This document shows, piece after piece, positions 1 through 64,000 of a stretch of DNA of 64,000 nucleotides. A model generated the notes under the pieces. That model was not told where the DNA came from. It ran no database searches and worked only from the letters and a program-made list of their open reading frames with translations. The position numbers and the translations under genes are program-made. The stretch lies in the NCBI RefSeq assembly GCF_007671725.1, contig NZ_VCNM01000002.1:248001-312000 (forward strand), read 5' to 3'. Position 1 is the first letter of the stretch; each line of letters opens with the position of its first letter. This DNA comes from Halorubrum depositum (GTDB lineage Archaea; Halobacteriota; Halobacteria; Halobacteriales; Haloferacaceae).

Positions 1-19
1 CGCGGAACCCGACCCGATA

Positions 20-2470
20 GTGTCCGCGCCGTGGGCGGCGCGTCCGGCGGCGGTCGTCGCCGGCATCGGGCTCGTGGTCGGGCTCGCGGCGCAGGCGCCC
101 GCGCCCCGCCTCCCCGAACTGCCGGCGGCGCTGATCGGCGTGAGCGCGACCGCGATCCAACACGCGTTCGCAACGGTCGTGGCGTTTAACACGTTGGTCC
201 TCGCGCTGCTTCTGGCCGACCTCCGAACGTTTCTGCCGCTTCTCGGCGGGTACCTCGCGCTGCTGACCGTCGGCGTCGCCTTCGAGTACGTGATGGTCCT
301 CAAGGCCCGACAGCGGCTCCGTCGCGACCGGATCGACCTGGATCCGCTCGGCCCGGACGCCCCCGTAACCGTCGTGGTGTCCGCGGCCAACGAGGGGTCG
401 GTGTTGCCCGAGAGCCTCTCGCATAATCTGGATGCCCTCCCAGGGCTCCGGTTTCTGCTGTTGCCGGCGGCGAAGTCGTCAGACGACACCGTGGCGGTCG
501 CCCTCGAGTTCCGAGAGATGTACCCCGATCGGGTCCGAGTGATGGAGGGCGTCACGGGCTCGAAGGCGGGCGACCTCAACGCCGCGTGGGAGCTCGTCGA
601 GACGCCGTTCGCCCTGCTGCTCGACGCAGACGAGACCGTCGACGCCGACTTCGTCTCCCGGGGGCTGGCGCGGCTGGAGGCGAACCCGGAGGTCGGCGTG
701 GTTCAGGGCCGGAAGGCCGCGAAATACCCGGAACAGAGCGCGCTGTCGCGATTCGTCAGCGCGGACCGGCAACACAGCACGTGGATCGAACACGCCTTCA
801 TGGACGAGGTGTTCGGCGCCGCCCACTTCGCCGGATCGGCCGCGATCTTCAGGCGCGAGGTGCCGCCGGCGGTCGGCGGCTGGTCGCCGTACCGACTCAC
901 GGAGGACATCGACCTGACGCTCCGGCTGCTCGTCGAGACCGACTGGCGGGTGGCCTACGATCCGGAGATGATCGCACGCGAGTTCAACCCGGCCACCGTC
1001 TCCGCGCTGATCCGCCAGCGCGTTCGCTGGGCGCGGGGGTGGGCGCAGGTGACGGCGAACCACGGTGGCAGCGTGGTGCGGTCGTGGCGCTCGCTCGGGA
1101 TCAAGCGCACGGTCGGCATCTGCTGGCTGCTGTTCGCCTCGGTCAGCGCGCCCTTCTACACGGTGTTCCCGGCGCTGTTGCTCCTGTCGCTCGTCGGCTT
1201 CGCGGGGCCGATACCGGGCGCGGTGGCGATCGGGCTGGCGTTGCTGCTGTTACCCGCACGGGGGATCGCCATCGGCTACGCGACGACGCGGGACCCCGAC
1301 GTCGAACTCCCCGGGGGGATCGGCCGGCGGGTGCGGATGCTCGGTCACGCGTACCTCTGGATCCCGGTCGGCTGGGTGATCCAGATACACGCGCTGTACC
1401 TCCAACTCGCCGGTGCCCCGGGAGTCTGGCACGTGACGCCGAAGCGAGGCGACAGCGCGGCGATACGGCGACCGGCGGTGCGTGGCCCCCGATCGCCGGC
1501 GGGCGCGACCACCCTGCGTGAGGGCGAGTCCGACGAGGAGCCGTGGACCCGGGCTCGGTTCGAGGTGTACACCGACCGGGCGGGCGAGGCTCGCTTCCGG
1601 CTCCGACACGAGAACGGCAACGTCCTCGCCGACGGCGGGGAGGGATACGCCTCCCGCCGGGGCGTCCGGCGGGCGATAACCGCGCTCCGGGAGCTGGTCG
1701 GCCCCGCGGTGTACCTCCGGTGTGACCCGGCCGGTTTCGAGGTGTACCGCGACGAGGGAGAGGCCTGGCGGTGGCGGCTAGTGGGACCGAACGGCCGTGC
1801 GCTCGCCGAGTCGCCGACGGGGTACTCCGGCCGTTCGGGGGCGACGAAGGGGGCCGAGCGCGCGCGAGACGGCCTCGCAGACGACGAAACGGAACCGGAG
1901 GTGACGTGGGACGGCGAGGAATCGTACCGGTGGCGGCTCCGCGCGGGAAACGGTCGCCCCGTCGCGCGGAGCGCTCGGTCGTTCGGCGGGGAGCGAGCGG
2001 CCCGCGACTCGCTCGACCGCGCTCGGGAGTACGCCCCGGGCGCCGACCTCCTCGACATCGGCCGCGCGGCGTTCGAGCTGTACGCGGACCGAGCCGGGAA
2101 ACACCGGTTCCGGCTTCGACACCGCAACGGCAACATCCTGCTCGATTCCGGCCAGGGGTACGCGACGCGGCGTGGAGTCCGCGACGCCGTCGAGCGGATC
2201 CGACGCTACGCCCCGATCGCACCCGTCGAGCTGCTCGACGGACGGGGACCGGAATCGAGCGACGAGGACGGACCGGGGACCGGACGCGGACGGGAGAGCG
2301 ACGCGGACGACCCCGACCGCGTCGAGCTGCAGTTCGAGCTGGACGGCGTCGACCTCGACCGGCTCCCGCTCCACGCCAACCGCGTGGACCTCACGCCGGA
2401 ACAGGCCCGCGCGGTCGCAAGCGAACTGGTCCGTGAGGCCGACCGGATCGAGGGCGAGGGCGACGGCTGA
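20..2470 (+). CDS. Membrane GT2 glycosyltransferase fused to DUF1508 repeats
   Basis: 816-residue processive-type family 2 glycosyltransferase, probably transferring sugar from a nucleotide donor at the inner face of the membrane. N-terminal hydrophobic segments (about 10-95) precede the GT-A domain: VTVVVSAANEG near 116, the DAD metal site near 203, a TED acid motif near 294 and QRVRW (Q..RW acceptor-site motif) near 333. Membrane helices follow to about 470. The C-terminal half has four DUF1508-like repeats near 513, 572, 633 and 684 (pattern FEVY-DRAG--RFRLRH-NGN--), the third degenerate, then an acidic tail. The GTG start at base 20 overlaps a TAG in another frame at 18-20, suggesting a coupled upstream gene, but the frame is open to the window edge, so the true start may lie outside. 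Substrate unknown; the fusion is unusual. Confidence 0.85.
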   Translation: MSAPWAARPAAVVAGIGLVVGLAAQAPAPRLPELPAALIGVSATAIQHAFATVVAFNTLVLALLLADLRTFLPLLGGYLALLTVGVAFEYVMVLKARQRLRRDRIDLDPLGPDAPVTVVVSAANEGSVLPESLSHNLDALPGLRFLLLPAAKSSDDTVAVALEFREMYPDRVRVMEGVTGSKAGDLNAAWELVETPFALLLDADETVDADFVSRGLARLEANPEVGVVQGRKAAKYPEQSALSRFVSADRQHSTWIEHAFMDEVFGAAHFAGSAAIFRREVPPAVGGWSPYRLTEDIDLTLRLLVETDWRVAYDPEMIAREFNPATVSALIRQRVRWARGWAQVTANHGGSVVRSWRSLGIKRTVGICWLLFASVSAPFYTVFPALLLLSLVGFAGPIPGAVAIGLALLLLPARGIAIGYATTRDPDVELPGGIGRRVRMLGHAYLWIPVGWVIQIHALYLQLAGAPGVWHVTPKRGDSAAIRRPAVRGPRSPAGATTLREGESDEEPWTRARFEVYTDRAGEARFRLRHENGNVLADGGEGYASRRGVRRAITALRELVGPAVYLRCDPAGFEVYRDEGEAWRWRLVGPNGRALAESPTGYSGRSGATKGAERARDGLADDETEPEVTWDGEESYRWRLRAGNGRPVARSARSFGGERAARDSLDRAREYAPGADLLDIGRAAFELYADRAGKHRFRLRHRNGNILLDSGQGYATRRGVRDAVERIRRYAPIAPVELLDGRGPESSDEDGPGTGRGRESDADDPDRVELQFELDGVDLDRLPLHANRVDLTPEQARAVASELVREADRIEGEGDG

Positions 2471-2541
2471 CTGACGCCCCGGAGGGCGGGACTCGACCGC
2501 GGCCGCGACGGCCGAAGGCGACCGCTTCCGCCACGCGACCT

Positions 2542-2547
2542 TTTAAG
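2542..2547 (+). promoter_or_regulatory. TATA-like box of the M20 amidohydrolase gene
   Basis: TTTAAG lies 24-29 bases before the ATG at 2571, the spacing expected of a haloarchaeal leaderless transcript. It supports the chosen start. Confidence 0.55.
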
Positions 2548-2570
2548 CCCGCCCGAGGCCACCCACGCCT

Positions 2571-3851
2571 ATGAGCGCGCTCGAATCCGACGCGTACCGC
2601 GAGTTCCGCCGCGACCTCCACCGCCACCCCGAGCCCGCGTGGCGCGAGTTCTACACCACCGCCCGGATCGTCGAGGAGCTCCGGAAACGCGATCTCACCG
2701 CGCTCCACGTCGGCCGCGACGCCCTCGCGACCGACGACCGGATGAACGTCCCCGACGACGCAGAGCTCGCCGAGTGGGAGCAGCGGGCCCGCGACGCGGG
2801 CGCCGACCCCGAGGTCGTCGACGAGCTCTCCGGCGGCTACACCGGCTGCGTCGCCGTCGTTGAGCGCGGCGACGGTCCCGTGATCGGACTCCGCGTCGAC
2901 ATCGACGCCTTACCGATCCGCGAATCCGAGGACGGCGACCACGCCCCCGTCACCGAGGGGTTCCGTTCGGAACACGAGGGGTTCATGCACGCCTGCGGCC
3001 ACGACGCCCACGCGACGATGGGGCTCGGGACCCTCGACGCCGTGCTCGACTCCGACTTCGCGGGCACGCTGAAAGTGTTCTTCCAGCCGGGCGAGGAGCA
3101 GGTGGCCGGCGGGAAGCCGATGGCCGAGTCCGGCCACCTCGACGACGTCGACTACCTCTACGCGGTCCACGTCGGCCTCGACCACCCCTCCGGCGAGGTC
3201 GTCTGCGGGGTCGACGGGTTCCTCGCGGTCCGGCACATCCTGGCGGAGTTCACGGGCGAGCCCTCCCACGCCGGCGCGCGGCCCGAGCAGGGGCGCAACG
3301 CGGTGCAGGCGATGGCGGCGGCGGTCCAGAACCTCTACGCGATCCCGCGCCACGCCGACGGCCCGACGCGGGTGAACGCCGGGCTCGTCGGCGGCGGCAC
3401 GGCGACGAACATCGTCCCCGAGGAGTCGTTCATCGAGGGCGAGCTCCGGGGCGCGACGACGGAGCTGGCCGCGTACATGTCCGAGCACGCCGACCGAATC
3501 TTAGAGTCGGCCGCCGCGATGCACGACTGCGAGGTCGACGTGGCGACGAAGGGCGAGGCCCCGAGCGCCACCAGCGACGATGCGCTCGCCGGGATCGTCG
3601 GCGCGGTCGCGGGCGACGTCGCGGGCGTCACGAACGTCGTCGACAGCGCCGACCTCGGCGGCTCCGAGGACGCCACGTTCCTGATGCGGCGGGTCCAGGA
3701 GAACGGCGGGCTCGCCTGCTACGTAGGCGTCGGCACCGACCACCCGGGCGGCCACCACACGAGCACCTTCGACGTGGTCGAGGGCGACATCGCGGTCGGC
3801 ATCGACGTGCTCTCTGGCGCGATCCTGCGGGCGGCCGAGAGCCGGCCGTGA
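2571..3851 (+). CDS. AbgA-like M20D amidohydrolase
   Basis: 426-residue M20 family metallo-amidohydrolase. It begins YREFRRDLHRHPEPAW and carries HACGHDAH near 140-147 (binuclear metal site), followed by the EE pair in FFQPGEEQ and the dimerisation (lid) domain typical of M20D. The segment between the N-terminus and the metal site (NVPDDAELAEWEQRARDAG, then GGYTG) resembles AbgA, the aminobenzoyl-glutamate hydrolase subunit, more than simple hippurate hydrolases. Likely role: cytoplasmic cleavage of an N-acyl amino acid or folate-breakdown amide; the substrate cannot be read from sequence. It stands alone with its own TATA-like box, and no AbgB or AbgT partner is adjacent. Confidence 0.85.
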   Translation: MSALESDAYREFRRDLHRHPEPAWREFYTTARIVEELRKRDLTALHVGRDALATDDRMNVPDDAELAEWEQRARDAGADPEVVDELSGGYTGCVAVVERGDGPVIGLRVDIDALPIRESEDGDHAPVTEGFRSEHEGFMHACGHDAHATMGLGTLDAVLDSDFAGTLKVFFQPGEEQVAGGKPMAESGHLDDVDYLYAVHVGLDHPSGEVVCGVDGFLAVRHILAEFTGEPSHAGARPEQGRNAVQAMAAAVQNLYAIPRHADGPTRVNAGLVGGGTATNIVPEESFIEGELRGATTELAAYMSEHADRILESAAAMHDCEVDVATKGEAPSATSDDALAGIVGAVAGDVAGVTNVVDSADLGGSEDATFLMRRVQENGGLACYVGVGTDHPGGHHTSTFDVVEGDIAVGIDVLSGAILRAAESRP

Positions 3852-3983
3852 GGGCCTTTCGCCGACCGCGATCAGGTCGGCCGGGATCCAGCCGCCCGGA
3901 ACCCTCGTGGTGAGGCGCCTACGGACGGTGTGAACGCTTCTCCCGGCGGTAGGTTTAGGCGCCGCGAACCCCTCCGTTCGGGT

Positions 3984-4262
3984 ATGAAGGCCGCCCTCAG
4001 GTACGTTCTCACCGGCACCCGCGGCGGCCCGAACAGGGTCCGGATCCTCAGGGCGCTCGACGACCGCCCGCGGAACGCGAACCGGCTGGCCGAGCACCTC
4101 GACCTGGACTACACGACGGTGCGCCACCACCTCGACGTGCTCCGCGACCACGGCGTCGTCGAGCGCACCGGAGACGGCTACGGCACGGTGTACTACCCGA
4201 CGGACGGGACGCGGCGCCACTGGGACCTCGTCGAGGAGATCGCCGAGGGGCTGGCGCTGTGA
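3984..4262 (+). CDS. ArsR-like winged-helix regulator
   Basis: 92-residue winged-helix DNA-binding protein. Helices cover NRVRILRALDDRPRNANRLAEHL (wing-helix core), recognition region LDYTTVRHHLDVLRDHGVVE, and wing GDGYGTVYYPT, the standard haloarchaeal ArsR/HTH_20 arrangement. There is no ligand domain and there are no Cys residues, so it is not a thiol metal sensor. An upstream in-frame GTG exists, but a TTTAG box at 3954-3958 sits 26-30 bases before this ATG, favouring the short form. A small membrane protein gene follows 50 bases downstream on the same strand and is a probable partner. Confidence 0.8.
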   Translation: MKAALRYVLTGTRGGPNRVRILRALDDRPRNANRLAEHLDLDYTTVRHHLDVLRDHGVVERTGDGYGTVYYPTDGTRRHWDLVEEIAEGLAL

Positions 4263-4312
4263 CCGCGACGATCCCTCGGTACGACTGCGGCGACGCCCGC
4301 GGGGTGTGAGCG

Positions 4313-4615
4313 ATGGAGTGGATAGACGTCGCCCGCGTCAGCGTCGCCGCGAACGTCGCGATACTGTCCGCGCTCACGTGGGTCTGGGCCCGGAACTACC
4401 TGGCTTTTCGGTCGAAACACTCGATGGGGCTGGCGGCGTTCGGCGCCGTACTCTTAGCGCAGAACACGCTCTCGCTGTACTTCTACCTGTACCACCCCGT
4501 GCTGGCCGGCTGGTTCGCGACCGACATGACCCCGTTGGCGTGGCGGGCGAACGTCGTCGTCCACGCGTTCCAGACGGTCGCGCTCGGGTTCCTGCTGTGG
4601 GTGACGTGGGACTGA
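4313..4615 (+). CDS. Small three-helix membrane protein, partner of the HTH gene
   Basis: 100-residue hydrophobic protein with about three membrane spans: residues 8-30 (ARVSVAANVAILSALTWVWA), 38-62 (SMGLAAFGAVLLAQNTLSLYFYLY) and 78-100 (ANVVVHAFQTVALGFLLWVTW). No enzyme motif is seen. It follows the winged-helix gene with a 50-base gap and has no strong promoter of its own, so the two probably form a unit. Small regulator plus small membrane protein pairs of this kind recur in haloarchaea, but their role is unknown to me. ATG start. Confidence 0.7.
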   Translation: MEWIDVARVSVAANVAILSALTWVWARNYLAFRSKHSMGLAAFGAVLLAQNTLSLYFYLYHPVLAGWFATDMTPLAWRANVVVHAFQTVALGFLLWVTWD

Positions 4616-4642
4616 CACCGTCCGAACAGTCGAAACCGCCCC

Positions 4643-6013
4643 TCAGTACTTCGCGTCGGCGCCCGTCGTCTCGTAGATCCGGTCCATGATCGCGTCGCGC
4701 TCGCCGGTCCAGTTCGCCATCGCGGCCGGGCTGGTCGGGTACGACTCGTAGTGCGTGAGCAGCTCGTCGGCGAGCGACTTCGTCTGGTAGAAGTTGCGGA
4801 TCGTCCCCCAGTAGCCGAAGCTCTTGACCGCCGCCTTCAGCTTCAGCCCGAACGACATCGACGTCGACCCCTCGTACAGGGCCTCCGCGAGCTTCTCGCC
4901 GGGAAGCGCGGCGAGCAGCCCCATCAGGTCGTCCACGTCGACCGCGGTCGAGAGCACGTTGTACACGTCGAGGCCGGCGTAGCGCCCGCCGAAGTGGTCC
5001 ATCACGCGGGTGTTGTACCGCCAGAGGTTCTCCTCGCTCACGTCGCCGTCGGAGACCGCCTTCACCGCCTGCTCGCCCGCGTACTTGCCGGCGTACGCGG
5101 CCCCGGCGATGCCGCCGCCGGTCGTCGGGTTGACGTGGCCCGCCGCGTCGCCGACCGCCATGTACCCCGGCGCGACCGCCGAGTCGTACGGCCGGCGGGT
5201 GGGGAGCGCGGCGCCGAGCTTGTCGCGGACCTCGGCGCCCTCGAACTCGGGGCGGTTCCGCAGATCGCGTTTCAGCGCCTCGACGAGCTGCATCGGCTCC
5301 TCGTTCATCTGGAAGCCGAGCCCCGCGTTGATCTCGGTGCTCGTCCGCGGGAAGTACCAGAGGTAGCCGGCGGCGCGGTCGGTCGCCTTGAACACCAGGG
5401 CGTCGTCCCACTCGACCGGCTCCGGGACCTCGACGATCTCGCGGTACGCCGAGCAGAACTGAGAGTAGCGCACGTTGGTGTCGAACGTCGTCCCCTCGAA
5501 GTCCGCCTTGTCCTGCAGCAGCGAGAGCGCCCCGGCGCCGTCGATGACGAGGTCGGACTCGTAGGTGACCTGGTCGCCCTTCCGCTTCGCGCGCAGGCCC
5601 GTGACCCGCCCGCCGTCGGTCTGGATCACGTCGTTGATGACGGTGTCGTAGTGGAAGTCGACGCCGGCGTCCTCGGCGCCCGCGATGATCCGGCGGCCGT
5701 ACTCCCAGCGGTCGATGACCGCGAGCTCCCCCGGGACGGGGATCTCGAGGACCGTGTCCTCCTGCGGGATCTCGAACCGGCCGTGGTCGACGCCGGTGTT
5801 CGTGAACGCCGGCTCGAGCCGCTCCTTCGGGATGGCTTCCGGGAATGCGTCGGCGCCCTTCAGCGCGTCGCCGCAGGCGATGTGGCCCGCCTCCGTCTCG
5901 TCTTTCCGCTCGACGATGACGACGTCGAGCCCCTCGTTCGCGATCGTCGCGGCGGCGTAACAGCCGGCGGTCCCGGCGCCGGCCACGACGACGTCGTACT
6001 CGTCGATGCTCAT
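4643..6013 (-). CDS. Geranylgeranyl reductase family FAD-dependent oxidoreductase
   Basis: 456-residue flavoprotein. The dinucleotide-binding motif VVVAGAGTAGCYAA (residues 8-21) and E/R pattern VIVERKDE begin the FAD domain; HIACGDAL contains the conserved Cys of this family; GDAAGHVNPTTGGGI near 300 is the second FAD motif. The family hydrogenates geranylgeranyl chains of archaeal lipids or quinones at the membrane, although some members act on other substrates. Start is the ATG of MSIDEYD; the frame is open further upstream but the extra residues are low-complexity. A related but distinct paralogue lies at 38967-40067, so this gene cannot be assigned as the archaeol-lipid enzyme with certainty. 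Confidence 0.85.
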   Translation of the reverse strand: MSIDEYDVVVAGAGTAGCYAAATIANEGLDVVIVERKDETEAGHIACGDALKGADAFPEAIPKERLEPAFTNTGVDHGRFEIPQEDTVLEIPVPGELAVIDRWEYGRRIIAGAEDAGVDFHYDTVINDVIQTDGGRVTGLRAKRKGDQVTYESDLVIDGAGALSLLQDKADFEGTTFDTNVRYSQFCSAYREIVEVPEPVEWDDALVFKATDRAAGYLWYFPRTSTEINAGLGFQMNEEPMQLVEALKRDLRNRPEFEGAEVRDKLGAALPTRRPYDSAVAPGYMAVGDAAGHVNPTTGGGIAGAAYAGKYAGEQAVKAVSDGDVSEENLWRYNTRVMDHFGGRYAGLDVYNVLSTAVDVDDLMGLLAALPGEKLAEALYEGSTSMSFGLKLKAAVKSFGYWGTIRNFYQTKSLADELLTHYESYPTSPAAMANWTGERDAIMDRIYETTGADAKY

Positions 6014-6203
6014 GACACGTGGGTCGTTCCCCCGGTGGCAAAACTCTTTGTTCCCGATTCGGTCCCCTGTAGACCGACACGAGGAGAGGGGATCGCCCGA
6101 CTGCGACGGGTCATCGTCGCCCGCCGCCGATGTGTCGACGACAGCGGGCGGCGACGGATCGACGACCGCTGGCAACGGTCACCCCCCACCGTCCGGGCGC
6201 CGT

Positions 6204-6209
6204 TTTTAA
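6204..6209 (+). promoter_or_regulatory. TATA-like box for the gene at 6235
   Basis: TTTTAA lies 26-31 bases before the ATG at 6235 and fixes that start over the longer open frame that begins near 6130. Confidence 0.55.
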
Positions 6210-6234
6210 CGGAGTCGCGGCCGTGCGTGCGGCC

Positions 6235-6558
6235 ATGGCCGGACTCGACCACGTCGACACGGACCGGCTCCGGGAGTGGCTCTCGGAGGTCCGCGGGGCG
6301 GAGACGACCGCCGCGCTGATGCTCGCCGTCGCGTACGACAAGGGGATCGGCGCGGGCGAACTCGCCTCGTGGTACGGTCGGTCGACCGAATCGGTCGAGG
6401 AGACGATTGCGGCGCTCGACTCCCCCGACTACGTCGCCGAGATCGCCCGCCTCGAAGGAGTCGACCTCGACGCGGTCGACGTCTCGTTCGCCGAGCTCGC
6501 GGAGCGGCCCGTCAGCGAGGCGGCGAGCGTGGTCCGCGACCACGCGGATGGCGAGTGA
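6235..6558 (+). CDS. Small acidic protein, possible helix-turn-helix
   Basis: 107-residue acidic protein without membrane segment or Cys. Two similar helical stretches are visible: TAALMLAVAYDKGIGAGEL followed by ASWYGRSTESVEETI, which reads like a helix-turn-helix ('GELASWYGRSTESVEETIAALDS'), and a C-terminal helix ERPVSEAASVVRDHA. I do not recognise a named family, though the layout suggests a DNA-binding or helical adaptor protein of haloarchaea. It converges on the nucleoside ABC transporter operon (36 bases from its last gene), with no evidence of a functional link. Confidence 0.65.
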   Translation: MAGLDHVDTDRLREWLSEVRGAETTAALMLAVAYDKGIGAGELASWYGRSTESVEETIAALDSPDYVAEIARLEGVDLDAVDVSFAELAERPVSEAASVVRDHADGE

Positions 6559-6594
6559 GCCGCTGACCGCTGCCCCCCGTCGCCGGCTCCGAGG

Positions 6595-7698
6595 TCACTC
6601 CTCGGTCTCGTAGTGCTCCCCGGCCGCCTCCGGAAGCCGCGTCCGGCCCACCAGCGCGAGGACGAGGATGACCACCACGAACGGCGTGATCCGGATGAGC
6701 TGACGGGGGATCCCGATCCCCTGGAGCTGGAGCACGGTCTGGACCGCGTCCAGCCCCGCGAACAGCATCGTCGAGAGGAACGCCCCGACCGGGTTGTAGT
6801 TGCCGAACAGGTACGCCACGATGGCGATGAACCCCTTCCCGTTGACCATCGTCGGGCCGTTGCCGGTGAACTGGCCGAGGTCGAGCGACAGCGCCGCGCC
6901 GCCCATCCCCGCGAGCACGCCCGAGATCAGCACCGCCGCGTACCGGACCCGAGTGACGCTCACGCCGGCGGTGTCGAGCGCCTTTGGGTTCTCGCCGCTG
7001 GCGCGGATCCACCGGCCGAACGCCGTCCGCTCGAAGACGTACCACGAGCCGAAGACGGCGGCGAACAGCAGGTACACCGACGGCGACGCGGAGAAGAGCG
7101 CGCCGAAGAACGGGAGGTCGGCGAGCACCGGTACGTTGATCGACGGCGACGTCGCGACGGTCGGCGTGTTCGGGCTGCCGTAGATCACCTGTGAGGCGAA
7201 CGGCGCGAGCCCGAGCGCGATGAGCCACACCGCGAGCCCGGCGATGATCTGGTCCGCGCGGAACCCGATCGTCACGACGGCGAACAGCGCCGCGAGCAGC
7301 GTGCTCGCGACGACGCCGCCGGCGAAGCCGACCCACACCCCGCCGGTGAGGTCGGCGACGTAGATGGCGCTGAACGCGGAGATGATCAGGAGCCCCTCCA
7401 GGCCGATGTTTATCACGCCCGACTTCTCGGCGAAGATCCCGCCGAGGGCGGCGAACGCGATCGGGACGGAGAGGCGCAGCGTCGCCGCGAGCGTGTTCCG
7501 GCTCGTGAGCGCGTCCGCGAGCGTCCCGGCGAGCGAGTCCGGGAACAGCAGCCCGGCGAGGAGCAGCGCGACGACGGCGGCGACCGTCGCGCCGGCGACG
7601 AGCGCGCGGGTCGTGTAGCGCTCGAGGAATCCCTCTCCCTCGGCGCGCTCGGCCGAGGCGTCGGCGCCGCCGGTGCCGTCCGCGGCCGCGTCACTCAT
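6595..7698 (-). CDS. ABC transporter permease, nucleoside type (second permease)
   Basis: 367-residue integral membrane protein of the BPD_transp_2 permease family (NupQ/YufQ-like, related to sugar-type RbsC). After an acidic N-terminus it has about nine hydrophobic segments; the conserved cytoplasmic loop with the coupling segment is SGENPKALDTAGVSVTRVRY and the start of the family signature is GLEGLLIISAFSA. It pairs with the preceding permease to form the channel of a BMP-dependent importer. The ATG overlaps the end of the upstream permease by eight bases (ATGAGTGA) and a GAGGTGA Shine-Dalgarno-like sequence precedes it, which decides this start over an in-frame GTG nine bases upstream. 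Confidence 0.88.
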   Translation of the reverse strand: MSDAAADGTGGADASAERAEGEGFLERYTTRALVAGATVAAVVALLLAGLLFPDSLAGTLADALTSRNTLAATLRLSVPIAFAALGGIFAEKSGVINIGLEGLLIISAFSAIYVADLTGGVWVGFAGGVVASTLLAALFAVVTIGFRADQIIAGLAVWLIALGLAPFASQVIYGSPNTPTVATSPSINVPVLADLPFFGALFSASPSVYLLFAAVFGSWYVFERTAFGRWIRASGENPKALDTAGVSVTRVRYAAVLISGVLAGMGGAALSLDLGQFTGNGPTMVNGKGFIAIVAYLFGNYNPVGAFLSTMLFAGLDAVQTVLQLQGIGIPRQLIRITPFVVVILVLALVGRTRLPEAAGEHYETEE

Positions 7699-8934
7699 CG
7701 GTCTCACCTCCGCGATCGGCAGCGGTCCCGCCGTCGGTCGCGACCTCCTTCCGTTCCGTTCCGGCGCCCGGCAGCCCGCGGGCCATCAGGCGGAAGAACT
7801 CCGGCATCGCCACGAACAGGATGATGAGCCCGCGGAGGACGCCGACGAGCTGGGGCGGGACGTCGGTCGCGAACTGGACGACCGTGGTCCCGCTCTTCAG
7901 AACGCCGAACAGGAGGGCGGCGATTCCGACGCCGAGCGGGTTGTTGCCGGCGAGGATCGAGACGGTGATCCCGTCGAAGCCGTAGGCGGGGATCCCCGTC
8001 TGGAACGTCCCGAGCACCATCATCACGTACATCGCGCCGGCGATACCGCCGAGCGCGCCCGAGAGCGTCAGGCTCGCGACGACGGTGCGCTTGGCGTCGA
8101 CGCCGCCGTACTCGGCCGCCTCGGGCTGGACGCCGCTCGTCCGGACGTCGTACCCGAAGGCGGTGTGCTCGAGGACGTAGTACAGCGCGCCGACCGCGAG
8201 GAGCCCGAACAGGAGCGCGACGATCGAGAAGTCCTGCCGGCCGCCGAAGAACAGCGCCGGGAACTGCGCGAAGTCGGGGAGCGGCACGGTCTGGTTGGCG
8301 GCGCTGTCGGGGTCCTTGAAGATCCCGCTGACCAGGTACAGCGCGACGCCGGTGGCGATGAAGTTGAGCATGATCGTCGTGATCACCTCGTTGGCGTCTG
8401 CGTACGCCTTCAGCAGGCCCGGCACCGCGCCGTACAGCCCGCCGCCTACCGCGCCGACGAGGAGCCCGAACGGGATCAGCACGACGGTCCCGACGACGCC
8501 CGACACGAGCGACGACGCCCAGAGGACGCCGAGCGCGGTCGCCAGCGCGCCGACGACCATCTGCCCCTGCGTCCCGATGTTGAAGATCCCGGCGCGGAAC
8601 GCCAGCGCGACCGAGAGCCCGGTGAACAGCAGCAGCGTCGACTCCCGGAGCGTGACCGCGAACTGGCCGTTCGGCGACCAACTGCCGCTGAACGGGTCGC
8701 CGAGCGCCCCGAGGAAGAGCCGGTCGAAGACGACGACTGGGTCGTAACAGAAGCCGGTGCCGAAGTAGTACACCGCCTCGCCGGCGGTACACGTCGTCAT
8801 CCGCCCGGCCACGAGCACCAGAACCGCACCGATGAGCACGGAGAGGACGAGCGCCGCCGTGCTGATCAGGATCCGCTCGGTCGCGGAGGCGTCGACGAGC
8901 CGGGAGAGCGCGTCCCGCGCGCGGTCGGCGGCGC

Positions 8935-8938
<4 letters not shown>
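7691..8938 (-). CDS. ABC transporter permease, nucleoside type (first permease)
   Basis: 415-residue permease of the NupP/YufP type, about eight or nine membrane segments. An extracytoplasmic loop near residues 45-75 carries two Cys (TTCTAGE and FCYDP). The region FNIGTQGQMVVGAL is the family signature of the BPD_transp_2 domain, and TSGVQPEAAEYGGVDAKRTV is the ATPase-coupling loop. Translation starts at a GTG overlapping the ATPase stop by four bases (GTGA), so ATPase and permease are translationally coupled. The acidic C-terminus is typical of haloarchaea. Confidence 0.88.
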
Positions 8939-10572
<1,634 letters not shown>

Positions 10573-10740
10573 TGGTCTGGTACTCACTGGTTTGAGGGCG
10601 GCTGAATATGTTTGGATATGATTCGGCCCGAGCGGGACGCCGAACGGCCGATACTTCGACCGGAGGGCGAAGCGTCGGTGAGCGAATCGTCGGCGCGCGA
10701 ACCGGTCGTCGACGTCGGTCCGTGCAGCTTTCCGTTCAGT

Positions 10741-10755
10741 CGGTCCGCCGGACCG
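10741..10755 (-). terminator. Stem-loop after the nucleoside-binding lipoprotein gene
   Basis: Perfect 6-bp stem CGGTCC/GGACCG with a 3-base loop, 5 bases after the lipoprotein stop and before the ATPase gene on the same strand. Likely a 3'-end stabiliser or partial terminator that lets the binding protein exceed the transporter. No T-run follows. Confidence 0.4.
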
Positions 10756-10760
10756 CTACC

Positions 10761-11924
10761 TCAGACTTCCGACGGGACGTCGATGTCGCCGGCGATGATG
10801 TCCTCGCGCGCGGTGGCAACCTCGTCTTGGACGTCGCTGGGGATCTCCGAGCCGAGCTGGTCGCCGTAGACGAGCGCGACGCCCTCGTTGTCGAGGCCGA
10901 GCGCGACGTTCGAGCCGCCGGGGAACTCCTCGTCGACGGTCGCCTCGATCGCGTTGTAGACCGCGGTGTCGACCCGCTTGACCATGCTCCCGAGGATGAC
11001 GTCGGCGTAGTCGGGGCGCGTGATCGACTGGTCGCGGTCGACGCCGATCGCGAACTTCTCCTGCTCCTGCGCGGCCTGGAAGACGCCGGTGCCGGTGTTG
11101 CCAGCCGCGTGGTAGACGATGTCGGCGCCGCTGTTGTACATCGCGGTCGCCGCCTCGCGACCCGCCGCGGGGTCATTGAAGCTCCCGGTGTAGTTGACGC
11201 TGACGTCGACGTCGTCGCTGCCGGCGGCGACGCCCGCCTCGAAGCCGGCCTGGAACTTCTGGATCAGGTCGGACTCGACGCCGCCGACGAACCCGACGTT
11301 CGTGGAGTCGCCCGCGGTCGAGCCCGCGCCCGCCGAGAAGTCGCGGGTGGTGAGCAGGCTCGACATCAGGCCCGCGAGGTACGACCCCTCGTGCTCCCGG
11401 AACGTGTAGCTCGCGACGTTGTCTCCCTCGACGAGCGAGTCGACGATCATGAAGTCCTGGTCGGGGTACGACTCGGACGTCTCCGCGAGGGAGTCGGCCT
11501 GGAGGAAGCCGATACAGCACACTAGGTCGTAGTTCGGGTCGGTCGACTCCGCGAACTGCTGCTGGAACGTGCTGAACTGCGACACCTCGTCGGGCTGGGC
11601 CTCCTGGAAGGAGATGTTCAGTTCCTCTTCCGCCTGTATCGCCCCCTCCTGCGCCTGGTCGTTGAACGACCCGTCGCCGAGGCCGCCGGTCGCGTACACC
11701 ATCCCGACGTTCGCCGCCGGACCGTTTCCGCCGTCGTCGCCGTCGGAGCCGTCCGAGCCGTCGTCGGATCCGTCCATCCCGTCGTCGCCGTCGGAGCCGT
11801 CCGAGCCGTCGTCGGACCCGTCCGAACCGTCGCCGCTCGGGCCGCCGCTACAGCCCGCGAGGCCGATGAGGCCCGCTGCGCTTGCCGCCTTGACGAACCG
11901 CCGCCGATCGAGGTCGGATACCAT
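10761..11924 (-). CDS. BMP-family nucleoside-binding lipoprotein
   Basis: 387-residue substrate-binding protein of the basic membrane protein (BMP/Med/TmpC) family, which in studied cases binds purine nucleosides. Residues 7-10 (RRRF) and the hydrophobic stretch ending LAGC (Cys25) form a Tat-type lipoprotein signal. An Asp/Ser/Gly linker (about 26-70) contains two copies of a 16-residue unit. The binding domain runs from VGMVYATGGLGDGSFND to the end, with YHAAGNTGTGVFQAA and GVDRDQ typical of the family. First gene of the importer set; the ATPase begins 188 bases further on. A TTTAT box at 11951-11957 lies about 30 bases before the ATG. Confidence 0.9.
   Translation of the reverse strand: MVSDLDRRRFVKAASAAGLIGLAGCSGGPSGDGSDGSDDGSDGSDGDDGMDGSDDGSDGSDGDDGGNGPAANVGMVYATGGLGDGSFNDQAQEGAIQAEEELNISFQEAQPDEVSQFSTFQQQFAESTDPNYDLVCCIGFLQADSLAETSESYPDQDFMIVDSLVEGDNVASYTFREHEGSYLAGLMSSLLTTRDFSAGAGSTAGDSTNVGFVGGVESDLIQKFQAGFEAGVAAGSDDVDVSVNYTGSFNDPAAGREAATAMYNSGADIVYHAAGNTGTGVFQAAQEQEKFAIGVDRDQSITRPDYADVILGSMVKRVDTAVYNAIEATVDEEFPGGSNVALGLDNEGVALVYGDQLGSEIPSDVQDEVATAREDIIAGDIDVPSEV
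11731..11823 (-). repeat. In-frame tandem repeat in the lipoprotein linker
   Basis: Two 45-base copies (11731-11775 and 11779-11823) differ at one base and repeat with a 48-base period, i.e. 16 codons, encoding the acidic Gly/Ser/Asp linker between lipid anchor and binding domain. Confidence 0.8.
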
Positions 11925-12080
11925 GTCAGGTACAAGGGAGTGGGAGCGCGGCATAAATTCGTCGCTCTCGGCGCCAGAGAGTGTACGTTTTCGGAACGCT
12001 GCGGAGGAAACGTCGCCCACTCGGGCCGGTCTGAGCCGTTTTTGTGCAGATCCGCGGTATGTAAGGAACGATCGTCGGGG

Positions 12081-13631
12081 TTACGCGTCGTCGGCCGCGC
12101 TCACCGCCTCGGCGACGACGTCCTCGACGTCGGCGATCAGGTCGTCGACGCCGTCGCTCTCGGCGTACACCCTGACGTACGGCTCCGTGCCGGAGGGGCG
12201 GACGAGGGTCCACGACGCGTCCGGGAACTCCAGGCGCACGCCGTGGTCGGTGTTCACCGTCGCGTCGGGGAACGCCGCCGGCAGCGCGGTCTCCAGCCGC
12301 TCCATCGCGTCGGCCTTGACGTCGTCCGGGCAGCCGACGCTTACCTTGCGGTACGGGCGCTCCGTGATCGGCTCGCGGAGGCCGTCGAGCCCCTCGTCGG
12401 CGACGAGCCGGGCGATCACGGCCGCCGAGGCGACGCCGTCGATCCACTCGCCGTGGGCGACGTGGATGTGCTTCCACGGCTCCGCGGCGAAGACGACGCG
12501 GGTGTCGGTACCCACCTCTCCGGCGGTGCCCGCCTCCCCGACCGCGCCCGCCTCGCCGAGGGCGCCGGCCTCGGTGGCGTCCTCCCGGACCGCGGCGATG
12601 CCCTCGTGGAGCGCGCCGAGCCGCACGCGCTCGACGCGCCCGCCCGCCTCGCGGACGCGCTCGTCGATCCGTCCGGAGGCGTTCGGGGTCGTGACGACCA
12701 CGGGGTCGGCGGCGTCGCTCTCGCGCGTGTACCGCTCCGCGAGCATCGCGAGGACGGTGTCCTCGTGGACCACCTCGCCGTCGGCGTCGACGATCACGAT
12801 CCGGTCGGCGTCGCCGTCGTGTCCGATCCCGAAGGCGAACCCCTCGGCGTCGCCGTCGGTCCCGTCGCCCTCGCCGTTTGCGCTCGGTCGGCCCGGCTCC
12901 GCGACGCCCTCGTTCGCGTCGGCCACGAACGCCCGGAGGTCGCGGAGCGTCTCCGGGGTCGGCTTGCTCCCGCGGCCCGGGAAGTGGCCGTCGACGTTCC
13001 CGTTGAGCGTGACGACGGCGGCGCCGAGCTCGCGGAGCACGGTCGGCGTCGCGGGGCCGGCCATCCCGTTCCCGCAGTCGACCGCGACCCGAAGCCCGTC
13101 GAGCGGCGCACCGAACCGCTCCGCGTACGCGCGGACGTCGGCGAGGTAGCCGGCGAGCGGGTCGACGCGTTCCGTCTCGGTCCACGCGTCCCACGCCGCC
13201 GGCGGCTCCTCGCCCGCCACGCGCTCCTCGACGGCGCGCTCGGCGTCGCGGTCGAACTCGCTGCCGTCGCGGAACAGCTTGATCCCGTTGTCGGTCGGGG
13301 GGTTGTGCGAGGCCGTGAGCATGACACCGTACCGACCCCGAGAGGCGTGCGCGAGCGCCGGCGTCGGGAGCCGACCCGCGCGCAGCACCCGGACGCCGCC
13401 CGACGCGAGCCCGGACTCCATCGCCGACGCGAGCGCGGGCCCGGTGACGCGCCCGTCGCGGGCGAGCACGATCTCGGCGGGGCGCTCGTCGCCCGCGCTC
13501 GACCCGTCTCCGTCGCCCTCGGCGTCCTCCCGTATCTCCGCCGCGACGGCGCGTCCCACCGCGAGCGCGAGCTCGGGGGTGACCCGCTCCGTCGCGCTCC
13601 CGCGGATCCCCGCGGTTCCGAACAAGTCCAT
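12081..13631 (-). CDS. Phosphohexomutase (phosphoglucomutase/phosphomannomutase/GlmM family)
   Basis: 516-residue alpha-D-phosphohexomutase interconverting hexose 1- and 6-phosphates. It starts FGTAGIRG (substrate loop), carries the phosphoserine loop TASHNPPTDNGIK with Ser near 108, the Mg site DGDADR near 272, the sugar-binding loop of domain 3, and the phosphate-binding loop RPSGTEPYVRVY near 473. All four domains are present. Extra Asp/Gly/Ala-rich insertions (about residues 37-50, 225-240 and 365-385) explain the length beyond the usual 450-460. The substrate, glucose, mannose or glucosamine phosphate, cannot be decided here. It is monocistronic and divergent from acylphosphatase. Confidence 0.9.
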   Translation of the reverse strand: MDLFGTAGIRGSATERVTPELALAVGRAVAAEIREDAEGDGDGSSAGDERPAEIVLARDGRVTGPALASAMESGLASGGVRVLRAGRLPTPALAHASRGRYGVMLTASHNPPTDNGIKLFRDGSEFDRDAERAVEERVAGEEPPAAWDAWTETERVDPLAGYLADVRAYAERFGAPLDGLRVAVDCGNGMAGPATPTVLRELGAAVVTLNGNVDGHFPGRGSKPTPETLRDLRAFVADANEGVAEPGRPSANGEGDGTDGDAEGFAFGIGHDGDADRIVIVDADGEVVHEDTVLAMLAERYTRESDAADPVVVTTPNASGRIDERVREAGGRVERVRLGALHEGIAAVREDATEAGALGEAGAVGEAGTAGEVGTDTRVVFAAEPWKHIHVAHGEWIDGVASAAVIARLVADEGLDGLREPITERPYRKVSVGCPDDVKADAMERLETALPAAFPDATVNTDHGVRLEFPDASWTLVRPSGTEPYVRVYAESDGVDDLIADVEDVVAEAVSAADDA

Positions 13632-13726
13632 ACCCGGCGTGTCGGCGGCCGTTCGTTAGAAGTCGTCGGTTGCCGGTCGGCGGTCGCCGGCCGGTGTTTT
13701 TAATCAATCAACCGCCCGGCGTCGCG

Positions 13727-13732
13727 TTTAAG
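13727..13732 (+). promoter_or_regulatory. TATA-like box of acylphosphatase
   Basis: TTTAAG lies 26-31 bases before the ATG at 13758, consistent with leaderless transcription. Confidence 0.5.
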
Positions 13733-13757
13733 CCCGCGGCGGGCGCACGCACCGCCC

Positions 13758-14036
13758 ATGACCGACCGCACGCGAGCGCACGTGTACGTCTCGGGGCGAG
13801 TGCAGGGCGTCTACTACCGGGCGTCGACCCGCGACGCCGCCCGCGAGAAGGGGGTCGACGGCTGGGTCCGCAACCTCGACGACGGGCGCGTCGAGGCCGT
13901 CTTCGAGGGGCCGGAGGAGGCGCTCCGCGAGATGGTCGCGTGGTGCGAGACGGGGAGCCGCGCCGCCGACGTCGACGACGTCGACGCGACGTACGAGGAG
14001 GCGAAGGGGATAGACGGGTTCGAGGTCAGGTGGTGA
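13758..14036 (+). CDS. acyP: Acylphosphatase
   Basis: 92-residue acylphosphatase hydrolysing the carboxyl-phosphate bond of acylphosphates such as acetyl phosphate or 1,3-bisphosphoglycerate. The signature GRVQGVYYR (13-21) supplies the phosphate-binding loop and catalytic Arg21; WVRNLDDGRVE supplies catalytic Asn39. Length and ferredoxin-like layout match the family exactly, and the protein is intact. A TATA-like box at 13727-13732 supports the ATG. No operon partner: the next gene is convergent, 26 bases away. Confidence 0.95.
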   Translation: MTDRTRAHVYVSGRVQGVYYRASTRDAAREKGVDGWVRNLDDGRVEAVFEGPEEALREMVAWCETGSRAADVDDVDATYEEAKGIDGFEVRW

Positions 14037-14062
14037 CCGCCGACGGATAGGCGCGCGCCGGG

Positions 14063-14524
14063 CTACGGCGCCACCGGGTCGCTCGGCCGGTCGCGGACGC
14101 CGAGCGCCTCCAGCGCGCGCAGCACCACGACCGCCTCGACCACGTCGCGCTCCTCGGTATAGGGGTCGTCGACCGCGTCGAGCGTCGCTTCGGCCTCCGC
14201 GGCGAGGCGGGATTCAAGCTCCGTCTGGTCGGTTTCGCCCTTCACCGCCGACAACAGCGCCTCGTGGTCCTCGCGGAGGTCGAGCGAGACGTGCGCCGCG
14301 TTGCACCGCGAGAGCGGGTGGGCGTCCATCTCGATGGCGAGGTCGCTCACGAGTTCCCAGTCGTCGGCGCAGAAGCGGAGCGTCACCGCCCCGACCACGT
14401 CGCGCCACGAAATCGGGTCGCCGTTCTCCATCAGCCCGAGCGCCCGCGGCGGCACCGCGATCCGGGTGTGGGTCTCGTCGCGACCGCAGAGGCAACAGGA
14501 GGTGTTCTTCAGTCCGGCGTACAC
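14063..14524 (-). CDS. Uncharacterised protein with N-terminal Cys motif
   Basis: 153-residue protein of unknown function. The proposed GTG start gives VYAGLKNTSCCLCGRDETHTRIAVPP, a CCLCG cluster that looks like half of a zinc knuckle. The middle (ISWRDVVGAVTLRFCADDWELVSDL, SRCNAAHVSLD) adds two more Cys. The C-terminal half is helical and acidic. The frame stays open further upstream, but that part reads through the TATA-like TTTATATACT at 14589-14598, so it is not coding; the box implies a start of transcription near 14565 and a leader of about 40 bases. The next ATG inside would delete the Cys motif. I recognise no named family. Confidence 0.65.
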   Translation of the reverse strand: MYAGLKNTSCCLCGRDETHTRIAVPPRALGLMENGDPISWRDVVGAVTLRFCADDWELVSDLAIEMDAHPLSRCNAAHVSLDLREDHEALLSAVKGETDQTELESRLAAEAEATLDAVDDPYTEERDVVEAVVVLRALEALGVRDRPSDPVAP

Positions 14525-14588
14525 GCGAGTCTGTACGGGCTGAGGGGTGGTGTGCGTTTCGGCGGCGGGAGCCGACCGCTGGCGCCGC

Positions 14589-14598
14589 AGTATATAAA
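14589..14598 (-). promoter_or_regulatory. TATA-like box upstream of the Cys-motif gene
   Basis: TTTATATACT on the minus strand, about 65 bases before the GTG at 14524. It implies a short 5' leader, unlike the leaderless pattern of most neighbours. Confidence 0.4.
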
Positions 14599-14657
14599 TC
14601 GGCGCGAGCGGGAGCGACAATTGTTTATGAATAAACGTGGGCGGTGGCGCGCGCCGC

Positions 14658-14730
14658 CGAGCGGGCCTTCGGCCCGCGAGTAGTGAGGGACCGGAGGTCC
14701 CTCTGACAGCCGGCGGCAAAGCCGCCGGCG
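14658..14730. repeat. Cluster of three perfect hairpins
   Basis: Three adjacent inverted repeats: GCGGGCC-TTC-GGCCCGC at 14661-14677, GAGGGACC-GGA-GGTCCCTC at 14685-14703, and GCCGGCGGC-AAA-GCCGCCGGC at 14709-14729. Stems are 7, 8 and 9 bp without mismatch and all loops are three bases. A purine-rich tail (about 14730-14765) follows. The style resembles intergenic repeat elements I recall from Halorubrum genomes, but I cannot confirm copy number. Confidence 0.75.
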
Positions 14731-14968
14731 AGAGCGCGTGCGACGAGGCTGGAGAGGCGTGAGGTGCGGTTGATGTGACCCCGTTTGACCTGTGTCAGAA
14801 ACTGACTGCCGAATACAGAGCGAGAAGCCAACACGACGTTATCGTTTCTTTCACTCAGTATCAGTCGTTCAATGTCAGCGCTAATCTGTCGCTATTGATT
14901 AAATATATGATTGGTACTGTGAATAACATTCATCATCTTGCAGGTACTATAGCATGTGGGTAAATGTC

Positions 14969-15100
14969 ATGTCTACCAGACGCAAAGTTCCCGTGGGAGC
15001 GACGCCTAAATCGAAGTACGCAACTTGGGACGACCACCGAGAGTCCCTTCACCGTGAGGCCAGGACAAACCGCCGGAAGCGACAGGTCCGACCGAAGTAA
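14969..15100 (+). CDS. Possible 43-residue basic protein
   Basis: A 43-codon frame from ATG to TAA inside the AT-rich island. The product is strongly basic (begins MSTRRKVPVGATPKSKYATW, ends RRKRQVRPK), opposite to the acidic haloarchaeal proteome. No family is recognised and no clear ribosome site is visible. It may be a relic, or a small nucleic-acid-binding protein; random occurrence is quite possible. Confidence 0.2.
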   Translation: MSTRRKVPVGATPKSKYATWDDHRESLHREARTNRRKRQVRPK

Positions 15101-15273
15101 CTCATCAGCGATCCATTTTTGAAAAATTCGTATCTCCCCGATTGAGTGAGCCGGCACCTCCAATTCGAACTCAACCCTGTGCCAGATACGCCCGCCGTGT
15201 TCAGCACAACTGTAGAAACCTATCATCCTTCGAGGAGTTCAACAGAGTCAATAACGTACAGCCGGGCGGCAGC

Positions 15274-15313
15274 GAGGCGCGAAGCGCCTCTGGCGGCCGG
15301 CGGGTGCGCCGGC
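15274..15313. repeat. Pair of perfect hairpins closing the AT-rich island
   Basis: GAGGCGC-GAA-GCGCCTC at 15274-15290 and GCCGGCG-GGTG-CGCCGGC at 15296-15313. They are the same kind of short-loop GC hairpin as the cluster at 14658-14730 and sit at the opposite edge of the AT-rich segment. Confidence 0.7.
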
Positions 15314-15417
15314 GGCGACTTAGGGCTTTGAAACCGTTCGATGCGTCAACGATTTACAACTAAATGACCGTGAACCGCTTTTGGTTATGAGAAATCAACG
15401 ATCCCGCCGACGCGTTC

Positions 15418-15807
15418 CTACCCGCTGCACTCGGCGAGCCACTCGTGGGCCCACTCGTCGATCTCCTCGAAGACGGGCGCGAGCGACTCGCCCTTATCAG
15501 TGAGGCTGTAGTACGTCGCCACCGGCGACTCCTCCTCTAACCGCCGGTCGACGAAGCCCGTCTCCTGCAGGTCGTCGAGCACGCGCGAGAGGGTGCGGGC
15601 GTTCGCGTCCGTCTCGCGCTTAAGCTCGTTAAACCGCGACTCGCCGTTCAACAGCTCGTGGAGGACGACGAGCCGCCAGCGCGAGCCGATCTGTTCCAGC
15701 GAGTCGACGACGGGGCACGCGGAGGCCGGGTTCGAGGACGTATCCGTTTCGGGCTCCGCATCGGTCGTTTCCGCCGGGTCGGAGCCGGCGAGTTCCTGCG
15801 ATGACAT
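15418..15807 (-). CDS. HxlR (DUF24) family redox-type transcriptional regulator
   Basis: 129-residue HxlR/DUF24 winged-helix protein. The conserved N-terminal Cys is present at residue 31 in ACPVVDSLEQIGSRWRLVVLHEL, the position used for thiol redox sensing by Bacillus YodB, CatR and HypR. ESRFNELKRETDANARTLSRVLDDLQETGFV is the recognition region and ESPVATYYSLTDKG the wing. A second Cys is near the C-terminus (127). Residues 1-28 form an acidic extension. It is divergent from a DoxX gene with a 69-base shared promoter holding an operator-like palindrome, so it probably represses that operon and itself. Confidence 0.9.
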   Translation of the reverse strand: MSSQELAGSDPAETTDAEPETDTSSNPASACPVVDSLEQIGSRWRLVVLHELLNGESRFNELKRETDANARTLSRVLDDLQETGFVDRRLEEESPVATYYSLTDKGESLAPVFEEIDEWAHEWLAECSG

Positions 15808-15842
15808 CGGTGTTACCTGCTTACCCTATTGTCCGGGAAGCG

Positions 15843-15868
15843 ATAAATAGGTTACGTCCGTATACGTA
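15843..15868. promoter_or_regulatory. DoxX promoter with operator-like palindrome
   Basis: ATAAATAG (15843-15850) lies 27-34 bases before the DoxX ATG. Directly after it comes TACGT-CCGTAT-ACGTA (15853-15868), an inverted repeat placed where a repressor would block transcription. An additional inverted pair GTTACC (15812-15817) / GGTTAC (15850-15855) spans the divergent region. A TATA-like ACAATAGGG at about 15826-15834 on the minus strand serves the HxlR gene. Confidence 0.6.
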
Positions 15869-15876
15869 GTTACACG

Positions 15877-16326
15877 ATGTTAGCTGAATTCACGACGCTA
15901 CCGCTGCAGCTCGACTCCCCCTTCGCGGGCGAACTGTTCCTGCTCGGCCGGATCCTGTTCGGCGCCACGCTCGCGTTCATGGGCCTGAACCACTTCATGG
16001 ACGTCGACACCATGGCCGGCTACGCCGAGTTCAAGGGGCTCCCGGCGCCGCGCTTCTCCGTGGTCGCCTCCGGCCTCCTGCTCGTGCTGGGCGGGCTCGG
16101 CGTCGTCGTCGGCGCGTTCCCCGTGATAGCGGCCGGCGGCCTCGCCGTCTTCCTGCTCGTCTCCGCCGTGACGATGCACGACTTCTGGTCGGTCGACGAT
16201 CCCGAGGAGCAGCAGAGCGAGATGACGAGCTTCCTCAAGAACGTCTACGGCGCCGGTGCCGCGGTCGCGCTGCTCGCCGTCGGCGGCACCGCGTGGCCCT
16301 ACGCGCTGGGCCTCGGCCTGTTCTGA
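15877..16326 (+). CDS. DoxX family membrane protein
   Basis: 149-residue DoxX-like protein with four membrane segments (about 20-40, 63-83, 85-103 and 123-147). GRILFGATLAFMGLNHFMD is the characteristic first helix of DoxX/CatD proteins and AGYAEFKGLPAPRFSVVASGLLLVLGGLGV the second part. In Bacillus, CatD of the catDE operon belongs here and accompanies a thiol-dependent dioxygenase; here too a VOC dioxygenase-like gene follows 119 bases downstream. The promoter is shared with the divergent HxlR gene. The molecular role of DoxX proteins in quinone or thiol stress is not settled. Confidence 0.88.
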   Translation: MLAEFTTLPLQLDSPFAGELFLLGRILFGATLAFMGLNHFMDVDTMAGYAEFKGLPAPRFSVVASGLLLVLGGLGVVVGAFPVIAAGGLAVFLLVSAVTMHDFWSVDDPEEQQSEMTSFLKNVYGAGAAVALLAVGGTAWPYALGLGLF

Positions 16327-16445
16327 GCCGGACGCGAGCGTTCCGAACTGAACGCGACGCTCCGAACCGATCGCATCGCTTTCAGACCGCTTTTTCCGAG
16401 CCGCCAGTACCACTAACTGACTCCGCGACCACCCGACACACGACT

Positions 16446-16928
16446 ATGACCGACGCCCCACCCACCACCGGACTGCACCACGTGACGAACATCTGCACCG
16501 ACATGGACGAGACGGTCGCGTTCTACGAGGACGCGCTCGGCTGGTACACGGTCAAGCGGACCCAGAACTACGACGACCCGGGGACGCCGCACTACTACTT
16601 CTCGTCCACGCCGGAGGGGGAGCCGGGGACTAACGTCACCTACTTCGAGTACCCGAACTCGCAGGGCGCGCCCGGGCCGGGCGCGAGCCACCACTTCGCG
16701 TTCGGCGTCGAAGACGAGGAGACGCTCCGCGAGTGGCAGGCGCACCTCCGCGAGCAGGGGGTCCGGGTCTCTGAGGTGAAGGACCGCACCTACTTCAAGA
16801 GCATCTACTTCAGCGACCCCGACGGGCTCGTCTTCGAGCTGGCAACGGAGGGGCCGGGGTTCACCCGCGACGAGGACGAGCCCGGCAGCGAGGAGATCGA
16901 CCCGTTCGCGGAGGGGTACGAGAACTGA
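16446..16928 (+). CDS. VOC superfamily dioxygenase-like metalloenzyme
   Basis: 160-residue single-module vicinal oxygen chelate protein. GLHHVTNICTDMDETVAFYEDALGW is the first beta-alpha-beta half, and metal ligands are likely His12, the His in ASHHFAFGV near 81 and the Glu in GLVFELATEG near 131. Families include glyoxalases, extradiol ring-cleavage dioxygenases and MhqO/CatE-type quinone-detoxifying enzymes; the LHHVT start and the context fit the last. ATG at 16446 is chosen because the family begins at this point; the frame is open upstream. The next gene starts directly after its stop codon, so they are cotranslated. Confidence 0.85.
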   Translation: MTDAPPTTGLHHVTNICTDMDETVAFYEDALGWYTVKRTQNYDDPGTPHYYFSSTPEGEPGTNVTYFEYPNSQGAPGPGASHHFAFGVEDEETLREWQAHLREQGVRVSEVKDRTYFKSIYFSDPDGLVFELATEGPGFTRDEDEPGSEEIDPFAEGYEN

Positions 16929-17564
16929 ATGGCGGACGAGCGCGCCGCCGGCGACGACCTACCCGAAGCCGAGACGGCTCACCGACACGGCGAACCGGAC
17001 GCCTTCGGGTCGCCGTACCGCCTGCTCTCGACCGCGGTGACACCGCGCCCCATCGCGTGGGTCTCTTCGCGGGGCTCGGCCGGCGAGAACCTCGCGCCGT
17101 ACAGCTTCTTCAACACCGTCGCGATCGACCCGCCGGTCGTCGCCTTCTCGCCGGTGGCGACCGCGGCGGACCCGAAGGACACGCTCGCGAACGCTCTCGA
17201 GACGGAGGCGTTCGTCGTCAACGTCGTCACCGAGGACGTCGTCGAGGCGATGAACGCGTCGAGCGCGACGCTCGACGCGGGCGAGAGCGAGTTCGACCAC
17301 GTCGGGATCGACCGCGCGCCGTCGGCGCGGGTCGACGCGCCGCGGGTGGCCGCGGCGGCCGTGAGCCTCGAGTGCGAGCTGTACGACGCGGTCGAGATCG
17401 GCACCTCGACGCTGGTGCTCGGCGAGGTCGTGTACGCCCACGTCGCCGAAGACGCGCTGCTGGACGGGGAGATAGACATGGACCGACTCGACACGGTCGG
17501 CCGGCTCGCCGGCGGCTGGTACGCGAGCACCGACGACCGGTTCGAGCTGGAGCGCCCGCCGTAG
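16929..17564 (+). CDS. Flavin reductase (DIM6/NTAB) family protein
   Basis: 211-residue FMN-binding split-barrel protein of the flavin reductase-like family. Typical segments: SPYRLLSTAVTPRPIAWVSSRG, NLAPYSFFNTVAIDPPVVAFSP and KDTLANALETEAFVVNVVT. Such proteins reduce FMN with NAD(P)H or reduce quinones, nitro or azo compounds. Its ATG lies immediately after the stop of the VOC gene (TGA-ATG), indicating tight coupling. Together with HxlR, DoxX and VOC it suggests reduction or detoxification of quinone-like electrophiles. The first 25 residues are an acidic extension. Confidence 0.85.
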   Translation: MADERAAGDDLPEAETAHRHGEPDAFGSPYRLLSTAVTPRPIAWVSSRGSAGENLAPYSFFNTVAIDPPVVAFSPVATAADPKDTLANALETEAFVVNVVTEDVVEAMNASSATLDAGESEFDHVGIDRAPSARVDAPRVAAAAVSLECELYDAVEIGTSTLVLGEVVYAHVAEDALLDGEIDMDRLDTVGRLAGGWYASTDDRFELERPP

Positions 17565-17600
17565 CTCGCGTCGCCTTCCACTGACTCCCGCCGCTTCCCG

Positions 17601-18122
17601 CTAGCTCTCGCCGTCGCTCTCCACCAGCACCGCGAACCGGTCGAGCGCCCGCCGGCAGACGGGGACGTACCAGGCCGCGACGATCGGTACCTCGACGACG
17701 ACCCGGCTTCGGTCGGACTCCCCGGCGTAGCTGTCGACGCGGTGGCCGGTCGCCGGGATCCCGGCGACACGCCACTCCCAGCGTCGCCCGTTGCACGCGG
17801 TCACGCGGAACGGGAGCCACGCGCCGCCCACCAGGACCCGTCCCGTCGTCCCGCGAGTCACGTAGCGGTCGTCGCTCTCCACGGCGTCGATCGCCGGCCC
17901 CCAGTCCGGCCAGGCGCGGGTGTCGCGGAGGGCCTCGGCGGCGATCGACGGGGCGACCGCGACGTCGCGACCGACGGCGAGCGTCGCCCCCTCCCGGACG
18001 ACCGTCGACGCGGACGCGTCGCCGCACCCGTCGAAATCGCAACGAACGTTCGATTCGTCGCCCGAACGAGACCGGTAATTCACGATCCGTCCAACGGTCT
18101 CGTCGCAGTTAAGCCGACGCAT
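17601..18122 (-). CDS. SRPBCC (START-like) fold protein
   Basis: 173-residue protein of the polyketide cyclase/SRPBCC superfamily: VAVAPSIAAEALRDTRAWPDWGPAIDAVE is the start of the helix-grip fold with the W-P-W signature, and GHRVDSYAGESDRSRVVVEVPI a central strand pair. These proteins bind hydrophobic ligands; no specific role can be named. Residues 1-45 are outside the fold and Cys-containing. Start uncertain: the TATA-like TTTAAGG lies only about 10 bases before this ATG, which would put transcription start inside the gene, so an internal start such as the GTG at 18083 is possible. Confidence 0.7.
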   Translation of the reverse strand: MRRLNCDETVGRIVNYRSRSGDESNVRCDFDGCGDASASTVVREGATLAVGRDVAVAPSIAAEALRDTRAWPDWGPAIDAVESDDRYVTRGTTGRVLVGGAWLPFRVTACNGRRWEWRVAGIPATGHRVDSYAGESDRSRVVVEVPIVAAWYVPVCRRALDRFAVLVESDGES

Positions 18123-18126
18123 ATTA

Positions 18127-18142
18127 ATACCTTAAATGGTAT
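18127..18142. promoter_or_regulatory. Palindrome in divergent promoter region
   Basis: ATACC-TTAAAT-GGTAT, a perfect 5-bp inverted repeat around a TATA-like core, between the SRPBCC gene (minus) and the 39-residue protein gene (plus). It could be an operator overlapping a promoter, or part of a bidirectional TATA box. Confidence 0.4.
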
Positions 18143-18204
18143 CAGGTCTCATTATCTCTTTCCACGAAGGGTTAATACGGAGATCCGCGCAACTCGATTC
18201 CAAC

Positions 18205-18324
18205 ATGGCCGACGACCGCGACACCATGAAGGACGTCTCGCATACAGCACCGCACGACACCTCGGCGAAGGGAGTCTGGAAACGGGGCCGAGGACCCGTC
18301 GAGGAAGAGGAAGAAGAGGAGTAA
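18205..18324 (+). CDS. 39-residue protein with poly-Glu tail
   Basis: A small protein, MADDRDTMKDVSHTAPHDTS onward, ending in seven consecutive Glu after RGRGPV. The frame is open upstream to 18136, but TTAATAC at 18170-18176 lies about 30 bases before this ATG and supports the 39-residue form. Third-position GC is as in genuine genes. I recall similar short proteins with a DVSHT-P motif in haloarchaea but cannot name a family or function; no membrane segment or Cys. Confidence 0.55.
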   Translation: MADDRDTMKDVSHTAPHDTSAKGVWKRGRGPVEEEEEEE

Positions 18325-18394
18325 CGCCGGTCGAACCGCGGCTTTCTCTCCGTTTTCCCGCTCGCGTACCGATCGGTCCGACGGGCTCGCGCTC

Positions 18395-19276
18395 TTATCG
18401 CTCCGAACTCTCCGTCCCGTCCACCTCCGCTTCCGCCTCTTCGAGGTCGATCTCGGTCGGCTCGACCCCGAGCTCTTCCTCCTCCGTGGGCGCTCGCCCG
18501 AGCATGGCGCGGAGCGACGACCACGCCTGTCGCCTGTCTCCGCCCTTCGAGAGCGGGATCCCGGCGAACGACGCCGCCGGGTGGGTCGTCTCGGCACCGA
18601 GGTGGTCCATGTGGGCGGAGACCCAGGTGAACGCGGCCGAGAGGAGAGTGAGCACTGCGAAGGAGGTCCACGACTCGGCGGGCGAAAGGGCGGCCGCCCC
18701 GACGACGACGCCGGCGATCACGTAGACGAAGGCGACGAAGATCAGGAGCACCGTCACCGTCGCCAGCAGGTCGTTGACGGCGGTGACGCGGGCGTTGTAG
18801 TCGATCCACTCGGCGTAGCTCCGGAGCAGTCGCTCGTCGAACTCGACGTCGTCCGGCGACGACGACTCGCCCTTCTCGCTCGCTATCACGGCGTCGACCG
18901 CCTTGAGGTCCAGTCCGCCGCGGAGGTCCGAAGCGGTGTAGGTGACCGCCGCCAGCCCGGTCGACGCGAGCAGGAGGAGGCCGCCGACCACTGTGAACGG
19001 GTTCAGGAAGACGGCCAGGTCGACCGTCGTCTGGACGACGATGGAGCCGCCGGTGACGACAATCCCGATGAGCAGCAGGTTCGCCTTCAGGATCTCGATC
19101 GCCTTGTTGTCGATCTCGCGGAGGCGTTCGACTTGGTAGTCGAACGTCGTCCGCAGCTCCTCCCGGGTCGCCGCCGCGATCGCCGGATCGACGGCGGGCT
19201 CGCGGGCCGCCGCGTCGGGGGCGTCGACGTCGGCGGGACTGCTCTGGGGATCGGTCGCGTCCCCTCGGTCGGTCAT
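18395..19276 (-). CDS. Four-helix membrane protein of unknown function
   Basis: 293-residue protein. Residues 30-60 are helical (TREELRTTFDYQVERLREIDNKAIEILKANLLLIG, coiled-coil-like) leading into two membrane segments (about 65-85 and 90-110); two more follow near 180-205 and 215-232. The C-terminus is acidic (EEEELGVEPTEIDLEEAEAEVDG). The alternation of N-terminal helix, hairpin, cytosolic helix and hairpin resembles haloarchaeal membrane proteins of unknown function. ATG start at 19276; the frame runs far upstream as an antisense artefact of the next gene. Confidence 0.75.
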   Translation of the reverse strand: MTDRGDATDPQSSPADVDAPDAAAREPAVDPAIAAATREELRTTFDYQVERLREIDNKAIEILKANLLLIGIVVTGGSIVVQTTVDLAVFLNPFTVVGGLLLLASTGLAAVTYTASDLRGGLDLKAVDAVIASEKGESSSPDDVEFDERLLRSYAEWIDYNARVTAVNDLLATVTVLLIFVAFVYVIAGVVVGAAALSPAESWTSFAVLTLLSAAFTWVSAHMDHLGAETTHPAASFAGIPLSKGGDRRQAWSSLRAMLGRAPTEEEELGVEPTEIDLEEAEAEVDGTESSER

Positions 19277-19354
19277 GCGACGTGATTCTCGAAGCGGCGC
19301 CGTAAGGCTACCGACGGCCGGGGGGATTATGGTCCGATGCCGGGACTCCGAGGT

Positions 19355-20431
19355 ATGACCGAGCCGCAATCCGAACCGAGTCCGGAGCCGGAGCCGTTCC
19401 GGTACGACGCCGTCGTCGATCCGGGCGAGAAGCGCCGCGTCCGGTACGAGGTGGGCGAGACGTACCTCGGCGACCCGATCGAGATGCCGGTGACGATAAT
19501 CAACGGCGAGGGCGGCGGGCCGGCCCTCTTCCTGAGCGCGGGGATCCACGGCGACGAGCTCAACGGCGTCAAGGTGGTCCAGGAGGTCGCCGACCGCTAC
19601 GAGCCCGCCGACCTCCACGGCACGCTCGTCTGCCTCCACGTGTGCAACGTCCCCGCCTACGAGGCGCAGCGGCGCGACACCCCGATCTACGACCAGGACA
19701 TGAATCGCTCGTTCCCGGGGAACGAGCGCTCGAACACCACCGAGCGCATGGCGAACCGGATCTACCGGCGGTTCGTCTCCCAGTGCGACCTCGGGCTCGA
19801 CTTCCACACCTCCACCCGCAACCGCACGACCATCTACCACGCCCGGGCCGACCTCGAAAATCCCGACGTCAGGCGTCTCGCGCGGGCGTTCGCGACGAAC
19901 GTGGTGCTGTACGGCAGCGGCGATCAGGGGTCGCTGCGCTCGACGGCGACCGCCGACGGGATCCCGACGGTGACCGTCGAGATGGGGCGCGCCCACCGCT
20001 TCCAGCCCGTGCTCGTCGAGAAGGCGCTGGAGGGCGTCGAGAGCGTCATGGCCGAGTACGAGCTCCTCCCGAACGAGCCGGTCCACTGGCCGGGCTGGTT
20101 CCAGTCCACCTCGGTCGACAGCACGAAACGCTGGCTGCGCGCCGACACCGGCGGCCTCGTGGAGATGGAGTGGGGGCCGTACCCGCTCGTCTACGAGGGC
20201 GAGACGATCTGCACGATCACGAACCACTTCAAGACGGAGGAGCACGCGGTCGAGGCCCCCTTCGACGGGCTGATCCTCGGCTCGCTGGAGAACCCGGTCG
20301 CCGCGCCGGGGCACCCGCTCTGTCACGTCGTCCGGCTCGACGGCGAGACGCGCGCGGAGATCGAACGCGAGATCCGGGCCGGCGACTTCGACGGCTACCG
20401 GGCCCACGGCGACGCGTGGGCCGACGACTGA
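19355..20431 (+). CDS. Succinylglutamate desuccinylase/aspartoacylase family hydrolase
   Basis: 358-residue zinc carboxypeptidase-like amidohydrolase (AstE/AspA family). Metal ligands are visible: His and Glu of SAGIHGDELNG (near 66 and 69) and the His of LGLDFHTST (near 151). DQDMNRSFPGNE is the conserved substrate-binding region (Asn-Arg pair), and PTVTVEMG near 210 carries the catalytic Glu. The C-terminal part (EAPFDGLILGSLENPVAAPGHPLCHVV) is the beta domain. Probable deacylation of an N-acyl amino acid; substrate unknown. Start at MTEPQ because TTAT at 19327-19330 lies about 27 bases upstream; an ATG 18 bases earlier is in frame. Confidence 0.85.
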   Translation: MTEPQSEPSPEPEPFRYDAVVDPGEKRRVRYEVGETYLGDPIEMPVTIINGEGGGPALFLSAGIHGDELNGVKVVQEVADRYEPADLHGTLVCLHVCNVPAYEAQRRDTPIYDQDMNRSFPGNERSNTTERMANRIYRRFVSQCDLGLDFHTSTRNRTTIYHARADLENPDVRRLARAFATNVVLYGSGDQGSLRSTATADGIPTVTVEMGRAHRFQPVLVEKALEGVESVMAEYELLPNEPVHWPGWFQSTSVDSTKRWLRADTGGLVEMEWGPYPLVYEGETICTITNHFKTEEHAVEAPFDGLILGSLENPVAAPGHPLCHVVRLDGETRAEIEREIRAGDFDGYRAHGDAWADD

Positions 20432-20492
20432 AGTGGCGCCACGGTAACCGGCTGCCGCCAGCGTTCTCGCGGCTGATAGCCGCGGAGGTGGG

Positions 20493-20498
20493 TTTAAC
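20493..20498 (+). promoter_or_regulatory. TATA-like box of the ABC exporter operon
   Basis: TTTAAC lies 25-30 bases before the ATG at 20523; the two permease genes downstream overlap one another and show no box of their own. Confidence 0.5.
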
Positions 20499-20522
20499 CC
20501 GGCCCGCGGTCGACCGCAACCC

Positions 20523-21494
20523 ATGATCGAGGTGGCGGGGTTGCGGAAGACGTACGGCGACTTCGCGGCCGTCGTCGACAGCGACTTCTCCGTCGAGGAG
20601 GGGGAGGTGTTCGGGATCGTCGGCCCGAACGGCGCCGGCAAGACGACGACGCTGAAGGTGCTCGCCGGGCTCGTCGACCCCACGGAGGGCGACGTCGAGG
20701 TCGCCGGCTTCCCCTCGGACGACCCCGAGATGCGGCGGCGGCTCGGCTTCCTCCCCGAGGAGTCGCCCTTATACGAGGAGATGACGCCGCTGTCGTACCT
20801 CCGCTTCTTCGCCGACCTGTACGACGTGCCGCGCGACGTCGCCGACGAGCGCATCGCGGCCGCGCTCGACCGGCTCGAACTCGACCACCGCGAGCGCCGG
20901 CTCGGCGACATGTCGAAGGGGATGAAACGCAAGGTCGCCATCGCGCGGTCGCTCGTCAACGACCCGGACGTGCTCGTGTACGACGAGCCGGCGTCCGGGC
21001 TCGACCCGGTGACGACGAACTCCGTGCTGGAGTTCACTCGGGAACTGCGCGCGGCCGGGAAGACCGTCGTCTTCTCGGCGCACAACCTCTACCACGTCGA
21101 GTCCGTCTGCGACCGCGTCGTGGTGATGAACGAGGGCCGCATCGTCGCCCGCGGGAGCGTCGACGGGATCCGCGAGCGACACGGCGAGACGACGTACCAC
21201 GTGTTCACCGACGTCGCGCCCGCGCCGGAGCGCCTGTCGCCGGCCCTCGACGGTGCCGACCCCGACGCGGCGACCGAGGAGGTCGGCGACCGGTTCCGCA
21301 CCGCGGTGCCGGACATGGACGCGGTCGAGGCGGTCCGGGCGGCCGCCGCCGACGCCGGCGGCGAGGTCGTCGACATCCGCACCCGCGAGCCGAGCCTGGA
21401 GGACGTGTTCCTCGACATCGTCGGGCGGCCGATGCCCGGTCGATACGGCGGCGGGAGCAGAGGGGTCGAAGACGTCGAGGAGGGGGCCGAGTGA
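20523..21494 (+). CDS. ABC transporter ATP-binding protein (ABC-2 exporter type)
   Basis: 323-residue single ATPase domain with a C-terminal extension. Walker A GPNGAGKTT near 38-46, Q-loop-like LPEESPLYEEM, signature LGDMSKGMKRK, Walker B DVLVYDEPASGLDP, and switch His in VVFSAHNLYHVE. Residues 220-320 form the DrrA/NatA-type C-terminal domain. Likely energises export or membrane remodelling with the two ABC-2 permeases that follow. Its stop codon overlaps the next start (GTGA), so all three are translationally coupled. Confidence 0.92.
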   Translation: MIEVAGLRKTYGDFAAVVDSDFSVEEGEVFGIVGPNGAGKTTTLKVLAGLVDPTEGDVEVAGFPSDDPEMRRRLGFLPEESPLYEEMTPLSYLRFFADLYDVPRDVADERIAAALDRLELDHRERRLGDMSKGMKRKVAIARSLVNDPDVLVYDEPASGLDPVTTNSVLEFTRELRAAGKTVVFSAHNLYHVESVCDRVVVMNEGRIVARGSVDGIRERHGETTYHVFTDVAPAPERLSPALDGADPDAATEEVGDRFRTAVPDMDAVEAVRAAAADAGGEVVDIRTREPSLEDVFLDIVGRPMPGRYGGGSRGVEDVEEGAE

Positions 21495-23431
21495 TCGACC
21501 GGCTCCGGAGGGTCCTCCGGGTCGCGCGCTGGGAGGTCGCCCGCGCCGGCGGCGGCGTCGACCGCCGCACCCTCGCCGTGGCGCTCGCGCTCCTGCTCGT
21601 CGCCGGCGCCGTCCTCGGCGGGGGGCTCGCGGTCGGCGCGGTCGGGCTCGACGTCGACCGCGACGTCTACCGCGTCGCCGTCGACGGCGACTCCCCGTAC
21701 GCGGACGCGGTCGAGGGGGCGCCGGCGCTGACGCCCGTGCCCGTCGAGGGGGCCGAACTCGGCGACACGGCCGACCTCGTCGTGTTCGACGTGAAGAGCG
21801 AGTCCGGCGCGGTCGAGACCGTCGCCGTCCGCGCCAGCGACACGCGGAAGGGCGAGGCCGCGGCCGCCGAGTTCCGCGAGGCCGTCGAGGCGCACAACGA
21901 GCGGCTGATGGCCGCCGAGGAGAACGCGACCGCCGCCTTCCCGGTCACCGTCACCCTCCGGTACGTCGGGCGGACGAGCGCGCTCGACGACGGCTCTACG
22001 CTCGGGGAGGAGGGGTCCGACGGCGGGGGCGACTCGGACGGCGAAGACGGGTCGAGCGACGGGAGCGGCGGTGCGGGCGGGGGCGACGGTGACGGCGACC
22101 GCGCCGACGTGGGCGGGGGGACCGGCGACGGTGGTACCGGTGACGCCGCTCCCGACGGCGGAACCGCGGGCGACGGCTTCGCGGTCCCCTCGGTCGGCGG
22201 CGGGACGTTCGGCGCCGACACCGTCGGCTCGCCGGGGTCGATCTCGCCGCCGTTCCCCTTCGTCTCCCTGCTCTTGGCCTTCGCCTTCCTCGTCCCGATG
22301 AACTTCCTCATCCAGGCGTACGGCTCGTCGGTCCTCGACGAGCGCACGAACCGACGGGGGGAGCCGCTGCTCGTCACGCCGCTCTCGCCGGCCGACATCG
22401 TCGCCGGGAAGACGCTCCCGTACGTCGCGGCCGCGCTCCTCGTCACGACGCTCATCGCGGTCGCCGTGGGCGGCGGCGCCCTCTCGGTGGTCGCCGTGCT
22501 CCCCGTCGCCCTGACGTTCCTCGCGGCCACGTTCGTCGGCGCGATGTTCGCGCGGTCGTTCAAGGAGCTCACCTTCGTCACGGTCGGCGTCAGCGTGCTC
22601 CTCACGACGTACGCGTTCGTCCCCGCCGTCTTCACCAACGTGACGCCGGTCGCGCTGGTGTCGCCGCTGACGCTCGTCGTCTTCGACCTGCAGGGCGAGG
22701 CCGTCTCGGCCGGCGAGGCGCTGTTCTCGACCGCGCCGATGGCGCTCGGCGCCGCGCTCCTGTTCGGGCTCGGGCTCGGGGTGTACCGCGAGGAGGACAT
22801 GTTCACCCAGAAGCCGGTGACGCGGAAGCTCCTCGACGCGCTCGCGGTCCGGCTCTCGGCGGTCGATGACGTCGGGTTCGGGGACCTCGTCGACCGCCGG
22901 CGGCTCCGCGCGCTCGGCTCGGTCGCGTTCCTCACCGCCTGCGCGATCCCGTTCGTCTTCGTCGCGGAGCTTTTAGCGGTCGCGACGCTGTTCGCGCTCC
23001 CGGTGACGGTGTCGATCCCCGTCCTCCTCGTGACGATCGCGTTCATCGAGGAGGTCGCCAAGAGCGTCCATCTCTACGCCGGCTTCGAGCGCGGCGTCTT
23101 CGCCCGGACCGACCGGGTCGCCGTCGCGGTCGGTCTCGCCTCCGCGGTCGGCTTCTTCCTCGCTGAGAAGGCCACGGCGGTCGTGCAGGCGGTCGGGCTC
23201 ACCGAGCTGTACGTCGGCCGGGCCGCGTTCGGGAGCGTCGCCGGGGTCGAGGGGCTCTCCCCACTCGCCCTCGCGGCGCTGCTGTTCGCCCCGCTCCTGC
23301 TCCACGGCTTCGCCACGACCGTCGCCGCGGTCGGCGCGAGCCGGGACCGGACGTACTACGCGCTCACGCTGGCGCTGGCGACGCTGCTCCACGCCGCGTA
23401 CAACTTCGGGGTGGTGAGCGTCCATGGGTGA
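21491..23431 (+). CDS. ABC-2 permease fused to PrsW-like intramembrane protease domain
   Basis: 646-residue membrane protein. Residues 1-420 match an ABC-2/NatB permease: N-terminal membrane anchor (about 28-50), extracytoplasmic domain with an Asp/Gly/Ser-rich stretch (about 170-240), then six membrane segments with AYGSSVLDERTNRRGEPLLVTPLSP as the coupling region. The last ~180 residues look like PrsW: EEVAK near 520-524 (EExxK), GFFLAEKA near 555, LLHGFATTVAAVG with His near 605, and LLHAAYN with His near 634 and Asn near 637. This set of Glu/His residues in membrane helices is the family's active-site pattern. GTG start overlaps the ATPase stop. The fusion suggests export coupled to proteolysis of a membrane substrate. 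Confidence 0.8.
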   Translation: MIDRLRRVLRVARWEVARAGGGVDRRTLAVALALLLVAGAVLGGGLAVGAVGLDVDRDVYRVAVDGDSPYADAVEGAPALTPVPVEGAELGDTADLVVFDVKSESGAVETVAVRASDTRKGEAAAAEFREAVEAHNERLMAAEENATAAFPVTVTLRYVGRTSALDDGSTLGEEGSDGGGDSDGEDGSSDGSGGAGGGDGDGDRADVGGGTGDGGTGDAAPDGGTAGDGFAVPSVGGGTFGADTVGSPGSISPPFPFVSLLLAFAFLVPMNFLIQAYGSSVLDERTNRRGEPLLVTPLSPADIVAGKTLPYVAAALLVTTLIAVAVGGGALSVVAVLPVALTFLAATFVGAMFARSFKELTFVTVGVSVLLTTYAFVPAVFTNVTPVALVSPLTLVVFDLQGEAVSAGEALFSTAPMALGAALLFGLGLGVYREEDMFTQKPVTRKLLDALAVRLSAVDDVGFGDLVDRRRLRALGSVAFLTACAIPFVFVAELLAVATLFALPVTVSIPVLLVTIAFIEEVAKSVHLYAGFERGVFARTDRVAVAVGLASAVGFFLAEKATAVVQAVGLTELYVGRAAFGSVAGVEGLSPLALAALLFAPLLLHGFATTVAAVGASRDRTYYALTLALATLLHAAYNFGVVSVHG

Positions 23432-24506
23432 CGCGGAGAGCGGGGGAGCGACCGCCGGAAAGAGCGGGCGGCTGACGATCGCGGGCCGGGAGCTGGCGGG
23501 CCTGCGCGCCGAGAAGACGATCCTGCTGGCGGTCGCGATCCAGCTGTTCATCGCCGCGTTCTCGTCGTTCCTCGTGGTCGGGCTCGTCTCGATGTACGAC
23601 CCCGGCGCGCTCGGCGGCGCGGAGGTCGAGGTGGCCGGCGCGGGCGACGCCGTGAGCGACCTCGAGCGCGCCGCGAGCGAGGTCGACGGGGCCGCCGTCA
23701 CGCGCTACGAGGACGCGGGCGCCGCGCGGCTCGCCTTCGAGCGCAACGCCGCAGACGCGGTGGTGATCGCGGACCGGAACGACGACGGGCGGATCGTCGC
23801 GCGCGTCACGGCGCCGGACGCGACCGTTGAGACGACCGTGATCGTCGTCCAGCTCCGGGAGCTGCTCCGGACGTACGAGCTGAACGAGCGCGCGGACCGG
23901 GCGGCGTACCTGAGCGAGCCGCCCCTCCCCCTGCCCGAGCGGACCGGCTCCAGCCCGTACTTCACGTTCACGTACACGGTGTTGATCCCGGTGCTCGTCT
24001 TCCTCCCCGTCTTCATCTCCGGGTCGCTCGCCGTCGACTCGATCACCGAGGAGATCGACGAGGGAACGCTGGAACTGCTCCGGGTCGCCCCGGTCACGTT
24101 GGGGGAGATCGTCGACGGCAAGGCGCTGGCGGCGGTCGCGATCGCCCCCGGGCAGGCGCTGTTATGGCTGCTCCTGCTCCGCGCGAACGGGACGCCCGTC
24201 GCCAACGTCCCGTCGATCCTCGCGCTGATGACCGCGCTGACGACGCTCGTCGTCGCGCTCGCCGTCGGGATCTCGGCGCTCGCGCCTGACCGCCGGGCCG
24301 CCCAATTCCTCTACTCGGTCGGCGTCCTCGTCCTGTTCGGCGGCGCCACGGCGATGGCCGGCGGCCCGGCGAACGCGGTCGCGCGGCTCGCGATCGACAG
24401 CGCGGACGCGGCGACGACCGCCCTCGTCGTCGCCTACGCCGGCATCGCGGCGGTCGCGTACGTCGGCGTGCGGCGGATCGTCGCCGAGAGCGGGTTCGAA
24501 GGCTGA
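23424..24506 (+). CDS. ABC-2 type permease
   Basis: 360-residue permease with an N-terminal membrane anchor (about 33-57), an extracytoplasmic domain (about 60-175) and five or six C-terminal membrane segments. TYTVLIPVLVFLPVFISGSLAVDSITEEIDEGTLELLRVAPV is the characteristic first core helix and coupling helix of NatB/ABC-2 permeases. Its ATG lies eight bases inside the preceding gene (ATGGGTGA). Paired with the protease-fused permease it would form a heterodimeric channel. The substrate is unknown. Confidence 0.88.
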   Translation: MGDAESGGATAGKSGRLTIAGRELAGLRAEKTILLAVAIQLFIAAFSSFLVVGLVSMYDPGALGGAEVEVAGAGDAVSDLERAASEVDGAAVTRYEDAGAARLAFERNAADAVVIADRNDDGRIVARVTAPDATVETTVIVVQLRELLRTYELNERADRAAYLSEPPLPLPERTGSSPYFTFTYTVLIPVLVFLPVFISGSLAVDSITEEIDEGTLELLRVAPVTLGEIVDGKALAAVAIAPGQALLWLLLLRANGTPVANVPSILALMTALTTLVVALAVGISALAPDRRAAQFLYSVGVLVLFGGATAMAGGPANAVARLAIDSADAATTALVVAYAGIAAVAYVGVRRIVAESGFEG

Positions 24507-24524
24507 AATCTTCAAAAACCGGCC

Positions 24525-25217
24525 TCACCGCTCACCGGTGACGCGCTCGACGAGGCGCTCGACCCACCCGGCGGTCGGAAGCCGCCAGCCGTACGCGACC
24601 GCGACCAAGCGAGAGCCGGCGGTCACCGCCGCGCAGGAGCCGGCGGCGATTCCGCTGAGCCCGCCCGCCGCGCCCGGCCCACCGAGCGCGCCGACGGCCC
24701 AGTACGCGGTCCCGCCCAACACCGCGCAGCTCGCGTAGAAGTCGTCGAAGAGGATGAACGGCGCGCGGTCGAGGAGGACGTCCGCGACCGCGCCGCCGCC
24801 GACCGCGTTGATCGTCGCGACCGCGACGACGCCGAACGCGGAGACGCCCGCGTCGGTCGCGACGATCGCGCCGGTCGTCGCGAAGGCGGCGAGGCCGATC
24901 GCGTCCGCGACGAGCGTGACCGGGTGCGTGTCGGGGTCGGCGAGCACGACGCTCAGACCGACGGCCAGCCCGACGCCGACCAGTCCGAGCGCGATCTCCA
25001 CCGGGGACTGGAGGGCGAGCGGGACCCGATTCACGAGGAGGTCGCGGGTCACGCCGCCGGCGAAGGCCATCGCCAGCCCGACGACCGCGACGCCGAACAG
25101 GTCGAACTCCTCGCGGATCGCCTTCGTCGAGCCCACGAGGGCGAACGCGACCAGTCCGACCGTGTTCATGACGGCGAACGGGTCGCCGAACAGGGTCGCC
25201 GCGAGCCCGCCCGTCAC
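24525..25217 (-). CDS. TRIC-type channel (UPF0126) family protein
   Basis: 230-residue membrane protein built of two repeats of the UPF0126/TRIC unit, now known as trimeric intracellular cation channel homologues. The repeats are AFALVGSTKAIREEFDLFGVAVVGLAMAFAGGVTRDLLV and AFATTGAIVATDAGVSAFGVVAVATINAVGGGAVADVLL, each ending in the conserved GG(V/A)-RD/AD element. About seven membrane helices. The GTG start is chosen because it overlaps the stop of the DUF2797 gene by four bases (GTGA); an ATG (MNTVGL) lies 17 codons downstream. Probably conducts K+ or other monovalent cations. Confidence 0.85.
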   Translation of the reverse strand: MTGGLAATLFGDPFAVMNTVGLVAFALVGSTKAIREEFDLFGVAVVGLAMAFAGGVTRDLLVNRVPLALQSPVEIALGLVGVGLAVGLSVVLADPDTHPVTLVADAIGLAAFATTGAIVATDAGVSAFGVVAVATINAVGGGAVADVLLDRAPFILFDDFYASCAVLGGTAYWAVGALGGPGAAGGLSGIAAGSCAAVTAGSRLVAVAYGWRLPTAGWVERLVERVTGER

Positions 25218-25966
25218 TCCCCGAACGCCCCCAAGCTCGACTGCAGTTCGCGATCGGGAACCTCGTCCGTGAGCTCGTAGCCGGCCAGCTCGCGGGCGTC
25301 GACCGCGTACGTCGAACCGCCGCGGTCGAGCACCAGCACTCGGCCCTTCCAGCCGCGCACCGTGCCGGCCGCCATCGTCTCCGCCACGGGGCGCTCCGCG
25401 AGGTCGAGCCCGTAGTCGAAATCGAAGCGCTCGATCGGGTCGAACCGGTCGAGGAGCGCTTCCCACGCCGATTCGTCGACCTCGCGGCCGAATCCGTCGA
25501 GCTTCGTCGGCACGCGGACCCGGTCGACGAGGTCGTCGGCGTCGGCCAGTTCGGCCTCGATCCGCCGAGCGACGCGACCGTCCGGGAAGGTCCGAACGTG
25601 GGCGGCTCGGTCCGCGCCCTGCTCGCGGAGCCGGGTCTCCAGCCGCCACAGGCGCGTCACCCCGACCTTCAGCACGTCGGGGGCGAACGCGGCGAGGTAC
25701 AGCGCGTGCTCCTCGTGGCAGTCCATCTCGTCTTTCAGGCACGTCCCCGTGCACCGCGCGCACACCCAGACGCTCCCGTGGGCGTCGCAGTAAGGGGCCT
25801 CGGGGGCGTCGCAGACGACGTGCTCGCCGTCGTGGACGGTTCCCGCGCAGCGCCGCTCGCCGAGCCCGTAGGCGAGCTCCGTGCCGGCGTCCGCCTCGAC
25901 GAACTCGACCGCGCCGCCGCTGGCGACGTAGAGCCCCTCGCCCGACTCGTAACCCACGACCTGCAC
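25214..25966 (-). CDS. DUF2797 protein with Cys/His cluster
   Basis: 250-residue DUF2797 family protein. A Cys/His-rich segment (RRCAGT, VVCDAPEAPYCDAHG, WVCARCTGTC, DCHEEH) in the first half is a probable double zinc site. The following LYLAAFAPDVLKVGVTR with RLREQGAD and RRIEAELADAD resembles the catalytic layout of GIY-YIG/T5orf172-type domains (inference). The start is GTG (VQVVGYESGEG), supported by a CATAAG box near 25990-25996, about 27 bases upstream; the frame is open for 29 more codons of unlikely composition. Translationally coupled to the TRIC gene. Function unknown. Confidence 0.75.
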   Translation of the reverse strand: MQVVGYESGEGLYVASGGAVEFVEADAGTELAYGLGERRCAGTVHDGEHVVCDAPEAPYCDAHGSVWVCARCTGTCLKDEMDCHEEHALYLAAFAPDVLKVGVTRLWRLETRLREQGADRAAHVRTFPDGRVARRIEAELADADDLVDRVRVPTKLDGFGREVDESAWEALLDRFDPIERFDFDYGLDLAERPVAETMAAGTVRGWKGRVLVLDRGGSTYAVDARELAGYELTDEVPDRELQSSLGAFGE

Positions 25967-26130
25967 GCGCCCCCGTACGGGGGGCCGCGACTTATGCGCG
26001 TCGTCGTCGGGAAAGCGATCGGGTACCGGCTCGTCGTCCGACCGAACCGGCACCGAACGACCGGGCGTCGGAATCGCCCGCGGACGGCCCTATTAATAAA
26101 CGGTATCTCAACGGAATCACCCGGCGCAAC

Positions 26131-26165
26131 TGTTATTACCGTGTTGAAAGATCATGACAGTGTCA
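26131..26165 (+). promoter_or_regulatory. gldA promoter with palindrome at the start codon
   Basis: TGTTATTACC (26131-26140) is a TATA-like box 30-39 bases before the ATG at 26170. TGACA-G-TGTCA (26155-26165) is a perfect 11-base palindrome just before the start codon. A second box, ATTAATAAA, is near 26091. Confidence 0.45.
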
Positions 26166-26169
26166 CACA

Positions 26170-27270
26170 ATGACGCAGATATTCAAATCTCCGGCGGCGT
26201 ACGTACAGGGTCGGGGTGTCGCCGGGGAGATCGGAACACACGCTGCAGAGTTGGGCGAGGAGGCGATGCTAATCGCCGACGAGATAGTCCTCGACATTCT
26301 CGAAGACCGCGTACTGGCGAGTCTCGAAGACGCGGGACTGGGCGCGACGTCGGTGGAGTTCAACGGCGAGGCGTCCGAGACGGAGATCGAACGTATCACC
26401 GACCTGGCGGAAGATCGGGGGGTCGACCTCGTCGTCGGTGCGGGCGGGGGCAAGGCGCTCGACACCGCAAAAGCCGTCCGAACGAACCTGAACGAATCGA
26501 TGGTTTCGATGCCGACGGTCGCCTCGACGGACGCTCCAACGAGCGCGCTCTCGGTCATCTACAGCGAACACGGCGAGTTCCAAGAGTACTGGTTCTACGA
26601 GGACCACCCAGATCTCGTGCTAGTGGATACGGCCGTTATCGCCGGCGCGCCGACCCGCTTCTTCCGGTCGGGGATCGCCGACGGCCTCGCGACGTGGTTC
26701 GAAGCCGACGCGGCCTCCCAGTCGGACGGCGACAACGTCGTCGGCGGGAAACCCACGCGGGCCGGGCACCAGCTGGCGCGCCTCTGTTACGACACGCTGC
26801 GCGACCACGGGCTCGCCGCGGTCGATGCGGTCGAGCGGGGCGCTGTCACCGAGAGCGTCGAAGCCGTCACCGAGGCGAACACCCTTCTCAGCGGACTGGG
26901 TTTCGAGAGCGGTGGCCTCGCGGCGGCCCACTCGATACACAACGGGCTGACGCAGCTGGAGGCGACGCACGGCGCGACCCACGGAGAGAAAGTCAACATC
27001 GGGACGATATCACAGCTCGTGTTGGAAGGCCGTGACGACGCCTTCATCGAGGAGTACGTCGAGTTCTCGCTGGACCTCGGACTTCCGGTCACGCTCTCGG
27101 ATATCGGTCTCGACGACCCGTCGGACGGCGACCTCACCGTCGTCGCCGAGGCGGCCTGCGTCGACGAGGAGACGATCCACAACCAGCCGTTCGCGGTCTC
27201 TCCACCGATGGTCCGCGACGCGCTTTTAACCGCCGACGAACTCTCACGACGGGTCCGCGAGAACCGCTGA
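26170..27270 (+). CDS. gldA: Glycerol dehydrogenase (iron-containing alcohol dehydrogenase superfamily)
   Basis: 366-residue NAD-dependent glycerol dehydrogenase homologue, oxidising glycerol to dihydroxyacetone. The N-terminal nucleotide domain has VGAGGGKALDTAKAV (about 89-103), and STDAPTSALSVIY is characteristic of GldA. Metal ligands are likely the Asp of SGIADGLATWFEA, the first His of AAAHSIHNGL and His in ATHGEKVN. Haloarchaea meet glycerol from Dunaliella, so a catabolic role fits, though usual haloarchaeal glycerol catabolism goes through glycerol kinase. Codon use is slightly less GC-biased than in neighbours, and the gene stands alone with a palindrome at its start. Confidence 0.88.
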   Translation: MTQIFKSPAAYVQGRGVAGEIGTHAAELGEEAMLIADEIVLDILEDRVLASLEDAGLGATSVEFNGEASETEIERITDLAEDRGVDLVVGAGGGKALDTAKAVRTNLNESMVSMPTVASTDAPTSALSVIYSEHGEFQEYWFYEDHPDLVLVDTAVIAGAPTRFFRSGIADGLATWFEADAASQSDGDNVVGGKPTRAGHQLARLCYDTLRDHGLAAVDAVERGAVTESVEAVTEANTLLSGLGFESGGLAAAHSIHNGLTQLEATHGATHGEKVNIGTISQLVLEGRDDAFIEEYVEFSLDLGLPVTLSDIGLDDPSDGDLTVVAEAACVDEETIHNQPFAVSPPMVRDALLTADELSRRVRENR

Positions 27271-27445
27271 TTCCCCGCGGCGTTCCGTCCGTTCGAACGA
27301 AGCGCCGTCGGGCGTACCGCGACGCGTCCGTGACCCCGAACCCGGAGCGCACGCGTTTACACGACTCAGATTCCCGACGGCGGGGCTTGCCGAGAGAGAG
27401 AGGATTTCGGTAGAACCACACGGACCGCAGAGATCGGGCGGATTT

Positions 27446-27452
27446 TTTAAAT
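27446..27452 (+). promoter_or_regulatory. TATA-like box of the BsuPI-domain gene
   Basis: TTTTAAA lies 24-30 bases before the ATG at 27476. This decides that start over another in-frame ATG at 27461-27475. Confidence 0.5.
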
Positions 27453-27475
27453 AATATCGCGTGCGATTCATTCCC

Positions 27476-27847
27476 ATGCTCGACGCCGCGCTCGCGACCG
27501 ACGAGGGCGACGAGGGGGTCGACCTCGCCCTCACCGTGACGAACGAGGACGACGACCCGCTCACGCTCCGGTTCCGGACCGGCCAGCGCGCCGACTTCGC
27601 GGCCTTCGAATCCGCCGCCGCCGACGCGGCGGGCGACCCCCGTCGAAGCACCGCCGGGCCCGTCTGGCGACACGGCGAGGGGCGCATGTTCACGCAGGCG
27701 CTCGGCACCGAGACGCTGGCGCCGGGCGAGTCGGCGACGTACGAGGGGACGTGGCCGACCCCGCCGCCGGGCGTCTACCTGATCGTCGGGACGCTGACCG
27801 CCGAGGAGCACGACGCGGAGGCGACCGCCACGGTCGCGATCGGGTGA
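27476..27847 (+). CDS. BsuPI-domain protein
   Basis: 123-residue beta-sandwich protein of the intracellular proteinase inhibitor BsuPI family: DLALTVTNEDDDPLTLRFRTGQRADF is the start of the domain, WRHGEGRMFTQALGTETLAPGESATYEGTW the middle, and PPGVYLIVGTLTAEEHDAEATATV the end. In Bacillus the BsuPI protein inhibits intracellular serine protease; in archaea the domain may serve otherwise. No signal peptide or membrane anchor is visible, so cytoplasmic. It is complete and monocistronic. Confidence 0.82.
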   Translation: MLDAALATDEGDEGVDLALTVTNEDDDPLTLRFRTGQRADFAAFESAAADAAGDPRRSTAGPVWRHGEGRMFTQALGTETLAPGESATYEGTWPTPPPGVYLIVGTLTAEEHDAEATATVAIG

Positions 27848-27883
27848 GCCCCCGCGGATTCGGTTCGAGCCGCCACCGCGGGC

Positions 27884-29767
27884 TCAGTCCGGGCCGCCGC
27901 CGTGGACCGCCTCGTCGACCGCCGCCGCGAGCCGCTCGCGCGTCCGGTGGCTCGACTCGGCGTCGGTCCGCACCTCGATCAGGTGGGAGCCGTCGGCGTC
28001 GCGCGCTTTCGCGCACGCCGCTTCGAGTTCCTCGGCGACGTCGACCGGGTCCCCGACCGCCTCGGGCCGCGCGTCGACCCGCGCGTACGCCAGCCCGTGG
28101 AGGTCGGCCATCGGCTCGAACTCGATGCCGTGCGGGGTCTTGAACGACTCCGTGAACTCGGGCTCGAACGACTCGATCGGGAGCGCGTGGAAGATCCCGC
28201 CGCCGTCGTTGTTGATCAGGACCACCGTCGCGTCGACGTCGCACCGGTCGAGCGCGAGCAGGCCGTTCGCGTCGTGGTACAGCGCGAGATCGCCGACGAC
28301 GAGGGTGAGGTCGTCCGTCGTCGCCGAGCCGGCGCCGAGCGCGCTGGAGACGATCCCGTCGATCCCGCTGACCCCGCGGTTGCCGAGCGCGGTGACGCTC
28401 GCCGTCGTCGGCCCGACGAACCGGTCGAGGTCGCGGACTGGCATCGAGTTGGAGACGAACAGCGTCGCCGGATCCGGGAGCGAGTCGGCCACGGCGCGGA
28501 GCGCGTCACCCTCGTGGAAGCCCGCCGGATCGCCGTCCGCCGAGAGCGCGTCCCCGCCCTCCCCTCCGGTTCCGCCCCGCTCTCGCTCGTGTATCTCCCG
28601 GGCGACGCGGTCGGCCTCCTCCCACTGCGCGCGCCAGTCCGGGTCTCCACCGCCGCCGGCGACGAGCCGCGAGAGGCGCGCGCAGAGGCGGCTCGGCTCG
28701 GCGACGACGAGGTCGGTCGCGGCGAACTCCGCCTCGCGCCACCGGCCCGCGGGGTCGACCTGGTACTGGTCGGCGCCGGTCCCGGCGAGGTACTTCCGGA
28801 GGTTCTTGGAGGTGGGCGACGCGCCGAGCCGGAGGACGACCTCGGGGTCGGTCCACTCGGTTTCCGAATCGGACTCCCCGATGTCACCGTCCCTGGCGAC
28901 ACCAGCCGAGAGGTAGGCGTCGTACGCGCCGATCACGGGCGCGACGCGGGTGTGGCCGCCGTACCGGACGTTCGAGAGCGGATCGGCGAGCACCGGAAAT
29001 CCGGTCGCGTGCGACAGCGCCGTCACCGACTCGGCGTCGATTCCGGGCGGGTCCGCGGGGCCGGCGACGATCAGCCCGCGGTCGGCGCTGGACAGCTCGT
29101 TCGCGAGCGCGCGGAGCCCGTCGTCGCCCGGCTCGGGCGACCCCGGCGTCACGTCGACGTAGGGTCCGTCGCGGCCGGCCGCGGCGACCGGGTCGAGGTC
29201 GGCGGGCACGTCGCCGGGCACCCGCGTCGGCTCCAGCGGCTTCTTAAAGGGAACGTTGAGGTGAACCGGACCGGGATCGGCTCCCTCGGCGGCCGCGACC
29301 GCCCGGCCCACGGTGGTCCGCAGCGACCGGAGCGCGCGGTCGTTCGGCGCCGGCTCGGGGAGGTCCTTGTAGAATCGGACGGTGTCGCCGTACAGCTTCT
29401 CCTGGTCGGCGGTCTGGTTGGCGCCCGAGTCGCGCAGCTCCGGCGGGCGGTCGGCCGTGAGCGCGAGCAGGGGGACGCGGGCCTGGTCCGCCTCCATCAC
29501 GGCCGGGTGGTAGTTGGCGGCGGCGGTGCCGGAGGTGCAGATCAGCGGAGCGACGCTCCCCGTCCGCCGGGCGCGGCCCAGCGCGAAGTAGGCGGCGGAG
29601 CGCTCGTCTAACTGGGAGAAGACGCGGAGGTCGTCGTGACGGGCGGCGGCCATCGTCAACGGCGTGGAGCGGCTGCCCGGCGAGACGACGACGCTGTCGA
29701 CGCCGGCGGCGACGAGCTCGTCAACGAGCGCCCCCGCCCACAGCGTGTTCCGGTTCGGCGCGGTCAT
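27884..29767 (-). CDS. menD: SEPHCHC synthase MenD
   Basis: 627-residue thiamine diphosphate enzyme, 2-succinyl-5-enolpyruvyl-6-hydroxy-3-cyclohexene-1-carboxylate synthase of menaquinone synthesis (isochorismate plus 2-oxoglutarate). Diagnostic parts: ELVAAGVDSVVVSPGSRSTPL, LDERSAAYFALG (catalytic Glu for the cofactor), LTADRPPELRDSGANQT, and C-terminal GDLALYHDANGLL with NNDGGGIFHALP (ThDP/Mg site). Acidic insertions lengthen it beyond the usual 560-580. ATG at 29767 is preferred over the GTG at 29773 since the TATTTAAATA box centre at about 29794 is 27 bases upstream. Other men genes are not in the window. Confidence 0.95.
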   Translation of the reverse strand: MTAPNRNTLWAGALVDELVAAGVDSVVVSPGSRSTPLTMAAARHDDLRVFSQLDERSAAYFALGRARRTGSVAPLICTSGTAAANYHPAVMEADQARVPLLALTADRPPELRDSGANQTADQEKLYGDTVRFYKDLPEPAPNDRALRSLRTTVGRAVAAAEGADPGPVHLNVPFKKPLEPTRVPGDVPADLDPVAAAGRDGPYVDVTPGSPEPGDDGLRALANELSSADRGLIVAGPADPPGIDAESVTALSHATGFPVLADPLSNVRYGGHTRVAPVIGAYDAYLSAGVARDGDIGESDSETEWTDPEVVLRLGASPTSKNLRKYLAGTGADQYQVDPAGRWREAEFAATDLVVAEPSRLCARLSRLVAGGGGDPDWRAQWEEADRVAREIHERERGGTGGEGGDALSADGDPAGFHEGDALRAVADSLPDPATLFVSNSMPVRDLDRFVGPTTASVTALGNRGVSGIDGIVSSALGAGSATTDDLTLVVGDLALYHDANGLLALDRCDVDATVVLINNDGGGIFHALPIESFEPEFTESFKTPHGIEFEPMADLHGLAYARVDARPEAVGDPVDVAEELEAACAKARDADGSHLIEVRTDAESSHRTRERLAAAVDEAVHGGGPD

Positions 29768-29786
29768 TGCCACCGCTTGGGGGTCG

Positions 29787-29799
29787 ATATTTAAATACT
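29787..29799 (-). promoter_or_regulatory. TATA box of menD
   Basis: AGTATTTAAATAT on the minus strand, nearly symmetric, centred about 26-27 bases before the menD ATG at 29767. Confidence 0.6.
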
Positions 29800-29837
29800 C
29801 CCGCGGGTCGGCGGCGCCGTCGGGCTCCGCGGCGTTC

Positions 29838-30803
29838 TTATACCCGGTCGAGCCGCGAGAGCCCGTGCCACACCGCGTCGACGAGGCGGTCCTCTCCCTC
29901 GCCGTCGGCGTCGTCCCAGCCGCGGGCGATAGCGTCCTCCAGCACCGGAACGGGGTGGTTCTCGAAGTTGTTCATCCCGCGGAACGTCTCCAGCGCCTCG
30001 CGGTGGGGCTCGCCGAATGCGTCGGCCTCGGCCGCCCCGCTCCCGGTCGCGTCGACGTCGCCCGCGTCGCTCTCGTCGAGGAAGCCGAGGTCGGCGAGGA
30101 CTTCCGCGACCGCCGCGGCCGCCTCGCCGGTCAGATCCCGGGTCTCGTCCGGCGCCTCGCGCTCCAGCAGGGTGACGTCGTACAGCTTGAACACTCGTTC
30201 GAGCTCGTCGATCGGGCTGTCGTGATCGTCGACGCGCACGTCGATCCAGCGGTCGTTGCGGCCGTCGTAGCCGCCCTCCGGCTTGGCGACGTACAGCGCG
30301 GCCGACTGCTCGCCGCGCCTGTCGCCGCCCGCCTCGTTGCCGGCGTGGAGCGAGGCGATCAGCCGCTCGGGGAGGCCGCCCGCCGTCTCCTCGAACGCCT
30401 CCGCCATCGCGGTCAGCGTCTCGGCGTTCTCCAGGATGTTACCCTGGACCGTGTAGTCGTCGCCCTGCAGGTCGCCCGCGTAGTCGTGACAGTCGGCGCC
30501 GGTGAATGCGGCCGGCTCGCCCTCGAGGCCCACCGCGCCGACCTGTCTGGAGGGCGCCTCGTCGTCGGGGGCGGTGAGCCGATCGACGACCTCCTCGGCG
30601 TCGTGCCCCTCGCGGAGCAGATCGAGCCCGTCGGGGCCGTAGGCGACGTTCGCGAAGCTCTGCGTCGCGATCGCGCCGGCGTCCGCGCTGACGAACGGGA
30701 CGACAGCGCCGACGCTGACGAACTTCGACTGAACGGCGACGCCGACGGCGTCGGTCTCCGGGTCGCGGGCGGCGATCGAGAACGTCGAGGGACGGGGTGG
30801 CAT
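29838..30803 (-). CDS. DUF1028 family Ntn-hydrolase-like protein
   Basis: 321-residue DUF1028 protein. The opening TFSIAARDPETDAVGVAVQSKFVSVGAVVPF and ATQSFANVAYGPDGLDLLREGHDAEEVVDRL are typical, as is TVQGNILENAETLTAMAEAFEE. The family is thought to have an N-terminal nucleophile hydrolase fold and probable peptidase or amidase activity, unproven. C-terminal residues 230-321 form the putative peptidoglycan-binding-like (DUF1028 C-terminal) region with acidic additions. AATTTATC at 30831-30838 lies 28-35 bases before the ATG. Divergent from grpE. Confidence 0.85.
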   Translation of the reverse strand: MPPRPSTFSIAARDPETDAVGVAVQSKFVSVGAVVPFVSADAGAIATQSFANVAYGPDGLDLLREGHDAEEVVDRLTAPDDEAPSRQVGAVGLEGEPAAFTGADCHDYAGDLQGDDYTVQGNILENAETLTAMAEAFEETAGGLPERLIASLHAGNEAGGDRRGEQSAALYVAKPEGGYDGRNDRWIDVRVDDHDSPIDELERVFKLYDVTLLEREAPDETRDLTGEAAAAVAEVLADLGFLDESDAGDVDATGSGAAEADAFGEPHREALETFRGMNNFENHPVPVLEDAIARGWDDADGEGEDRLVDAVWHGLSRLDRV

Positions 30804-30960
30804 GCGGATCGAGGGATCGGCGGCCGCCCTGATAAATTCGGTCGGGTCGTCGGGGCGGTCCTCCCTTCGTCGGCGCCGGCACCGTCGACGCCGCGCCCCG
30901 CGCCGCCGCTCGCGGTCGCGTTCTGCAACGCTTATGCACGCCGACCGACTTCGATCGGGT

Positions 30961-31650
30961 ATGAGCGACGACGACGCCGTCGACGTCGAGGTCGAGTCCC
31001 CCGACGACGCCGCGGCCGACGCGGCGAGCGCGAACGGCACGGCGGAGGCGACCGCCGAGGGAGCGAGCGGCGAGTCGGCGACCGATGCGGCCGGCGAGCA
31101 CGACGCGGCCGGCGATAGCGAGGCGCTGGCCGCCGCCGTCGCCGAGCACGACGAGGCGCTCGCCCGGGAGGTCGCCGAGCTGGAGGCGGAGCTGGCGGAG
31201 ACGCGCGAGGAGCTGCTGGCGGCCGAGGAGGAAGCCGAGGAGCTGACGAGCAAGCTCGCCCGCGTGAAGGCTGACTTCAGCAACTACAAGGAGCGCGCCA
31301 AGCGCAAGCAGGATGAGATCCGCGAACGTGCCTCCGAGAAGCTCGTCGAGCGGATCACTCCCGTCCGCAACGACCTCCTCCGCGCGCTCGACCAAGAGGA
31401 GGGGAGCGACCTCCGCCCCGGCGTCGAGTCGACGCTGGAGAAGTTCGACGAGGTGCTCGCCGAGGAGGGCGTCGAGCCCATCGCCCCCGACCCGGGCGAG
31501 GAGGTCGACCCCGCGCGCCACCAGGTGATGCTCCGCGTCGAGAGCGACCAGCCCGAGGGCACCGTCCACGAGGTGTACGAGCCCGGCTACGAGATGGGCG
31601 ACCGCGTCGTCAGCGAGGCGAAGGTCACCGTCAGCGCCGACGAGTCGTAG
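30961..31650 (+). CDS. grpE: Nucleotide exchange factor GrpE
   Basis: 229-residue GrpE, releasing ADP from DnaK. Residues 1-60 are an acidic disordered tail. A long coiled coil (about 65-120, from EHDEALAREVAELEAELAETREELLAAEEEAEELTSK) leads into LARVKADFSNYKERAKRKQDEI, the family signature, then the four-helix bundle and the beta-wing containing HQVMLRVESDQPEGTVHEVYEPGYEMGDRVVSEAKV. ATG is preceded by CTTATG near 30930 as a weak TATA-like box. dnaK and dnaJ are not next to it in this window: the neighbour is surE on the opposite strand. Confidence 0.95.
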   Translation: MSDDDAVDVEVESPDDAAADAASANGTAEATAEGASGESATDAAGEHDAAGDSEALAAAVAEHDEALAREVAELEAELAETREELLAAEEEAEELTSKLARVKADFSNYKERAKRKQDEIRERASEKLVERITPVRNDLLRALDQEEGSDLRPGVESTLEKFDEVLAEEGVEPIAPDPGEEVDPARHQVMLRVESDQPEGTVHEVYEPGYEMGDRVVSEAKVTVSADES

Positions 31651-31677
31651 GCCGCGTTCCGGCCGTTCCTCCCGTTC

Positions 31678-32541
31678 TCACCGATCGGTCCCGTACCGGC
31701 TCGCGAGCTCGTCGAGCCCCGCGTCCGGCTCGGCGGCGTGGGGCACCGACAGCGGCGAGACCGACACCTCGCCGTCGACGACCGCGCGCCGGTCGGTGCC
31801 GACCGGGTCCGGCACGTCCGCGGGCGTCATCCGCCCCCAGATCGGGTCGGAGATGGAGACGCCGCCGTTCCCGTCGGACGTCGCCTCCATCCCGTACCAC
31901 TCTGAGGGCTTAGTGACGCGCATCGGCGCGGGGTCGACCGCGGGTTCGGCCGCGGGGTCGGACGACGAGCCGTCGCCCACGGCCGCCTCCCGTCCCCCGT
32001 CGCCCTCGGCGGGCTCCGCCATCGGCGCGTTGACGTTGAGGTAGTCGACCCGCTCGAAGACGCCCGTCCCGCCGGCCTCGTCGACGAGGAACCGCGTGGC
32101 GCGCGCGGCGTGCGCGAACGACGCCGGCGGCAGGTCCCGCTTCCACCAGTCGTCGCCGCCCGGCACGTACATCGACGCCGCGATCCCGGGGATCCCGAAG
32201 AACGCCCCCTCGACGACCGCGGAGACGGTCCCCGACCGCCCGAGCGTGTACGCGCCGAGGTTGGCGCCCTCGTTGCAGCCGGCGACCACGAGGTCGGCGT
32301 CTGGGACGAGCTCGTCGAGGCCGGCGACGACGCAGTCGACGGGCGTCCCGTCGACGGCGTACCCGAGCTCGTGCTCGCGGACCTCGACGTCTGCGGAGAT
32401 GGCGCGGCCGACGGAGGAGCGGTCCCCCGCGGGCGCGACCGTCACCACGTCGTAGTCGACCGAGAGCGCGTCGTACAGGGCGCGGAGGCCGACGGCGTCG
32501 ACGCCGTCGTCGTTCGTCAACAGGATCCGCTCGACGCTCAT
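31678..32541 (-). CDS. surE: 5'-nucleotidase SurE
   Basis: 287-residue SurE survival protein, a metal-dependent 5'/3'-nucleotidase and polyphosphatase. LLTNDDGVDA gives metal ligands Asp11 and Asp12, DRSSVGRAIS the conserved Ser, and VVAGCNEGANLG the conserved Asn loop. SGTVSAVVEGAFFGIPGIAAS is the core helix. An acidic insertion near residues 180-205 (rich in Gly, Ser, Asp) separates the core from the C-terminal dimer-swapping part, which is usual for haloarchaeal versions. ATG at 32541; the longer open frame upstream is antisense to the DUF5798 gene. Confidence 0.93.
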   Translation of the reverse strand: MSVERILLTNDDGVDAVGLRALYDALSVDYDVVTVAPAGDRSSVGRAISADVEVREHELGYAVDGTPVDCVVAGLDELVPDADLVVAGCNEGANLGAYTLGRSGTVSAVVEGAFFGIPGIAASMYVPGGDDWWKRDLPPASFAHAARATRFLVDEAGGTGVFERVDYLNVNAPMAEPAEGDGGREAAVGDGSSSDPAAEPAVDPAPMRVTKPSEWYGMEATSDGNGGVSISDPIWGRMTPADVPDPVGTDRRAVVDGEVSVSPLSVPHAAEPDAGLDELASRYGTDR

Positions 32542-32664
32542 ACCGCTACGTCGGGCGGTTCGGACAAAAGCCCACCGTCGCTGGGGGTGGGTTCGAGCCG
32601 GGGCGGTCTTCCCCGCCCACGGCGAACGGAAAAGCCCACGTATCCCGGGCCCCCACCGTCCGAC

Positions 32665-33024
32665 ATGGGATTCGGGGACACGGCCAAGAAGATCCAGACG
32701 CTCGCCGACAAGGCCGAGCGCACGTACCAGAAGATCAACGAGCTCCGCACCGAGGTCGAGGAGACCCAGACGACCGTTCTCGACACCTCCGAGCGCGTCC
32801 AGCAGCTGGAAAACGAGATGGCCGAACAGCGGGCCGTCCTCGACGCTGTCGCGCGCGAGGTCGGCGTCGACTTGGAGAGCGTCAGCACCGAGGCGCACAT
32901 CACCGAGGCCGAGCGCGCGGCCGTGGAGGACGCGGCCGGGGACGCGACCGGCGACGCCGCCCCCGCCGAGAGCGACGGCGGCGAGTCGGCCGACGGCGAC
33001 GACGCGAACGACGGCGCGGCGTAG
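32665..33024 (+). CDS. DUF5798 coiled-coil protein
   Basis: 119-residue haloarchaeal protein. The first ~80 residues are one long helix with heptad pattern (KIQTLADKAERTYQKINELRTEVEETQTTVLDTSERVQQLENEMAEQRAVLDAVARE, given in part), followed by an acidic Ala/Asp/Gly tail. It matches my memory of the DUF5798 family (MGFGDTAKKIQ start, 'VGVDLE' after the coil). Function unknown; the coil suggests oligomerisation or scaffolding. Divergent from surE, 123 bases apart. ATG start. Confidence 0.75.
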   Translation: MGFGDTAKKIQTLADKAERTYQKINELRTEVEETQTTVLDTSERVQQLENEMAEQRAVLDAVAREVGVDLESVSTEAHITEAERAAVEDAAGDATGDAAPAESDGGESADGDDANDGAA

Positions 33025-33027
33025 CGC

Positions 33028-33645
33028 CTATTCCGCGGCTTCCGCCGTCTCGTCGACGGACTCCTCTCCGTCGTCCGCCCGCGAGACCACCTCGGCCGGC
33101 ACGCCCGCGACCGTCGTCTCCGGCGGGACGTCCGCGGCGACGAGGGAGTTGGCGGCGACGCGCGCGCCCTCGCCGACCGTGACGCCCGGGAGGACGACCG
33201 CGCCGGCCCCGATCATCGCGCCCTCCTCGACGACGACGTCGCCGAGGCGGTACTCGTCGCGGAGGAACTCGTGGCACAGCAGCGTCGCGTCGTAGCCGAT
33301 TATCGCGTCGTCGCCGACGGCGATCCGCTCCGGCCAGAACACGTCCGGCGTCGACTCCAGCCCCCACGCGACGCCGGCGCCGACCGTGACGCCGATCCGC
33401 CGCATCAGCCAGTTCTTCAGCCGCAGGCTCGGGCAGACCCGAGCGAGCACGATCGCGACGTAGTTGCGGACGACGACGAGCGGCGACTTCGCGTCGGGCC
33501 ACGACCACAGCGAGTTGCGGGGGCCGCCCGTCGGATGGCGGTCCAGTCGATCGGTCCGCGAGTCGTCCGGACTCCCGTCACCGCCCGCGCCCGCCGCTGC
33601 GCGCTCCGCCGAACCCGCCGCCGCGTCGCCGTCCTCGTGAATCAC
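33028..33645 (-). CDS. Left-handed beta-helix (hexapeptide) acyltransferase
   Basis: 205-residue acyltransferase of the LacA/NodL/Maa superfamily. Hexapeptide turns run through VTVGAGVAWGLESTPDVFWPERIAVGDDAIIGYDATLLCHEF and VVVEEGAMIGAGAVVLPGVTVGEGARVAANSLVAADVPPETTVAGVPAEVV, ending with the usual G-P-A motif. The N-terminal SPLVVVRNYVAIVLARVCPSLRLKNWLMRRIGV is the helical lead typical of acetyltransferases acting on sugars. The GTG start is supported by CCTTTTACC at 33667-33675, 24-30 bases upstream. Substrate unknown. It converges on the DUF5798 gene with a 3-base gap. Confidence 0.85.
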   Translation of the reverse strand: MIHEDGDAAAGSAERAAAGAGGDGSPDDSRTDRLDRHPTGGPRNSLWSWPDAKSPLVVVRNYVAIVLARVCPSLRLKNWLMRRIGVTVGAGVAWGLESTPDVFWPERIAVGDDAIIGYDATLLCHEFLRDEYRLGDVVVEEGAMIGAGAVVLPGVTVGEGARVAANSLVAADVPPETTVAGVPAEVVSRADDGEESVDETAEAAE

Positions 33646-33898
33646 GAGGGGACCTTCGGACGGCACGGGTAAAAGGGTCGCCGACGCGCTCGGCGGTCCG
33701 AGAGCGGGGTCGTGTCGGTGCCGAAATCGACGCGAGGGTTCAAATCGGATACCGCGGCCAGCGCCCCCACGACCTGACGAGGGCCCACGGCCGGCCGAGA
33801 CGGGTGCGCGGTCGACCGCCGTGCGGACGCGACGACTGACCGCCTGTTCGCCACGCCGCTCAGCGCCGCGTCCGTGCGGCGTCCGCCGGGGGTCCGCG

Positions 33899-35182
33899 CT
33901 ACTGCCGCAGCTCGTCCATGTGATCGATCCGTCGCTCGACGAGGTCGGCCTTCCCCACGTCGTGGCGGATCCGGAGCCCGTCACCGGCGGCCGAGAGCCC
34001 CGCCTCGGCCTGCCGCTCCGCGGCGGCGATCGAGTCGCCGCGGCCGACCACCGCGAACGACCGCGAGGTCGTCGTGTACAGCCCGTCGTCGCGCTCGTCG
34101 ACGCTGGCGTAGTAGAGCAGCGCGTCGCCGACGCTCTCCTCGTCGACCGCGATCTTCGCGCCAGCGTCGGGGTCGACCGGGTAGCCGTCCGGCACCGCGT
34201 ACTTGCAGACGGTCGCCTCGCCCGAGAAGGCCAGGTCGGGGAGCGTACGGTCGTCGCGCGCGGCCGTCAGCACGTCGACGAAGGGCGTCTCCAGGACGGG
34301 GAGCGTGTTCATAGCCTCCGGATCGCCGAAGCGCGCGTTGAACTCGACGACCTTCGGTCCCTCGTCGGTGAGCATGAACTGCCCGTAGAGGACGCCCTTG
34401 TAGTCGGGGAGCGCGTCGACGACCGCCTCCAGCACGTCGACGGCGGCCTCGTAGTCGCCATCGGCCATGAACGGGAGCGAAAGCCCCGTGTCGGAGTACG
34501 AGCCCATCCCGCCGGTGTTCGGCCCCTCGTCGCCCTCGTAGGCGCGCTTGTGATCCTGGACCGCGGGCGTCGTCCGGAGGTCGCCGTTCGCGACGAACGC
34601 CTGCACGGTGAACTCCTCGCCGACGAGCCGCTCCTCTAACACCACGCGGTCGTAGTCGGAGTCGCGGAGGTACGCCTTCGCGCCCTCGGCGTCCACCTGG
34701 TCGCCGATCACCTTCACGCCCTTTCCGCCGGTGAGTCCGGCCGGCTTCACCGCGAGGTCGCCGTCGTACGCGTCGATGTAGTCGCAGGCGGCCTCGATGT
34801 CGTCGAACACCGCGTAGTCGGGACAGCCGGGGACGTCGGCCTCCTCCATGAACTCGCGCTGGTACGCCTTGTCCGTCTCCAGCCGCGCCTCCTCGGCCCG
34901 CGGGCCGAACGCGTACACGCCGGCGTCGTCGAGCGCGTCGGCGACGCCCGCCGCGAGCGACGACTCGGGGCCGATCACCGCGAGGTCGGCGCCGACGTCG
35001 GTCGCGTAGTCGGCGACGGCCTCGGCGTCGGTCTCGTCGATCGACTCGAAGCCGTCGGCCAGCCGGCGGATGCCGGGGTTCCGGTTGCTCGCGCAGGCGT
35101 ACAGCGCGCAGTCGCCGGCGACCGCGCGGGCGATCGCGTGCTCGCGTCCGCCGCCGCCGACGAGAAGTACGGTCTCGGTCAT
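33899..35182 (-). CDS. purD: Phosphoribosylamine--glycine ligase PurD
   Basis: 427-residue GAR synthetase: 5-phosphoribosylamine plus glycine plus ATP gives glycinamide ribonucleotide, step 2 of purine synthesis. N-terminal VLLVGGGGREHAIARAV, then DVGADLAVIGPESSLAAGVADAL, the ATP-grasp core with KPAGLTGGKGVKVIGD (nucleotide-binding loop) and VVLEERLVGEEFTVQAFV, and GPNTGGMGSYSD. VEFNARFGDPEAMNTLP is the catalytic metal region. Complete and of normal length. TATA-like GTTTACAC at 35208-35215 lies 26-33 bases before the ATG. Monocistronic. Confidence 0.96.
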   Translation of the reverse strand: MTETVLLVGGGGREHAIARAVAGDCALYACASNRNPGIRRLADGFESIDETDAEAVADYATDVGADLAVIGPESSLAAGVADALDDAGVYAFGPRAEEARLETDKAYQREFMEEADVPGCPDYAVFDDIEAACDYIDAYDGDLAVKPAGLTGGKGVKVIGDQVDAEGAKAYLRDSDYDRVVLEERLVGEEFTVQAFVANGDLRTTPAVQDHKRAYEGDEGPNTGGMGSYSDTGLSLPFMADGDYEAAVDVLEAVVDALPDYKGVLYGQFMLTDEGPKVVEFNARFGDPEAMNTLPVLETPFVDVLTAARDDRTLPDLAFSGEATVCKYAVPDGYPVDPDAGAKIAVDEESVGDALLYYASVDERDDGLYTTTSRSFAVVGRGDSIAAAERQAEAGLSAAGDGLRIRHDVGKADLVERRIDHMDELRQ

Positions 35183-35207
35183 GCCCGACGGATAACTGCA
35201 CGGTAGT

Positions 35208-35215
35208 GTAAACGT
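35208..35215 (-). promoter_or_regulatory. TATA-like box of purD
   Basis: GTTTACAC on the minus strand, 26-33 bases before the ATG at 35182. Confidence 0.5.
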
Positions 35216-35324
35216 TACTCTCCGCTCACGCCGAGATAGCCATGTACGTGGATCGAACGGGGGATCGCGACCGGATCCAACGCTCGTGTGACGGGTTTTT
35301 GCCTCGCCGGGGCGAACCGGGCGT

Positions 35325-37544
35325 ATGACACAGCCGACGGAGCGGAACCGCCTCGACGGGGAGGCGAGCCCGTACCTCCAGCAGCACGCCGACAACCCGG
35401 TCCACTGGCAGCCGTGGGGCGACGAGGCGTTCGAGCGCGCCCGCGAGCACGACGTCCCGGTGTTCGTCTCCATCGGCTACTCCTCCTGCCACTGGTGTCA
35501 CGTGATGGCCGAGGAGAGCTTCGAGGACGAGGGGGTCGCGGAGGTGCTCAACGAGGAGTTCGTGCCGGTCAAGGTCGACCGCGAGGAGCGCCCGGACGTG
35601 GACAGCACGTTCATGACCGTCTCCCAGCTCGTCACGGGCGGCGGCGGCTGGCCGCTCTCCGCGTGGTGCACGCCCGAGGGGAAGCCGTTCTACGTCGGGA
35701 CCTACTTCCCGCCGGAGCCGCGCCGGAATCAGCCGGGGTTCCGCGACCTCTGTGAACGAATCGCCGACTCGTGGGCGGACCCCGAGCAGCGCGAGGAGAT
35801 GAAGCGGCGCGCCGAGCAGTGGACGACGAGCGCCCGCGACGAGCTGGAGTCGGTCCCCGAGCGGGACGACCACGACGCGAGCGACGCCGAGGCGCCCGGC
35901 GCCGACCTCCTCGACGAGGCGGCCGCCGCCGCGATACGCGGGTACGACGACGAGTACGGCGGGTTCGGCAGCGGCGGCGCGAAGTTCCCGATGCCGGGGC
36001 GGATCGACCTGCTCCTGCGCGCCTACGGCCGAAGCGGCCGGGACGCCGCGCTCGCGGCCGCGACCGGCACGCTCGACGGGATGGCCCGCGGCGGGATGTA
36101 CGACCAGATCGGCGGCGGGTTCCACCGGTACGCGACCGACCGGCGGTGGACCGTCCCGCACTTCGAGAAGATGCTGTACGACAACGCGGAGCTCCCGCTC
36201 GTGTACCTCGACGGCTACCGCGTGACCGGCGACCCGGCGTACGCCCGCGTCGCGAGCGAGACGCTCGGCTTCCTCGACCGCGAACTCCGCCACGAGGCGG
36301 GGGGCTTCTTCAGCACGCTCGACGCGCGGAGCGCGCCCCCGGAGAGCCGGCGGGGGGACGCGGGCGACGACGGCCACGTGGCCGAGGACGTCGAGGGGGC
36401 CTTCTACGTCTGGACGCCAGCGGAAGTCGACGCGGTCCTCGACGAGCCGGCAGCGTCGCTGGCGAAGGAGCGGTACGGGATCGAGTCGGGCGGCAACTTC
36501 GAGCGCGGCACGACCGTGCCGACGGTCGCGGCGTCGGTCGCCGAGCTCGCCGACGAGCACGACCTCGCGGTCGACGAGGTCCGCGAGCGCCTGACCGAGG
36601 CCCGCGTCGCGCTGTTCGAGGCGCGGGAGTCGCGCCCGCGGCCCGCCCGCGACGAGAAGGTGCTCGCGGCGTGGAACGGCCGGGCGGTCTCCGCGTTCGC
36701 GAGCGCGGCGGGCGCCCTCGGCGAGGAGTACGCCGAGATCGCCCGCGAGGCGCTCGACTTCTGTCGCGACCGCCTGTACGACGCCGACTCCGGCGAACTC
36801 GCCCGGCGGTGGCTCGGCGGCGACGTCCGCGGGCCGGGCTACCTCGACGACCACGCGTTCCTCGCGCGCGGCGCGCTGGACGTCTACGCCGCCACCGGCG
36901 ACCCGGAACCGCTCGGGTTCGCGCTGGAGCTGGCCGAGACGATCGTTGATGAGTTCCACGACCCCGACGACGGGACGATCTACTTCACCCGCGATCCGGA
37001 GGCGGAGGACGACGGGGAGACCCCCGCGGGCGACGACGCCCTGTTCGCCCGCCCACAGGAGTTCACCGACCGCTCGACGCCCTCGAGCCTCGGCGTGGCG
37101 GCCGAGACGCTGATGCTCCTCGACGGGTTCCGGACCGACCGCGACTTCGCCGCGGTCGCGGAGGCCGTCGTGACGACCCACGCGGACCGGATCCGCGCGA
37201 GCCCGCTGGAACACGTCTCGCTCGTGCGGGCGGCCGAGCGCGTCGAGACCGGCGGGATCGAGGCGACGATCGCCGCCGACGCGGTGCCGGACGCGTGGCG
37301 CGAGACCCTCGGTGAGCGGTACCTCCCGGGCGCGCTCGTCGCGCCGCGACCGCCGACGGAGGCGGGGTTAGACGAGTGGCTGGACCGGCTCGGCATGGAC
37401 GAGGCGCCGCCGATCTGGGCCGGCCGCGACGCCGTCGACGGCGAGCCGACCGCCTACGTCTGCGAGGGCCGGACCTGCTCGCCGCCGGAGACCGACCTCG
37501 ACGCGGCGCTGACGTGGCTGGCGGAGCGGCGGGGCGAGCCGTAG
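35325..37544 (+). CDS. DUF255 thioredoxin-domain protein (YyaL/SPATA20 family)
   Basis: 739-residue two-domain protein. N-terminal thioredoxin-like DUF255 domain: SPYLQQHADNPVHWQPWGDEAF and SIGYSSCHWCHVMAEESFED with Cys55-His-Trp-Cys58, then GGGGWPLSAWCTPEGKPFYVGTYFP. From about 200 on, an alpha/alpha-barrel like that of glycoside hydrolase or epimerase folds (YDQIGGGFHRYATDRRWTVPHFEKMLYDNAEL), ending RPQEFTDRSTPSSLGVAAE. Members are widespread; the role is uncertain, proposed in redox or sugar metabolism. Length and motifs are complete. An acidic linker near 175-190 is haloarchaeal. Cytoplasmic. Confidence 0.9.
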   Translation: MTQPTERNRLDGEASPYLQQHADNPVHWQPWGDEAFERAREHDVPVFVSIGYSSCHWCHVMAEESFEDEGVAEVLNEEFVPVKVDREERPDVDSTFMTVSQLVTGGGGWPLSAWCTPEGKPFYVGTYFPPEPRRNQPGFRDLCERIADSWADPEQREEMKRRAEQWTTSARDELESVPERDDHDASDAEAPGADLLDEAAAAAIRGYDDEYGGFGSGGAKFPMPGRIDLLLRAYGRSGRDAALAAATGTLDGMARGGMYDQIGGGFHRYATDRRWTVPHFEKMLYDNAELPLVYLDGYRVTGDPAYARVASETLGFLDRELRHEAGGFFSTLDARSAPPESRRGDAGDDGHVAEDVEGAFYVWTPAEVDAVLDEPAASLAKERYGIESGGNFERGTTVPTVAASVAELADEHDLAVDEVRERLTEARVALFEARESRPRPARDEKVLAAWNGRAVSAFASAAGALGEEYAEIAREALDFCRDRLYDADSGELARRWLGGDVRGPGYLDDHAFLARGALDVYAATGDPEPLGFALELAETIVDEFHDPDDGTIYFTRDPEAEDDGETPAGDDALFARPQEFTDRSTPSSLGVAAETLMLLDGFRTDRDFAAVAEAVVTTHADRIRASPLEHVSLVRAAERVETGGIEATIAADAVPDAWRETLGERYLPGALVAPRPPTEAGLDEWLDRLGMDEAPPIWAGRDAVDGEPTAYVCEGRTCSPPETDLDAALTWLAERRGEP

Positions 37545-37620
37545 CTCCGGTCGGATCGCCGCCCGCACTCGGCGACGCCGAGTCGGCACGCTTTACGGAC
37601 CCCGGATCGGAGGAGAGTGC

Positions 37621-38925
37621 ATGGAGCGGTACGACCTCCTCTATCGCCTGTACGACGAGTTCGACGTCGAGACCCTCCGCGAGCACCAGTCGTTCGTCGA
37701 CCTCTTTCCGCCGGTGGACTCGCGCGTGGCGCTAGAACACTGGGAGGACGCGAGCGACGAGCTCGACCTGTTGAAATCCGAGATCCGCGACGCGCTTCCG
37801 GGCGGTGCCACCTTCGCGGAGATCGCCGCTCACGCCGACCGCGAGACGGCGTTCACCGCCCTCGACCTCCACGCCAAGTACGGCCGCGCCGTCAACGCGC
37901 TGGTGTTGGACGTCGACGAGACGCTCCGGTCGGCCGGCGGCACCGACAACGAGATCCCCCGGGAGACGCTGCACGTGTTGACGACGCTCCACGACGCCGG
38001 GGTGCCGATCGTCATCTGCACCGGCCAGACCTTAGAGAACGTGAAGGGGTTCATGATCCAAGGGCTCGGAAACGAGCTGGTCCACTCCGGCGCCTTCTCG
38101 ATCGTCTACGAGTCGGGGAACGGCGTGTTCACGCCCGGACACGGCTCCCGGACGAAGCGGCTGCTCTACGAGGAGCTCGACGAGTCGGTTCGGGGCGTCT
38201 TCGACGACGTCCGGTCCCGCGTCCTCCCCGAGTCCCCCGAGGACGTTCGCCGCGGCTGTCACCTCCAAGGCAACGAGTTCAACGTCACGCTGAAACCTAA
38301 CTTCGAGACCGGGAGCGCTGACGCGGAGGCCGTGATCGACGACGGGCTCGTCCACCTGATCGACCTGTTGGGCGCGGTCGTCGTCGAGCGGGCCGACGTC
38401 GAGGTCGGCGGGGGTGAGGGCGACGACCCGCCGAAGAGTGACGCCCCCGCCGAGCGCGGCGCCACGTGGGCGCGGGCGCACTACGCGTCGGCCGACCCCG
38501 AGATCCGCGAGGTGCTCGAGGCGAGTGCGGCCGAGGGAGGGACGGCCGTCGATCCGACCGCGCTCGCCGACGTTCCGGAGCCGGTCGCCGCGCTGTTCGA
38601 CCGGATCGACGTCGGCTACTACCGCGGCGACGCGGCGGAGATCACCTCGCTGGAGCTTGACAAGGTCGCGGGCGTCGAGGCCGCGCTCGACGTGCTCGAC
38701 GTGCGGGACCCGTTCCTGCTCGTGATGGGCGACAGCAAGTCGGACCTGCGGGTGATGGAGTGGGCCGCCGAACGTGGCTCGGGCATCGCCGCCGCGCCCG
38801 AGCACGCCTCCGCGGACGTGCTCTCGCACGTGCTGGCCCGCGACGAGCTGGTGTTCGACCGCGGGGCCTCGGCGCGGACGCTCCGGACCGCCTACGTCCT
38901 CAACCTGCTCGCTCGCCTCGAGTAA
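37621..38925 (+). CDS. HAD superfamily phosphohydrolase
   Basis: 434-residue HAD hydrolase. Motif I VLDVDETLRS near 97 (nucleophile Asp and general acid), motif II VICTGQTLE near 138, motif III Lys in LELDKVAGVEAALDVL near 346, motif IV LLVMGDSKSDLRVM near 366. A large cap lies between II and III with an acidic insertion (about 260-285). The Cof/TPP-like layout suggests a sugar or sugar-phosphate phosphatase, perhaps trehalose- or mannosyl-type, but the substrate is not clear. The 95-residue helical N-terminal part is not part of the HAD core and I do not recognise it. Confidence 0.85.
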   Translation: MERYDLLYRLYDEFDVETLREHQSFVDLFPPVDSRVALEHWEDASDELDLLKSEIRDALPGGATFAEIAAHADRETAFTALDLHAKYGRAVNALVLDVDETLRSAGGTDNEIPRETLHVLTTLHDAGVPIVICTGQTLENVKGFMIQGLGNELVHSGAFSIVYESGNGVFTPGHGSRTKRLLYEELDESVRGVFDDVRSRVLPESPEDVRRGCHLQGNEFNVTLKPNFETGSADAEAVIDDGLVHLIDLLGAVVVERADVEVGGGEGDDPPKSDAPAERGATWARAHYASADPEIREVLEASAAEGGTAVDPTALADVPEPVAALFDRIDVGYYRGDAAEITSLELDKVAGVEAALDVLDVRDPFLLVMGDSKSDLRVMEWAAERGSGIAAAPEHASADVLSHVLARDELVFDRGASARTLRTAYVLNLLARLE

Positions 38926-38936
38926 GTCGCGGCGTA

Positions 38937-38946
38937 ATTATATACG
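38937..38946 (+). promoter_or_regulatory. TATA box of the second geranylgeranyl reductase gene
   Basis: AATTATATAC lies 21-30 bases before the ATG at 38967, one of the strongest TATA matches in the window. Confidence 0.6.
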
Positions 38947-38966
38947 TCCGTCACGACCGCCCGTCC

Positions 38967-40067
38967 ATGCACGATTTCATCGTCGTCGGCGCCGGCCCGC
39001 CGGGCTCGCGGTTCGCCAGGCGCGCGGCCGAGGCCGGCCGCGACGTGGTCGCCTTCGAGAAGGGGACCGTCGGCGAGCCGCTGGCCTGCTCGGGGCACGT
39101 CTCCGACGACGTCTGGGGGTACGTCCCAGACGAGGCTCGCGACCGACTCCTCCAGAACCGCGTGTACGGCGCGCGGTTCCACGTCGGCGGCCCCGGCTCG
39201 ACGGCGTACCCGTTTTACAAGGACCGCCCCGTCTCGAACGTGATCGACCGCGTCGGGCTCGACCGGACGCTCGCCGACTGCGCGCGCGAGGCGGGCGCCG
39301 ACGTGCGCGAGGGCCACACCGTCCTCGACGTGGAGGAGCGGCCGGACCGCGTCGCTGTCGAGGTCCGGACTCCCGCCGGCGACGTCGAGACCGTCGAGGC
39401 GCGGATGGTCGCCGGCTGCGACGGCCCCACGTCACGCGTACGCCGGTCGCTCGACCTCCCCGAGCCGGACGAGCTGCTCCACGGCGTGCTCGCGTTCGAC
39501 GACGCGTCCGACGCCGGCGACCTCGCCGACGTCCACCTCACCGCGCCGACGTTCTTCGCGTGGCGGATACCGCGGGGCGACGCCGGCGTCGAGTACGGGC
39601 TCGCGGCGCCCCCGAGCGACGACGTCACGGCGATGTTCGACCGGCTCACCGACGCGTACGGCGCGACGACCGACCGATTCTGCTCGGGCGCAATCCCGGT
39701 GGGCCCGCCGGACCGGGTCACGTCGGACCGCGCGTTCCTGATCGGGGACGCGGCCGCGCAGACGAAGCCGTTCACCGGCGGGGGGATACTGTACGGAATG
39801 ACCGCGGCCGACGTGGCCGCGGACGTCGTCGACCCGGCGGACCCGGCGACGCTCGCCGACTACGAGACCGGCTGGCGCGACGCGATCGGCCGGGAGATCC
39901 TGCTCGGGAAAGGGATCCGCCGGTGCTACTCGCTGCCGGAGCCGGTCCAGCGGCTCGGCCTCCGGGCGCTGTCGGGCGAGATCGGCGTCCACATGGACCG
40001 CCCGAGCTCCTTTTTCTCGGCGACGCACCTCCGGCGGCTGTTCTCGCGGAGCGACCCGCCGGAGTGA
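38967..40067 (+). CDS. Geranylgeranyl reductase family flavoprotein (second paralogue)
   Basis: 366-residue FAD-dependent reductase. IVVGAGPPGSRFARRAAEAGRDVVAFEKG (4-32) binds the dinucleotide; LACSGHVSDDVW has the conserved Cys and G-H motif of the geranylgeranyl reductase family; YPFYKDRPVSNVIDRVGLDRTLADCA and FLIGDAAAQTKPFTGGGI (second FAD motif) follow. About 90 residues shorter than the paralogue at 4643-6013 and quite divergent. Likely saturates isoprenoid chains of membrane lipids or quinones. The strong TATA box and the ATG right after it fix the start over the longer open frame. Confidence 0.87.
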   Translation: MHDFIVVGAGPPGSRFARRAAEAGRDVVAFEKGTVGEPLACSGHVSDDVWGYVPDEARDRLLQNRVYGARFHVGGPGSTAYPFYKDRPVSNVIDRVGLDRTLADCAREAGADVREGHTVLDVEERPDRVAVEVRTPAGDVETVEARMVAGCDGPTSRVRRSLDLPEPDELLHGVLAFDDASDAGDLADVHLTAPTFFAWRIPRGDAGVEYGLAAPPSDDVTAMFDRLTDAYGATTDRFCSGAIPVGPPDRVTSDRAFLIGDAAAQTKPFTGGGILYGMTAADVAADVVDPADPATLADYETGWRDAIGREILLGKGIRRCYSLPEPVQRLGLRALSGEIGVHMDRPSSFFSATHLRRLFSRSDPPE

Positions 40068-40099
40068 CCGGGGTCCGAGAGGCGGCTCCGACGGCGACG

Positions 40100-40561
40100 C
40101 TACTCCCCGACGACCTCTGCGAACGAGACGTTCTCGCGTACGCTCGTGATCTCGACCGTCGGCTCGTCGCCCGGCTCGGAGTCGGGGACGATGACGACGT
40201 AGCCGCGTTCGATCTTCGCGATCCCGTCGCCCTTGTCGCCGAGCGTCTCGATCGTGACCTCGCGGACGTCGCCCTCGGAGACCGGCGGGCCGGCGGCGGC
40301 GTCCGCGGGGGAGCGCGCCGCGGGGGCGCCGGCCCCGTTGCCCGCGACGTCCCGGTCCGACGACGCGTTCGCCGCGGCCTCTGTCGGCGCGGCGGTCTCT
40401 TCTCCTTCGTCTCGTTTTATCAGCGCTACCCGGTACGTCTCGTCTGGGGCGACCGTCCCGTGTTCGATCTCCGACGAGGGGACCGCGACGACGTGGTCGC
40501 CGTCGCGCTCTTCGACCTCTCCGGTGAACAGGCACGCGAGCGAATCGGTGATCTCGACCAT
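40100..40561 (-). CDS. TRAM domain protein
   Basis: 153-residue protein. The N-terminal part (VEITDSLACLFTGEVEERDGDHVVAVPSSEIEHGTVAPDETYRVALI) is a conserved haloarchaeal lead; the middle (about 65-100) is an Ala/Asp-rich linker; the C-terminal ~55 residues, VREVTIETLGDKGDGIAKIERGYVVIVPDSEPGDEPTVEITSVRENVSFAEVV, are a complete TRAM beta-barrel, the RNA-binding domain of TRM2/MiaB proteins. Free-standing archaeal TRAM proteins act as RNA chaperones, some cold-induced. ATG (MVEITDS) is favoured; the frame runs 15 codons further up. Cytoplasmic. Confidence 0.88.
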   Translation of the reverse strand: MVEITDSLACLFTGEVEERDGDHVVAVPSSEIEHGTVAPDETYRVALIKRDEGEETAAPTEAAANASSDRDVAGNGAGAPAARSPADAAAGPPVSEGDVREVTIETLGDKGDGIAKIERGYVVIVPDSEPGDEPTVEITSVRENVSFAEVVGE

Positions 40562-40733
40562 GCGTGACGTTGCGAACACGGTAATGAAAAGCTCCCTATT
40601 TGTCACCCGCGGCGCGGATGCGATCTGAGCGCGGTTCGGATGCGGTCGGAGCGCGGTCGCGAGCCGAGAGAGCCCCCGCTCGGATCACCAGCCGAACATA
40701 AACGTTTACCCTGTTCCGAATGAATCGCCGACC

Positions 40734-41972
40734 ATGAGCCGAAACTACGAGTCGCTCCACGACCCGAACGCGGAGTACACGATGCGGGAGCTCTCCGCCG
40801 AGACGATGGAGGTCACGGGGTCGCGCGGCGGCGACCGCGACGTCGAGATCACGGACGTCCAGACGACGATGGTCGACGGGAACTTCCCGTGGACGCTCGT
40901 CCGCGTCTACACCGACGCGGGCGTCGTCGGCACCGGCGAGGCGTACTGGGGCGCCGGCGTCCCGGAGCTGATCGAGCGCATGAAGCCGTTCGTCGTCGGC
41001 GAGAACCCGCTCGACATCGACCGACTGTACGAGCACCTCATCCAGAAGATGTCGGGCGAGGGCTCGGTCGAGGGCGTCACCGTCACCGCGATCTCCGGGA
41101 TCGAGGTCGCGCTCCACGACCTCGCCGGGAAGATCCTCGACGTGCCCGCCTACCAGCTGCTCGGCGGGAAGTACCGCGATCGGATGCGCGTCTACTGCGA
41201 CTGCCACACCGAGGAGGAGGCCGACCCCGACGCGTGCGCCGACGAGGCCGAGCGCGTCGTCGACGAGCTCGGCTACGACGCGCTGAAGTTCGACCTCGAC
41301 GTCCCCTCGGGGTTAGAGAAGGACCGCGCGAACCGCCACCTCCGCCCCGGCGAGATCCGCCACAAGGCGGAGATCGTCGAGAAGGTCACCGAGCGCGTGA
41401 AGGACAAGGCCGACGTCGCCTTCGACTGCCACTGGACGTTCTCGGGCGGCTCCGCGAAGCGCCTCGCGGAGGCCATCAACGATCACGACGTGTGGTGGCT
41501 CGAGGACCCCGTGCCGCCGGAGAATCTGGAGGTCCAAGAGGAGGTCACCAAGAGCACGACCACGCCGATCGCGGTCGGCGAGAACCGCTACCGCGTCACC
41601 GAACTGCGCCGGCTCATCGAGAACCAGGCGGTCGACATCGTCGCCCCCGACCTGCCGAAGGTCGGCGGGATGCGCGAGACCCGCAAAATCGCGGACGTGG
41701 CGAACCAGTACTACGTTCCGGTGGCGATGCACAACGTCGCCTCGCCGGTCGCGACGATGGCGGCGACCCACGTCGGCGCCGCGATCCCGAACTCGCTGGC
41801 GATCGAGTACCACTCCTACGAGCTCGGCTGGTGGGAGGACCTCGTCGAGGAGGACGTCATCGAGGACGGCTACATCGAGGTGCCCGAGGAGCCGGGGCTC
41901 GGCGTCACGCTCGACATGGACGCCGTGGAAGAGCACATGGTCGAGGGCGAGACTCTGTTCGACGAAGCGTAG
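40734..41972 (+). CDS. Sugar-acid dehydratase (gluconate/xylonate type), enolase superfamily
   Basis: 412-residue member of the mandelate racemase/muconate lactonising enzyme group. AFDCHWTF-like VAFDCHWTFSGG (metal Asp), WWLEDPVPPEN (metal Glu) and IAVGENRYR (third ligand region) are present, and MHNVASPVATMAATH supplies the catalytic His/Asn region. The whole sequence closely follows haloarchaeal D-gluconate dehydratase (semi-phosphorylative Entner-Doudoroff) and D-xylonate dehydratase XacD as I remember them, so either activity is possible; absence of pentose genes nearby slightly favours gluconate. TTTACC at 40705-40710 lies 24-29 bases before the ATG. A duplicated copy of its 3' end follows. 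Confidence 0.88.
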   Translation: MSRNYESLHDPNAEYTMRELSAETMEVTGSRGGDRDVEITDVQTTMVDGNFPWTLVRVYTDAGVVGTGEAYWGAGVPELIERMKPFVVGENPLDIDRLYEHLIQKMSGEGSVEGVTVTAISGIEVALHDLAGKILDVPAYQLLGGKYRDRMRVYCDCHTEEEADPDACADEAERVVDELGYDALKFDLDVPSGLEKDRANRHLRPGEIRHKAEIVEKVTERVKDKADVAFDCHWTFSGGSAKRLAEAINDHDVWWLEDPVPPENLEVQEEVTKSTTTPIAVGENRYRVTELRRLIENQAVDIVAPDLPKVGGMRETRKIADVANQYYVPVAMHNVASPVATMAATHVGAAIPNSLAIEYHSYELGWWEDLVEEDVIEDGYIEVPEEPGLGVTLDMDAVEEHMVEGETLFDEA

Positions 41973-42029
41973 CGAAGTCGTGCTCGCCTGACGAAGTCAG
42001 GCGGTGTTCGACGAGGCGTAAGCGAGGTC
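41956..42029. repeat. Near-duplicate of the dehydratase gene 3' end
   Basis: The last codons and first untranslated bases of the dehydratase gene (41956-41979) recur at 42005-42029 with two substitutions and one inserted base. Both copies read TGTTCGACGA-GCGTA-GCGA-GTC. The hairpin at 41985-42003 separates them. Confidence 0.75.
41985..42003 (+). terminator. Perfect hairpin after the dehydratase gene
   Basis: CGCCTGAC-GAA-GTCAGGCG, an 8-bp stem without mismatch and a three-base loop, 13 bases after the stop codon and 25 bases from the stop of the convergent PHP gene. It could end transcripts from both sides; no T-run. Confidence 0.5.
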
Positions 42030-42813
42030 AGGCGTCCGCGACGACCTCGTCGAGTCGGACCGGGTCGAGTCCCCGCCGGTCCAGTTCCGCCTCGGTCTCG
42101 CGGAGCCGGGGCGCGATCTCGTCCGGCTCGTGGCTGTCGGTCCCGACGGTCACCCGGACGCCGGCGTCGACGAGCCGGTCGAGGAACGCCGGGGCGGGGT
42201 GAAACTCCCCGTAGTCGTCGAGCAGCCGACCGGCGTTGATCTCGGGAACGGTCCGCGACTCCCGGAGCGCGTCGGCGACCGCGGCGTAGTGATCCTCGGT
42301 CGCGAACCCGCGGAGGTGAGGGTTCCGCTCGATCAGGTCCGGATGCGCGGCGATCGCGAACAGCTCCGAGTCGACCAGCGCGACCAGCTTCTCGAAGTAC
42401 CGCTCCACGAGCGCCTGTCGCTCCGACGCGGGCTTGTCGGCGAAGTGCGAACGCGCGTGGATGTTCGCGCCGTCGAGCTCGTGGACGCTGCCGACCGCGT
42501 AGTCGAAGTCGGCCTCGGCGAGGAAGTCGGCGATCGCCGCCTCGTGTGCGGGGTCGTAATCCATCTCCGCGGCGTCGAACACGTCGATCGAGGCGTCCTC
42601 GCGGACCGCCTCGATCGCCGTCCGGCGTCGCTCGTACGTCAGGTCGAGGTTGAATCCGAGCGCGCGCCTGTACCGCTTCGCGCCGGCCTCGGGCGAGACG
42701 TTGCAGTGGTCCGCGAACCCGATCCCGTCGAGCCCCGCGTCCGCGGCGGCGTCCACCATCCACCGCAGGAACGCCCCGTCCGAGTAGTTCGTGTGGGCGT
42801 GGTAATCGTGCAC
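42028..42813 (-). CDS. PHP domain phosphoesterase
   Basis: 261-residue PHP-type metal-dependent phosphoesterase. MHDYHAHTNYSDG supplies the first HxH pair (His5, His7), GFADHC near 33-38 the next His, and VGSVHELDGAN, AIAAHPDLIERN and VTVGTDSHEPDEI the remaining ligands, so all motif residues are present. The closest characterised relatives are HisK-type histidinol-phosphatases, but archaeal PHP proteins also include nucleotide phosphodiesterases; the substrate is not decided. ATG start, TGA stop in the duplicated segment. It converges on the dehydratase gene. Confidence 0.85.
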   Translation of the reverse strand: MHDYHAHTNYSDGAFLRWMVDAAADAGLDGIGFADHCNVSPEAGAKRYRRALGFNLDLTYERRRTAIEAVREDASIDVFDAAEMDYDPAHEAAIADFLAEADFDYAVGSVHELDGANIHARSHFADKPASERQALVERYFEKLVALVDSELFAIAAHPDLIERNPHLRGFATEDHYAAVADALRESRTVPEINAGRLLDDYGEFHPAPAFLDRLVDAGVRVTVGTDSHEPDEIAPRLRETEAELDRRGLDPVRLDEVVADA

Positions 42814-42874
42814 GCGTCGCCGTAGGTCGCGCGGCGACTCGTAGCTTCGGGTCTCCGAGCGTCGCCGGCCCGTC

Positions 42875-44047
42875 TCAGTACCCCGTCTCCAGCGCCGAGT
42901 TCGCGACGAGCACGGCGAACGTGACGCCGAACAGGACCGCCAGGATCGCGAAGGAGGCGCCCCAGCCGAACAGGTCCGCCGCGAGCCCGACGCCGAAGGA
43001 GCCCGCGGAGCCGACGACGGTGTAGACGGTCCGAACGAGCCCGAATCCGGCGCCGCGCTCCGCGTCGCCGAGCGCGTCCATGAACCGCGGGTCGATCGCC
43101 GAGAAGAAGCTCGCGCCGGAGCCGGCCAGCAGCACCGCGACGGCTACCCCAGCGGGTCCGGGGCCGAAGACGAAGGCGGCGGTGCCGACAGCGCCCGCCA
43201 GCATCGCCCCGCCGATGGCGGTGTCGCGACCGACGCGGTCCGAGAGCCGCCCCAGCGCGACCTGCGCGACCGCCCGGACGACGAAGAACGCGGAGAAGAC
43301 GCCGGCGGCGAACGACGGCGAGTACCCCCGGAACTCGACGAGGAACGTGGGGAGGAACGACATCACGCCCTGGACCACGTACGTGCCGACCATCGCGATG
43401 AAGAGGGGGAGGAGGATGCTCGGCCGCGAGAGGAGCTCGACGAGCGGCGCGACCGCGAACCGGTCCCGCATCGGCTGGTCGGGACGGCGCGGCTCGGTCG
43501 GGCGGACGCGCCACGCGAACAGCAGGAACACCGGTGCGCCGACCAGCGCGGCCAGCGCGACCGCGGGGCGCCAGCCGTACCGGACGCCGACCCAGGCCGC
43601 GGCGACCGGCGCCACGAGTCCCGCGAGGGGACCGCCCGCGGAGTGGAGCCCGAACGCCGTTCCGATGTCGTCGAAGGTCCGCGAGAGCAGCGTCGTCGCC
43701 ACCGCGTAGTGGAGCCCGGCGACGAGCCCGAGGAGCACCGCCGCCAACACGAACAGGGGAAAGACGGGCGCGAAAGCGAGCACCGCGCTCATCGCGGTGG
43801 TCCCGCCGACGGCGACGAGGATGACCTTCCGCTCGCCGTGGCGGTCCGCGAGCACGCCGCTCGGGAACTGGGCGGCGCCGTACGCCAGCCACATCCCGGA
43901 GAGCGCGATCCCGATGGCGGTGTTCGACACCCCGAAGTCGTCGACGATCAGCGGGACGACCGGACTGATCGCCAGCCTGGCGAAGTACGTCACCAGGAAC
44001 GCGAGCATGCACAGCGACAGCACCGTGTGACGGTACTGCCAGCTCAT
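42875..44047 (-). CDS. Major facilitator superfamily transporter
   Basis: 390-residue MFS transporter with 12 predicted membrane helices. The loop between helices 2 and 3 has GVLADRHGERKVILV (the G-x-L-aD-R-x-G-x-R signature), and the symmetric copy in the second half is LGRLSDRVGRDTAIGGA. The half-way cytoplasmic loop VRPTEPRRPDQPMRDRF separates the halves. Substrate unknown. It lies 61 bases after the PHP gene start region on the same strand with no visible operon partner. Confidence 0.88.
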   Translation of the reverse strand: MSWQYRHTVLSLCMLAFLVTYFARLAISPVVPLIVDDFGVSNTAIGIALSGMWLAYGAAQFPSGVLADRHGERKVILVAVGGTTAMSAVLAFAPVFPLFVLAAVLLGLVAGLHYAVATTLLSRTFDDIGTAFGLHSAGGPLAGLVAPVAAAWVGVRYGWRPAVALAALVGAPVFLLFAWRVRPTEPRRPDQPMRDRFAVAPLVELLSRPSILLPLFIAMVGTYVVQGVMSFLPTFLVEFRGYSPSFAAGVFSAFFVVRAVAQVALGRLSDRVGRDTAIGGAMLAGAVGTAAFVFGPGPAGVAVAVLLAGSGASFFSAIDPRFMDALGDAERGAGFGLVRTVYTVVGSAGSFGVGLAADLFGWGASFAILAVLFGVTFAVLVANSALETGY

Positions 44048-44119
44048 CCGCCTGTCACTGACCGGAGGTGGGTCCGGTCGGGGGTCAACGCTTTCGGTTT
44101 CGGAGCGGCGTCGTCTCCC

Positions 44120-44689
44120 TCACTCGCCGGCGTCGTGCGACTGACGGGGAGCGTCGCCCGAGCCCTCCCGCAACCGGTCCGCGATGGCGGCGCCGGCGGC
44201 CCGCGGGGGCGCCTCCGCGACGGCGACCGCGTCGCCGACCGCGACGCGTCCGGGCTCGACGACCTCACAGCAGAGCCCGCCGCGGTTCCGCAACGCCGGC
44301 GCGAGCCCCTCCGCGCCGGCCAGCGACTCGACGCGCGCGCAGGGCGGCCGGCGCCGGGTCGGCCGCAGGCGCGCCTCGCCGACGGAGACGGTCGCCTCCA
44401 ACAGGTCGTCCATCCCCGCGCCGAACCCCTCGACGACGACGTTCCGGCGGTGGCGGCCGTCGGAGAGGTCGATCCCGGTCTCGGCGCGGACCGCGTCGAG
44501 GGCCTCGGCGGCGACGAGGGTGACGGCGCAGCCGTCGAGTTGGAAGTGCCCGTCGCCGCGGCGGTACCGGTCGCCCCCGACGCCGCCCGGCCGGACCGTG
44601 GCGGCCTCCCGGAGCTCGGGCGGTGCGCCGCCCTCGGACGCCGTGACGAGGCTCCTAACAACGCCGCCAGCCGCGTTCTCGGCCGTCAT
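44120..44689 (-). CDS. MOSC domain protein
   Basis: 189-residue protein made of one MOSC domain, the C-terminal domain of molybdenum cofactor sulfurases and YiiM-type reductases. VGGDRYRRGDGHFQLDGCAVTLVAAEALDAVRAETGIDLSDGRHRRNVVVEG (part quoted) shows the conserved strand order, and PTRRRPPCARVE carries the family's conserved Cys near residue 122, the presumed sulfide or Moco-binding residue. ATG overlaps the stop of the upstream membrane protein gene (ATGA), so they are coupled. Probably binds or delivers sulfur to a metal cofactor; unproven. Confidence 0.85.
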   Translation of the reverse strand: MTAENAAGGVVRSLVTASEGGAPPELREAATVRPGGVGGDRYRRGDGHFQLDGCAVTLVAAEALDAVRAETGIDLSDGRHRRNVVVEGFGAGMDDLLEATVSVGEARLRPTRRRPPCARVESLAGAEGLAPALRNRGGLCCEVVEPGRVAVGDAVAVAEAPPRAAGAAIADRLREGSGDAPRQSHDAGE

Positions 44690-45081
44690 CCGGGCCCTCC
44701 GAGCAGCGACGGGTCGCCGGGCTTCAGCCACTCGCGGTGCGCGTAGTAGACGACGCAGACCGGGGGCGCGACCAGCGCGGCGAGCGCGTACAGCCATTTG
44801 AAAAACCCGAAATCGGCGACGCCGCGCTCGTCCAGCGACAGCGCGTCGAGGAGGACCGCGGCGGTCGCGAGCGGCGCGAGGAGGTAGCCGTGGGCGAACG
44901 CGACGGCGGCCCCGAGCGGGGTGCCGGCCGAGAGCAGCGCCCAGTCGAGCGCGTAGAGGACGGTCCACCCGCCGGCGGCGGCGGCGAGGACGGGGAGCCA
45001 CGGGCCGTCGAACCGCCTGTCGGGCGATTCTGCGGCCGACCCGTCCGGGTCGTCGGCGGGGGCTGCAGCGTGCGTGCTCAC
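44686..45081 (-). CDS. Small membrane protein coupled to MOSC
   Basis: 131-residue protein with an acidic N-terminus (about 1-25) and three or four membrane segments: WLPVLAAAAGGWTVLYALDWALL, AVAFAHGYLLAPLATAAVLLDAL and FFKWLYALAALVAPPVCVVYYAHRE. No enzymatic motif. GTG start. Its stop overlaps the MOSC start by four bases, which implies joint production, but no known functional relation exists. Not recognised as a named family. Confidence 0.7.
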   Translation of the reverse strand: MSTHAAAPADDPDGSAAESPDRRFDGPWLPVLAAAAGGWTVLYALDWALLSAGTPLGAAVAFAHGYLLAPLATAAVLLDALSLDERGVADFGFFKWLYALAALVAPPVCVVYYAHREWLKPGDPSLLGGPG

Positions 45082-45150
45082 GGTCGAGGTGGGTGCCGGA
45101 CGGTACTCAACGTTCGGGTCGGAGGCGGTTCGCGGGCGGGTCGCAGGCGG

Positions 45151-45208
45151 CGGGGTCGGTGCGGTCGCTGCGGTCGGCGCGGTCGCTGCGCTCCTCGCCG
45201 CCGCGAGG
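45151..45208. repeat. GC-rich short repeats and hairpin after cysteine synthase
   Basis: A low-complexity stretch of imperfect GGTCGCTGC / GGTCGGTGC / GGTCGGCGC units runs to about 45190. A 6-bp hairpin CCTCGC-CGCC-GCGAGG (45193-45208) lies 4 bases after the stop of the cysteine synthase gene and could be its terminator. Confidence 0.5.
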
Positions 45209-45212
45209 CGAG

Positions 45213-46130
45213 CTACTCGTCGAAGGTGCCGGCCGAGAGGTAGCGCTCGCCGCTGTCCCAGAACACGGTGACGACGAGCGGCTCGTCGCCCTCGTGCGCG
45301 CCGGACTCACGGAGGTCGGCCGCGACGTCCTTCGCGGCGAGGTTCGAGGCGCCCGAGGACTGCCCGACGAGGATTCCCTCCTCGCGTGCGAGTCGGCGGC
45401 ACTCGGCCTCCGCGTCGTCGATGTCGACCGCGTGGACCTCGTCGATCAGGTCGACGTCGAGGTTCGGGGAGACGAACCCCGGCCCCATCCCCTGGAATCG
45501 GTCGACGCCGGGCTCGCCGCCGGAGAGGACCGCGTTGTCGGTGGGCTCGACCGCGTCGATCCGAACGTCGGGGAAGGCCTCGCGGAGCCGACGACCGATC
45601 CCGGAGAGGGTGCCGCCCGTTCCGACGCCGGCGACGAGCGCGTCGACGGTCCGGTCGCCGACCTGTTCGAGGACCTCCGGACCGGTCGTCTCGTAGTGGG
45701 CGCGGGGGTTCGCGGGGTTCTCGAACTGGCGGAGCTGGATCATTCCCTCCTCGGCCTCCAGCTCGTCGGCGCGCTCCTTGGCCGCGGAGATGTCGCCGTC
45801 GACGAGCTCGACGTCGGCGCCGTAGGCGCGCATGAGCCGGCGGCGCTCCATCGACTTCCCGTCGGGCATCACGAGCGTCACGTCGTACCCCTTCACGGCG
45901 CCGACCATCGCCAGCCCGATGCCGGTGTTGCCGGAGGTCGGCTCGACGATGCCGTCGCCGGGCTCCAGCTTACCGGCCTCCTCGGCCGCCTCGACCATGT
46001 ACCGCGCCGGGCGGTCCTTCGCGGAGCCGCCCGGGTTTCGCGACTCGACCTTCGCGGCCACCGTCGTCTCCGGCGGCGAGTCGACTCGCACCAGCGGCGA
46101 GCCGAGCCCCTTCAACACGTCGTCGTCCAT
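45213..46130 (-). CDS. cysK: Cysteine synthase (PLP-dependent)
   Basis: 305-residue O-acetylserine sulfhydrylase-type enzyme making cysteine. SRNPGGSAKDRPAR contains the PLP lysine, Lys38; IVEPTSGNTGIGLA binds the substrate carboxylate; GVGTGGTLSG binds the cofactor phosphate; GILVGQSSGAS is the C-terminal cofactor-ring Ser loop. Length and motifs are complete. ATG (MDDDVLKG) is chosen because CATTTGAG at about 46155-46162 lies 25-32 bases upstream; the frame has a GTG eight codons earlier. Divergent from a thioredoxin-like gene. Confidence 0.94.
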   Translation of the reverse strand: MDDDVLKGLGSPLVRVDSPPETTVAAKVESRNPGGSAKDRPARYMVEAAEEAGKLEPGDGIVEPTSGNTGIGLAMVGAVKGYDVTLVMPDGKSMERRRLMRAYGADVELVDGDISAAKERADELEAEEGMIQLRQFENPANPRAHYETTGPEVLEQVGDRTVDALVAGVGTGGTLSGIGRRLREAFPDVRIDAVEPTDNAVLSGGEPGVDRFQGMGPGFVSPNLDVDLIDEVHAVDIDDAEAECRRLAREEGILVGQSSGASNLAAKDVAADLRESGAHEGDEPLVVTVFWDSGERYLSAGTFDE

Positions 46131-46274
46131 TGACCGAACGAACGGGGTCGTCACTCAAATGCCCGACGGACCGCGGCAAGACGCGTTCGCTTCCGACCCG
46201 GTTCCGATCGGCCACCGGGAGCGCGGTTGCCACCGACGCGCGGTTTACAAGGCTCGCCGGCGTATCGAGGAGGT

Positions 46275-46667
46275 ATGACGCTCGAAACGCTCGCGCCCGA
46301 CGAGGCCGGCGCGACCGACGGCGACGCGCTCGACGACGAGGTCCTAGCGGCGCTCGGGGCCGGCGACTATCGGTTCAAGGTGTGGGGCGGCGACTGGTGC
46401 GGCGACTGCCAGCGGCAGCTCCCCGCGTTCGCGGCCGCGCTCGACGCCGCCGGCGTCCCAGACGATCGGATCGAGGACTTCCCGGTCACGAAGGGGCCGA
46501 ACGGGAAGGAGGGGGAAGCGGTCGAGGCGTACGGGATCGAGCTGATCCCGACCGTCGTGGTCGAGAGCGCCGACGGCGAGGAGCTCGCCCGCTTCGTCGA
46601 GGAGGCGGACGTGTCGATCGCTGAGTTCCTCGCGCGCGAGCTCGCCGAGACCGAGGCGAGCGCCTGA
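46275..46667 (+). CDS. Thioredoxin-fold protein
   Basis: 130-residue thioredoxin-fold protein with the redox motif WCGDC (Cys42, Cys45). Flanking sequence FKVWGGDWCGDCQRQLPAFAAALDAAG and ELIPTVVVESADGEELARFVEEA (cis-Pro region IPT) fits the thioredoxin fold, but the Gly-Asp between the Cys residues and the ~20-residue helical lead resemble the TlpA/YuzD-like 'thioredoxin family protein' group rather than classical Trx. ATG is preceded by GAGGAGG too close to be a good ribosome site; TTTACAA at 46240-46246 fits a leaderless start. Confidence 0.85.
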   Translation: MTLETLAPDEAGATDGDALDDEVLAALGAGDYRFKVWGGDWCGDCQRQLPAFAAALDAAGVPDDRIEDFPVTKGPNGKEGEAVEAYGIELIPTVVVESADGEELARFVEEADVSIAEFLARELAETEASA

Positions 46668-46695
46668 GTCGAGGCCGGTCCCCTTTCAACCGAGC

Positions 46696-47268
46696 TCAGG
46701 CGTCGAGTTCGGCGACGATCCGCTCGCGGATCGGCTCGGCGTCCACCGCCGCCCACGCCTCGATGTCGTAGGTCACGTCGGCGAGGACCTCCAGCCGGTC
46801 GGCGTCGCCCTCGCCGATCGCCGCCACCGCGTCCTCGGAGAGCCGCTCCAACACCGCCTTAGAGAGCGCCTCGCGGTCCACGTCGCGCTCGGGCACGTCG
46901 AGGATGTGCGGGAGGTCGCCTGCGTCCTCGGGCAGCGACGGGAACGCGGCGGGCCCGACCGCGAGGGCGACGTCGTCCGCGTCGAGGCCCTCGTCGGGGG
47001 CGGCGACCGCCGGCGCCTCGTCGCCGGCCTCGTCGAGCGCCCCGGGCGGCGCCGGCACCAGGGCGTACTCCGCGACGGCGACGTCGATGGCGGCGGCGAT
47101 GGCGTCGTCGTCGACCTCCGTCCGCTGTTTGAACGCGAGCTCCGAGAGCGCCCGCGAGAGCTCCGCGCGGGTGAGCCAGTCGAACAGGTCGACGACGCCG
47201 GCGAGGTCGTCGCGGGCTGCCGCGCTGGGCGCGGCTCCTGAGTCGACGGGATCGCCCGTTCCTCCCAT
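46696..47268 (-). CDS. Uncharacterised acidic protein downstream of the GT81-type gene
   Basis: 190-residue acidic, helix-rich protein. The first part (RDDLAGVVDLFDWLTRAELSRALSELAFKQRTEVDDDAIAAAIDVAVAEYALV) looks like a winged or helical DNA-binding-like bundle, and DREALSKAVLERLSEDAVAAIGEGDADRLEVLADVTYDIEAWA is the conserved C-terminal part, separated by an acidic Ala/Pro linker. No known motif; I recall homologues in haloarchaea, always of unknown function. Its ATG is three bases after the stop of the glycosyltransferase gene, so it is cotranscribed. Confidence 0.65.
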   Translation of the reverse strand: MGGTGDPVDSGAAPSAAARDDLAGVVDLFDWLTRAELSRALSELAFKQRTEVDDDAIAAAIDVAVAEYALVPAPPGALDEAGDEAPAVAAPDEGLDADDVALAVGPAAFPSLPEDAGDLPHILDVPERDVDREALSKAVLERLSEDAVAAIGEGDADRLEVLADVTYDIEAWAAVDAEPIRERIVAELDA

Positions 47269-47271
47269 CCG

Positions 47272-48489
47272 TCAGTCCTCCCCCGGCGCCGGGTCGGGGA
47301 GCGAGTCCGCCGGCGGCCGATGGCCGTTCGAGCGGACGTCGGCGTCGGCGAGCGCCCGGGCGGTTCGAGTCGCGTCGTCCCCCAGTCCGTCGGCCGCCGC
47401 CGCGAGGTCGGCGCGCGCCGCCTCGGCGACCTCGGCCGGCGTGACCGTCGCGTCGCGCCACGCCGGGAGCCGGGTGTCCGGTCCCGGCTCGCCCAGCGCG
47501 TCGGCGTACGTCGCCGCCTGCGAGCGCTCGCCGCCGCGGTCGTAGTCGAGGCCGTTGAACGCGGCGTCGGTCTCGTAGCCGGCGATCACCCGTTCGGCCG
47601 CCTCGCGGTAGCGGTCGGCGAGCCCGCCGTAGTCGACGGCGACCCCGCCCTCCTCGACCGCTCGGAGGGTCGCCTCCCCGACCGCGCGGCTCATGTCGGC
47701 GAGGCCCGTCGGACCGTCGACGGAGCGGTGGTCGTGCTCGTAGCGGCCGAGGTCGACCTGCGCGCTCCCCGCGAAGCCGGCGTGCGCGTACGCCTCGCCG
47801 AGCGTCCCGGCCTCCAGACCCCAGCCGCGCTGGACGCGGAGCTTCGAGACGAGGTCGGTCGTCGCCGCGAACTCCCCGGCGAGCGCGTACCGGAACGACT
47901 CGAGGTACTCGAGCACGCCCGCCTCGCGGCGCTCGGTGGCGTCGGCGAGCGCGCGGACGAGCGGCCGGAAGAACAGCCGGAACAGCCGGCCGTACAGCGC
48001 CCCGTCCTCGACGCGGGCGTAGTACCCCTTCGAGAACGAGTGCCCGTTCGCGACCGGGAACAGCAGGCGGTTGACGAACGCCGGCGAGTACGTCTTCGTG
48101 TCGGCGTCGTGGACGACGACGTACTCCTCCTCCAATGCCCGGCCGAGACCGAGCCACACGTCTCGGCCCTTGCCGCGCTCGCCGTCGAGCCCGCGGTCGG
48201 CGAGCAGTTCGGAGAGGCGGGGGCCGCCGCACCACAGCGTCTCCACGTCGAGGTCGAAGCCGGCGAGCCACCTGGCGAAGGGCCCGACGCGCTCGGGCGG
48301 GGCTCGGAGGGGGACGATCACCCGAGCGGGGTCGACCGTCTCCAGCGCCGAGAGGACGCGCTCGGCCGCGAGCGTGCCGTACTCGCGCTCCGTCATCGGC
48401 ACCACGACCGCCGCCCGGCCGGTGGGGGCGTCCGGCCGGTGGTCGGTCAACGCGTGCAGCGTCGTCACGCGCTCTTGGACGTACTCCAT
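47272..48489 (-). CDS. Glucosyl-3-phosphoglycerate synthase-like glycosyltransferase (GT81/GT55 type)
   Basis: 405-residue GT-A glycosyltransferase. VVVHDADTKTYSP near 122-134 holds the DAD metal motif; KGYYARVEDGALYGRLFRLFFRPLVRAL, YALAGEFAATTDLVSKLRVQRGWGLEAGTLGEAY and LGRYEHDHRSVDGPTGLADM match the glucosyl- or mannosyl-3-phosphoglycerate synthase family, which uses phosphoglycerate as acceptor and makes compatible solutes or lipid precursors. No cognate phosphatase is adjacent. ATG at 48489 is supported by CTATTTAGG near 48513-48521. Followed by an unknown acidic protein gene. Confidence 0.82.
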   Translation of the reverse strand: MEYVQERVTTLHALTDHRPDAPTGRAAVVVPMTEREYGTLAAERVLSALETVDPARVIVPLRAPPERVGPFARWLAGFDLDVETLWCGGPRLSELLADRGLDGERGKGRDVWLGLGRALEEEYVVVHDADTKTYSPAFVNRLLFPVANGHSFSKGYYARVEDGALYGRLFRLFFRPLVRALADATERREAGVLEYLESFRYALAGEFAATTDLVSKLRVQRGWGLEAGTLGEAYAHAGFAGSAQVDLGRYEHDHRSVDGPTGLADMSRAVGEATLRAVEEGGVAVDYGGLADRYREAAERVIAGYETDAAFNGLDYDRGGERSQAATYADALGEPGPDTRLPAWRDATVTPAEVAEAARADLAAAADGLGDDATRTARALADADVRSNGHRPPADSLPDPAPGED

Positions 48490-48588
48490 TATCACCGTAC
48501 AGGGGCGGGACGCCCTAAATAGGTGCGATACCCGTGGCGCGTGCCGACACACGCACAGGGGTCGAGGCGACCGCGCTTCCCGCCGCGC

Positions 48589-49773
48589 TCAGGCCGCCGG
48601 GTCCGCGCCCGCCGCGCCGCCCGGGACGCGGCCCATGCGCTCTAAGGCGGCGTAGGCGACGACGACGGCGCCGAGCCCCCCGGCGAGCGCGAGGAAGACC
48701 GTGTCGTAGGCGACGCCGGCCTCGATCGCCTCACCGACGGCCCACGAGCCGGCCGCCTGGGTCGTCATCATGCCGGCGGAGTAGACGGCGTACGCCGACG
48801 CCCGGGACCCGTCCGGCAGCGACGCCAGCAGGAAGGTGTCCATCGCGGGGAACAGCATGTGGATCGCGAAGCCGACGGCGACGCTCGCGGCGACGACGGT
48901 GACGAGGCCGGAGGCCGCGACGACGAGGACGACGCTGACGAGGAACGCCGTCACGATCCCGAGCAGGTACGGCACGTGCGGGAGCCGGTCGGCGAGGTCT
49001 CCGGAGACGAGGAAGGCGGGGACGCCGGCGGCGAAGATCACCGTCAGGAGGTTCCGGGCGGTCGCCGGCGGGAGCCCCTTGTCGATCATGTACAGCTCGT
49101 AGAAGTTGAACAGGCCCTGCCAGACGAAGCCCGTGAGGCCCATCAGCACGACGGCCGTCAGGACGAGCTTCCACTCGGAGAGCGCGCCGCCGAGGAAATC
49201 GGTGTCGCCCGCGCCGGCGTCGGGGAGGTCCGTCCGCCCGGCCAGGACCGCGAAGACGACCGTCGTCGTCGCCGCCGCGGTCGCGAGCCCGTAGAACGCG
49301 AACCGCCAGTCGTACCACAGCGCGACCGTGACGACCGGCGCGGCGGCGACCGCGGCGAGCTGGCTCGCGGTGCCGTGGACCCCCATCGCGCGGCCGACGC
49401 GCTCCGGGAACAGCTCGGAGACGAACGGGTTGGCGGCGACGAAGTAGACGCCGGAGGCCAGGCCGATCGCGAACGCGGCCGCCATCAGCGTCGGCACGCC
49501 CGGCGCCAGCGCGACGCCGAGCGCGCCGAGCGTCAGCATCGCTCCCGAGACCAAGATTACGAGGCGACGTGAGAACCGGGTGAGCGCCCACCCGGCCGGG
49601 AGCCGCGGGGCCGCCGATCCGAGCCACGCGAGCGTGACGATGAGCCCGGCGGTCCCCTCGCCGATCGCGAACTCGCCGATGAACGCTCCCACGAGGGGCG
49701 CGAACACCACGCGCGCGAAGTTGACGAGGAAGACGAGGGCACACAGCGATCCGAACAGCCGAGTCCGAGACAC
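48589..49773 (-). CDS. Major facilitator superfamily transporter
   Basis: 394-residue MFS protein with about 12 helices. FAPLVGAFIGEFAIGEGTAGLIVTLAWLGSAAPRLPAGWALTRFSRRLVILV contains a modified loop 2-3 signature lacking the usual Asp. Central loop LAGRTDLPDAGAGDTDFLGGALSEWKLVL. It resembles nitrate- or sugar-type haloarchaeal MFS proteins without a clear substrate. GTG start. Divergent from the mini zinc finger gene across 150 bases. Confidence 0.85.
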   Translation of the reverse strand: MSRTRLFGSLCALVFLVNFARVVFAPLVGAFIGEFAIGEGTAGLIVTLAWLGSAAPRLPAGWALTRFSRRLVILVSGAMLTLGALGVALAPGVPTLMAAAFAIGLASGVYFVAANPFVSELFPERVGRAMGVHGTASQLAAVAAAPVVTVALWYDWRFAFYGLATAAATTTVVFAVLAGRTDLPDAGAGDTDFLGGALSEWKLVLTAVVLMGLTGFVWQGLFNFYELYMIDKGLPPATARNLLTVIFAAGVPAFLVSGDLADRLPHVPYLLGIVTAFLVSVVLVVAASGLVTVVAASVAVGFAIHMLFPAMDTFLLASLPDGSRASAYAVYSAGMMTTQAAGSWAVGEAIEAGVAYDTVFLALAGGLGAVVVAYAALERMGRVPGGAAGADPAA

Positions 49774-49891
49774 GACCGCGCTTCACGGCGCCCGGAGACA
49801 AGCGTTGCGGAAGCGGGGCGCCGCGGGAGGTCGTGGCGTGTCGCACCGCGCCGACGGGGAGGCGTCGACGTCCGACTCGCGTCGTACGGGG

Positions 49892-49900
49892 TTTTTATAC
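49892..49900 (+). promoter_or_regulatory. TATA box of the mini zinc finger gene
   Basis: TTTTTATAC lies 24-32 bases before the ATG at 49924. Confidence 0.6.
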
Positions 49901-49923
49901 CCGCACGCGACAAACCCGGACAT

Positions 49924-50094
49924 ATGAAATCGACGCGTAAGGGACTTCGCGACGGCGACCTGTTCAAGGACACCTACGAGCGACTGAACTGCGCCGACTG
50001 CGAGAAGGTGTTAAAGAAGAAGAACGACCCCGACGAGGTGTTCTCGGTCCGCGTCTGCCCCGAGTGCGAGGCGACGTACAAGGAGCTCCGTTAG
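49924..50094 (+). CDS. HVO_0758-type mini zinc finger protein
   Basis: 56-residue protein beginning MKSTRKGLRDGD and ending with CPECEATYKELR. Two CxxC pairs, Cys23/Cys26 and Cys45/Cys48, make one zinc site separated by the conserved LKKKNDPDEVFSVR. It closely follows HVO_0758 of Haloferax volcanii, a solved zinc-finger micro-protein, in length and order. Role unknown, perhaps binding nucleic acid or protein. It has a strong leaderless promoter and is a complete small gene. Confidence 0.9.
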   Translation: MKSTRKGLRDGDLFKDTYERLNCADCEKVLKKKNDPDEVFSVRVCPECEATYKELR

Positions 50095-50242
50095 GCCGAC
50101 GCGCCGCCGTCGCTGGCACCTGACGGACAGATACCTCCCGTCCCCGCGCGTTTTCCTCCGTCTCCGGCGGAGTCGTCGTCCTCTCGCCAGCGAGCCCGCC
50201 GCCGATCTCGCCGCCTCGACTCGCGATCGGAGAGCGGCGCGG

Positions 50243-51367
50243 TCACTCGAAGACGGCGTCGAACGCCGAGGCGCCGAGCGGGTCGAAGGTTCCGGCGGCG
50301 ACGTTCTCGCGCACGTGATCCGCGTCGCTCGCGCCGACGAGGGAGGCGGTGACGCCCGGCGCGCTCCGTGCGAAGTTGAGCGCGCGCTGCGCGGGCGTCT
50401 CGCCGGCGAGCGTCGCGTCGACGTCGGCCGGGATCGCGCCCTCGTTCGCGAGTTCTCCCTGCCCGATGCTCGCGCTCGTCACCACGGAGAGCCCGGCCTC
50501 GTGAGCGAACTCCAAGGTCGAGATCGGGTCGATATCTGAGCCGGCGTGGCCGTCACCGCCGGGCGGTCGCTGGTTCCGCCGCGTGAACGCGTCCGCCATC
50601 GCGACGTTGAAGGGGAGCTGTATCGCCTCGAACCCGTGGTCGTCGTCCGGGCCGACCGCGTCGCCGGCGGCCTCGGCCCTGGCGAGGACCTCGGCCAGCG
50701 AGAGGTACCGCTCGTCGCCCTCGGGGACCCGGAAGGCGTCCCACGTCGCGACGCCGTACGCCCCGATATCGCCGGCGACGCGACGGCGTTCGAGAGCCTC
50801 GAAGGCGGCCTCCAACCGGTCGTACACCGCCTCGCGGGAGCGGGTCGCGAGCTGCGTCTCCGGGTTGTGGACGTAGTAGCAGTCGACCGCGTCGAGCCCG
50901 AGCCGGTCCAGCGAGCGGTCGAGCGACCACTCCAGGTAGCCGGGATCGATCGCGTGGGCGCCGTTCGCGAGCTCGTCGGCGTCGACGATCCCGGCCGCGA
51001 GGTAGCGGTCGCGGACGAACGCCGCGGGGTCGTCAGGTCGCTCGCCGTTGAACGGGAGGAACCCTCCCTTCGTCGCGACCACGACCGCCTCGCGGTCGAC
51101 CGGCGAGTCGCGGACCGCCTCGCCGACGACGCGCTCGGCCCGCCCGCAGCGGTAGTTGACCGCGGTGTCGACGTGGTTCACCCCGGAGCGGAGCGCGAGC
51201 CCGATCGCCTCGCGGGAGGCGTCGTCGACCGCGGCGGTCGGCTCGCCGAGGTAGGTGCCGATCCCGACGCTGGAGGCCACGCCCGGACCGAACCGCCGGA
51301 AGTACGTCCGCCCGAAGGCGTCGCCGAACCGGTCGCGGTACGCCCAGAGCGCGTCGCTGGTCGCCAT
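50243..51367 (-). CDS. Aldo/keto reductase
   Basis: 374-residue NADP-dependent oxidoreductase of the aldo/keto reductase superfamily. The barrel is recognisable: GVNHVDTAVNYRCGRAERVVGEAV has the catalytic Asp and Tyr (DTAVNY), VVVATKGGF the Lys, and CYYVHNPE the His; DIGAYGVATWDAF follows and SIGQGELANEGAI and AQRALNFARSAPGVTASLVGASDADHVRENVAA form the cofactor end. Insertions near residues 100-130 and 235-260 are longer than usual. Function undetermined. ATG start; no strong TATA seen, only CTTTTCC near 51400. Confidence 0.88.
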   Translation of the reverse strand: MATSDALWAYRDRFGDAFGRTYFRRFGPGVASSVGIGTYLGEPTAAVDDASREAIGLALRSGVNHVDTAVNYRCGRAERVVGEAVRDSPVDREAVVVATKGGFLPFNGERPDDPAAFVRDRYLAAGIVDADELANGAHAIDPGYLEWSLDRSLDRLGLDAVDCYYVHNPETQLATRSREAVYDRLEAAFEALERRRVAGDIGAYGVATWDAFRVPEGDERYLSLAEVLARAEAAGDAVGPDDDHGFEAIQLPFNVAMADAFTRRNQRPPGGDGHAGSDIDPISTLEFAHEAGLSVVTSASIGQGELANEGAIPADVDATLAGETPAQRALNFARSAPGVTASLVGASDADHVRENVAAGTFDPLGASAFDAVFE

Positions 51368-51520
51368 GTTCGTCCGACGGGTGGCGGCGCGAGGGGAAAA
51401 GTCGCGCGGCGTCCGGCCGGCGGTGAAGGGGCCGCGGTCGTTTCTCGCGGCTGCAACGTGTCGGACGCTCGAACGACGACGACACAACGACTATACGTCG
51501 TCCGGGAGTCATCTCGGACA

Positions 51521-52330
51521 ATGGCCTCGCTCACCGACCACCTGTCCGACCTGGTCGAGGACGCCGACGCGGTGCTCCTGTTCTCGCCGACGAGCTCGTT
51601 TCACGACCGGTTCGAGGACGGCGACACGGAGATCGTCGTCGTCGCCCCCGACAACGACGTCGACGCCGACACGTTCGTCGAGCTTCCCCTCCCGTTCGAC
51701 AACGTGAAAGACCGGATCCGGTTCGGGATCGAGGGCTCGATGGACGCCGACCTCGTCTCGGAGGGCGACGAGGTCGTCTGCATCGCGAGCGTCTTCGACG
51801 GGGGGTCGGACGCGGTGATCCGGGTCACCGTCGACGAGACGGTCCACACCGGGATCTACGACCTGTTCGTCAACTCCCGGGCCGAGCCGAGCGTCATCCG
51901 CGACGTGTTCGAGGTCGCGATCGAGCTCGGTCAGAAGGGGCAGAAGGGGAAGCCGGTGGGCGCGCTGTTCGTCGTCGGCGACGCGGGGAAGGTGATGAAC
52001 AAGTCACGCCCGCTGTCGTACAACCCCTTCGAGAAGTCGCACGTCCACGTCGGCGACCCCATCGTCAACGTGATGCTCAAGGAGTTCTCCCGGCTCGACG
52101 GAGCGTTCGTCGTCTCCGACTCCGGGAAGATCGTCTCCGCCTACCGCTACCTCGAGCCGGGCGCGGAGGGCGTCGACATCCCGAAGGGGCTCGGCGCGCG
52201 CCACATGGCCGGCGGGGCGATCACCCGGGACACGAACGCGACCGCGATCGTGCTCTCGGAGTCGGACGGGCTCGTCCGGGCGTTCAAGGCGGGAGAACTC
52301 GTCTTGGAGATCGATCCGGAGGAGTACTGA
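51521..52330 (+). CDS. dacZ: Diadenylate cyclase DacZ
   Basis: 269-residue archaeal diadenylate cyclase making c-di-AMP from two ATP. The DAC domain (about 115-269) carries DGAFVVSDSG near 191-200 and GARHMAGGAI near 224-233, the conserved DGA and RHxxA motifs. The N-terminal ~110 residues are the archaeal-specific domain. It matches DacZ of Haloferax volcanii (HVO_1660), where c-di-AMP is essential and linked to osmotic homeostasis. ATG is preceded by CTATACG at about 51491-51497. A mechanosensitive channel gene starts 6 bases after its stop, so they form an operon. Confidence 0.93.
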   Translation: MASLTDHLSDLVEDADAVLLFSPTSSFHDRFEDGDTEIVVVAPDNDVDADTFVELPLPFDNVKDRIRFGIEGSMDADLVSEGDEVVCIASVFDGGSDAVIRVTVDETVHTGIYDLFVNSRAEPSVIRDVFEVAIELGQKGQKGKPVGALFVVGDAGKVMNKSRPLSYNPFEKSHVHVGDPIVNVMLKEFSRLDGAFVVSDSGKIVSAYRYLEPGAEGVDIPKGLGARHMAGGAITRDTNATAIVLSESDGLVRAFKAGELVLEIDPEEY

Positions 52331-52336
52331 CCACCC

Positions 52337-53125
52337 ATGATCGCGGCACAGAACGCGTTCAGGGAGTTCGCGGCGAGGGTCCCCGACAGGCTGTGGCTCG
52401 CCCTGTTCGTGATCGTCGTCGGGCTGGTCTTGGCGTACGTCGTCGGGGTGATCAACCGCCGGCTGCTGACCCGCGCCGGCGTGCCGGAGGCGATCGAGGG
52501 GACCGCGTTCGAGCGGACCGTCCGCGAGTTCAACACGTCGACGGTGCGGATCGTGGCGCAGCTGTCCAGCTACTTCATCGTCGCCGTCGCGGTCATCGTC
52601 GCGCTCACCGTCGCCGAAGTCAACTACCTCGACCGGTTCTGGTCCTCGGTCGCCTCCTTCCTCCCGCGCCTGTTCGTCGCCGTGCTCGTCATGATCGTCG
52701 GGGTCGTCGTCGGCGACAAGGCGGAGCTGGTCGTCGCGGAGCGGCTCCGCGGGATCAAGCTCCCCGAACTCGGCGTGTTGCCGCCGCTCGTCAAGTACAG
52801 CGTCGTGTACGTGGCCGCGCTCGTCGCGCTCGGGCAGGTGGGCGTGCAGACGCTCGCGCTGGTCGTGCTGCTCGCGGCGTACGCGTTCGCGGTCGTCCTC
52901 TTCGCCGCGCTGGCGACGAAGGACCTCGTCGCCAGCGCGGCCGCCGGCGTGTTCCTCCTCCTCCGGCAGCCGTACGGCGTCGGCGACGAGGTGAAAGTCG
53001 CCGGCGAGCGCGGCATCGTCCAAGAGGTCGACCTGTTCGTCACCCACATCGAGGCCGACGGGGAGGATCACGTGATCCCCAACCACTCGGTGTTCCGCGA
53101 CGGGATCGTCCTGATCCGGGAGTGA
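52337..53125 (+). CDS. Small-conductance mechanosensitive channel-like protein
   Basis: 262-residue MscS-like membrane protein. Hydrophobic segments are near 18-40, 72-95, 108-130 and 148-185, then the conserved MscS middle domain with AAAGVFLLLRQPYGVGDEVKVAGERGIVQEVDLFVTHIEADGEDHVIPNHSVFRDGIVLI. The usual C-terminal alpha/beta domain is truncated: the protein ends just after the beta domain. The ATG lies 6 bases after dacZ, so they are coupled. A channel next to the c-di-AMP synthase fits turgor control. Confidence 0.88.
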   Translation: MIAAQNAFREFAARVPDRLWLALFVIVVGLVLAYVVGVINRRLLTRAGVPEAIEGTAFERTVREFNTSTVRIVAQLSSYFIVAVAVIVALTVAEVNYLDRFWSSVASFLPRLFVAVLVMIVGVVVGDKAELVVAERLRGIKLPELGVLPPLVKYSVVYVAALVALGQVGVQTLALVVLLAAYAFAVVLFAALATKDLVASAAAGVFLLLRQPYGVGDEVKVAGERGIVQEVDLFVTHIEADGEDHVIPNHSVFRDGIVLIRE

Positions 53126-53202
53126 CGAGCGTGGAGAGCGCGGGACGCGGTCCGGTGACATACATCTTTGTATACGATCCGGCGGTTACCTGAATCCGCG
53201 AG

Positions 53203-53215
53203 TATATTTAAAATA
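53203..53215 (+). promoter_or_regulatory. TATA box of the PAS histidine kinase gene
   Basis: TATATTTAAAATA lies 17-29 bases before the ATG at 53232, very AT-rich against the background. Confidence 0.5.
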
Positions 53216-53231
53216 TCGATAAATACGGTAC

Positions 53232-54287
53232 ATGGGAGAGCCCGCCTCGGTCAGACTTCCGTCCGTTCTCGACGACTTGGAGGTCGGAATCAACCTCCAC
53301 GACCCGGAGACGTGCGAGATCCTCGACGCGAACCCCAGCCTGGAGTCGCTGTACGGCTACTCGGTCGACGAGCTTCGAACCATGGAGGTCGGGGATTACA
53401 CCCCGCCCTCGACGCAGTTCTCGCAGGAAGAGGCGACCCGCAGGATCCGGCTCGCGGCGCAAGGCGACCGACAGGCGTTCGACTGGCAGGTCCAACGGGC
53501 GAACGACGAGCTACGGTGGATGCGCATCCACCTCAGCCCGACCGACATCGAGGAGCGGTCGTGCGTCGTCGCCGAAGTGCGAGACGTCACCGAATCCCGG
53601 GCCCGAGAGCGGCGGTTACGGCTACTCAGCCGGGTGATCCGCCACAACCTCCGGAACAAGACGAACGTGCTCATGGGGTACGCCGATCGGGTCAGACAGG
53701 CCGTCGAAGACGAGACGCTCGAACGCGAGATCGAGACGATCCTGAGCATCACGACCGAGGTCGGGGGGTTGAGCGACTCGGTCAAACAGATCGAGGAGAT
53801 CGCCGAACCCTCGGCGACGCAGCGCTCCCCGACCGACCTCCGGCGGGTCGTTCGATCCCTAGTCGAGGACGGAAACGCCGAGTATCCCGCGGCCGACATC
53901 ACGGTCGACGCGCCGGAAGCGGTGTGGGTCGTCGCCGACTCCGGGATCCGATACGCGATCGATCACGCGCTCCGGAACGCCGTCGAGCACAACGACCGGG
54001 AGTCGCCGGCGGTCAGCGTCGCCGTCGTCGACGATCCAGCGAACGGCCGAGGGACGGTCCGGGTCGCCGACGACGGGCCACCGATCCCGGAGACGGAAAT
54101 CAAGGTGTTGGAAACCGACGTGGAGACCAGCAGCACGTTCCACGGCTCCGGCGTCGGGCTGTGGGTGATGCAGTGGTGCGTTGAGTCCCTCGGCGGCGAG
54201 CTCTCCTTCGAGAAGAACGCGCCGCGCGGGAACGTCGTCTCCATCTCCCTCCCGAAGGCCGTCGAACCGCCGTCCGACGACGAGTAG
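53232..54287 (+). CDS. PAS-domain sensor histidine kinase
   Basis: 351-residue soluble histidine kinase. Residues 10-120 form a PAS domain (SLESLYGYSVDELRTMEVGDYTP; C-terminal VAEVRDVTESRARERR). The HisKA region VIRHNLRNKTNVLMGYADRV has the phosphoacceptor His near 138 in the archaeal RHNLRN context. The ATPase part has N box NAVEHN, G1 RVADDGPPIP and G2 STFHGSGVGLWVMQWCVESLGG. No membrane segment, so cytosolic. No response regulator gene adjoins; partner unknown. Strong TATA before the start. Confidence 0.92.
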   Translation: MGEPASVRLPSVLDDLEVGINLHDPETCEILDANPSLESLYGYSVDELRTMEVGDYTPPSTQFSQEEATRRIRLAAQGDRQAFDWQVQRANDELRWMRIHLSPTDIEERSCVVAEVRDVTESRARERRLRLLSRVIRHNLRNKTNVLMGYADRVRQAVEDETLEREIETILSITTEVGGLSDSVKQIEEIAEPSATQRSPTDLRRVVRSLVEDGNAEYPAADITVDAPEAVWVVADSGIRYAIDHALRNAVEHNDRESPAVSVAVVDDPANGRGTVRVADDGPPIPETEIKVLETDVETSSTFHGSGVGLWVMQWCVESLGGELSFEKNAPRGNVVSISLPKAVEPPSDDE

Positions 54288-54360
54288 CCGACGCTCCGCC
54301 GTTCCCACGCTGTGGGACCACCTGCCACGATATAACCGGCCGGGGGACCAAGACACGACC

Positions 54361-55020
54361 ATGAACCACCACGACGCCGTCGCCTGCGAGGGGTGGGACG
54401 GGAGCGAGTGCGAGGGCACGGTCCACTGCCCGCCGCGGTGTCCGCGGTTCGTCGATAAGGAAGGCGCCCGGTGGACGGTCCGGCCCGCCGTCCGGGAGGA
54501 CGCGGCCGCGCTCGCCGAGATGTACGAGGGGTTCGACACCGCGGACCGCGCGCAGGGGCTCCCCCCGGTGACACGGGACCGCCGGGCGGAGTGGATCGAG
54601 TCGATGCTGCGCGAGGGGAGCAACGTCGTCGCCGAGCGCGACGGCGAACTGTTCGGCCACGCGATGTACACGCCCACGGACGCGGCGCGCCCCGAACTCG
54701 CCGTCTTCGTCCACCCCGAGACGCAGGGGCGAGGCGTCGGAACCGAGCTCTGCCGACACGTGATCGCGAACGCCGCGGCCGCGGACCGCGAGGGGATCGA
54801 ACTCCACGTCGAGAGCGGGAACCGCGTCGCGCGTCGCGTCTACCGGAGGGTCGGCTTCGAGCTCGCCGAGCGCCGCGGCGACCTCCGGATGGAGCTCGAC
54901 CTCGACGACCTGATCGCGATCGAGGTGCGCTGGCCGCCGCTCGCCCGCTACGGGCCGGCGGCACCGGCCGCGGAGGAGCCGCCCGCCGCCGGTCGCGCTC
55001 CCGCGCCGGCCGACGACTGA
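54361..55020 (+). CDS. GNAT N-acetyltransferase with Cys-rich N-terminus
   Basis: 219-residue protein. Residues 8-27 (ACEGWDGSECEGTVHCPPRC) hold four Cys, a possible zinc site. The GNAT domain begins at about 37 (WTVRPAVREDAAALAEMYEGFD) and has LAVFVHPETQGRGVGTELCRHVI near 114-136, the acetyl-CoA pyrophosphate loop Q-G-R-G-V-G, and ELHVESGNRVARRVYRRVGFELAERR. The C-terminal ~35 residues are Ala/Pro-rich and disordered. Substrate unknown. ATG at 54361 with ATATAACC near 54330. The next gene follows 72 bases later. Confidence 0.85.
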   Translation: MNHHDAVACEGWDGSECEGTVHCPPRCPRFVDKEGARWTVRPAVREDAAALAEMYEGFDTADRAQGLPPVTRDRRAEWIESMLREGSNVVAERDGELFGHAMYTPTDAARPELAVFVHPETQGRGVGTELCRHVIANAAAADREGIELHVESGNRVARRVYRRVGFELAERRGDLRMELDLDDLIAIEVRWPPLARYGPAAPAAEEPPAAGRAPAPADD

Positions 55021-55092
55021 CCGGTCCGCACTCCCGGATCTATTTCGGCGATCACAACCGTTAGGCCCGCCCGTCCCCACGAACCGGTAGCC

Positions 55093-57516
55093 GTGGAGGA
55101 CGCCATCGAGTGGCTGCGGAACCGACCGTTCTACGAGGGACAGATCGCGGAGCACCGCCGCCTCCCCGCCCGCGAGCCCGCCTTCGGCGACGTCGACCTC
55201 GCGCCCCGGACGGCCGACGCGCTCGCGAAGCGGGGGATCGACCGCCTCTACCGCCATCAGGCCGACGCGATCGAGGCGGTCCGCGGCGGCGACGACGTGG
55301 TGCTCGCCACCGAGACCGCGAGCGGGAAGTCGCTCGCGTACACCGTCCCCGCCTTCGAGGCCGCGATGGATCACGGGGGTCGGACCCTCTACATCGGCCC
55401 GCAGAACGCGCTGATCGCGGACCAGGAGGAGTCGCTGTCGGAGCTCGCCCACGGGCTCGGCTTCGGGAGCGGCGTCTCCGTCGCGTCGTACACGGGCCGG
55501 CTCTCGCGGTCGAAGAAGCGAGAGGTGCGCGACCGCGAGCCGGCGGTCCTCCTCTCGAACCCGGACATGCTCCACTACGCGCTGCTGCCGTACGCCGGGC
55601 GCCTGTGGGAGTGGTTCTTCTCGTCGCTGGAGTACGTCGTGATCGACGAGGTCCACAGCTACCGCGGGGTGTTCGGCTCGCAGGTCGCCATGACGTTGCG
55701 CCGGCTCGCGCGGACCTGCGAGCGGTTCGGATCGAGCCCCCAGTTCGTCTGCTGCTCGGCGACGATCAACAACCCCGTCGAACACGTCGCGGCGGTGACC
55801 GGCCGCGACCCGGACGGGATCGCCTTGATCGACGAGGACGCGTCGGGGCGGGGACCGCGCGACTGGGTGCTGTGGAACCCGCCGGAGTACGACGACGACT
55901 GGGCCGAGCGCGGGAGCGGCCGCCGGAAGTCGAGCCACACCTCCGCGAAGCGGCTCTTCTGTGACCTCGTGACCGTGGGCGCCCAGACGCTTGCGTTCAC
56001 GCGGGCGCGCCAGACCGCGGAGCAGTACGCGACCGACAGCGCGAGCGACCTCCGCGACCGCGGCGAGCGCGAGCTCGCGGGGAAGGTCGGCGCCTACCAG
56101 GCCGCCCTGACCGACGAGCGCCGCCGGGAGATCGAGGCCGACCTCCACTCGGGGGAGCTCCGCGGCGTCTGGTCGACGAGCGCGCTGGAGCTCGGCGTCG
56201 ACGTCGGCGGGCTCGACGCGGTCATCCTCGACGGCTATCCCGGCACGCGAATGTCGGCGTACCAGCGCGCCGGGCGGGCCGGCCGCGGCGACGACCCCGC
56301 GCTCGTCGTGATGGTGGGCGGCGAGGACCAGCTCGACCAGTACCTGATGACCAACCCCGCCGACTTCTTCGAGGCGCCGCCGGAGGACGCGATCTGCGAC
56401 CCGGAGAACGGCGAGCTGCTCCCCGGCCACGTCGCCTGCGCGGCCGACGAGAGCTGGCTCTCCCCGGACGACGAGCGCTTCTTCGGCGAGCCGTTCCCGG
56501 GCGTCGTCGCGGACTTGACCGACGAGGGCGTCCTCGATAGGCGGGAGACCGCCGACGGGGTGCGGTGGACCCACGCCGGGTCGTCGAGCCCGCAGCAGTC
56601 CGTGAGCCTCCGGACCGTCGGCGACCGGGAGGTCGACCTGATCGACTCCTCGCGGAGCGAGACGGTCGCATCGCTCGGCTTCGGCGACGCGCTGCGCGAC
56701 GCGCATCCCGGCGCGATCTACCACCAGCAGGGCCGGACCTACGAGGTGACGGCCCTGGACCTCGACCGCGACGTGGCCGAGCTGCAGTCCTCGTGGGCCG
56801 ACTACTACACGCAGCCGCTCACCGAGAAGGACATCGTCGTGAACGAGGACCTCGCGGAGCGGGAGCTCGCGGCGCGATCCGACGTCCCGGTCCGGCTCGC
56901 GGACGTGACCGTCACGGAGCAGATTACGGGGTTCGTCCGGAAGGACGCCAAGACCGGCGAGTCGCTCGGGGAGTCGACGCTGGACCTCCCGGAGACGACG
57001 CTGCGGACGAAGGCCCTCTACTTCCCGGTGCCGGCCGACCTGGAGTCGGAGATGCGGGCGATCGGAGGGTCCGAGGGGAACGGCGCCGGTACGGAAGCGG
57101 CGACGGATGGCGGAGGGGGGACCGGCGAGGGCGAAGGAGATGACACCCCGCCCGACGGCGAGTACGCCTTCAACGGCGGGATCCACGCCGCCGAACACGG
57201 GATCATCTCGCTGTTCCCGTTCCACCTGCTCTGCGACCGAGCCGACGTGGGCGGCATCTCGACGCCGTACCACCCGCACGCCGACGCGCCCGCGGTGTTC
57301 GTCTACGACGGCTACCTCGGCGGGGTCGGGCTCACGCGCCGCGGCCACGAGCGGATCGAGGAGCTGATGGCCCGCACCGCGCGGCTCATCGACGGCTGCG
57401 ACTGCGAGGGCGGCTGCCCGGCCTGCGTCCAGTCGCCCCACTGCGGCAACGCCAACGACCCGCTCGCGAAGGCGCCGGCGGTCCGCCTACTGGAGGCGCT
57501 GACGGCCGACGGGTAG
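55093..57516 (+). CDS. MrfA-like superfamily 2 DNA helicase
   Basis: 807-residue DEAD/DEAH helicase of the YprA/MrfA/Hrq1 family, which in Bacillus repairs mitomycin adducts. Motif I ETASGKS near 74-80, motif II DEVH near 185-188, motif III SATINN near 219, and motif VI QRAGRAGRG near 390. The C-terminal part has CDCEGGCPACVQSPHCGN near 769-786, the four-Cys metal site of the DUF1998/MZB domain. An acidic Gly/Glu insertion lies near 660-690. No MrfB exonuclease gene is nearby. GTG start (VEDAIEWL). Confidence 0.92.
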   Translation: MEDAIEWLRNRPFYEGQIAEHRRLPAREPAFGDVDLAPRTADALAKRGIDRLYRHQADAIEAVRGGDDVVLATETASGKSLAYTVPAFEAAMDHGGRTLYIGPQNALIADQEESLSELAHGLGFGSGVSVASYTGRLSRSKKREVRDREPAVLLSNPDMLHYALLPYAGRLWEWFFSSLEYVVIDEVHSYRGVFGSQVAMTLRRLARTCERFGSSPQFVCCSATINNPVEHVAAVTGRDPDGIALIDEDASGRGPRDWVLWNPPEYDDDWAERGSGRRKSSHTSAKRLFCDLVTVGAQTLAFTRARQTAEQYATDSASDLRDRGERELAGKVGAYQAALTDERRREIEADLHSGELRGVWSTSALELGVDVGGLDAVILDGYPGTRMSAYQRAGRAGRGDDPALVVMVGGEDQLDQYLMTNPADFFEAPPEDAICDPENGELLPGHVACAADESWLSPDDERFFGEPFPGVVADLTDEGVLDRRETADGVRWTHAGSSSPQQSVSLRTVGDREVDLIDSSRSETVASLGFGDALRDAHPGAIYHQQGRTYEVTALDLDRDVAELQSSWADYYTQPLTEKDIVVNEDLAERELAARSDVPVRLADVTVTEQITGFVRKDAKTGESLGESTLDLPETTLRTKALYFPVPADLESEMRAIGGSEGNGAGTEAATDGGGGTGEGEGDDTPPDGEYAFNGGIHAAEHGIISLFPFHLLCDRADVGGISTPYHPHADAPAVFVYDGYLGGVGLTRRGHERIEELMARTARLIDGCDCEGGCPACVQSPHCGNANDPLAKAPAVRLLEALTADG

Positions 57517-57573
57517 CCGGCAGCGGACGACGGTAGGCATAAGCGACTTGTCGGTTCCGCGAGATCCCGGGAC

Positions 57574-58020
57574 ATGGCGTTCGACCTCGACGACGCGACG
57601 GAGCCGGCCGCCGTGGCGATGGAGTGGCTGGTGCTCGGCGCCGCGTACTTCCTCCTCCTGTTATTCCTCATCGGCGTGTTCGACCTGTTCCTGTCGCTGT
57701 TCCGGCTCCTCGTCGCCGGGAACTTCACCGACCCGAACGAGGTGGTGGGGCTCCTCGACAGCGTCCTCCTCCTGCTGATCATCGTCGAGGTCCACCGGAC
57801 GCTGGTCGCGTACGCCAAGGGCAAGCCCGTCCTCCGGATCGTCGTCAGCGCGTCGATCATCGCGGTCGCCCGCCGCGCCATCAGCTTCCGGCTGGAGGAT
57901 TACGGCACGGGGCAGGAGACGGTGCTCGCGGCGGTCTCGATCGCGGTGCTGGTCCTCTCGCTCACCGTCGGCTACTTCCTCCTCGATCGGGTGGACATCC
58001 CCGGGCGTCCGGAGCTGTGA
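57574..58020 (+). CDS. PsiE-like phosphate-starvation-inducible membrane protein
   Basis: 148-residue protein with four membrane segments (about 15-38, 58-80, 86-104 and 118-140). VGLLDSVLLLLIIVEVHRTLVAYAKGKPVLRIVVSASIIAVARRAISF is the conserved PsiE core, including the V-x-R and ARR motifs. Residues 41-54 are the extramembrane loop. PsiE genes are phosphate-starvation induced in E. coli, but the function is not known. ATG start. Confidence 0.85.
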   Translation: MAFDLDDATEPAAVAMEWLVLGAAYFLLLLFLIGVFDLFLSLFRLLVAGNFTDPNEVVGLLDSVLLLLIIVEVHRTLVAYAKGKPVLRIVVSASIIAVARRAISFRLEDYGTGQETVLAAVSIAVLVLSLTVGYFLLDRVDIPGRPEL

Positions 58021-58101
58021 GTCGGCCTCGGGCGGCGCTGTAACGGTCGGCTCCGCGACCGCCGCCGGTGGTTTCACGGTCCTCGCACCCGTGCCGATCC
58101 C

Positions 58102-59661
58102 ATGGAGCTGTTCTGGCACCGACGGGACCTCAGGCTCGCCGACAACGTCGGGCTCGCGGCCGCCGCCGAGCGCGTCGCGGGCGACCCCGACGACGCGATC
58201 GCGCCCGTCTTCGTCTTCGACGACGACGTCCTCGCGCACGCGAGCGACGTGCGGGTCCGCCGCCTGCTCGACGGCCTGGCGGCGCTGCGGGAGGACTACC
58301 GCGACCGCAGCGGCGACCTCCTCGTCGCCCGCGGCGACCCGGAGGCCGTCCTCCCTGAACTGGCTGAAGCCCTCGACGCCGACCGCGTCGTGTGGAACCG
58401 GGACTACTCGGGGCTCGCCCGCGAGCGCGACGCCGCGGTCCGGACGGCGCTCAACGAGGCCGGGATCGAGCGCGAGGCGCACCACGACGCGGTGCTGCAC
58501 ACCCCGGACTCGATCCGGACGAACGCCGGGGACCCGTACTCGGTGTACACCTACTACTGGCGGAAGTGGACCGACCGCGAGACCGACCCGCCCGCGCCGA
58601 CGCCGGAGGCGAGCGACCTCGTCGACGCGGACGCGTTGACGGCGGCGCTGGGGAGCGACGACGGCGCGCTCGCCGACGGGGGCGTCGCGACCGACCGCGT
58701 CGCCGTTGGCGACCTCCCGTCGCCGGCGGACCTAGGGTTCGCGGAGCCAGACGTCGACGTCGGGCCCGCCGGCACCGAGGCCGCCCGCGAGCGGCTCGAC
58801 GCCTTCCTCTCGGAGGCGGTGTTCTCGTACGACGCCGAGCGCGACTACCCTGCCCGCGAGGCGACCTCGCGCCTGTCGGCGTTCCTGAAGTACGGCGAGA
58901 TCGGGGTGCGAGAGGTGTACGAGGCGACCGAGCGCGCGACGGCCGCGGCGGCGGAGCGGGCCGGCGGCAGCGACGCGGGATCCGAGGAAGACGGCGGCGG
59001 CGACAGCGGAGACGACGAAGGCCCCGTCGTCGCGGTCGAGGAGTACCAACAGCAGCTCGCGTGGCGCGAGTTCTACACGCAGGTGTTGTACCACAATCCG
59101 GAGGTGGTCACCGAGAACTACAAGGAGTACGAGGTGGGGATCGAGTGGCGCGACGACCCCGAGGAGATCGCGGCGTGGAAGCGCGGCGAGACGGGGTACC
59201 CGATCGTCGACGCCGGGATGTGCCAGCTCCGCGAGGAGGCGTTCATGCACAACCGCGTGCGGATGATCGTCGCTTCCTTCCTCACCAAGGACCTGCTCGC
59301 CGACTGGCGGCACGGCTACGACCACTTCCGAGAGAAGCTCGCCGACCACGACACCGCCAACGACAACGGCGGGTGGCAGTGGGCGGCCTCCACCGGGACC
59401 GACGCGCAGCCCTACTTCCGCATCTTCAATCCCATGACGCAGGGGGAGCGGTACGATCCCGACGCGGAGTACATCGCGGAGTACGTCCCCGAGCTCCGGG
59501 AGCTCGACGCCGACCTGATCCACGAGTGGCACGAGCTCTCGCCGACGCAGCGCGCGAACGCGGCCCCCGAGTATCCGGAGCCCATCGTCGACCACTCGGA
59601 GCGCCGGGAAGCCGCGTTAGCGATGTACAAGCGGGCGCGCGGCGAGGACCCGGACGAATAG
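58102..59661 (+). CDS. phr: CPD photolyase (cryptochrome/photolyase family)
   Basis: 519-residue photolyase. The N-terminal antenna domain starts MELFWHRRDLRLADN, and the FAD-binding domain has WREFYTQVLYHNPEVV, GYPIVDAGMCQLREEAFMHNRVRMIVASFLTKDLL (core of the class I family), ANDNGGWQWAASTGTDAQPYFRIFNP (FAD-binding and Trp triad), so it should repair cyclobutane dimers by light. A long acidic insertion (about 290-310, rich in Gly, Asp, Glu) and a second near 180-205 are extra to bacterial enzymes. Complete. Confidence 0.94.
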   Translation: MELFWHRRDLRLADNVGLAAAAERVAGDPDDAIAPVFVFDDDVLAHASDVRVRRLLDGLAALREDYRDRSGDLLVARGDPEAVLPELAEALDADRVVWNRDYSGLARERDAAVRTALNEAGIEREAHHDAVLHTPDSIRTNAGDPYSVYTYYWRKWTDRETDPPAPTPEASDLVDADALTAALGSDDGALADGGVATDRVAVGDLPSPADLGFAEPDVDVGPAGTEAARERLDAFLSEAVFSYDAERDYPAREATSRLSAFLKYGEIGVREVYEATERATAAAAERAGGSDAGSEEDGGGDSGDDEGPVVAVEEYQQQLAWREFYTQVLYHNPEVVTENYKEYEVGIEWRDDPEEIAAWKRGETGYPIVDAGMCQLREEAFMHNRVRMIVASFLTKDLLADWRHGYDHFREKLADHDTANDNGGWQWAASTGTDAQPYFRIFNPMTQGERYDPDAEYIAEYVPELRELDADLIHEWHELSPTQRANAAPEYPEPIVDHSERREAALAMYKRARGEDPDE

Positions 59662-59687
59662 GGCACTGTGCGGCGAGGACGGACGGT

Positions 59688-60026
59688 TCACGGCCAGCCC
59701 GGAGGTAGTTCGTCGGCATGGTTCTCGATCAGTTCGAGAAGCGGCTCGATATCGTCGAAGCGTGGGCCCTTCGAGATATCGCCAGCGTCGCGGTCCCATT
59801 CGATATATCCCGCGTCTTCCAACTTCGGCAAGTGGCTGTGGACGAGTTGGATCTCGGACGTGTCCGACTCGCCGTTCCCCCGAAGCATCACGTCGTCCGT
59901 CGTTTCCACGGTTCCCCGTTTCAACAACAGGAGGATCAAGCGACGACGACGCTCGGACATGATATCGAGCATCCGGTCTATCTCTGGACGCAAGAGGACC
60001 CTCCCGGCTTCGGCTGTGTCTGACAT
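59688..60026 (-). CDS. Haloarchaeal winged-helix protein (DUF7344-like)
   Basis: 112-residue winged-helix protein. LRPEIDRMLDIMSERRRRLILLLLKRG is helix 1, followed by the wing-helix core (VETTDDVMLRGNGESDTSEIQLVHSHLPKLEDAGYIEWDRDAGDISKGPRFDDIEPLLELI). It fits the haloarchaeal DUF7344-like group of unlinked regulators. No ligand motif. ATG (MSDTAEA) is chosen because GATTATGTGG at 60050-60059 lies 24-33 bases upstream; an ATG 4 codons before this is less well spaced. Confidence 0.78.
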   Translation of the reverse strand: MSDTAEAGRVLLRPEIDRMLDIMSERRRRLILLLLKRGTVETTDDVMLRGNGESDTSEIQLVHSHLPKLEDAGYIEWDRDAGDISKGPRFDDIEPLLELIENHADELPPGWP

Positions 60027-60240
60027 ACAACAATCCATGTTGGATATCCACATAATCGCTTGTGAGACATCAGTAAGACAACATTAGTAGAACCACCCAA
60101 TATGACGGCTATGACCCTGGCGTGTCAGACAAAATCGTCGGTGAATCTGTTATAACCGCTATCAGAGACGACGCTCCGTCTCAACGCGGGGTCGCTCCGT
60201 ATTACCCCTACCGCATTCGCGCCCCGTATCGGGCACACAG

Positions 60241-60257
60241 CGGTGTCGGATACACCG
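60241..60257 (-). terminator. Possible hairpin terminator of mvaD
   Basis: CGGTGT-CGGAT-ACACCG, a 6-bp stem with a five-base loop, 39-55 bases after the mvaD stop. The 269-base gap 60027-60295 otherwise holds only the HTH-gene promoter. No T-run follows. Confidence 0.25.
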
Positions 60258-60295
60258 GATTTCAACGGAGCCGACCGACCTGCGCCTCCTTTCAG

Positions 60296-61294
60296 CTAAA
60301 ACAGCGCCTCGCTCTCGTCGAGCACGCGCGCCGGCCCGCCGACCTCCCAGACGTCGGTGTCGATGCCGATCTCGGCGATCCGGCTCTCGACCTCCTCGGC
60401 GTGGTCGGCGAGCGTGTTCACGTACACCGAGGCGCCGGTGTCCGTCGAGAAGTAGACGGGGACGCCCTCCTCGCGGAGCTCGCGGACCGCGTTGAAGACG
60501 GCGATCGTCTCGGGCTGCCAGTACACCCAGCCCGCGGGCCCGGTCATCGTGGTGGCCGTCAGGGAGAGCGAGTCGTGCTCGGCCGTCTCGAAGATCCGGT
60601 CGAAGTCGCCCGCGCGGAGCGCGTCGGTCATCTCGACGAGCTGGTCCTGCACGTGGGCGGTCCGCGCCTGCATCATGTGGCTCGCGGCGGCCTCGCGGTG
60701 CGCCTCCTCCGTCTCCTTGTACGCCGGGACGTGCGCGGCGACGATCCGGAGGTCCTCCTCCGGGTCGAACCCGTCCTCGCTCACGCCGACGTCGAGCCGG
60801 TAGGAGCGACAGTCCTCGTCGTTGAGCCCGGCGTCGAGCCGGGAGTACGCGCCGGTGACGGCGCGCGCCGCCGAGGAGGAGCCGCGGCGGGCTACCGTGG
60901 AGACCTCGGGCAAGGTGAGATCGAGCCCCGCGGCCTCGACCAGCGCGAGCGCGGCGGCCGCGAACCCGGACGAGGAGGAGCCGAAGCCGATGTTCGACGG
61001 GAAGGAGTTCTCGCTCTCCAGCCGGACCGCGGCGTCGACGCCGGCCAGCTCGCGGACGTGGTCGACGACCATGTCGATTCGCTCCGCGGCGCGCCCGTCG
61101 ACCGCCTCGCCGCCGATGACGTACGCGTCCTCGCTCGCGTCGGGCTGCCACTCGACCGTCGTCGTCGTCGCGGTCGGGGCGGTACAGAGGCTGATGCTGT
61201 CGTGGTACGGGAGCCGGAGCTCCGGGTTGCGCATCCCGTGGTACTTAACGAGCCCCTGGATGGGGTGGGCTCGCGCGGTGGCCTTCTCGGTCAT
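60296..61294 (-). CDS. mvaD: Phosphomevalonate decarboxylase (MvaD-like)
   Basis: 332-residue GHMP-fold decarboxylase. ENSFPSNIGFGSSSSGFAAA near 93-112 is the nucleotide loop, ATARAHPIQGLVKYHG the start region, and STDTGASVYVN near 287 the Ser/Thr-Asp-Thr-Gly region with the catalytic Asp. The sequence fits haloarchaeal phosphomevalonate decarboxylase (HVO_1412 of Haloferax volcanii), which makes isopentenyl phosphate for archaeal lipids by the alternative mevalonate route. The ATG is preceded by ACTAATCCC near 61316-61323. Divergent from ferredoxin. Confidence 0.9.
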   Translation of the reverse strand: MTEKATARAHPIQGLVKYHGMRNPELRLPYHDSISLCTAPTATTTTVEWQPDASEDAYVIGGEAVDGRAAERIDMVVDHVRELAGVDAAVRLESENSFPSNIGFGSSSSGFAAAALALVEAAGLDLTLPEVSTVARRGSSSAARAVTGAYSRLDAGLNDEDCRSYRLDVGVSEDGFDPEEDLRIVAAHVPAYKETEEAHREAAASHMMQARTAHVQDQLVEMTDALRAGDFDRIFETAEHDSLSLTATTMTGPAGWVYWQPETIAVFNAVRELREEGVPVYFSTDTGASVYVNTLADHAEEVESRIAEIGIDTDVWEVGGPARVLDESEALF

Positions 61295-61443
61295 ACCTCG
61301 GGAAGCGTCCGGCGGGGGATTAGTCGTTGCGATGGGCGGGAGCCGACTCTGTCGTCGACCGCCGCTCGTCCCTAATTCGGTCCCCGCGCCGGCGACGCGA
61401 TCGAGGGGAACCCTTTTTGATTGGTGGGCGGGTACTCCGCGCC

Positions 61444-61797
61444 ATGACAGAGTACACCGTCGAGTTCGTCGGTACCGGCGAGACGATCGAGGTGGCCGAC
61501 ACGGAGACGGTCCTCAGCTCCTGCATCGAGGAGGGGATCGCCCAGGAGTACTCCTGCCGCGTCGGGATGTGCCTGGCCTGCTCCGCCGAGATCGTCGAGG
61601 GCGAGGTGACCCAGCCCGCGGCCCGCGGACTCACCGACGAGGAGGCCGAGGAGTACGCGCTCACCTGCATGGCGCGACCGCAGTCCGACCTGAAGCTGGA
61701 CCGCGGGAAGTACCCGCCGAGCATCGAGGACGACGCGGCGACCGCGGCCGGCGGGGACGGCGACGGCGCCGACGGCGCGGCCGCGGACGACGACTGA
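61444..61797 (+). CDS. Plant-type [2Fe-2S] ferredoxin
   Basis: 117-residue ferredoxin. Cluster ligands Cys38, Cys43, Cys46 and Cys75 follow the C-x4-C-x2-C...C spacing (SCRVGMCLACSAEIVEG, LTCMARP). The beta-grasp core starts at YTVEFVGTGETIEV. The last ~20 residues are Asp/Gly/Ala. It lacks the long N-terminal insert of classical halobacterial ferredoxin, so it is a distinct member of the family. Low-potential electron donor, partner not known. ATG start. Divergent from mvaD. Confidence 0.92.
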   Translation: MTEYTVEFVGTGETIEVADTETVLSSCIEEGIAQEYSCRVGMCLACSAEIVEGEVTQPAARGLTDEEAEEYALTCMARPQSDLKLDRGKYPPSIEDDAATAAGGDGDGADGAAADDD

Positions 61798-61822
61798 AAC
61801 TGAGTCGTCTCGCTCGCGGCGC

Positions 61823-62143
61823 TTATTTCTCGACGCGCTCGAACCGGTGCCGGACCACGTCGGCGTCGTCGTCCCAGTCGAAGCTCCCGCCGTGCGCGCG
61901 GACCATGCGCTCTTTGTACGCCTCCAGCGACGGCGAGCCCTCTCGCTTCGCGTCCGCGTCGGTCATGTCGCCGAGGGTGCGCTCGGTGACCGCGGTCAGT
62001 TCGAAGGTCACGCCGTCTATCTCGAAGGTGTCGCCCGCCTCGCCGTACCGATTCCCGCGGTGGAGCTGCGTCACGTCGCCGTCGAGCGCCGCCTGCTTCA
62101 CGCGGTCGTTCGGGAGCAGGTCTGCCGGGTCGTTCTCGGACAT
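61823..62143 (-). CDS. ASCH-domain-like protein
   Basis: 106-residue beta-rich protein. VKQAALDGDVTQLHRGNRYGEAGDTFEIDGVTFELTAVTERTLGDMTDADAKREGSPSLEAYKERMVRAHGGSFDWDDDADVVRHRFERV (selected segments: QLHRGNRYGEAGDTF, FELTAVTERTLGDMT, VVRHRFERV) fits the ASCH fold, often RNA-associated. Small, cytoplasmic, no Cys. ATG at 62143, and TTTATAAG (plus strand, 62168-62175) is a minus-strand TATA-like box 25-32 bases upstream. Convergent with ferredoxin. Confidence 0.8.
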   Translation of the reverse strand: MSENDPADLLPNDRVKQAALDGDVTQLHRGNRYGEAGDTFEIDGVTFELTAVTERTLGDMTDADAKREGSPSLEAYKERMVRAHGGSFDWDDDADVVRHRFERVEK

Positions 62144-62167
62144 GTCCCTCGGTTAGGCGCGGATCGG

Positions 62168-62175
62168 TTTATAAG
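62168..62175 (-). promoter_or_regulatory. TATA box of the ASCH gene
   Basis: CTTATAAA on the minus strand, 25-32 bases before the ATG at 62143, one of the best matches in the window. Confidence 0.55.
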
Positions 62176-62330
62176 CGGTGCCGGCAGTCGTCGAGGGACG
62201 AGGCGCGGTGACGCGGACCGCGTTTTGCGATTCTCGAAACAGTCGTTCGCGGCGATCACCACGGACGTGAACACCGCTGTTGGAGCCCAAGCCGAGGGAT
62301 TCAAGACCGTGCCAAACCCCTTCTCCGACG

Positions 62331-63272
62331 ATGCGTCAGGACCACCTCATCACCGCGACGCAGCTCTCGCGGGATGACATCGAGGCGGTGCTCGACCGGG
62401 CCCGCGAGGTCGCCGACGACCCCGCCGCCTTCGCGGACCGGCACGCCGGGCGCGTGCTCGCGCTCTGCTTCTTCGAGCCGAGCACCCGCACCCGGATGAG
62501 CTTCGACAGCGCGGCCAAACGCCTCGGTATGAACACCGTCGACATGGGCGACGTCGACTCCTCGTCGGTGTCGAAGGGCGAGTCGCTCTCCGACACCGTC
62601 CGCGTCATCGAGGGCTACGCGGACGCCTTGGTGCTCCGCCACCCGAGCGAGGGCGCCGCGACGCTGGCCGCCGAGCACGTCTCCGTGCCCGTCGTCAACG
62701 CGGGCGACGGCGCCGGGCAACATCCCTCGCAGACCCTCCTCGACCTCCACACGATCCGCGAGAACCACGGGCTCGACGATCTCACGGTCGGGATCATGGG
62801 CGACCTGAAGTACGGCCGCACGGTCCACTCGCTGGCGGCGGCGCTCACCGAGTTCGACGCCAACCAACACTTCATCAGCCCGGAGTCGCTGCGGCTCCCG
62901 CGCTCGGTCCGGTTCGACCTCCACGAGACCGGCGCGCAGGTGCGCGAGCACACCGACTTGGAGGACGTGCTCGGCGAGCTCGACGTGCTGTACGTCACCC
63001 GGATCCAGAAGGAGCGATTCCCCGACGAGAACGAGTACCACCGCGTCGCCGGCGAGTATCAGATCGACGCCGAGACGCTCGAGGACGCCGCCGACGACCT
63101 CACCGTCATGCACCCGCTCCCGCGCGTCGACGAGATCGCGCCCGACGTCGACGAGACGGACCACGCCCGCTACTTCGAGCAGGCGCACAACGGGATCCCG
63201 GTGCGGATGGCGCTGCTGGACACGCTCATGGAGAACGCCGAGGCCGACGAGGGGGTGGAGGCGGACCGATGA
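62331..63272 (+). CDS. pyrB: Aspartate carbamoyltransferase catalytic subunit PyrB
   Basis: 313-residue catalytic subunit: carbamoyl phosphate plus aspartate gives carbamoyl aspartate, the second step of pyrimidine synthesis. [15 protein letters not shown] (43-57 region) binds carbamoyl phosphate, [22 protein letters not shown] contains the active-site Ser/Lys loop, [16 protein letters not shown] and [17 protein letters not shown] follow, [10 protein letters not shown] near 265 binds aspartate. Complete. ATG at 62331. The pyrI ATG overlaps its stop (ATGA), giving a pyrBI operon as in other archaea and enterics. Confidence 0.97.
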
Positions 63273-63727
63273 GCGACCACGAGCTCCGCGTCTCGAAGAT
63301 CCGCGACGGCACCGTGATCGACCACGTCGAGGGCGGGCAGGCGCTCAACGTGCTCGCGATCCTCGGCATCGACGGCTCCGAGGGGTTCGGCGTCTCGGTC
63401 GGGATGAACGTCCCCTCGGACCGGCTCGGGCGCAAGGACATCGTAAAAGTCGAGGAACGGGAGCTCTCGCAGTCCGAGGTCGACGTGCTCTCGCTCATCG
63501 CCCCGGAGGCGACGATCAACATCGTCCGGGACTTCGAAGTCGTCGAGAAGAACCGGGTGACGCGTCCCGACTCGGTGACCGGCGTGCTCTCATGTCCGAA
63601 CCGCAACTGTATCACGAACGCGGACGAGCCGGTCGAGACCCGGTTTGACGTCGTCGCCGACGGCGTCCGCTGCGACTACTGCTCGACGATTCTGCGCGCC
63701 GACATCGCCGAACACATCGACGTCTGA
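63269..63727 (+). CDS. pyrI: Aspartate carbamoyltransferase regulatory subunit PyrI
   Basis: 152-residue regulatory subunit. [30 protein letters not shown] is the nucleotide-effector domain; the C-terminal zinc domain has Cys109-PNRN-Cys114 and Cys135-DY-Cys138 that hold the catalytic subunits together. The ATG overlaps the last base of pyrB by four bases (ATGA). Confers CTP/ATP allostery, so pyrimidine synthesis here is feedback regulated. Complete. Confidence 0.97.
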
Positions 63728-63819
63728 GCCGCGCGGAGTCCGGCGTTTTTCGTCTCGCTCGCGTCCCGTGCGTCCGACGCTCCGGTAGGTTTTAGCGCCC
63801 GCCGCTCGATAGGTCGAGC

Positions 63820-63915
63820 ATGAGCAAGAAAGCGAAGCTCGTCGTCGTCCTGTCCCTCGTCGCGCTCGCGTACTTCCTGTTCGCCGGCGACAAGGAGCCG
63901 GTGACCGTCGAGTAG
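63820..63915 (+). CDS. 31-residue single-helix membrane peptide
   Basis: A short frame MSKKAKLVVVLSLVALAYFL, then FAGDKEPVTVE: a basic N-terminus, one 15-residue membrane helix (7-22) and an acidic end. TTTTAGC at 63789-63795 lies 25-31 bases before the ATG, which argues for expression. Similar tiny helix proteins occur in haloarchaea; no function is known to me. The last ~85 bases of the window (63916-64000) hold nothing that I can identify. Confidence 0.5.
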   Translation: MSKKAKLVVVLSLVALAYFLFAGDKEPVTVE

Positions 63916-64000
63916 CGATCGAGCTCCCGCCGGGCGATTCGCACCGACCGACGACCACCTCCGTTCGTTCGCCTCTCGCGGTCATCCCCGCGGCGGATGC

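What the first reader, a model, noticed from the sequence alone, without database searches (positions are those of the whole stretch)
14658..14765. Three perfect short-loop hairpins with purine-rich tail
Stems of 7, 8 and 9 bp with three-base loops and no mismatch lie within 70 bases, followed by a G/A-rich tail. Nothing else in the window is as palindromic. The style resembles dispersed intergenic repeats I recall from Halorubrum, possibly a mobile or RNA-level element without a described function.
Basis: partly seen in the sequence, partly recalled or inferred. Interest (0 to 1): 0.5.

Follow-up and report, generated by a model that had tools for sequence, protein, structure and literature searches.

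The report
Haloarchaeal multi-copy RNA-like hairpin element
The three hairpins are a damaged copy of a roughly 300-base, intricately folded sequence found dozens of times in salt-loving archaeal genomes; it stays at fixed places while its hairpins are swapped like cassettes, which suggests an undescribed family of structured RNAs.

Summary
The three perfect hairpins are real (7, 8 and 9 bp, 3-nt loops). They are not a unit of their own. Hairpin 1 belongs to arm P1 of a dispersed element of about 250-300 nt; hairpins 2 and 3 are a ~50-nt two-hairpin module inserted in that arm. The window's genome holds 76 copies of the element's core against 1 for the reversed control. All 52 genomes of the genus have it (9-196 copies). 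A covariance model finds it in 183 of 391 genomes of the class, 43 of 86 genera, and nowhere outside the order in a phylum sample. Rfam has no match. Its helices covary strongly. 35 of 41 examined copies sit at the orthologous place in a sister species, so they are not recently mobile. Yet hairpin P3 was replaced as a block in 23 of 26 of these pairs, usually by an allele also present at another locus. The window copy is decayed: P3 is lost, an invariant G is mutated, and a ~490-bp insertion splits it. Best reading: an undescribed class-wide structured-RNA family with hairpin cassettes exchanged between fixed loci. Transcription and function are not shown.

The parts
14624..14635 (+). degenerate TATA-like box (TTTATGAATAAA) upstream of the element
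   Evidence: Sequence. TATA-like motif at -22..-8 before GCGGTGG in 151 of 233 copies against 1 of 233 at -122..-108.
14641..14654 (+). conserved start GCGGTGGCGCGCGC with the 5' strand of arm P1 (14647-14654)
   Evidence: Sequence; pairs with 14734-14741 (one G.U); P1 aligned and paired.
14661..14677 (+). hairpin 1 (7 bp): hairpin hp1 that caps arm P1
   Evidence: hp1 covaries (helix 1, 6 of 6 pairs with two-sided changes).
14682..14731 (+). two-hairpin module A (hairpins 2 and 3, 14685-14703 and 14709-14729) inserted within arm P1
   Evidence: Same module at the same place in the ortholog L172. 19 matches with at most 1 mismatch in the genome, 17 of them at element copies (compared by hand).
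14734..14741 (+). 3' strand of arm P1 (GCGCGTGC); linker GAGGGA and hairpin P3, which follow in intact copies, are missing here
   Evidence: Comparison with the copies.
14745..14764 (+). conserved core GAGGCTGGAGAGGCGTGAGG (G to A at an invariant G)
   Evidence: TGGGGAGG is invariant in all 50 aligned copies.
14773..15258 (.). AT-rich insertion of about 490 bp that splits the element; holds a 48-aa ORF (14954-15100)
   Evidence: full-length match only in this genome among 52 genus genomes, single copy; no Pfam match for the ORF.
15259..15270 (+). remnant of the rod base of the 3' domain
   Evidence: Comparison with L171, L179 and L042.
15271..15319 (+). second two-hairpin module A (hairpins 15274-15290 and 15296-15313)
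   Evidence: (C2:263288, one mismatch).
15320..15339 (+). degenerate tail box TTAGGGCTTTGAAACCGTTC (intact copies: CTGGGGCTTTGGAGGTGTTC)

Best explanation
The finding is a decayed copy of an undescribed, class-wide family of structured RNA-like elements of Halobacteria. Intact copies run: GCGGTGGCG - arm P1 (stem capped by hairpin hp1) - GAGGGA - hairpin P3 - invariant G-rich core - GGGACTCAAAGGGGCA - long rod built of short helices separated by purine-rich internal loops - TGGGGCTTTG, whose CTTTG pairs with the CAAAG before the rod. Most likely the G-rich strand is transcribed and folds into this scaffold, and the invariant single-stranded G-rich framework is what a partner recognises. Shown: family, copy number, fold and covariation, fixed loci, whole-hairpin exchange between loci on a constant framework, decay of the window copy. 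Inferred: transcription, RNA-level action, ectopic gene conversion as the exchange mechanism, and a binding partner. The window copy is probably not functional.
For: Copies. Breadth. No Rfam match to the window or six intact copies. Structure: 96.6% of cells paired against 84.5% shuffled, 27 of 38 pairs with two-sided changes, covariation 0.343 against 0.129, 0 of 500 shuffles, slid versions 28-43% paired. Strand: among isolated non-Watson-Crick pairs in the rod, G.U 30 against A.C 10, p = 0.002; in hp1 21 against 7. Between genera the basal pair changes from CAAAG/CTTTG to GAAAG/CTTTC. Fixed loci: 35 of 41. Cassette exchange: P3 replaced in 23 of 26 orthologous pairs, 19 of 23 with an allele also at another locus of the two genomes; similarity of orthologous P3 (mean ratio 0.645) hardly exceeds that of random pairs (0.604).
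Against: No transcript data were available. The TATA-like box is precisely placed, but the usual 25-27 nt spacing (recalled) would put the start inside P1, so it may not be the element's promoter. P3 shows no strand asymmetry (G.U 9, A.C 7). Because hairpins are exchanged as blocks, covariation counts are not independent events. Copies avoid divergent promoters without a clear orientation preference between tandem genes, as neutral repeats would. L123 carries its rod interior inverted. Predicted G-quadruplex formation was rare.
Confidence: 0.58

Rival explanations
1. A non-autonomous mobile element (MITE- or PATE-like, IS200/IS605-derived) that spread by transposition; hairpins are transposase signals and the RNA fold is incidental.
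For: Dispersed, intergenic, many copies; near-terminal palindromes and precise insertion of module A without target duplication, read by eye at L010, L012 and L172; PATEs and SMRs of this style are described in Haloquadratum (PMC3119063, passages).
Against: 35 of 41 copies are at orthologous places in a sister species. No Y1 transposase in the genome (the control search rang in 5 of 14 genomes). No terminal inverted repeats were noticed in the alignments (no dedicated test). Module B lies at one fixed place, 94-99 bp 3' of a core, in 7 of 7 cases. The same framework is conserved in seven families.
Confidence: 0.15
2. A DNA-level palindromic element (cruciform, single-strand hairpin or protein-binding array, for example for chromosome organisation or recombination) with no RNA function; hairpins stay perfect through gene conversion or template switching.
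For: Near-perfect Watson-Crick stems: 47 of 145 rods 17 of 17, P3 101 of 204 seven of seven. Block exchange of hairpins. No strand asymmetry in P3. TATA-like boxes flank both ends.
Against: G.U exceeds A.C three to one in rod and hp1, which favours pairing on one strand. Invariant unpaired G-rich stretches and a GGG/GGG internal loop at the rod base.
Confidence: 0.22
3. Ordinary GC-rich intergenic debris: the hairpins are chance palindromes.
For: Single 7-8 bp hairpins are frequent in this window (50 against 35 expected).
Confidence: 0.02

Closest known systems
BOX elements of Streptococcus pneumoniae (PMC3049150; passages read)
   Same: Dispersed intergenic repeats, modular, predicted stem-loops when transcribed, low current mobility.
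   Different: No sequence relation was looked for. Here the framework spans a whole archaeal order, and hairpins are exchanged at loci that are fixed between species.
PATEs and small mobile repeats of Haloquadratum (PMC3119063; passages read)
   Same: Haloarchaeal, non-coding, palindromic; a very short terminal-only 52-bp form resembles module A in size; SMR-A elements insert into palindromes of other elements.
   Different: PATEs show strain-specific insertions and are tied to IS605-type transposons. Here loci are fixed and the genome has no Y1 transposase. Sequence identity to PATEs was not tested.
STAR elements of staphylococci (PMC3532100; abstract and outline read)
   Same: Interspersed intergenic repeats with internal variable parts.
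   Different: The reverse pattern: STAR loci differ between species while sequences at a locus are stable; here loci are stable and the internal hairpins turn over.
ERIC/IRU and REP/BIME repeats of enterobacteria (recalled; named in search listings only)
   Same: Intergenic palindromic repeats that fold when transcribed.
   Different: Simple palindromes; no multi-arm scaffold with an invariant unpaired framework (recalled).

Membership tests
Rfam 15 RNA families | score to any of 4227 covariance models | tested here: not met
   No match at E up to 1 in the window stretch or up to 2 in six intact copies.
MITE | recent mobility shown by strain- or species-specific insertions | tested here: not met
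   35 of 41 copies orthologous in G139; six without a match were not examined for empty sites.
MITE | terminal inverted repeats and target-site duplication | tested here: inconclusive
   None noticed by eye. TATA-like boxes flank both ends; the boundary was not defined from empty sites.
PATE / IS200-IS605-derived element | near-terminal palindromes similar to those of an IS605-type transposon | not tested
   Sequence comparison with IS605 ends was not made.
PATE / IS200-IS605-derived element | no target duplication on insertion (module A) | tested here: met
   By eye: L010, L012 and L172 read as framework plus module with no base lost or duplicated.
PATE / IS200-IS605-derived element | a Y1 transposase to mobilise it | tested here: not met
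   PF01797: 0 matches in the genome.
structured non-coding RNA gene family | conserved secondary structure supported by covariation above controls | tested here: met
   searches support it, with no strand asymmetry for P3.
structured non-coding RNA gene family | transcription from a defined start | not testable with these tools
   No RNA data. TATA-like box at fixed distance, but its spacing places the start within P1.
structured non-coding RNA gene family | conserved position between species | tested here: met
   for the window locus.
BOX-like dispersed structured repeat | modular, intergenic, multi-copy, stem-loop forming | tested here: met

The most novel reading that the evidence does not exclude
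A new class-wide family of structured non-coding RNAs in Halobacteria, in up to nearly 200 copies per genome. Each copy is a fixed gene-like locus whose hairpin arms are exchanged as cassettes between copies on an invariant G-rich scaffold, so that the cell keeps a combinatorial repertoire of RNAs.
Probability: 0.45. Interest if true: 0.88.

Novelty: new variant of a known kind. Interest (0 to 1): 0.68.

Why it matters
Every sampled genome of the genus carries the element, some with nearly 200 copies, and it spans seven families of the order, yet Rfam has no model of it and nine searches of an open-licence paper library found no description. If it is RNA, it would be among the most abundant structured RNA families of haloarchaea and has an unstudied function. 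Loci that stay put while whole hairpins turn over as completely as unrelated copies give a direct way to study ectopic gene conversion, or a dedicated exchange process, in archaea. The covariance model makes annotation and testing possible in species that can be grown in the laboratory.

Tried and rejected
Chance hairpins: rejected. Rfam families: none. IS200/IS605 mobilisation in this genome: no Y1 transposase. Viral or plasmid origin: no match in phage records; 14 places in 11 haloarchaeal plasmid records, which looks like host-type intergenic DNA. Riboswitch or terminator of a neighbouring gene: no clear orientation preference between tandem genes (16 same/same against 10 opp/opp), only avoidance of divergent regions (22 convergent against 8 divergent, heuristic gene calls). 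G-quadruplex core: the energy model gives it in 6 of 30 full copies and 9 of 56 core segments, so dropped. The first P1 register of the consensus fold was shifted by two columns; P1 was left out of the pair count for that reason, as was a doubtful helix at columns 119-136. Model R1 was built without P3 pairs because MAFFT mis-registers the two P3 types. The P1 and rod parse is rough (some P1 segments misparsed, and its allele counts may hold one locus twice); the P3 figure rests on the stricter. A resemblance of GTGGGACTGAAAG to the 3' end of CRISPR repeats is recalled and was not followed.

Rows dropped before counts: one search kept 56 copies with all anchors and one search kept 50 of these by length (235-268 nt); alignment A1 includes L010, whose 5' part is misaligned, and L123 with an inverted rod interior. 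One search used 145 distinct rods of 198 boxes, 115 of them with at least 12 of 17 Watson-Crick pairs. One search counted 39 own copies (10 without an upstream and 11 without a downstream call) and 75 named copies (22 and 29). One search used 41 of 76 own copies, which were those that scored best against the window query, and 101 copies of G139. One search parsed P3 in 33 of 41 own and 90 of 101 G139 copies, which left 26 of 35 orthologous pairs. In one search only 9 candidates per genome were scored, so its copy numbers are lower bounds.

Full report
OBSERVATION. The three perfect hairpins are at 14661-14677, 14685-14703 and 14709-14729. The stretch folds with z = -3.0 against shuffles. Single hairpins of this size are common in the window (50 against a mean of 35.25 in 20 Markov shuffles, with longer ones at 17255 and 19706), but a triple within 75 nt occurs once against 0 of 20 shuffles.

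WHAT IT BELONGS TO. A search of the window's own genome (3.18 Mb, 5 contigs) with 136 bases gave 54 matches. I fetched 39 stretches and found a common anatomy: a TATA-like box, GCGGTGGCGCG, arm P1 with hairpin hp1, GCGAGGGA, hairpin P3, the core GAGGCTGGGGAGGCGTGAGG, a G-rich spacer, GGGACTCAAAGGGGCAG, a long rod, and CTGGGGCTTTGGAGGTGTTC. With up to 3 mismatches the core occurs 76 times, the reversed control once. That the window is Halorubrum is inferred from this.

BREADTH. In 170 genomes of the family the core is in all 52 of the genus (9 to 196 copies; control 0 to 6) and in several other genera (127, 49 and 20 copies in the best). Sequences from seven other genera keep the framework. A covariance model (R1; 108 positions, 30 sequences) scores the window copy at 41 bits, E = 4e-7. 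It finds matches at E <= 1e-4 in 183 of 391 genomes of the class, 43 of 86 genera, in families f1, f3, f4, f6, f7, f8 and f10 (nine candidates per genome scored). Twelve genomes from six other families hold 3 to 43 matches each at E <= 1e-3, and their sequences show the same order of parts. In a phylum sample 22 of 294 genomes match, all of them within the order; how many of the 294 lie outside the order is not listed. Plasmid records of Haloarcula, Halobaculum, Halorussus, Natrinema, Haloterrigena, Natronococcus and others hold fragments, mostly under no annotated feature; phage records none. Infernal E-values from the short calibration are rough.

STRUCTURE. Fifty intact copies were aligned (A1): 46 columns are invariant, mostly in the unpaired framework (TGGGGAGG, CAAA.GGGCA, TGGGGCT). 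RNAalifold finds 48 pairs, 29 with two-sided changes. For the 38 pairs that I trust, 96.6% of cells pair (shuffled 84.5%), 27 pairs have two-sided changes and the covariation score is 0.343 against 0.129, with 0 of 500 shuffles as high; sliding the partner by 1 to 3 columns drops pairing to 28-43%. In the first 17 bp of the rod, isolated non-Watson-Crick pairs are G.U 30 and A.C 10 (p = 0.002), which favours pairing in the G-rich strand as RNA; 47 of 145 distinct rods are perfect. hp1 gives 21 against 7, but P3 gives 9 against 7. At the rod base the pair next to AAAG/CTTT is C-G in Halorubrum (CAAAG/CTTTG) and G-C in other genera (GAAAG/CTTTC), a compensatory change. Rfam has nothing.

FIXED LOCI, MOVING HAIRPINS. 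At the window locus, 30 orthologous regions of the genus were read, one of them (L168) the window's own. By the core motif the element lies between the same two genes in the same orientation in 13 of the other 29; four more have it with extra DNA between the genes, L185 has a variant copy, and the rest lack it. In the sister genome G139, 35 of 41 own copies have a copy at the orthologous place and orientation, 34 with both flanks, flank identity 78-97% and mostly above 88%. Nevertheless the hairpins differ: of 26 pairs in which P3 could be parsed, 1 is identical, 2 are similar and 23 are replaced; in 19 of the 23 at least one of the two alleles occurs at another locus of these two genomes, and 17 have well-paired stems on both sides. 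Mean similarity of orthologous P3 is 0.645 against 0.604 for random pairs. Single loci show the modules moving independently: L040 against its ortholog L270 has a near-identical rod but a different hp1 and P3; L034 against L320 has identical P3 and nearly identical rod but a different hp1. I infer ectopic gene conversion on the constant framework; no step of it was observed.

MODULES. Hairpins 2 and 3 of the finding are module A, two hairpins in about 50 nt. Pattern CTCTGGCAGCCGGCG has 15 exact and 4 one-mismatch matches in the genome; the two-mismatch matches are chance, as the control shows. Compared by hand, 17 of the 19 lie in or beside element copies. It occurs in both orientations and at several places of the element, and reads as a precise insertion without duplication in L010, L012 and L172. 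An ortholog with it at the same place as in the window is L172 of G134. Module B has 7 copies, all 94-99 bp 3' of a core on the same strand.

THE WINDOW COPY. It has P1, hp1 and module A, but the GAGGGA linker and P3 are gone, one invariant G of the core is an A, and the sequence departs from the family at 14773. The 3' part (rod base, a second module A, degenerate tail box) follows at 15259-15339. The 490 bp between are AT-rich, match in full length only this genome among 52 of the genus, and encode at most a 48-aa ORF without Pfam match. Neighbouring genes are ordinary: phosphoglucomutase/phosphomannomutase, acylphosphatase, an unassigned ORF, an HxlR regulator, DoxX and a glyoxalase-type protein.

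HOW IT MAY WORK. Best reading: a folded RNA made from the G-rich strand, with an invariant framework for a partner and exchangeable arms. For: covariation, strand bias, conserved unpaired positions, fixed loci. Against: no transcript data; a TATA-like box precisely placed (151 of 233 copies against 1 of 233 upstream), but at a spacing that would start transcription inside P1 (spacing recalled); no strand bias in P3; a neutral-looking genomic placement. TATA-like boxes also follow the tail box (133 of 260), and the tail box repeats at about 55 bp in 100 of 260 copies, so the boxes may be part of the element rather than a promoter. A DNA-level palindromic element is the main rival.

KNOWN SYSTEMS. 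Closest in style are BOX repeats (PMC3049150, passages), PATEs and SMRs of Haloquadratum (PMC3119063, passages) and, by contrast, STAR elements (PMC3532100, abstract and outline). The Haloferax volcanii genome paper (PMC2841640, passages) names no such element in what I read. Nine paper searches showed no description in the listings; the library holds only open-licence papers, so an older or subscription description cannot be excluded.

Noticed in passing
window 14773-15258: AT-rich insertion of about 490 bp with a 48-aa ORF (14954-15100), unique to this genome in full length; its last ~70 bases resemble short dispersed stretches in other genomes of the genus.
   Followed up: partly
L123:4802-5043: The interior of the rod is inverted in place relative to the other aligned copies, as expected from recombination between the two arms of its stem.
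   Followed up: no
L028, L034, L197 and others, 3' of the tail box: The tail box with a TATA-like box repeats in tandem with a period of about 55 bp in 100 of 260 copies.
   Followed up: partly
L017, L023, L029: A third two-hairpin module (around TCGTCATCACGAGACG) sits in the rod of these copies, again without a target duplication by eye.
   Followed up: no
element 3' box in other genera, e.g. L199, L244: GTGGGACTGAAAG resembles, from memory, the 3' end of haloarchaeal CRISPR repeats; not tested.
   Followed up: no
window 17255-17279 and 19706-19728: Longer perfect hairpins (11 and 10 bp, loops 3) than those of the finding.
   Followed up: no
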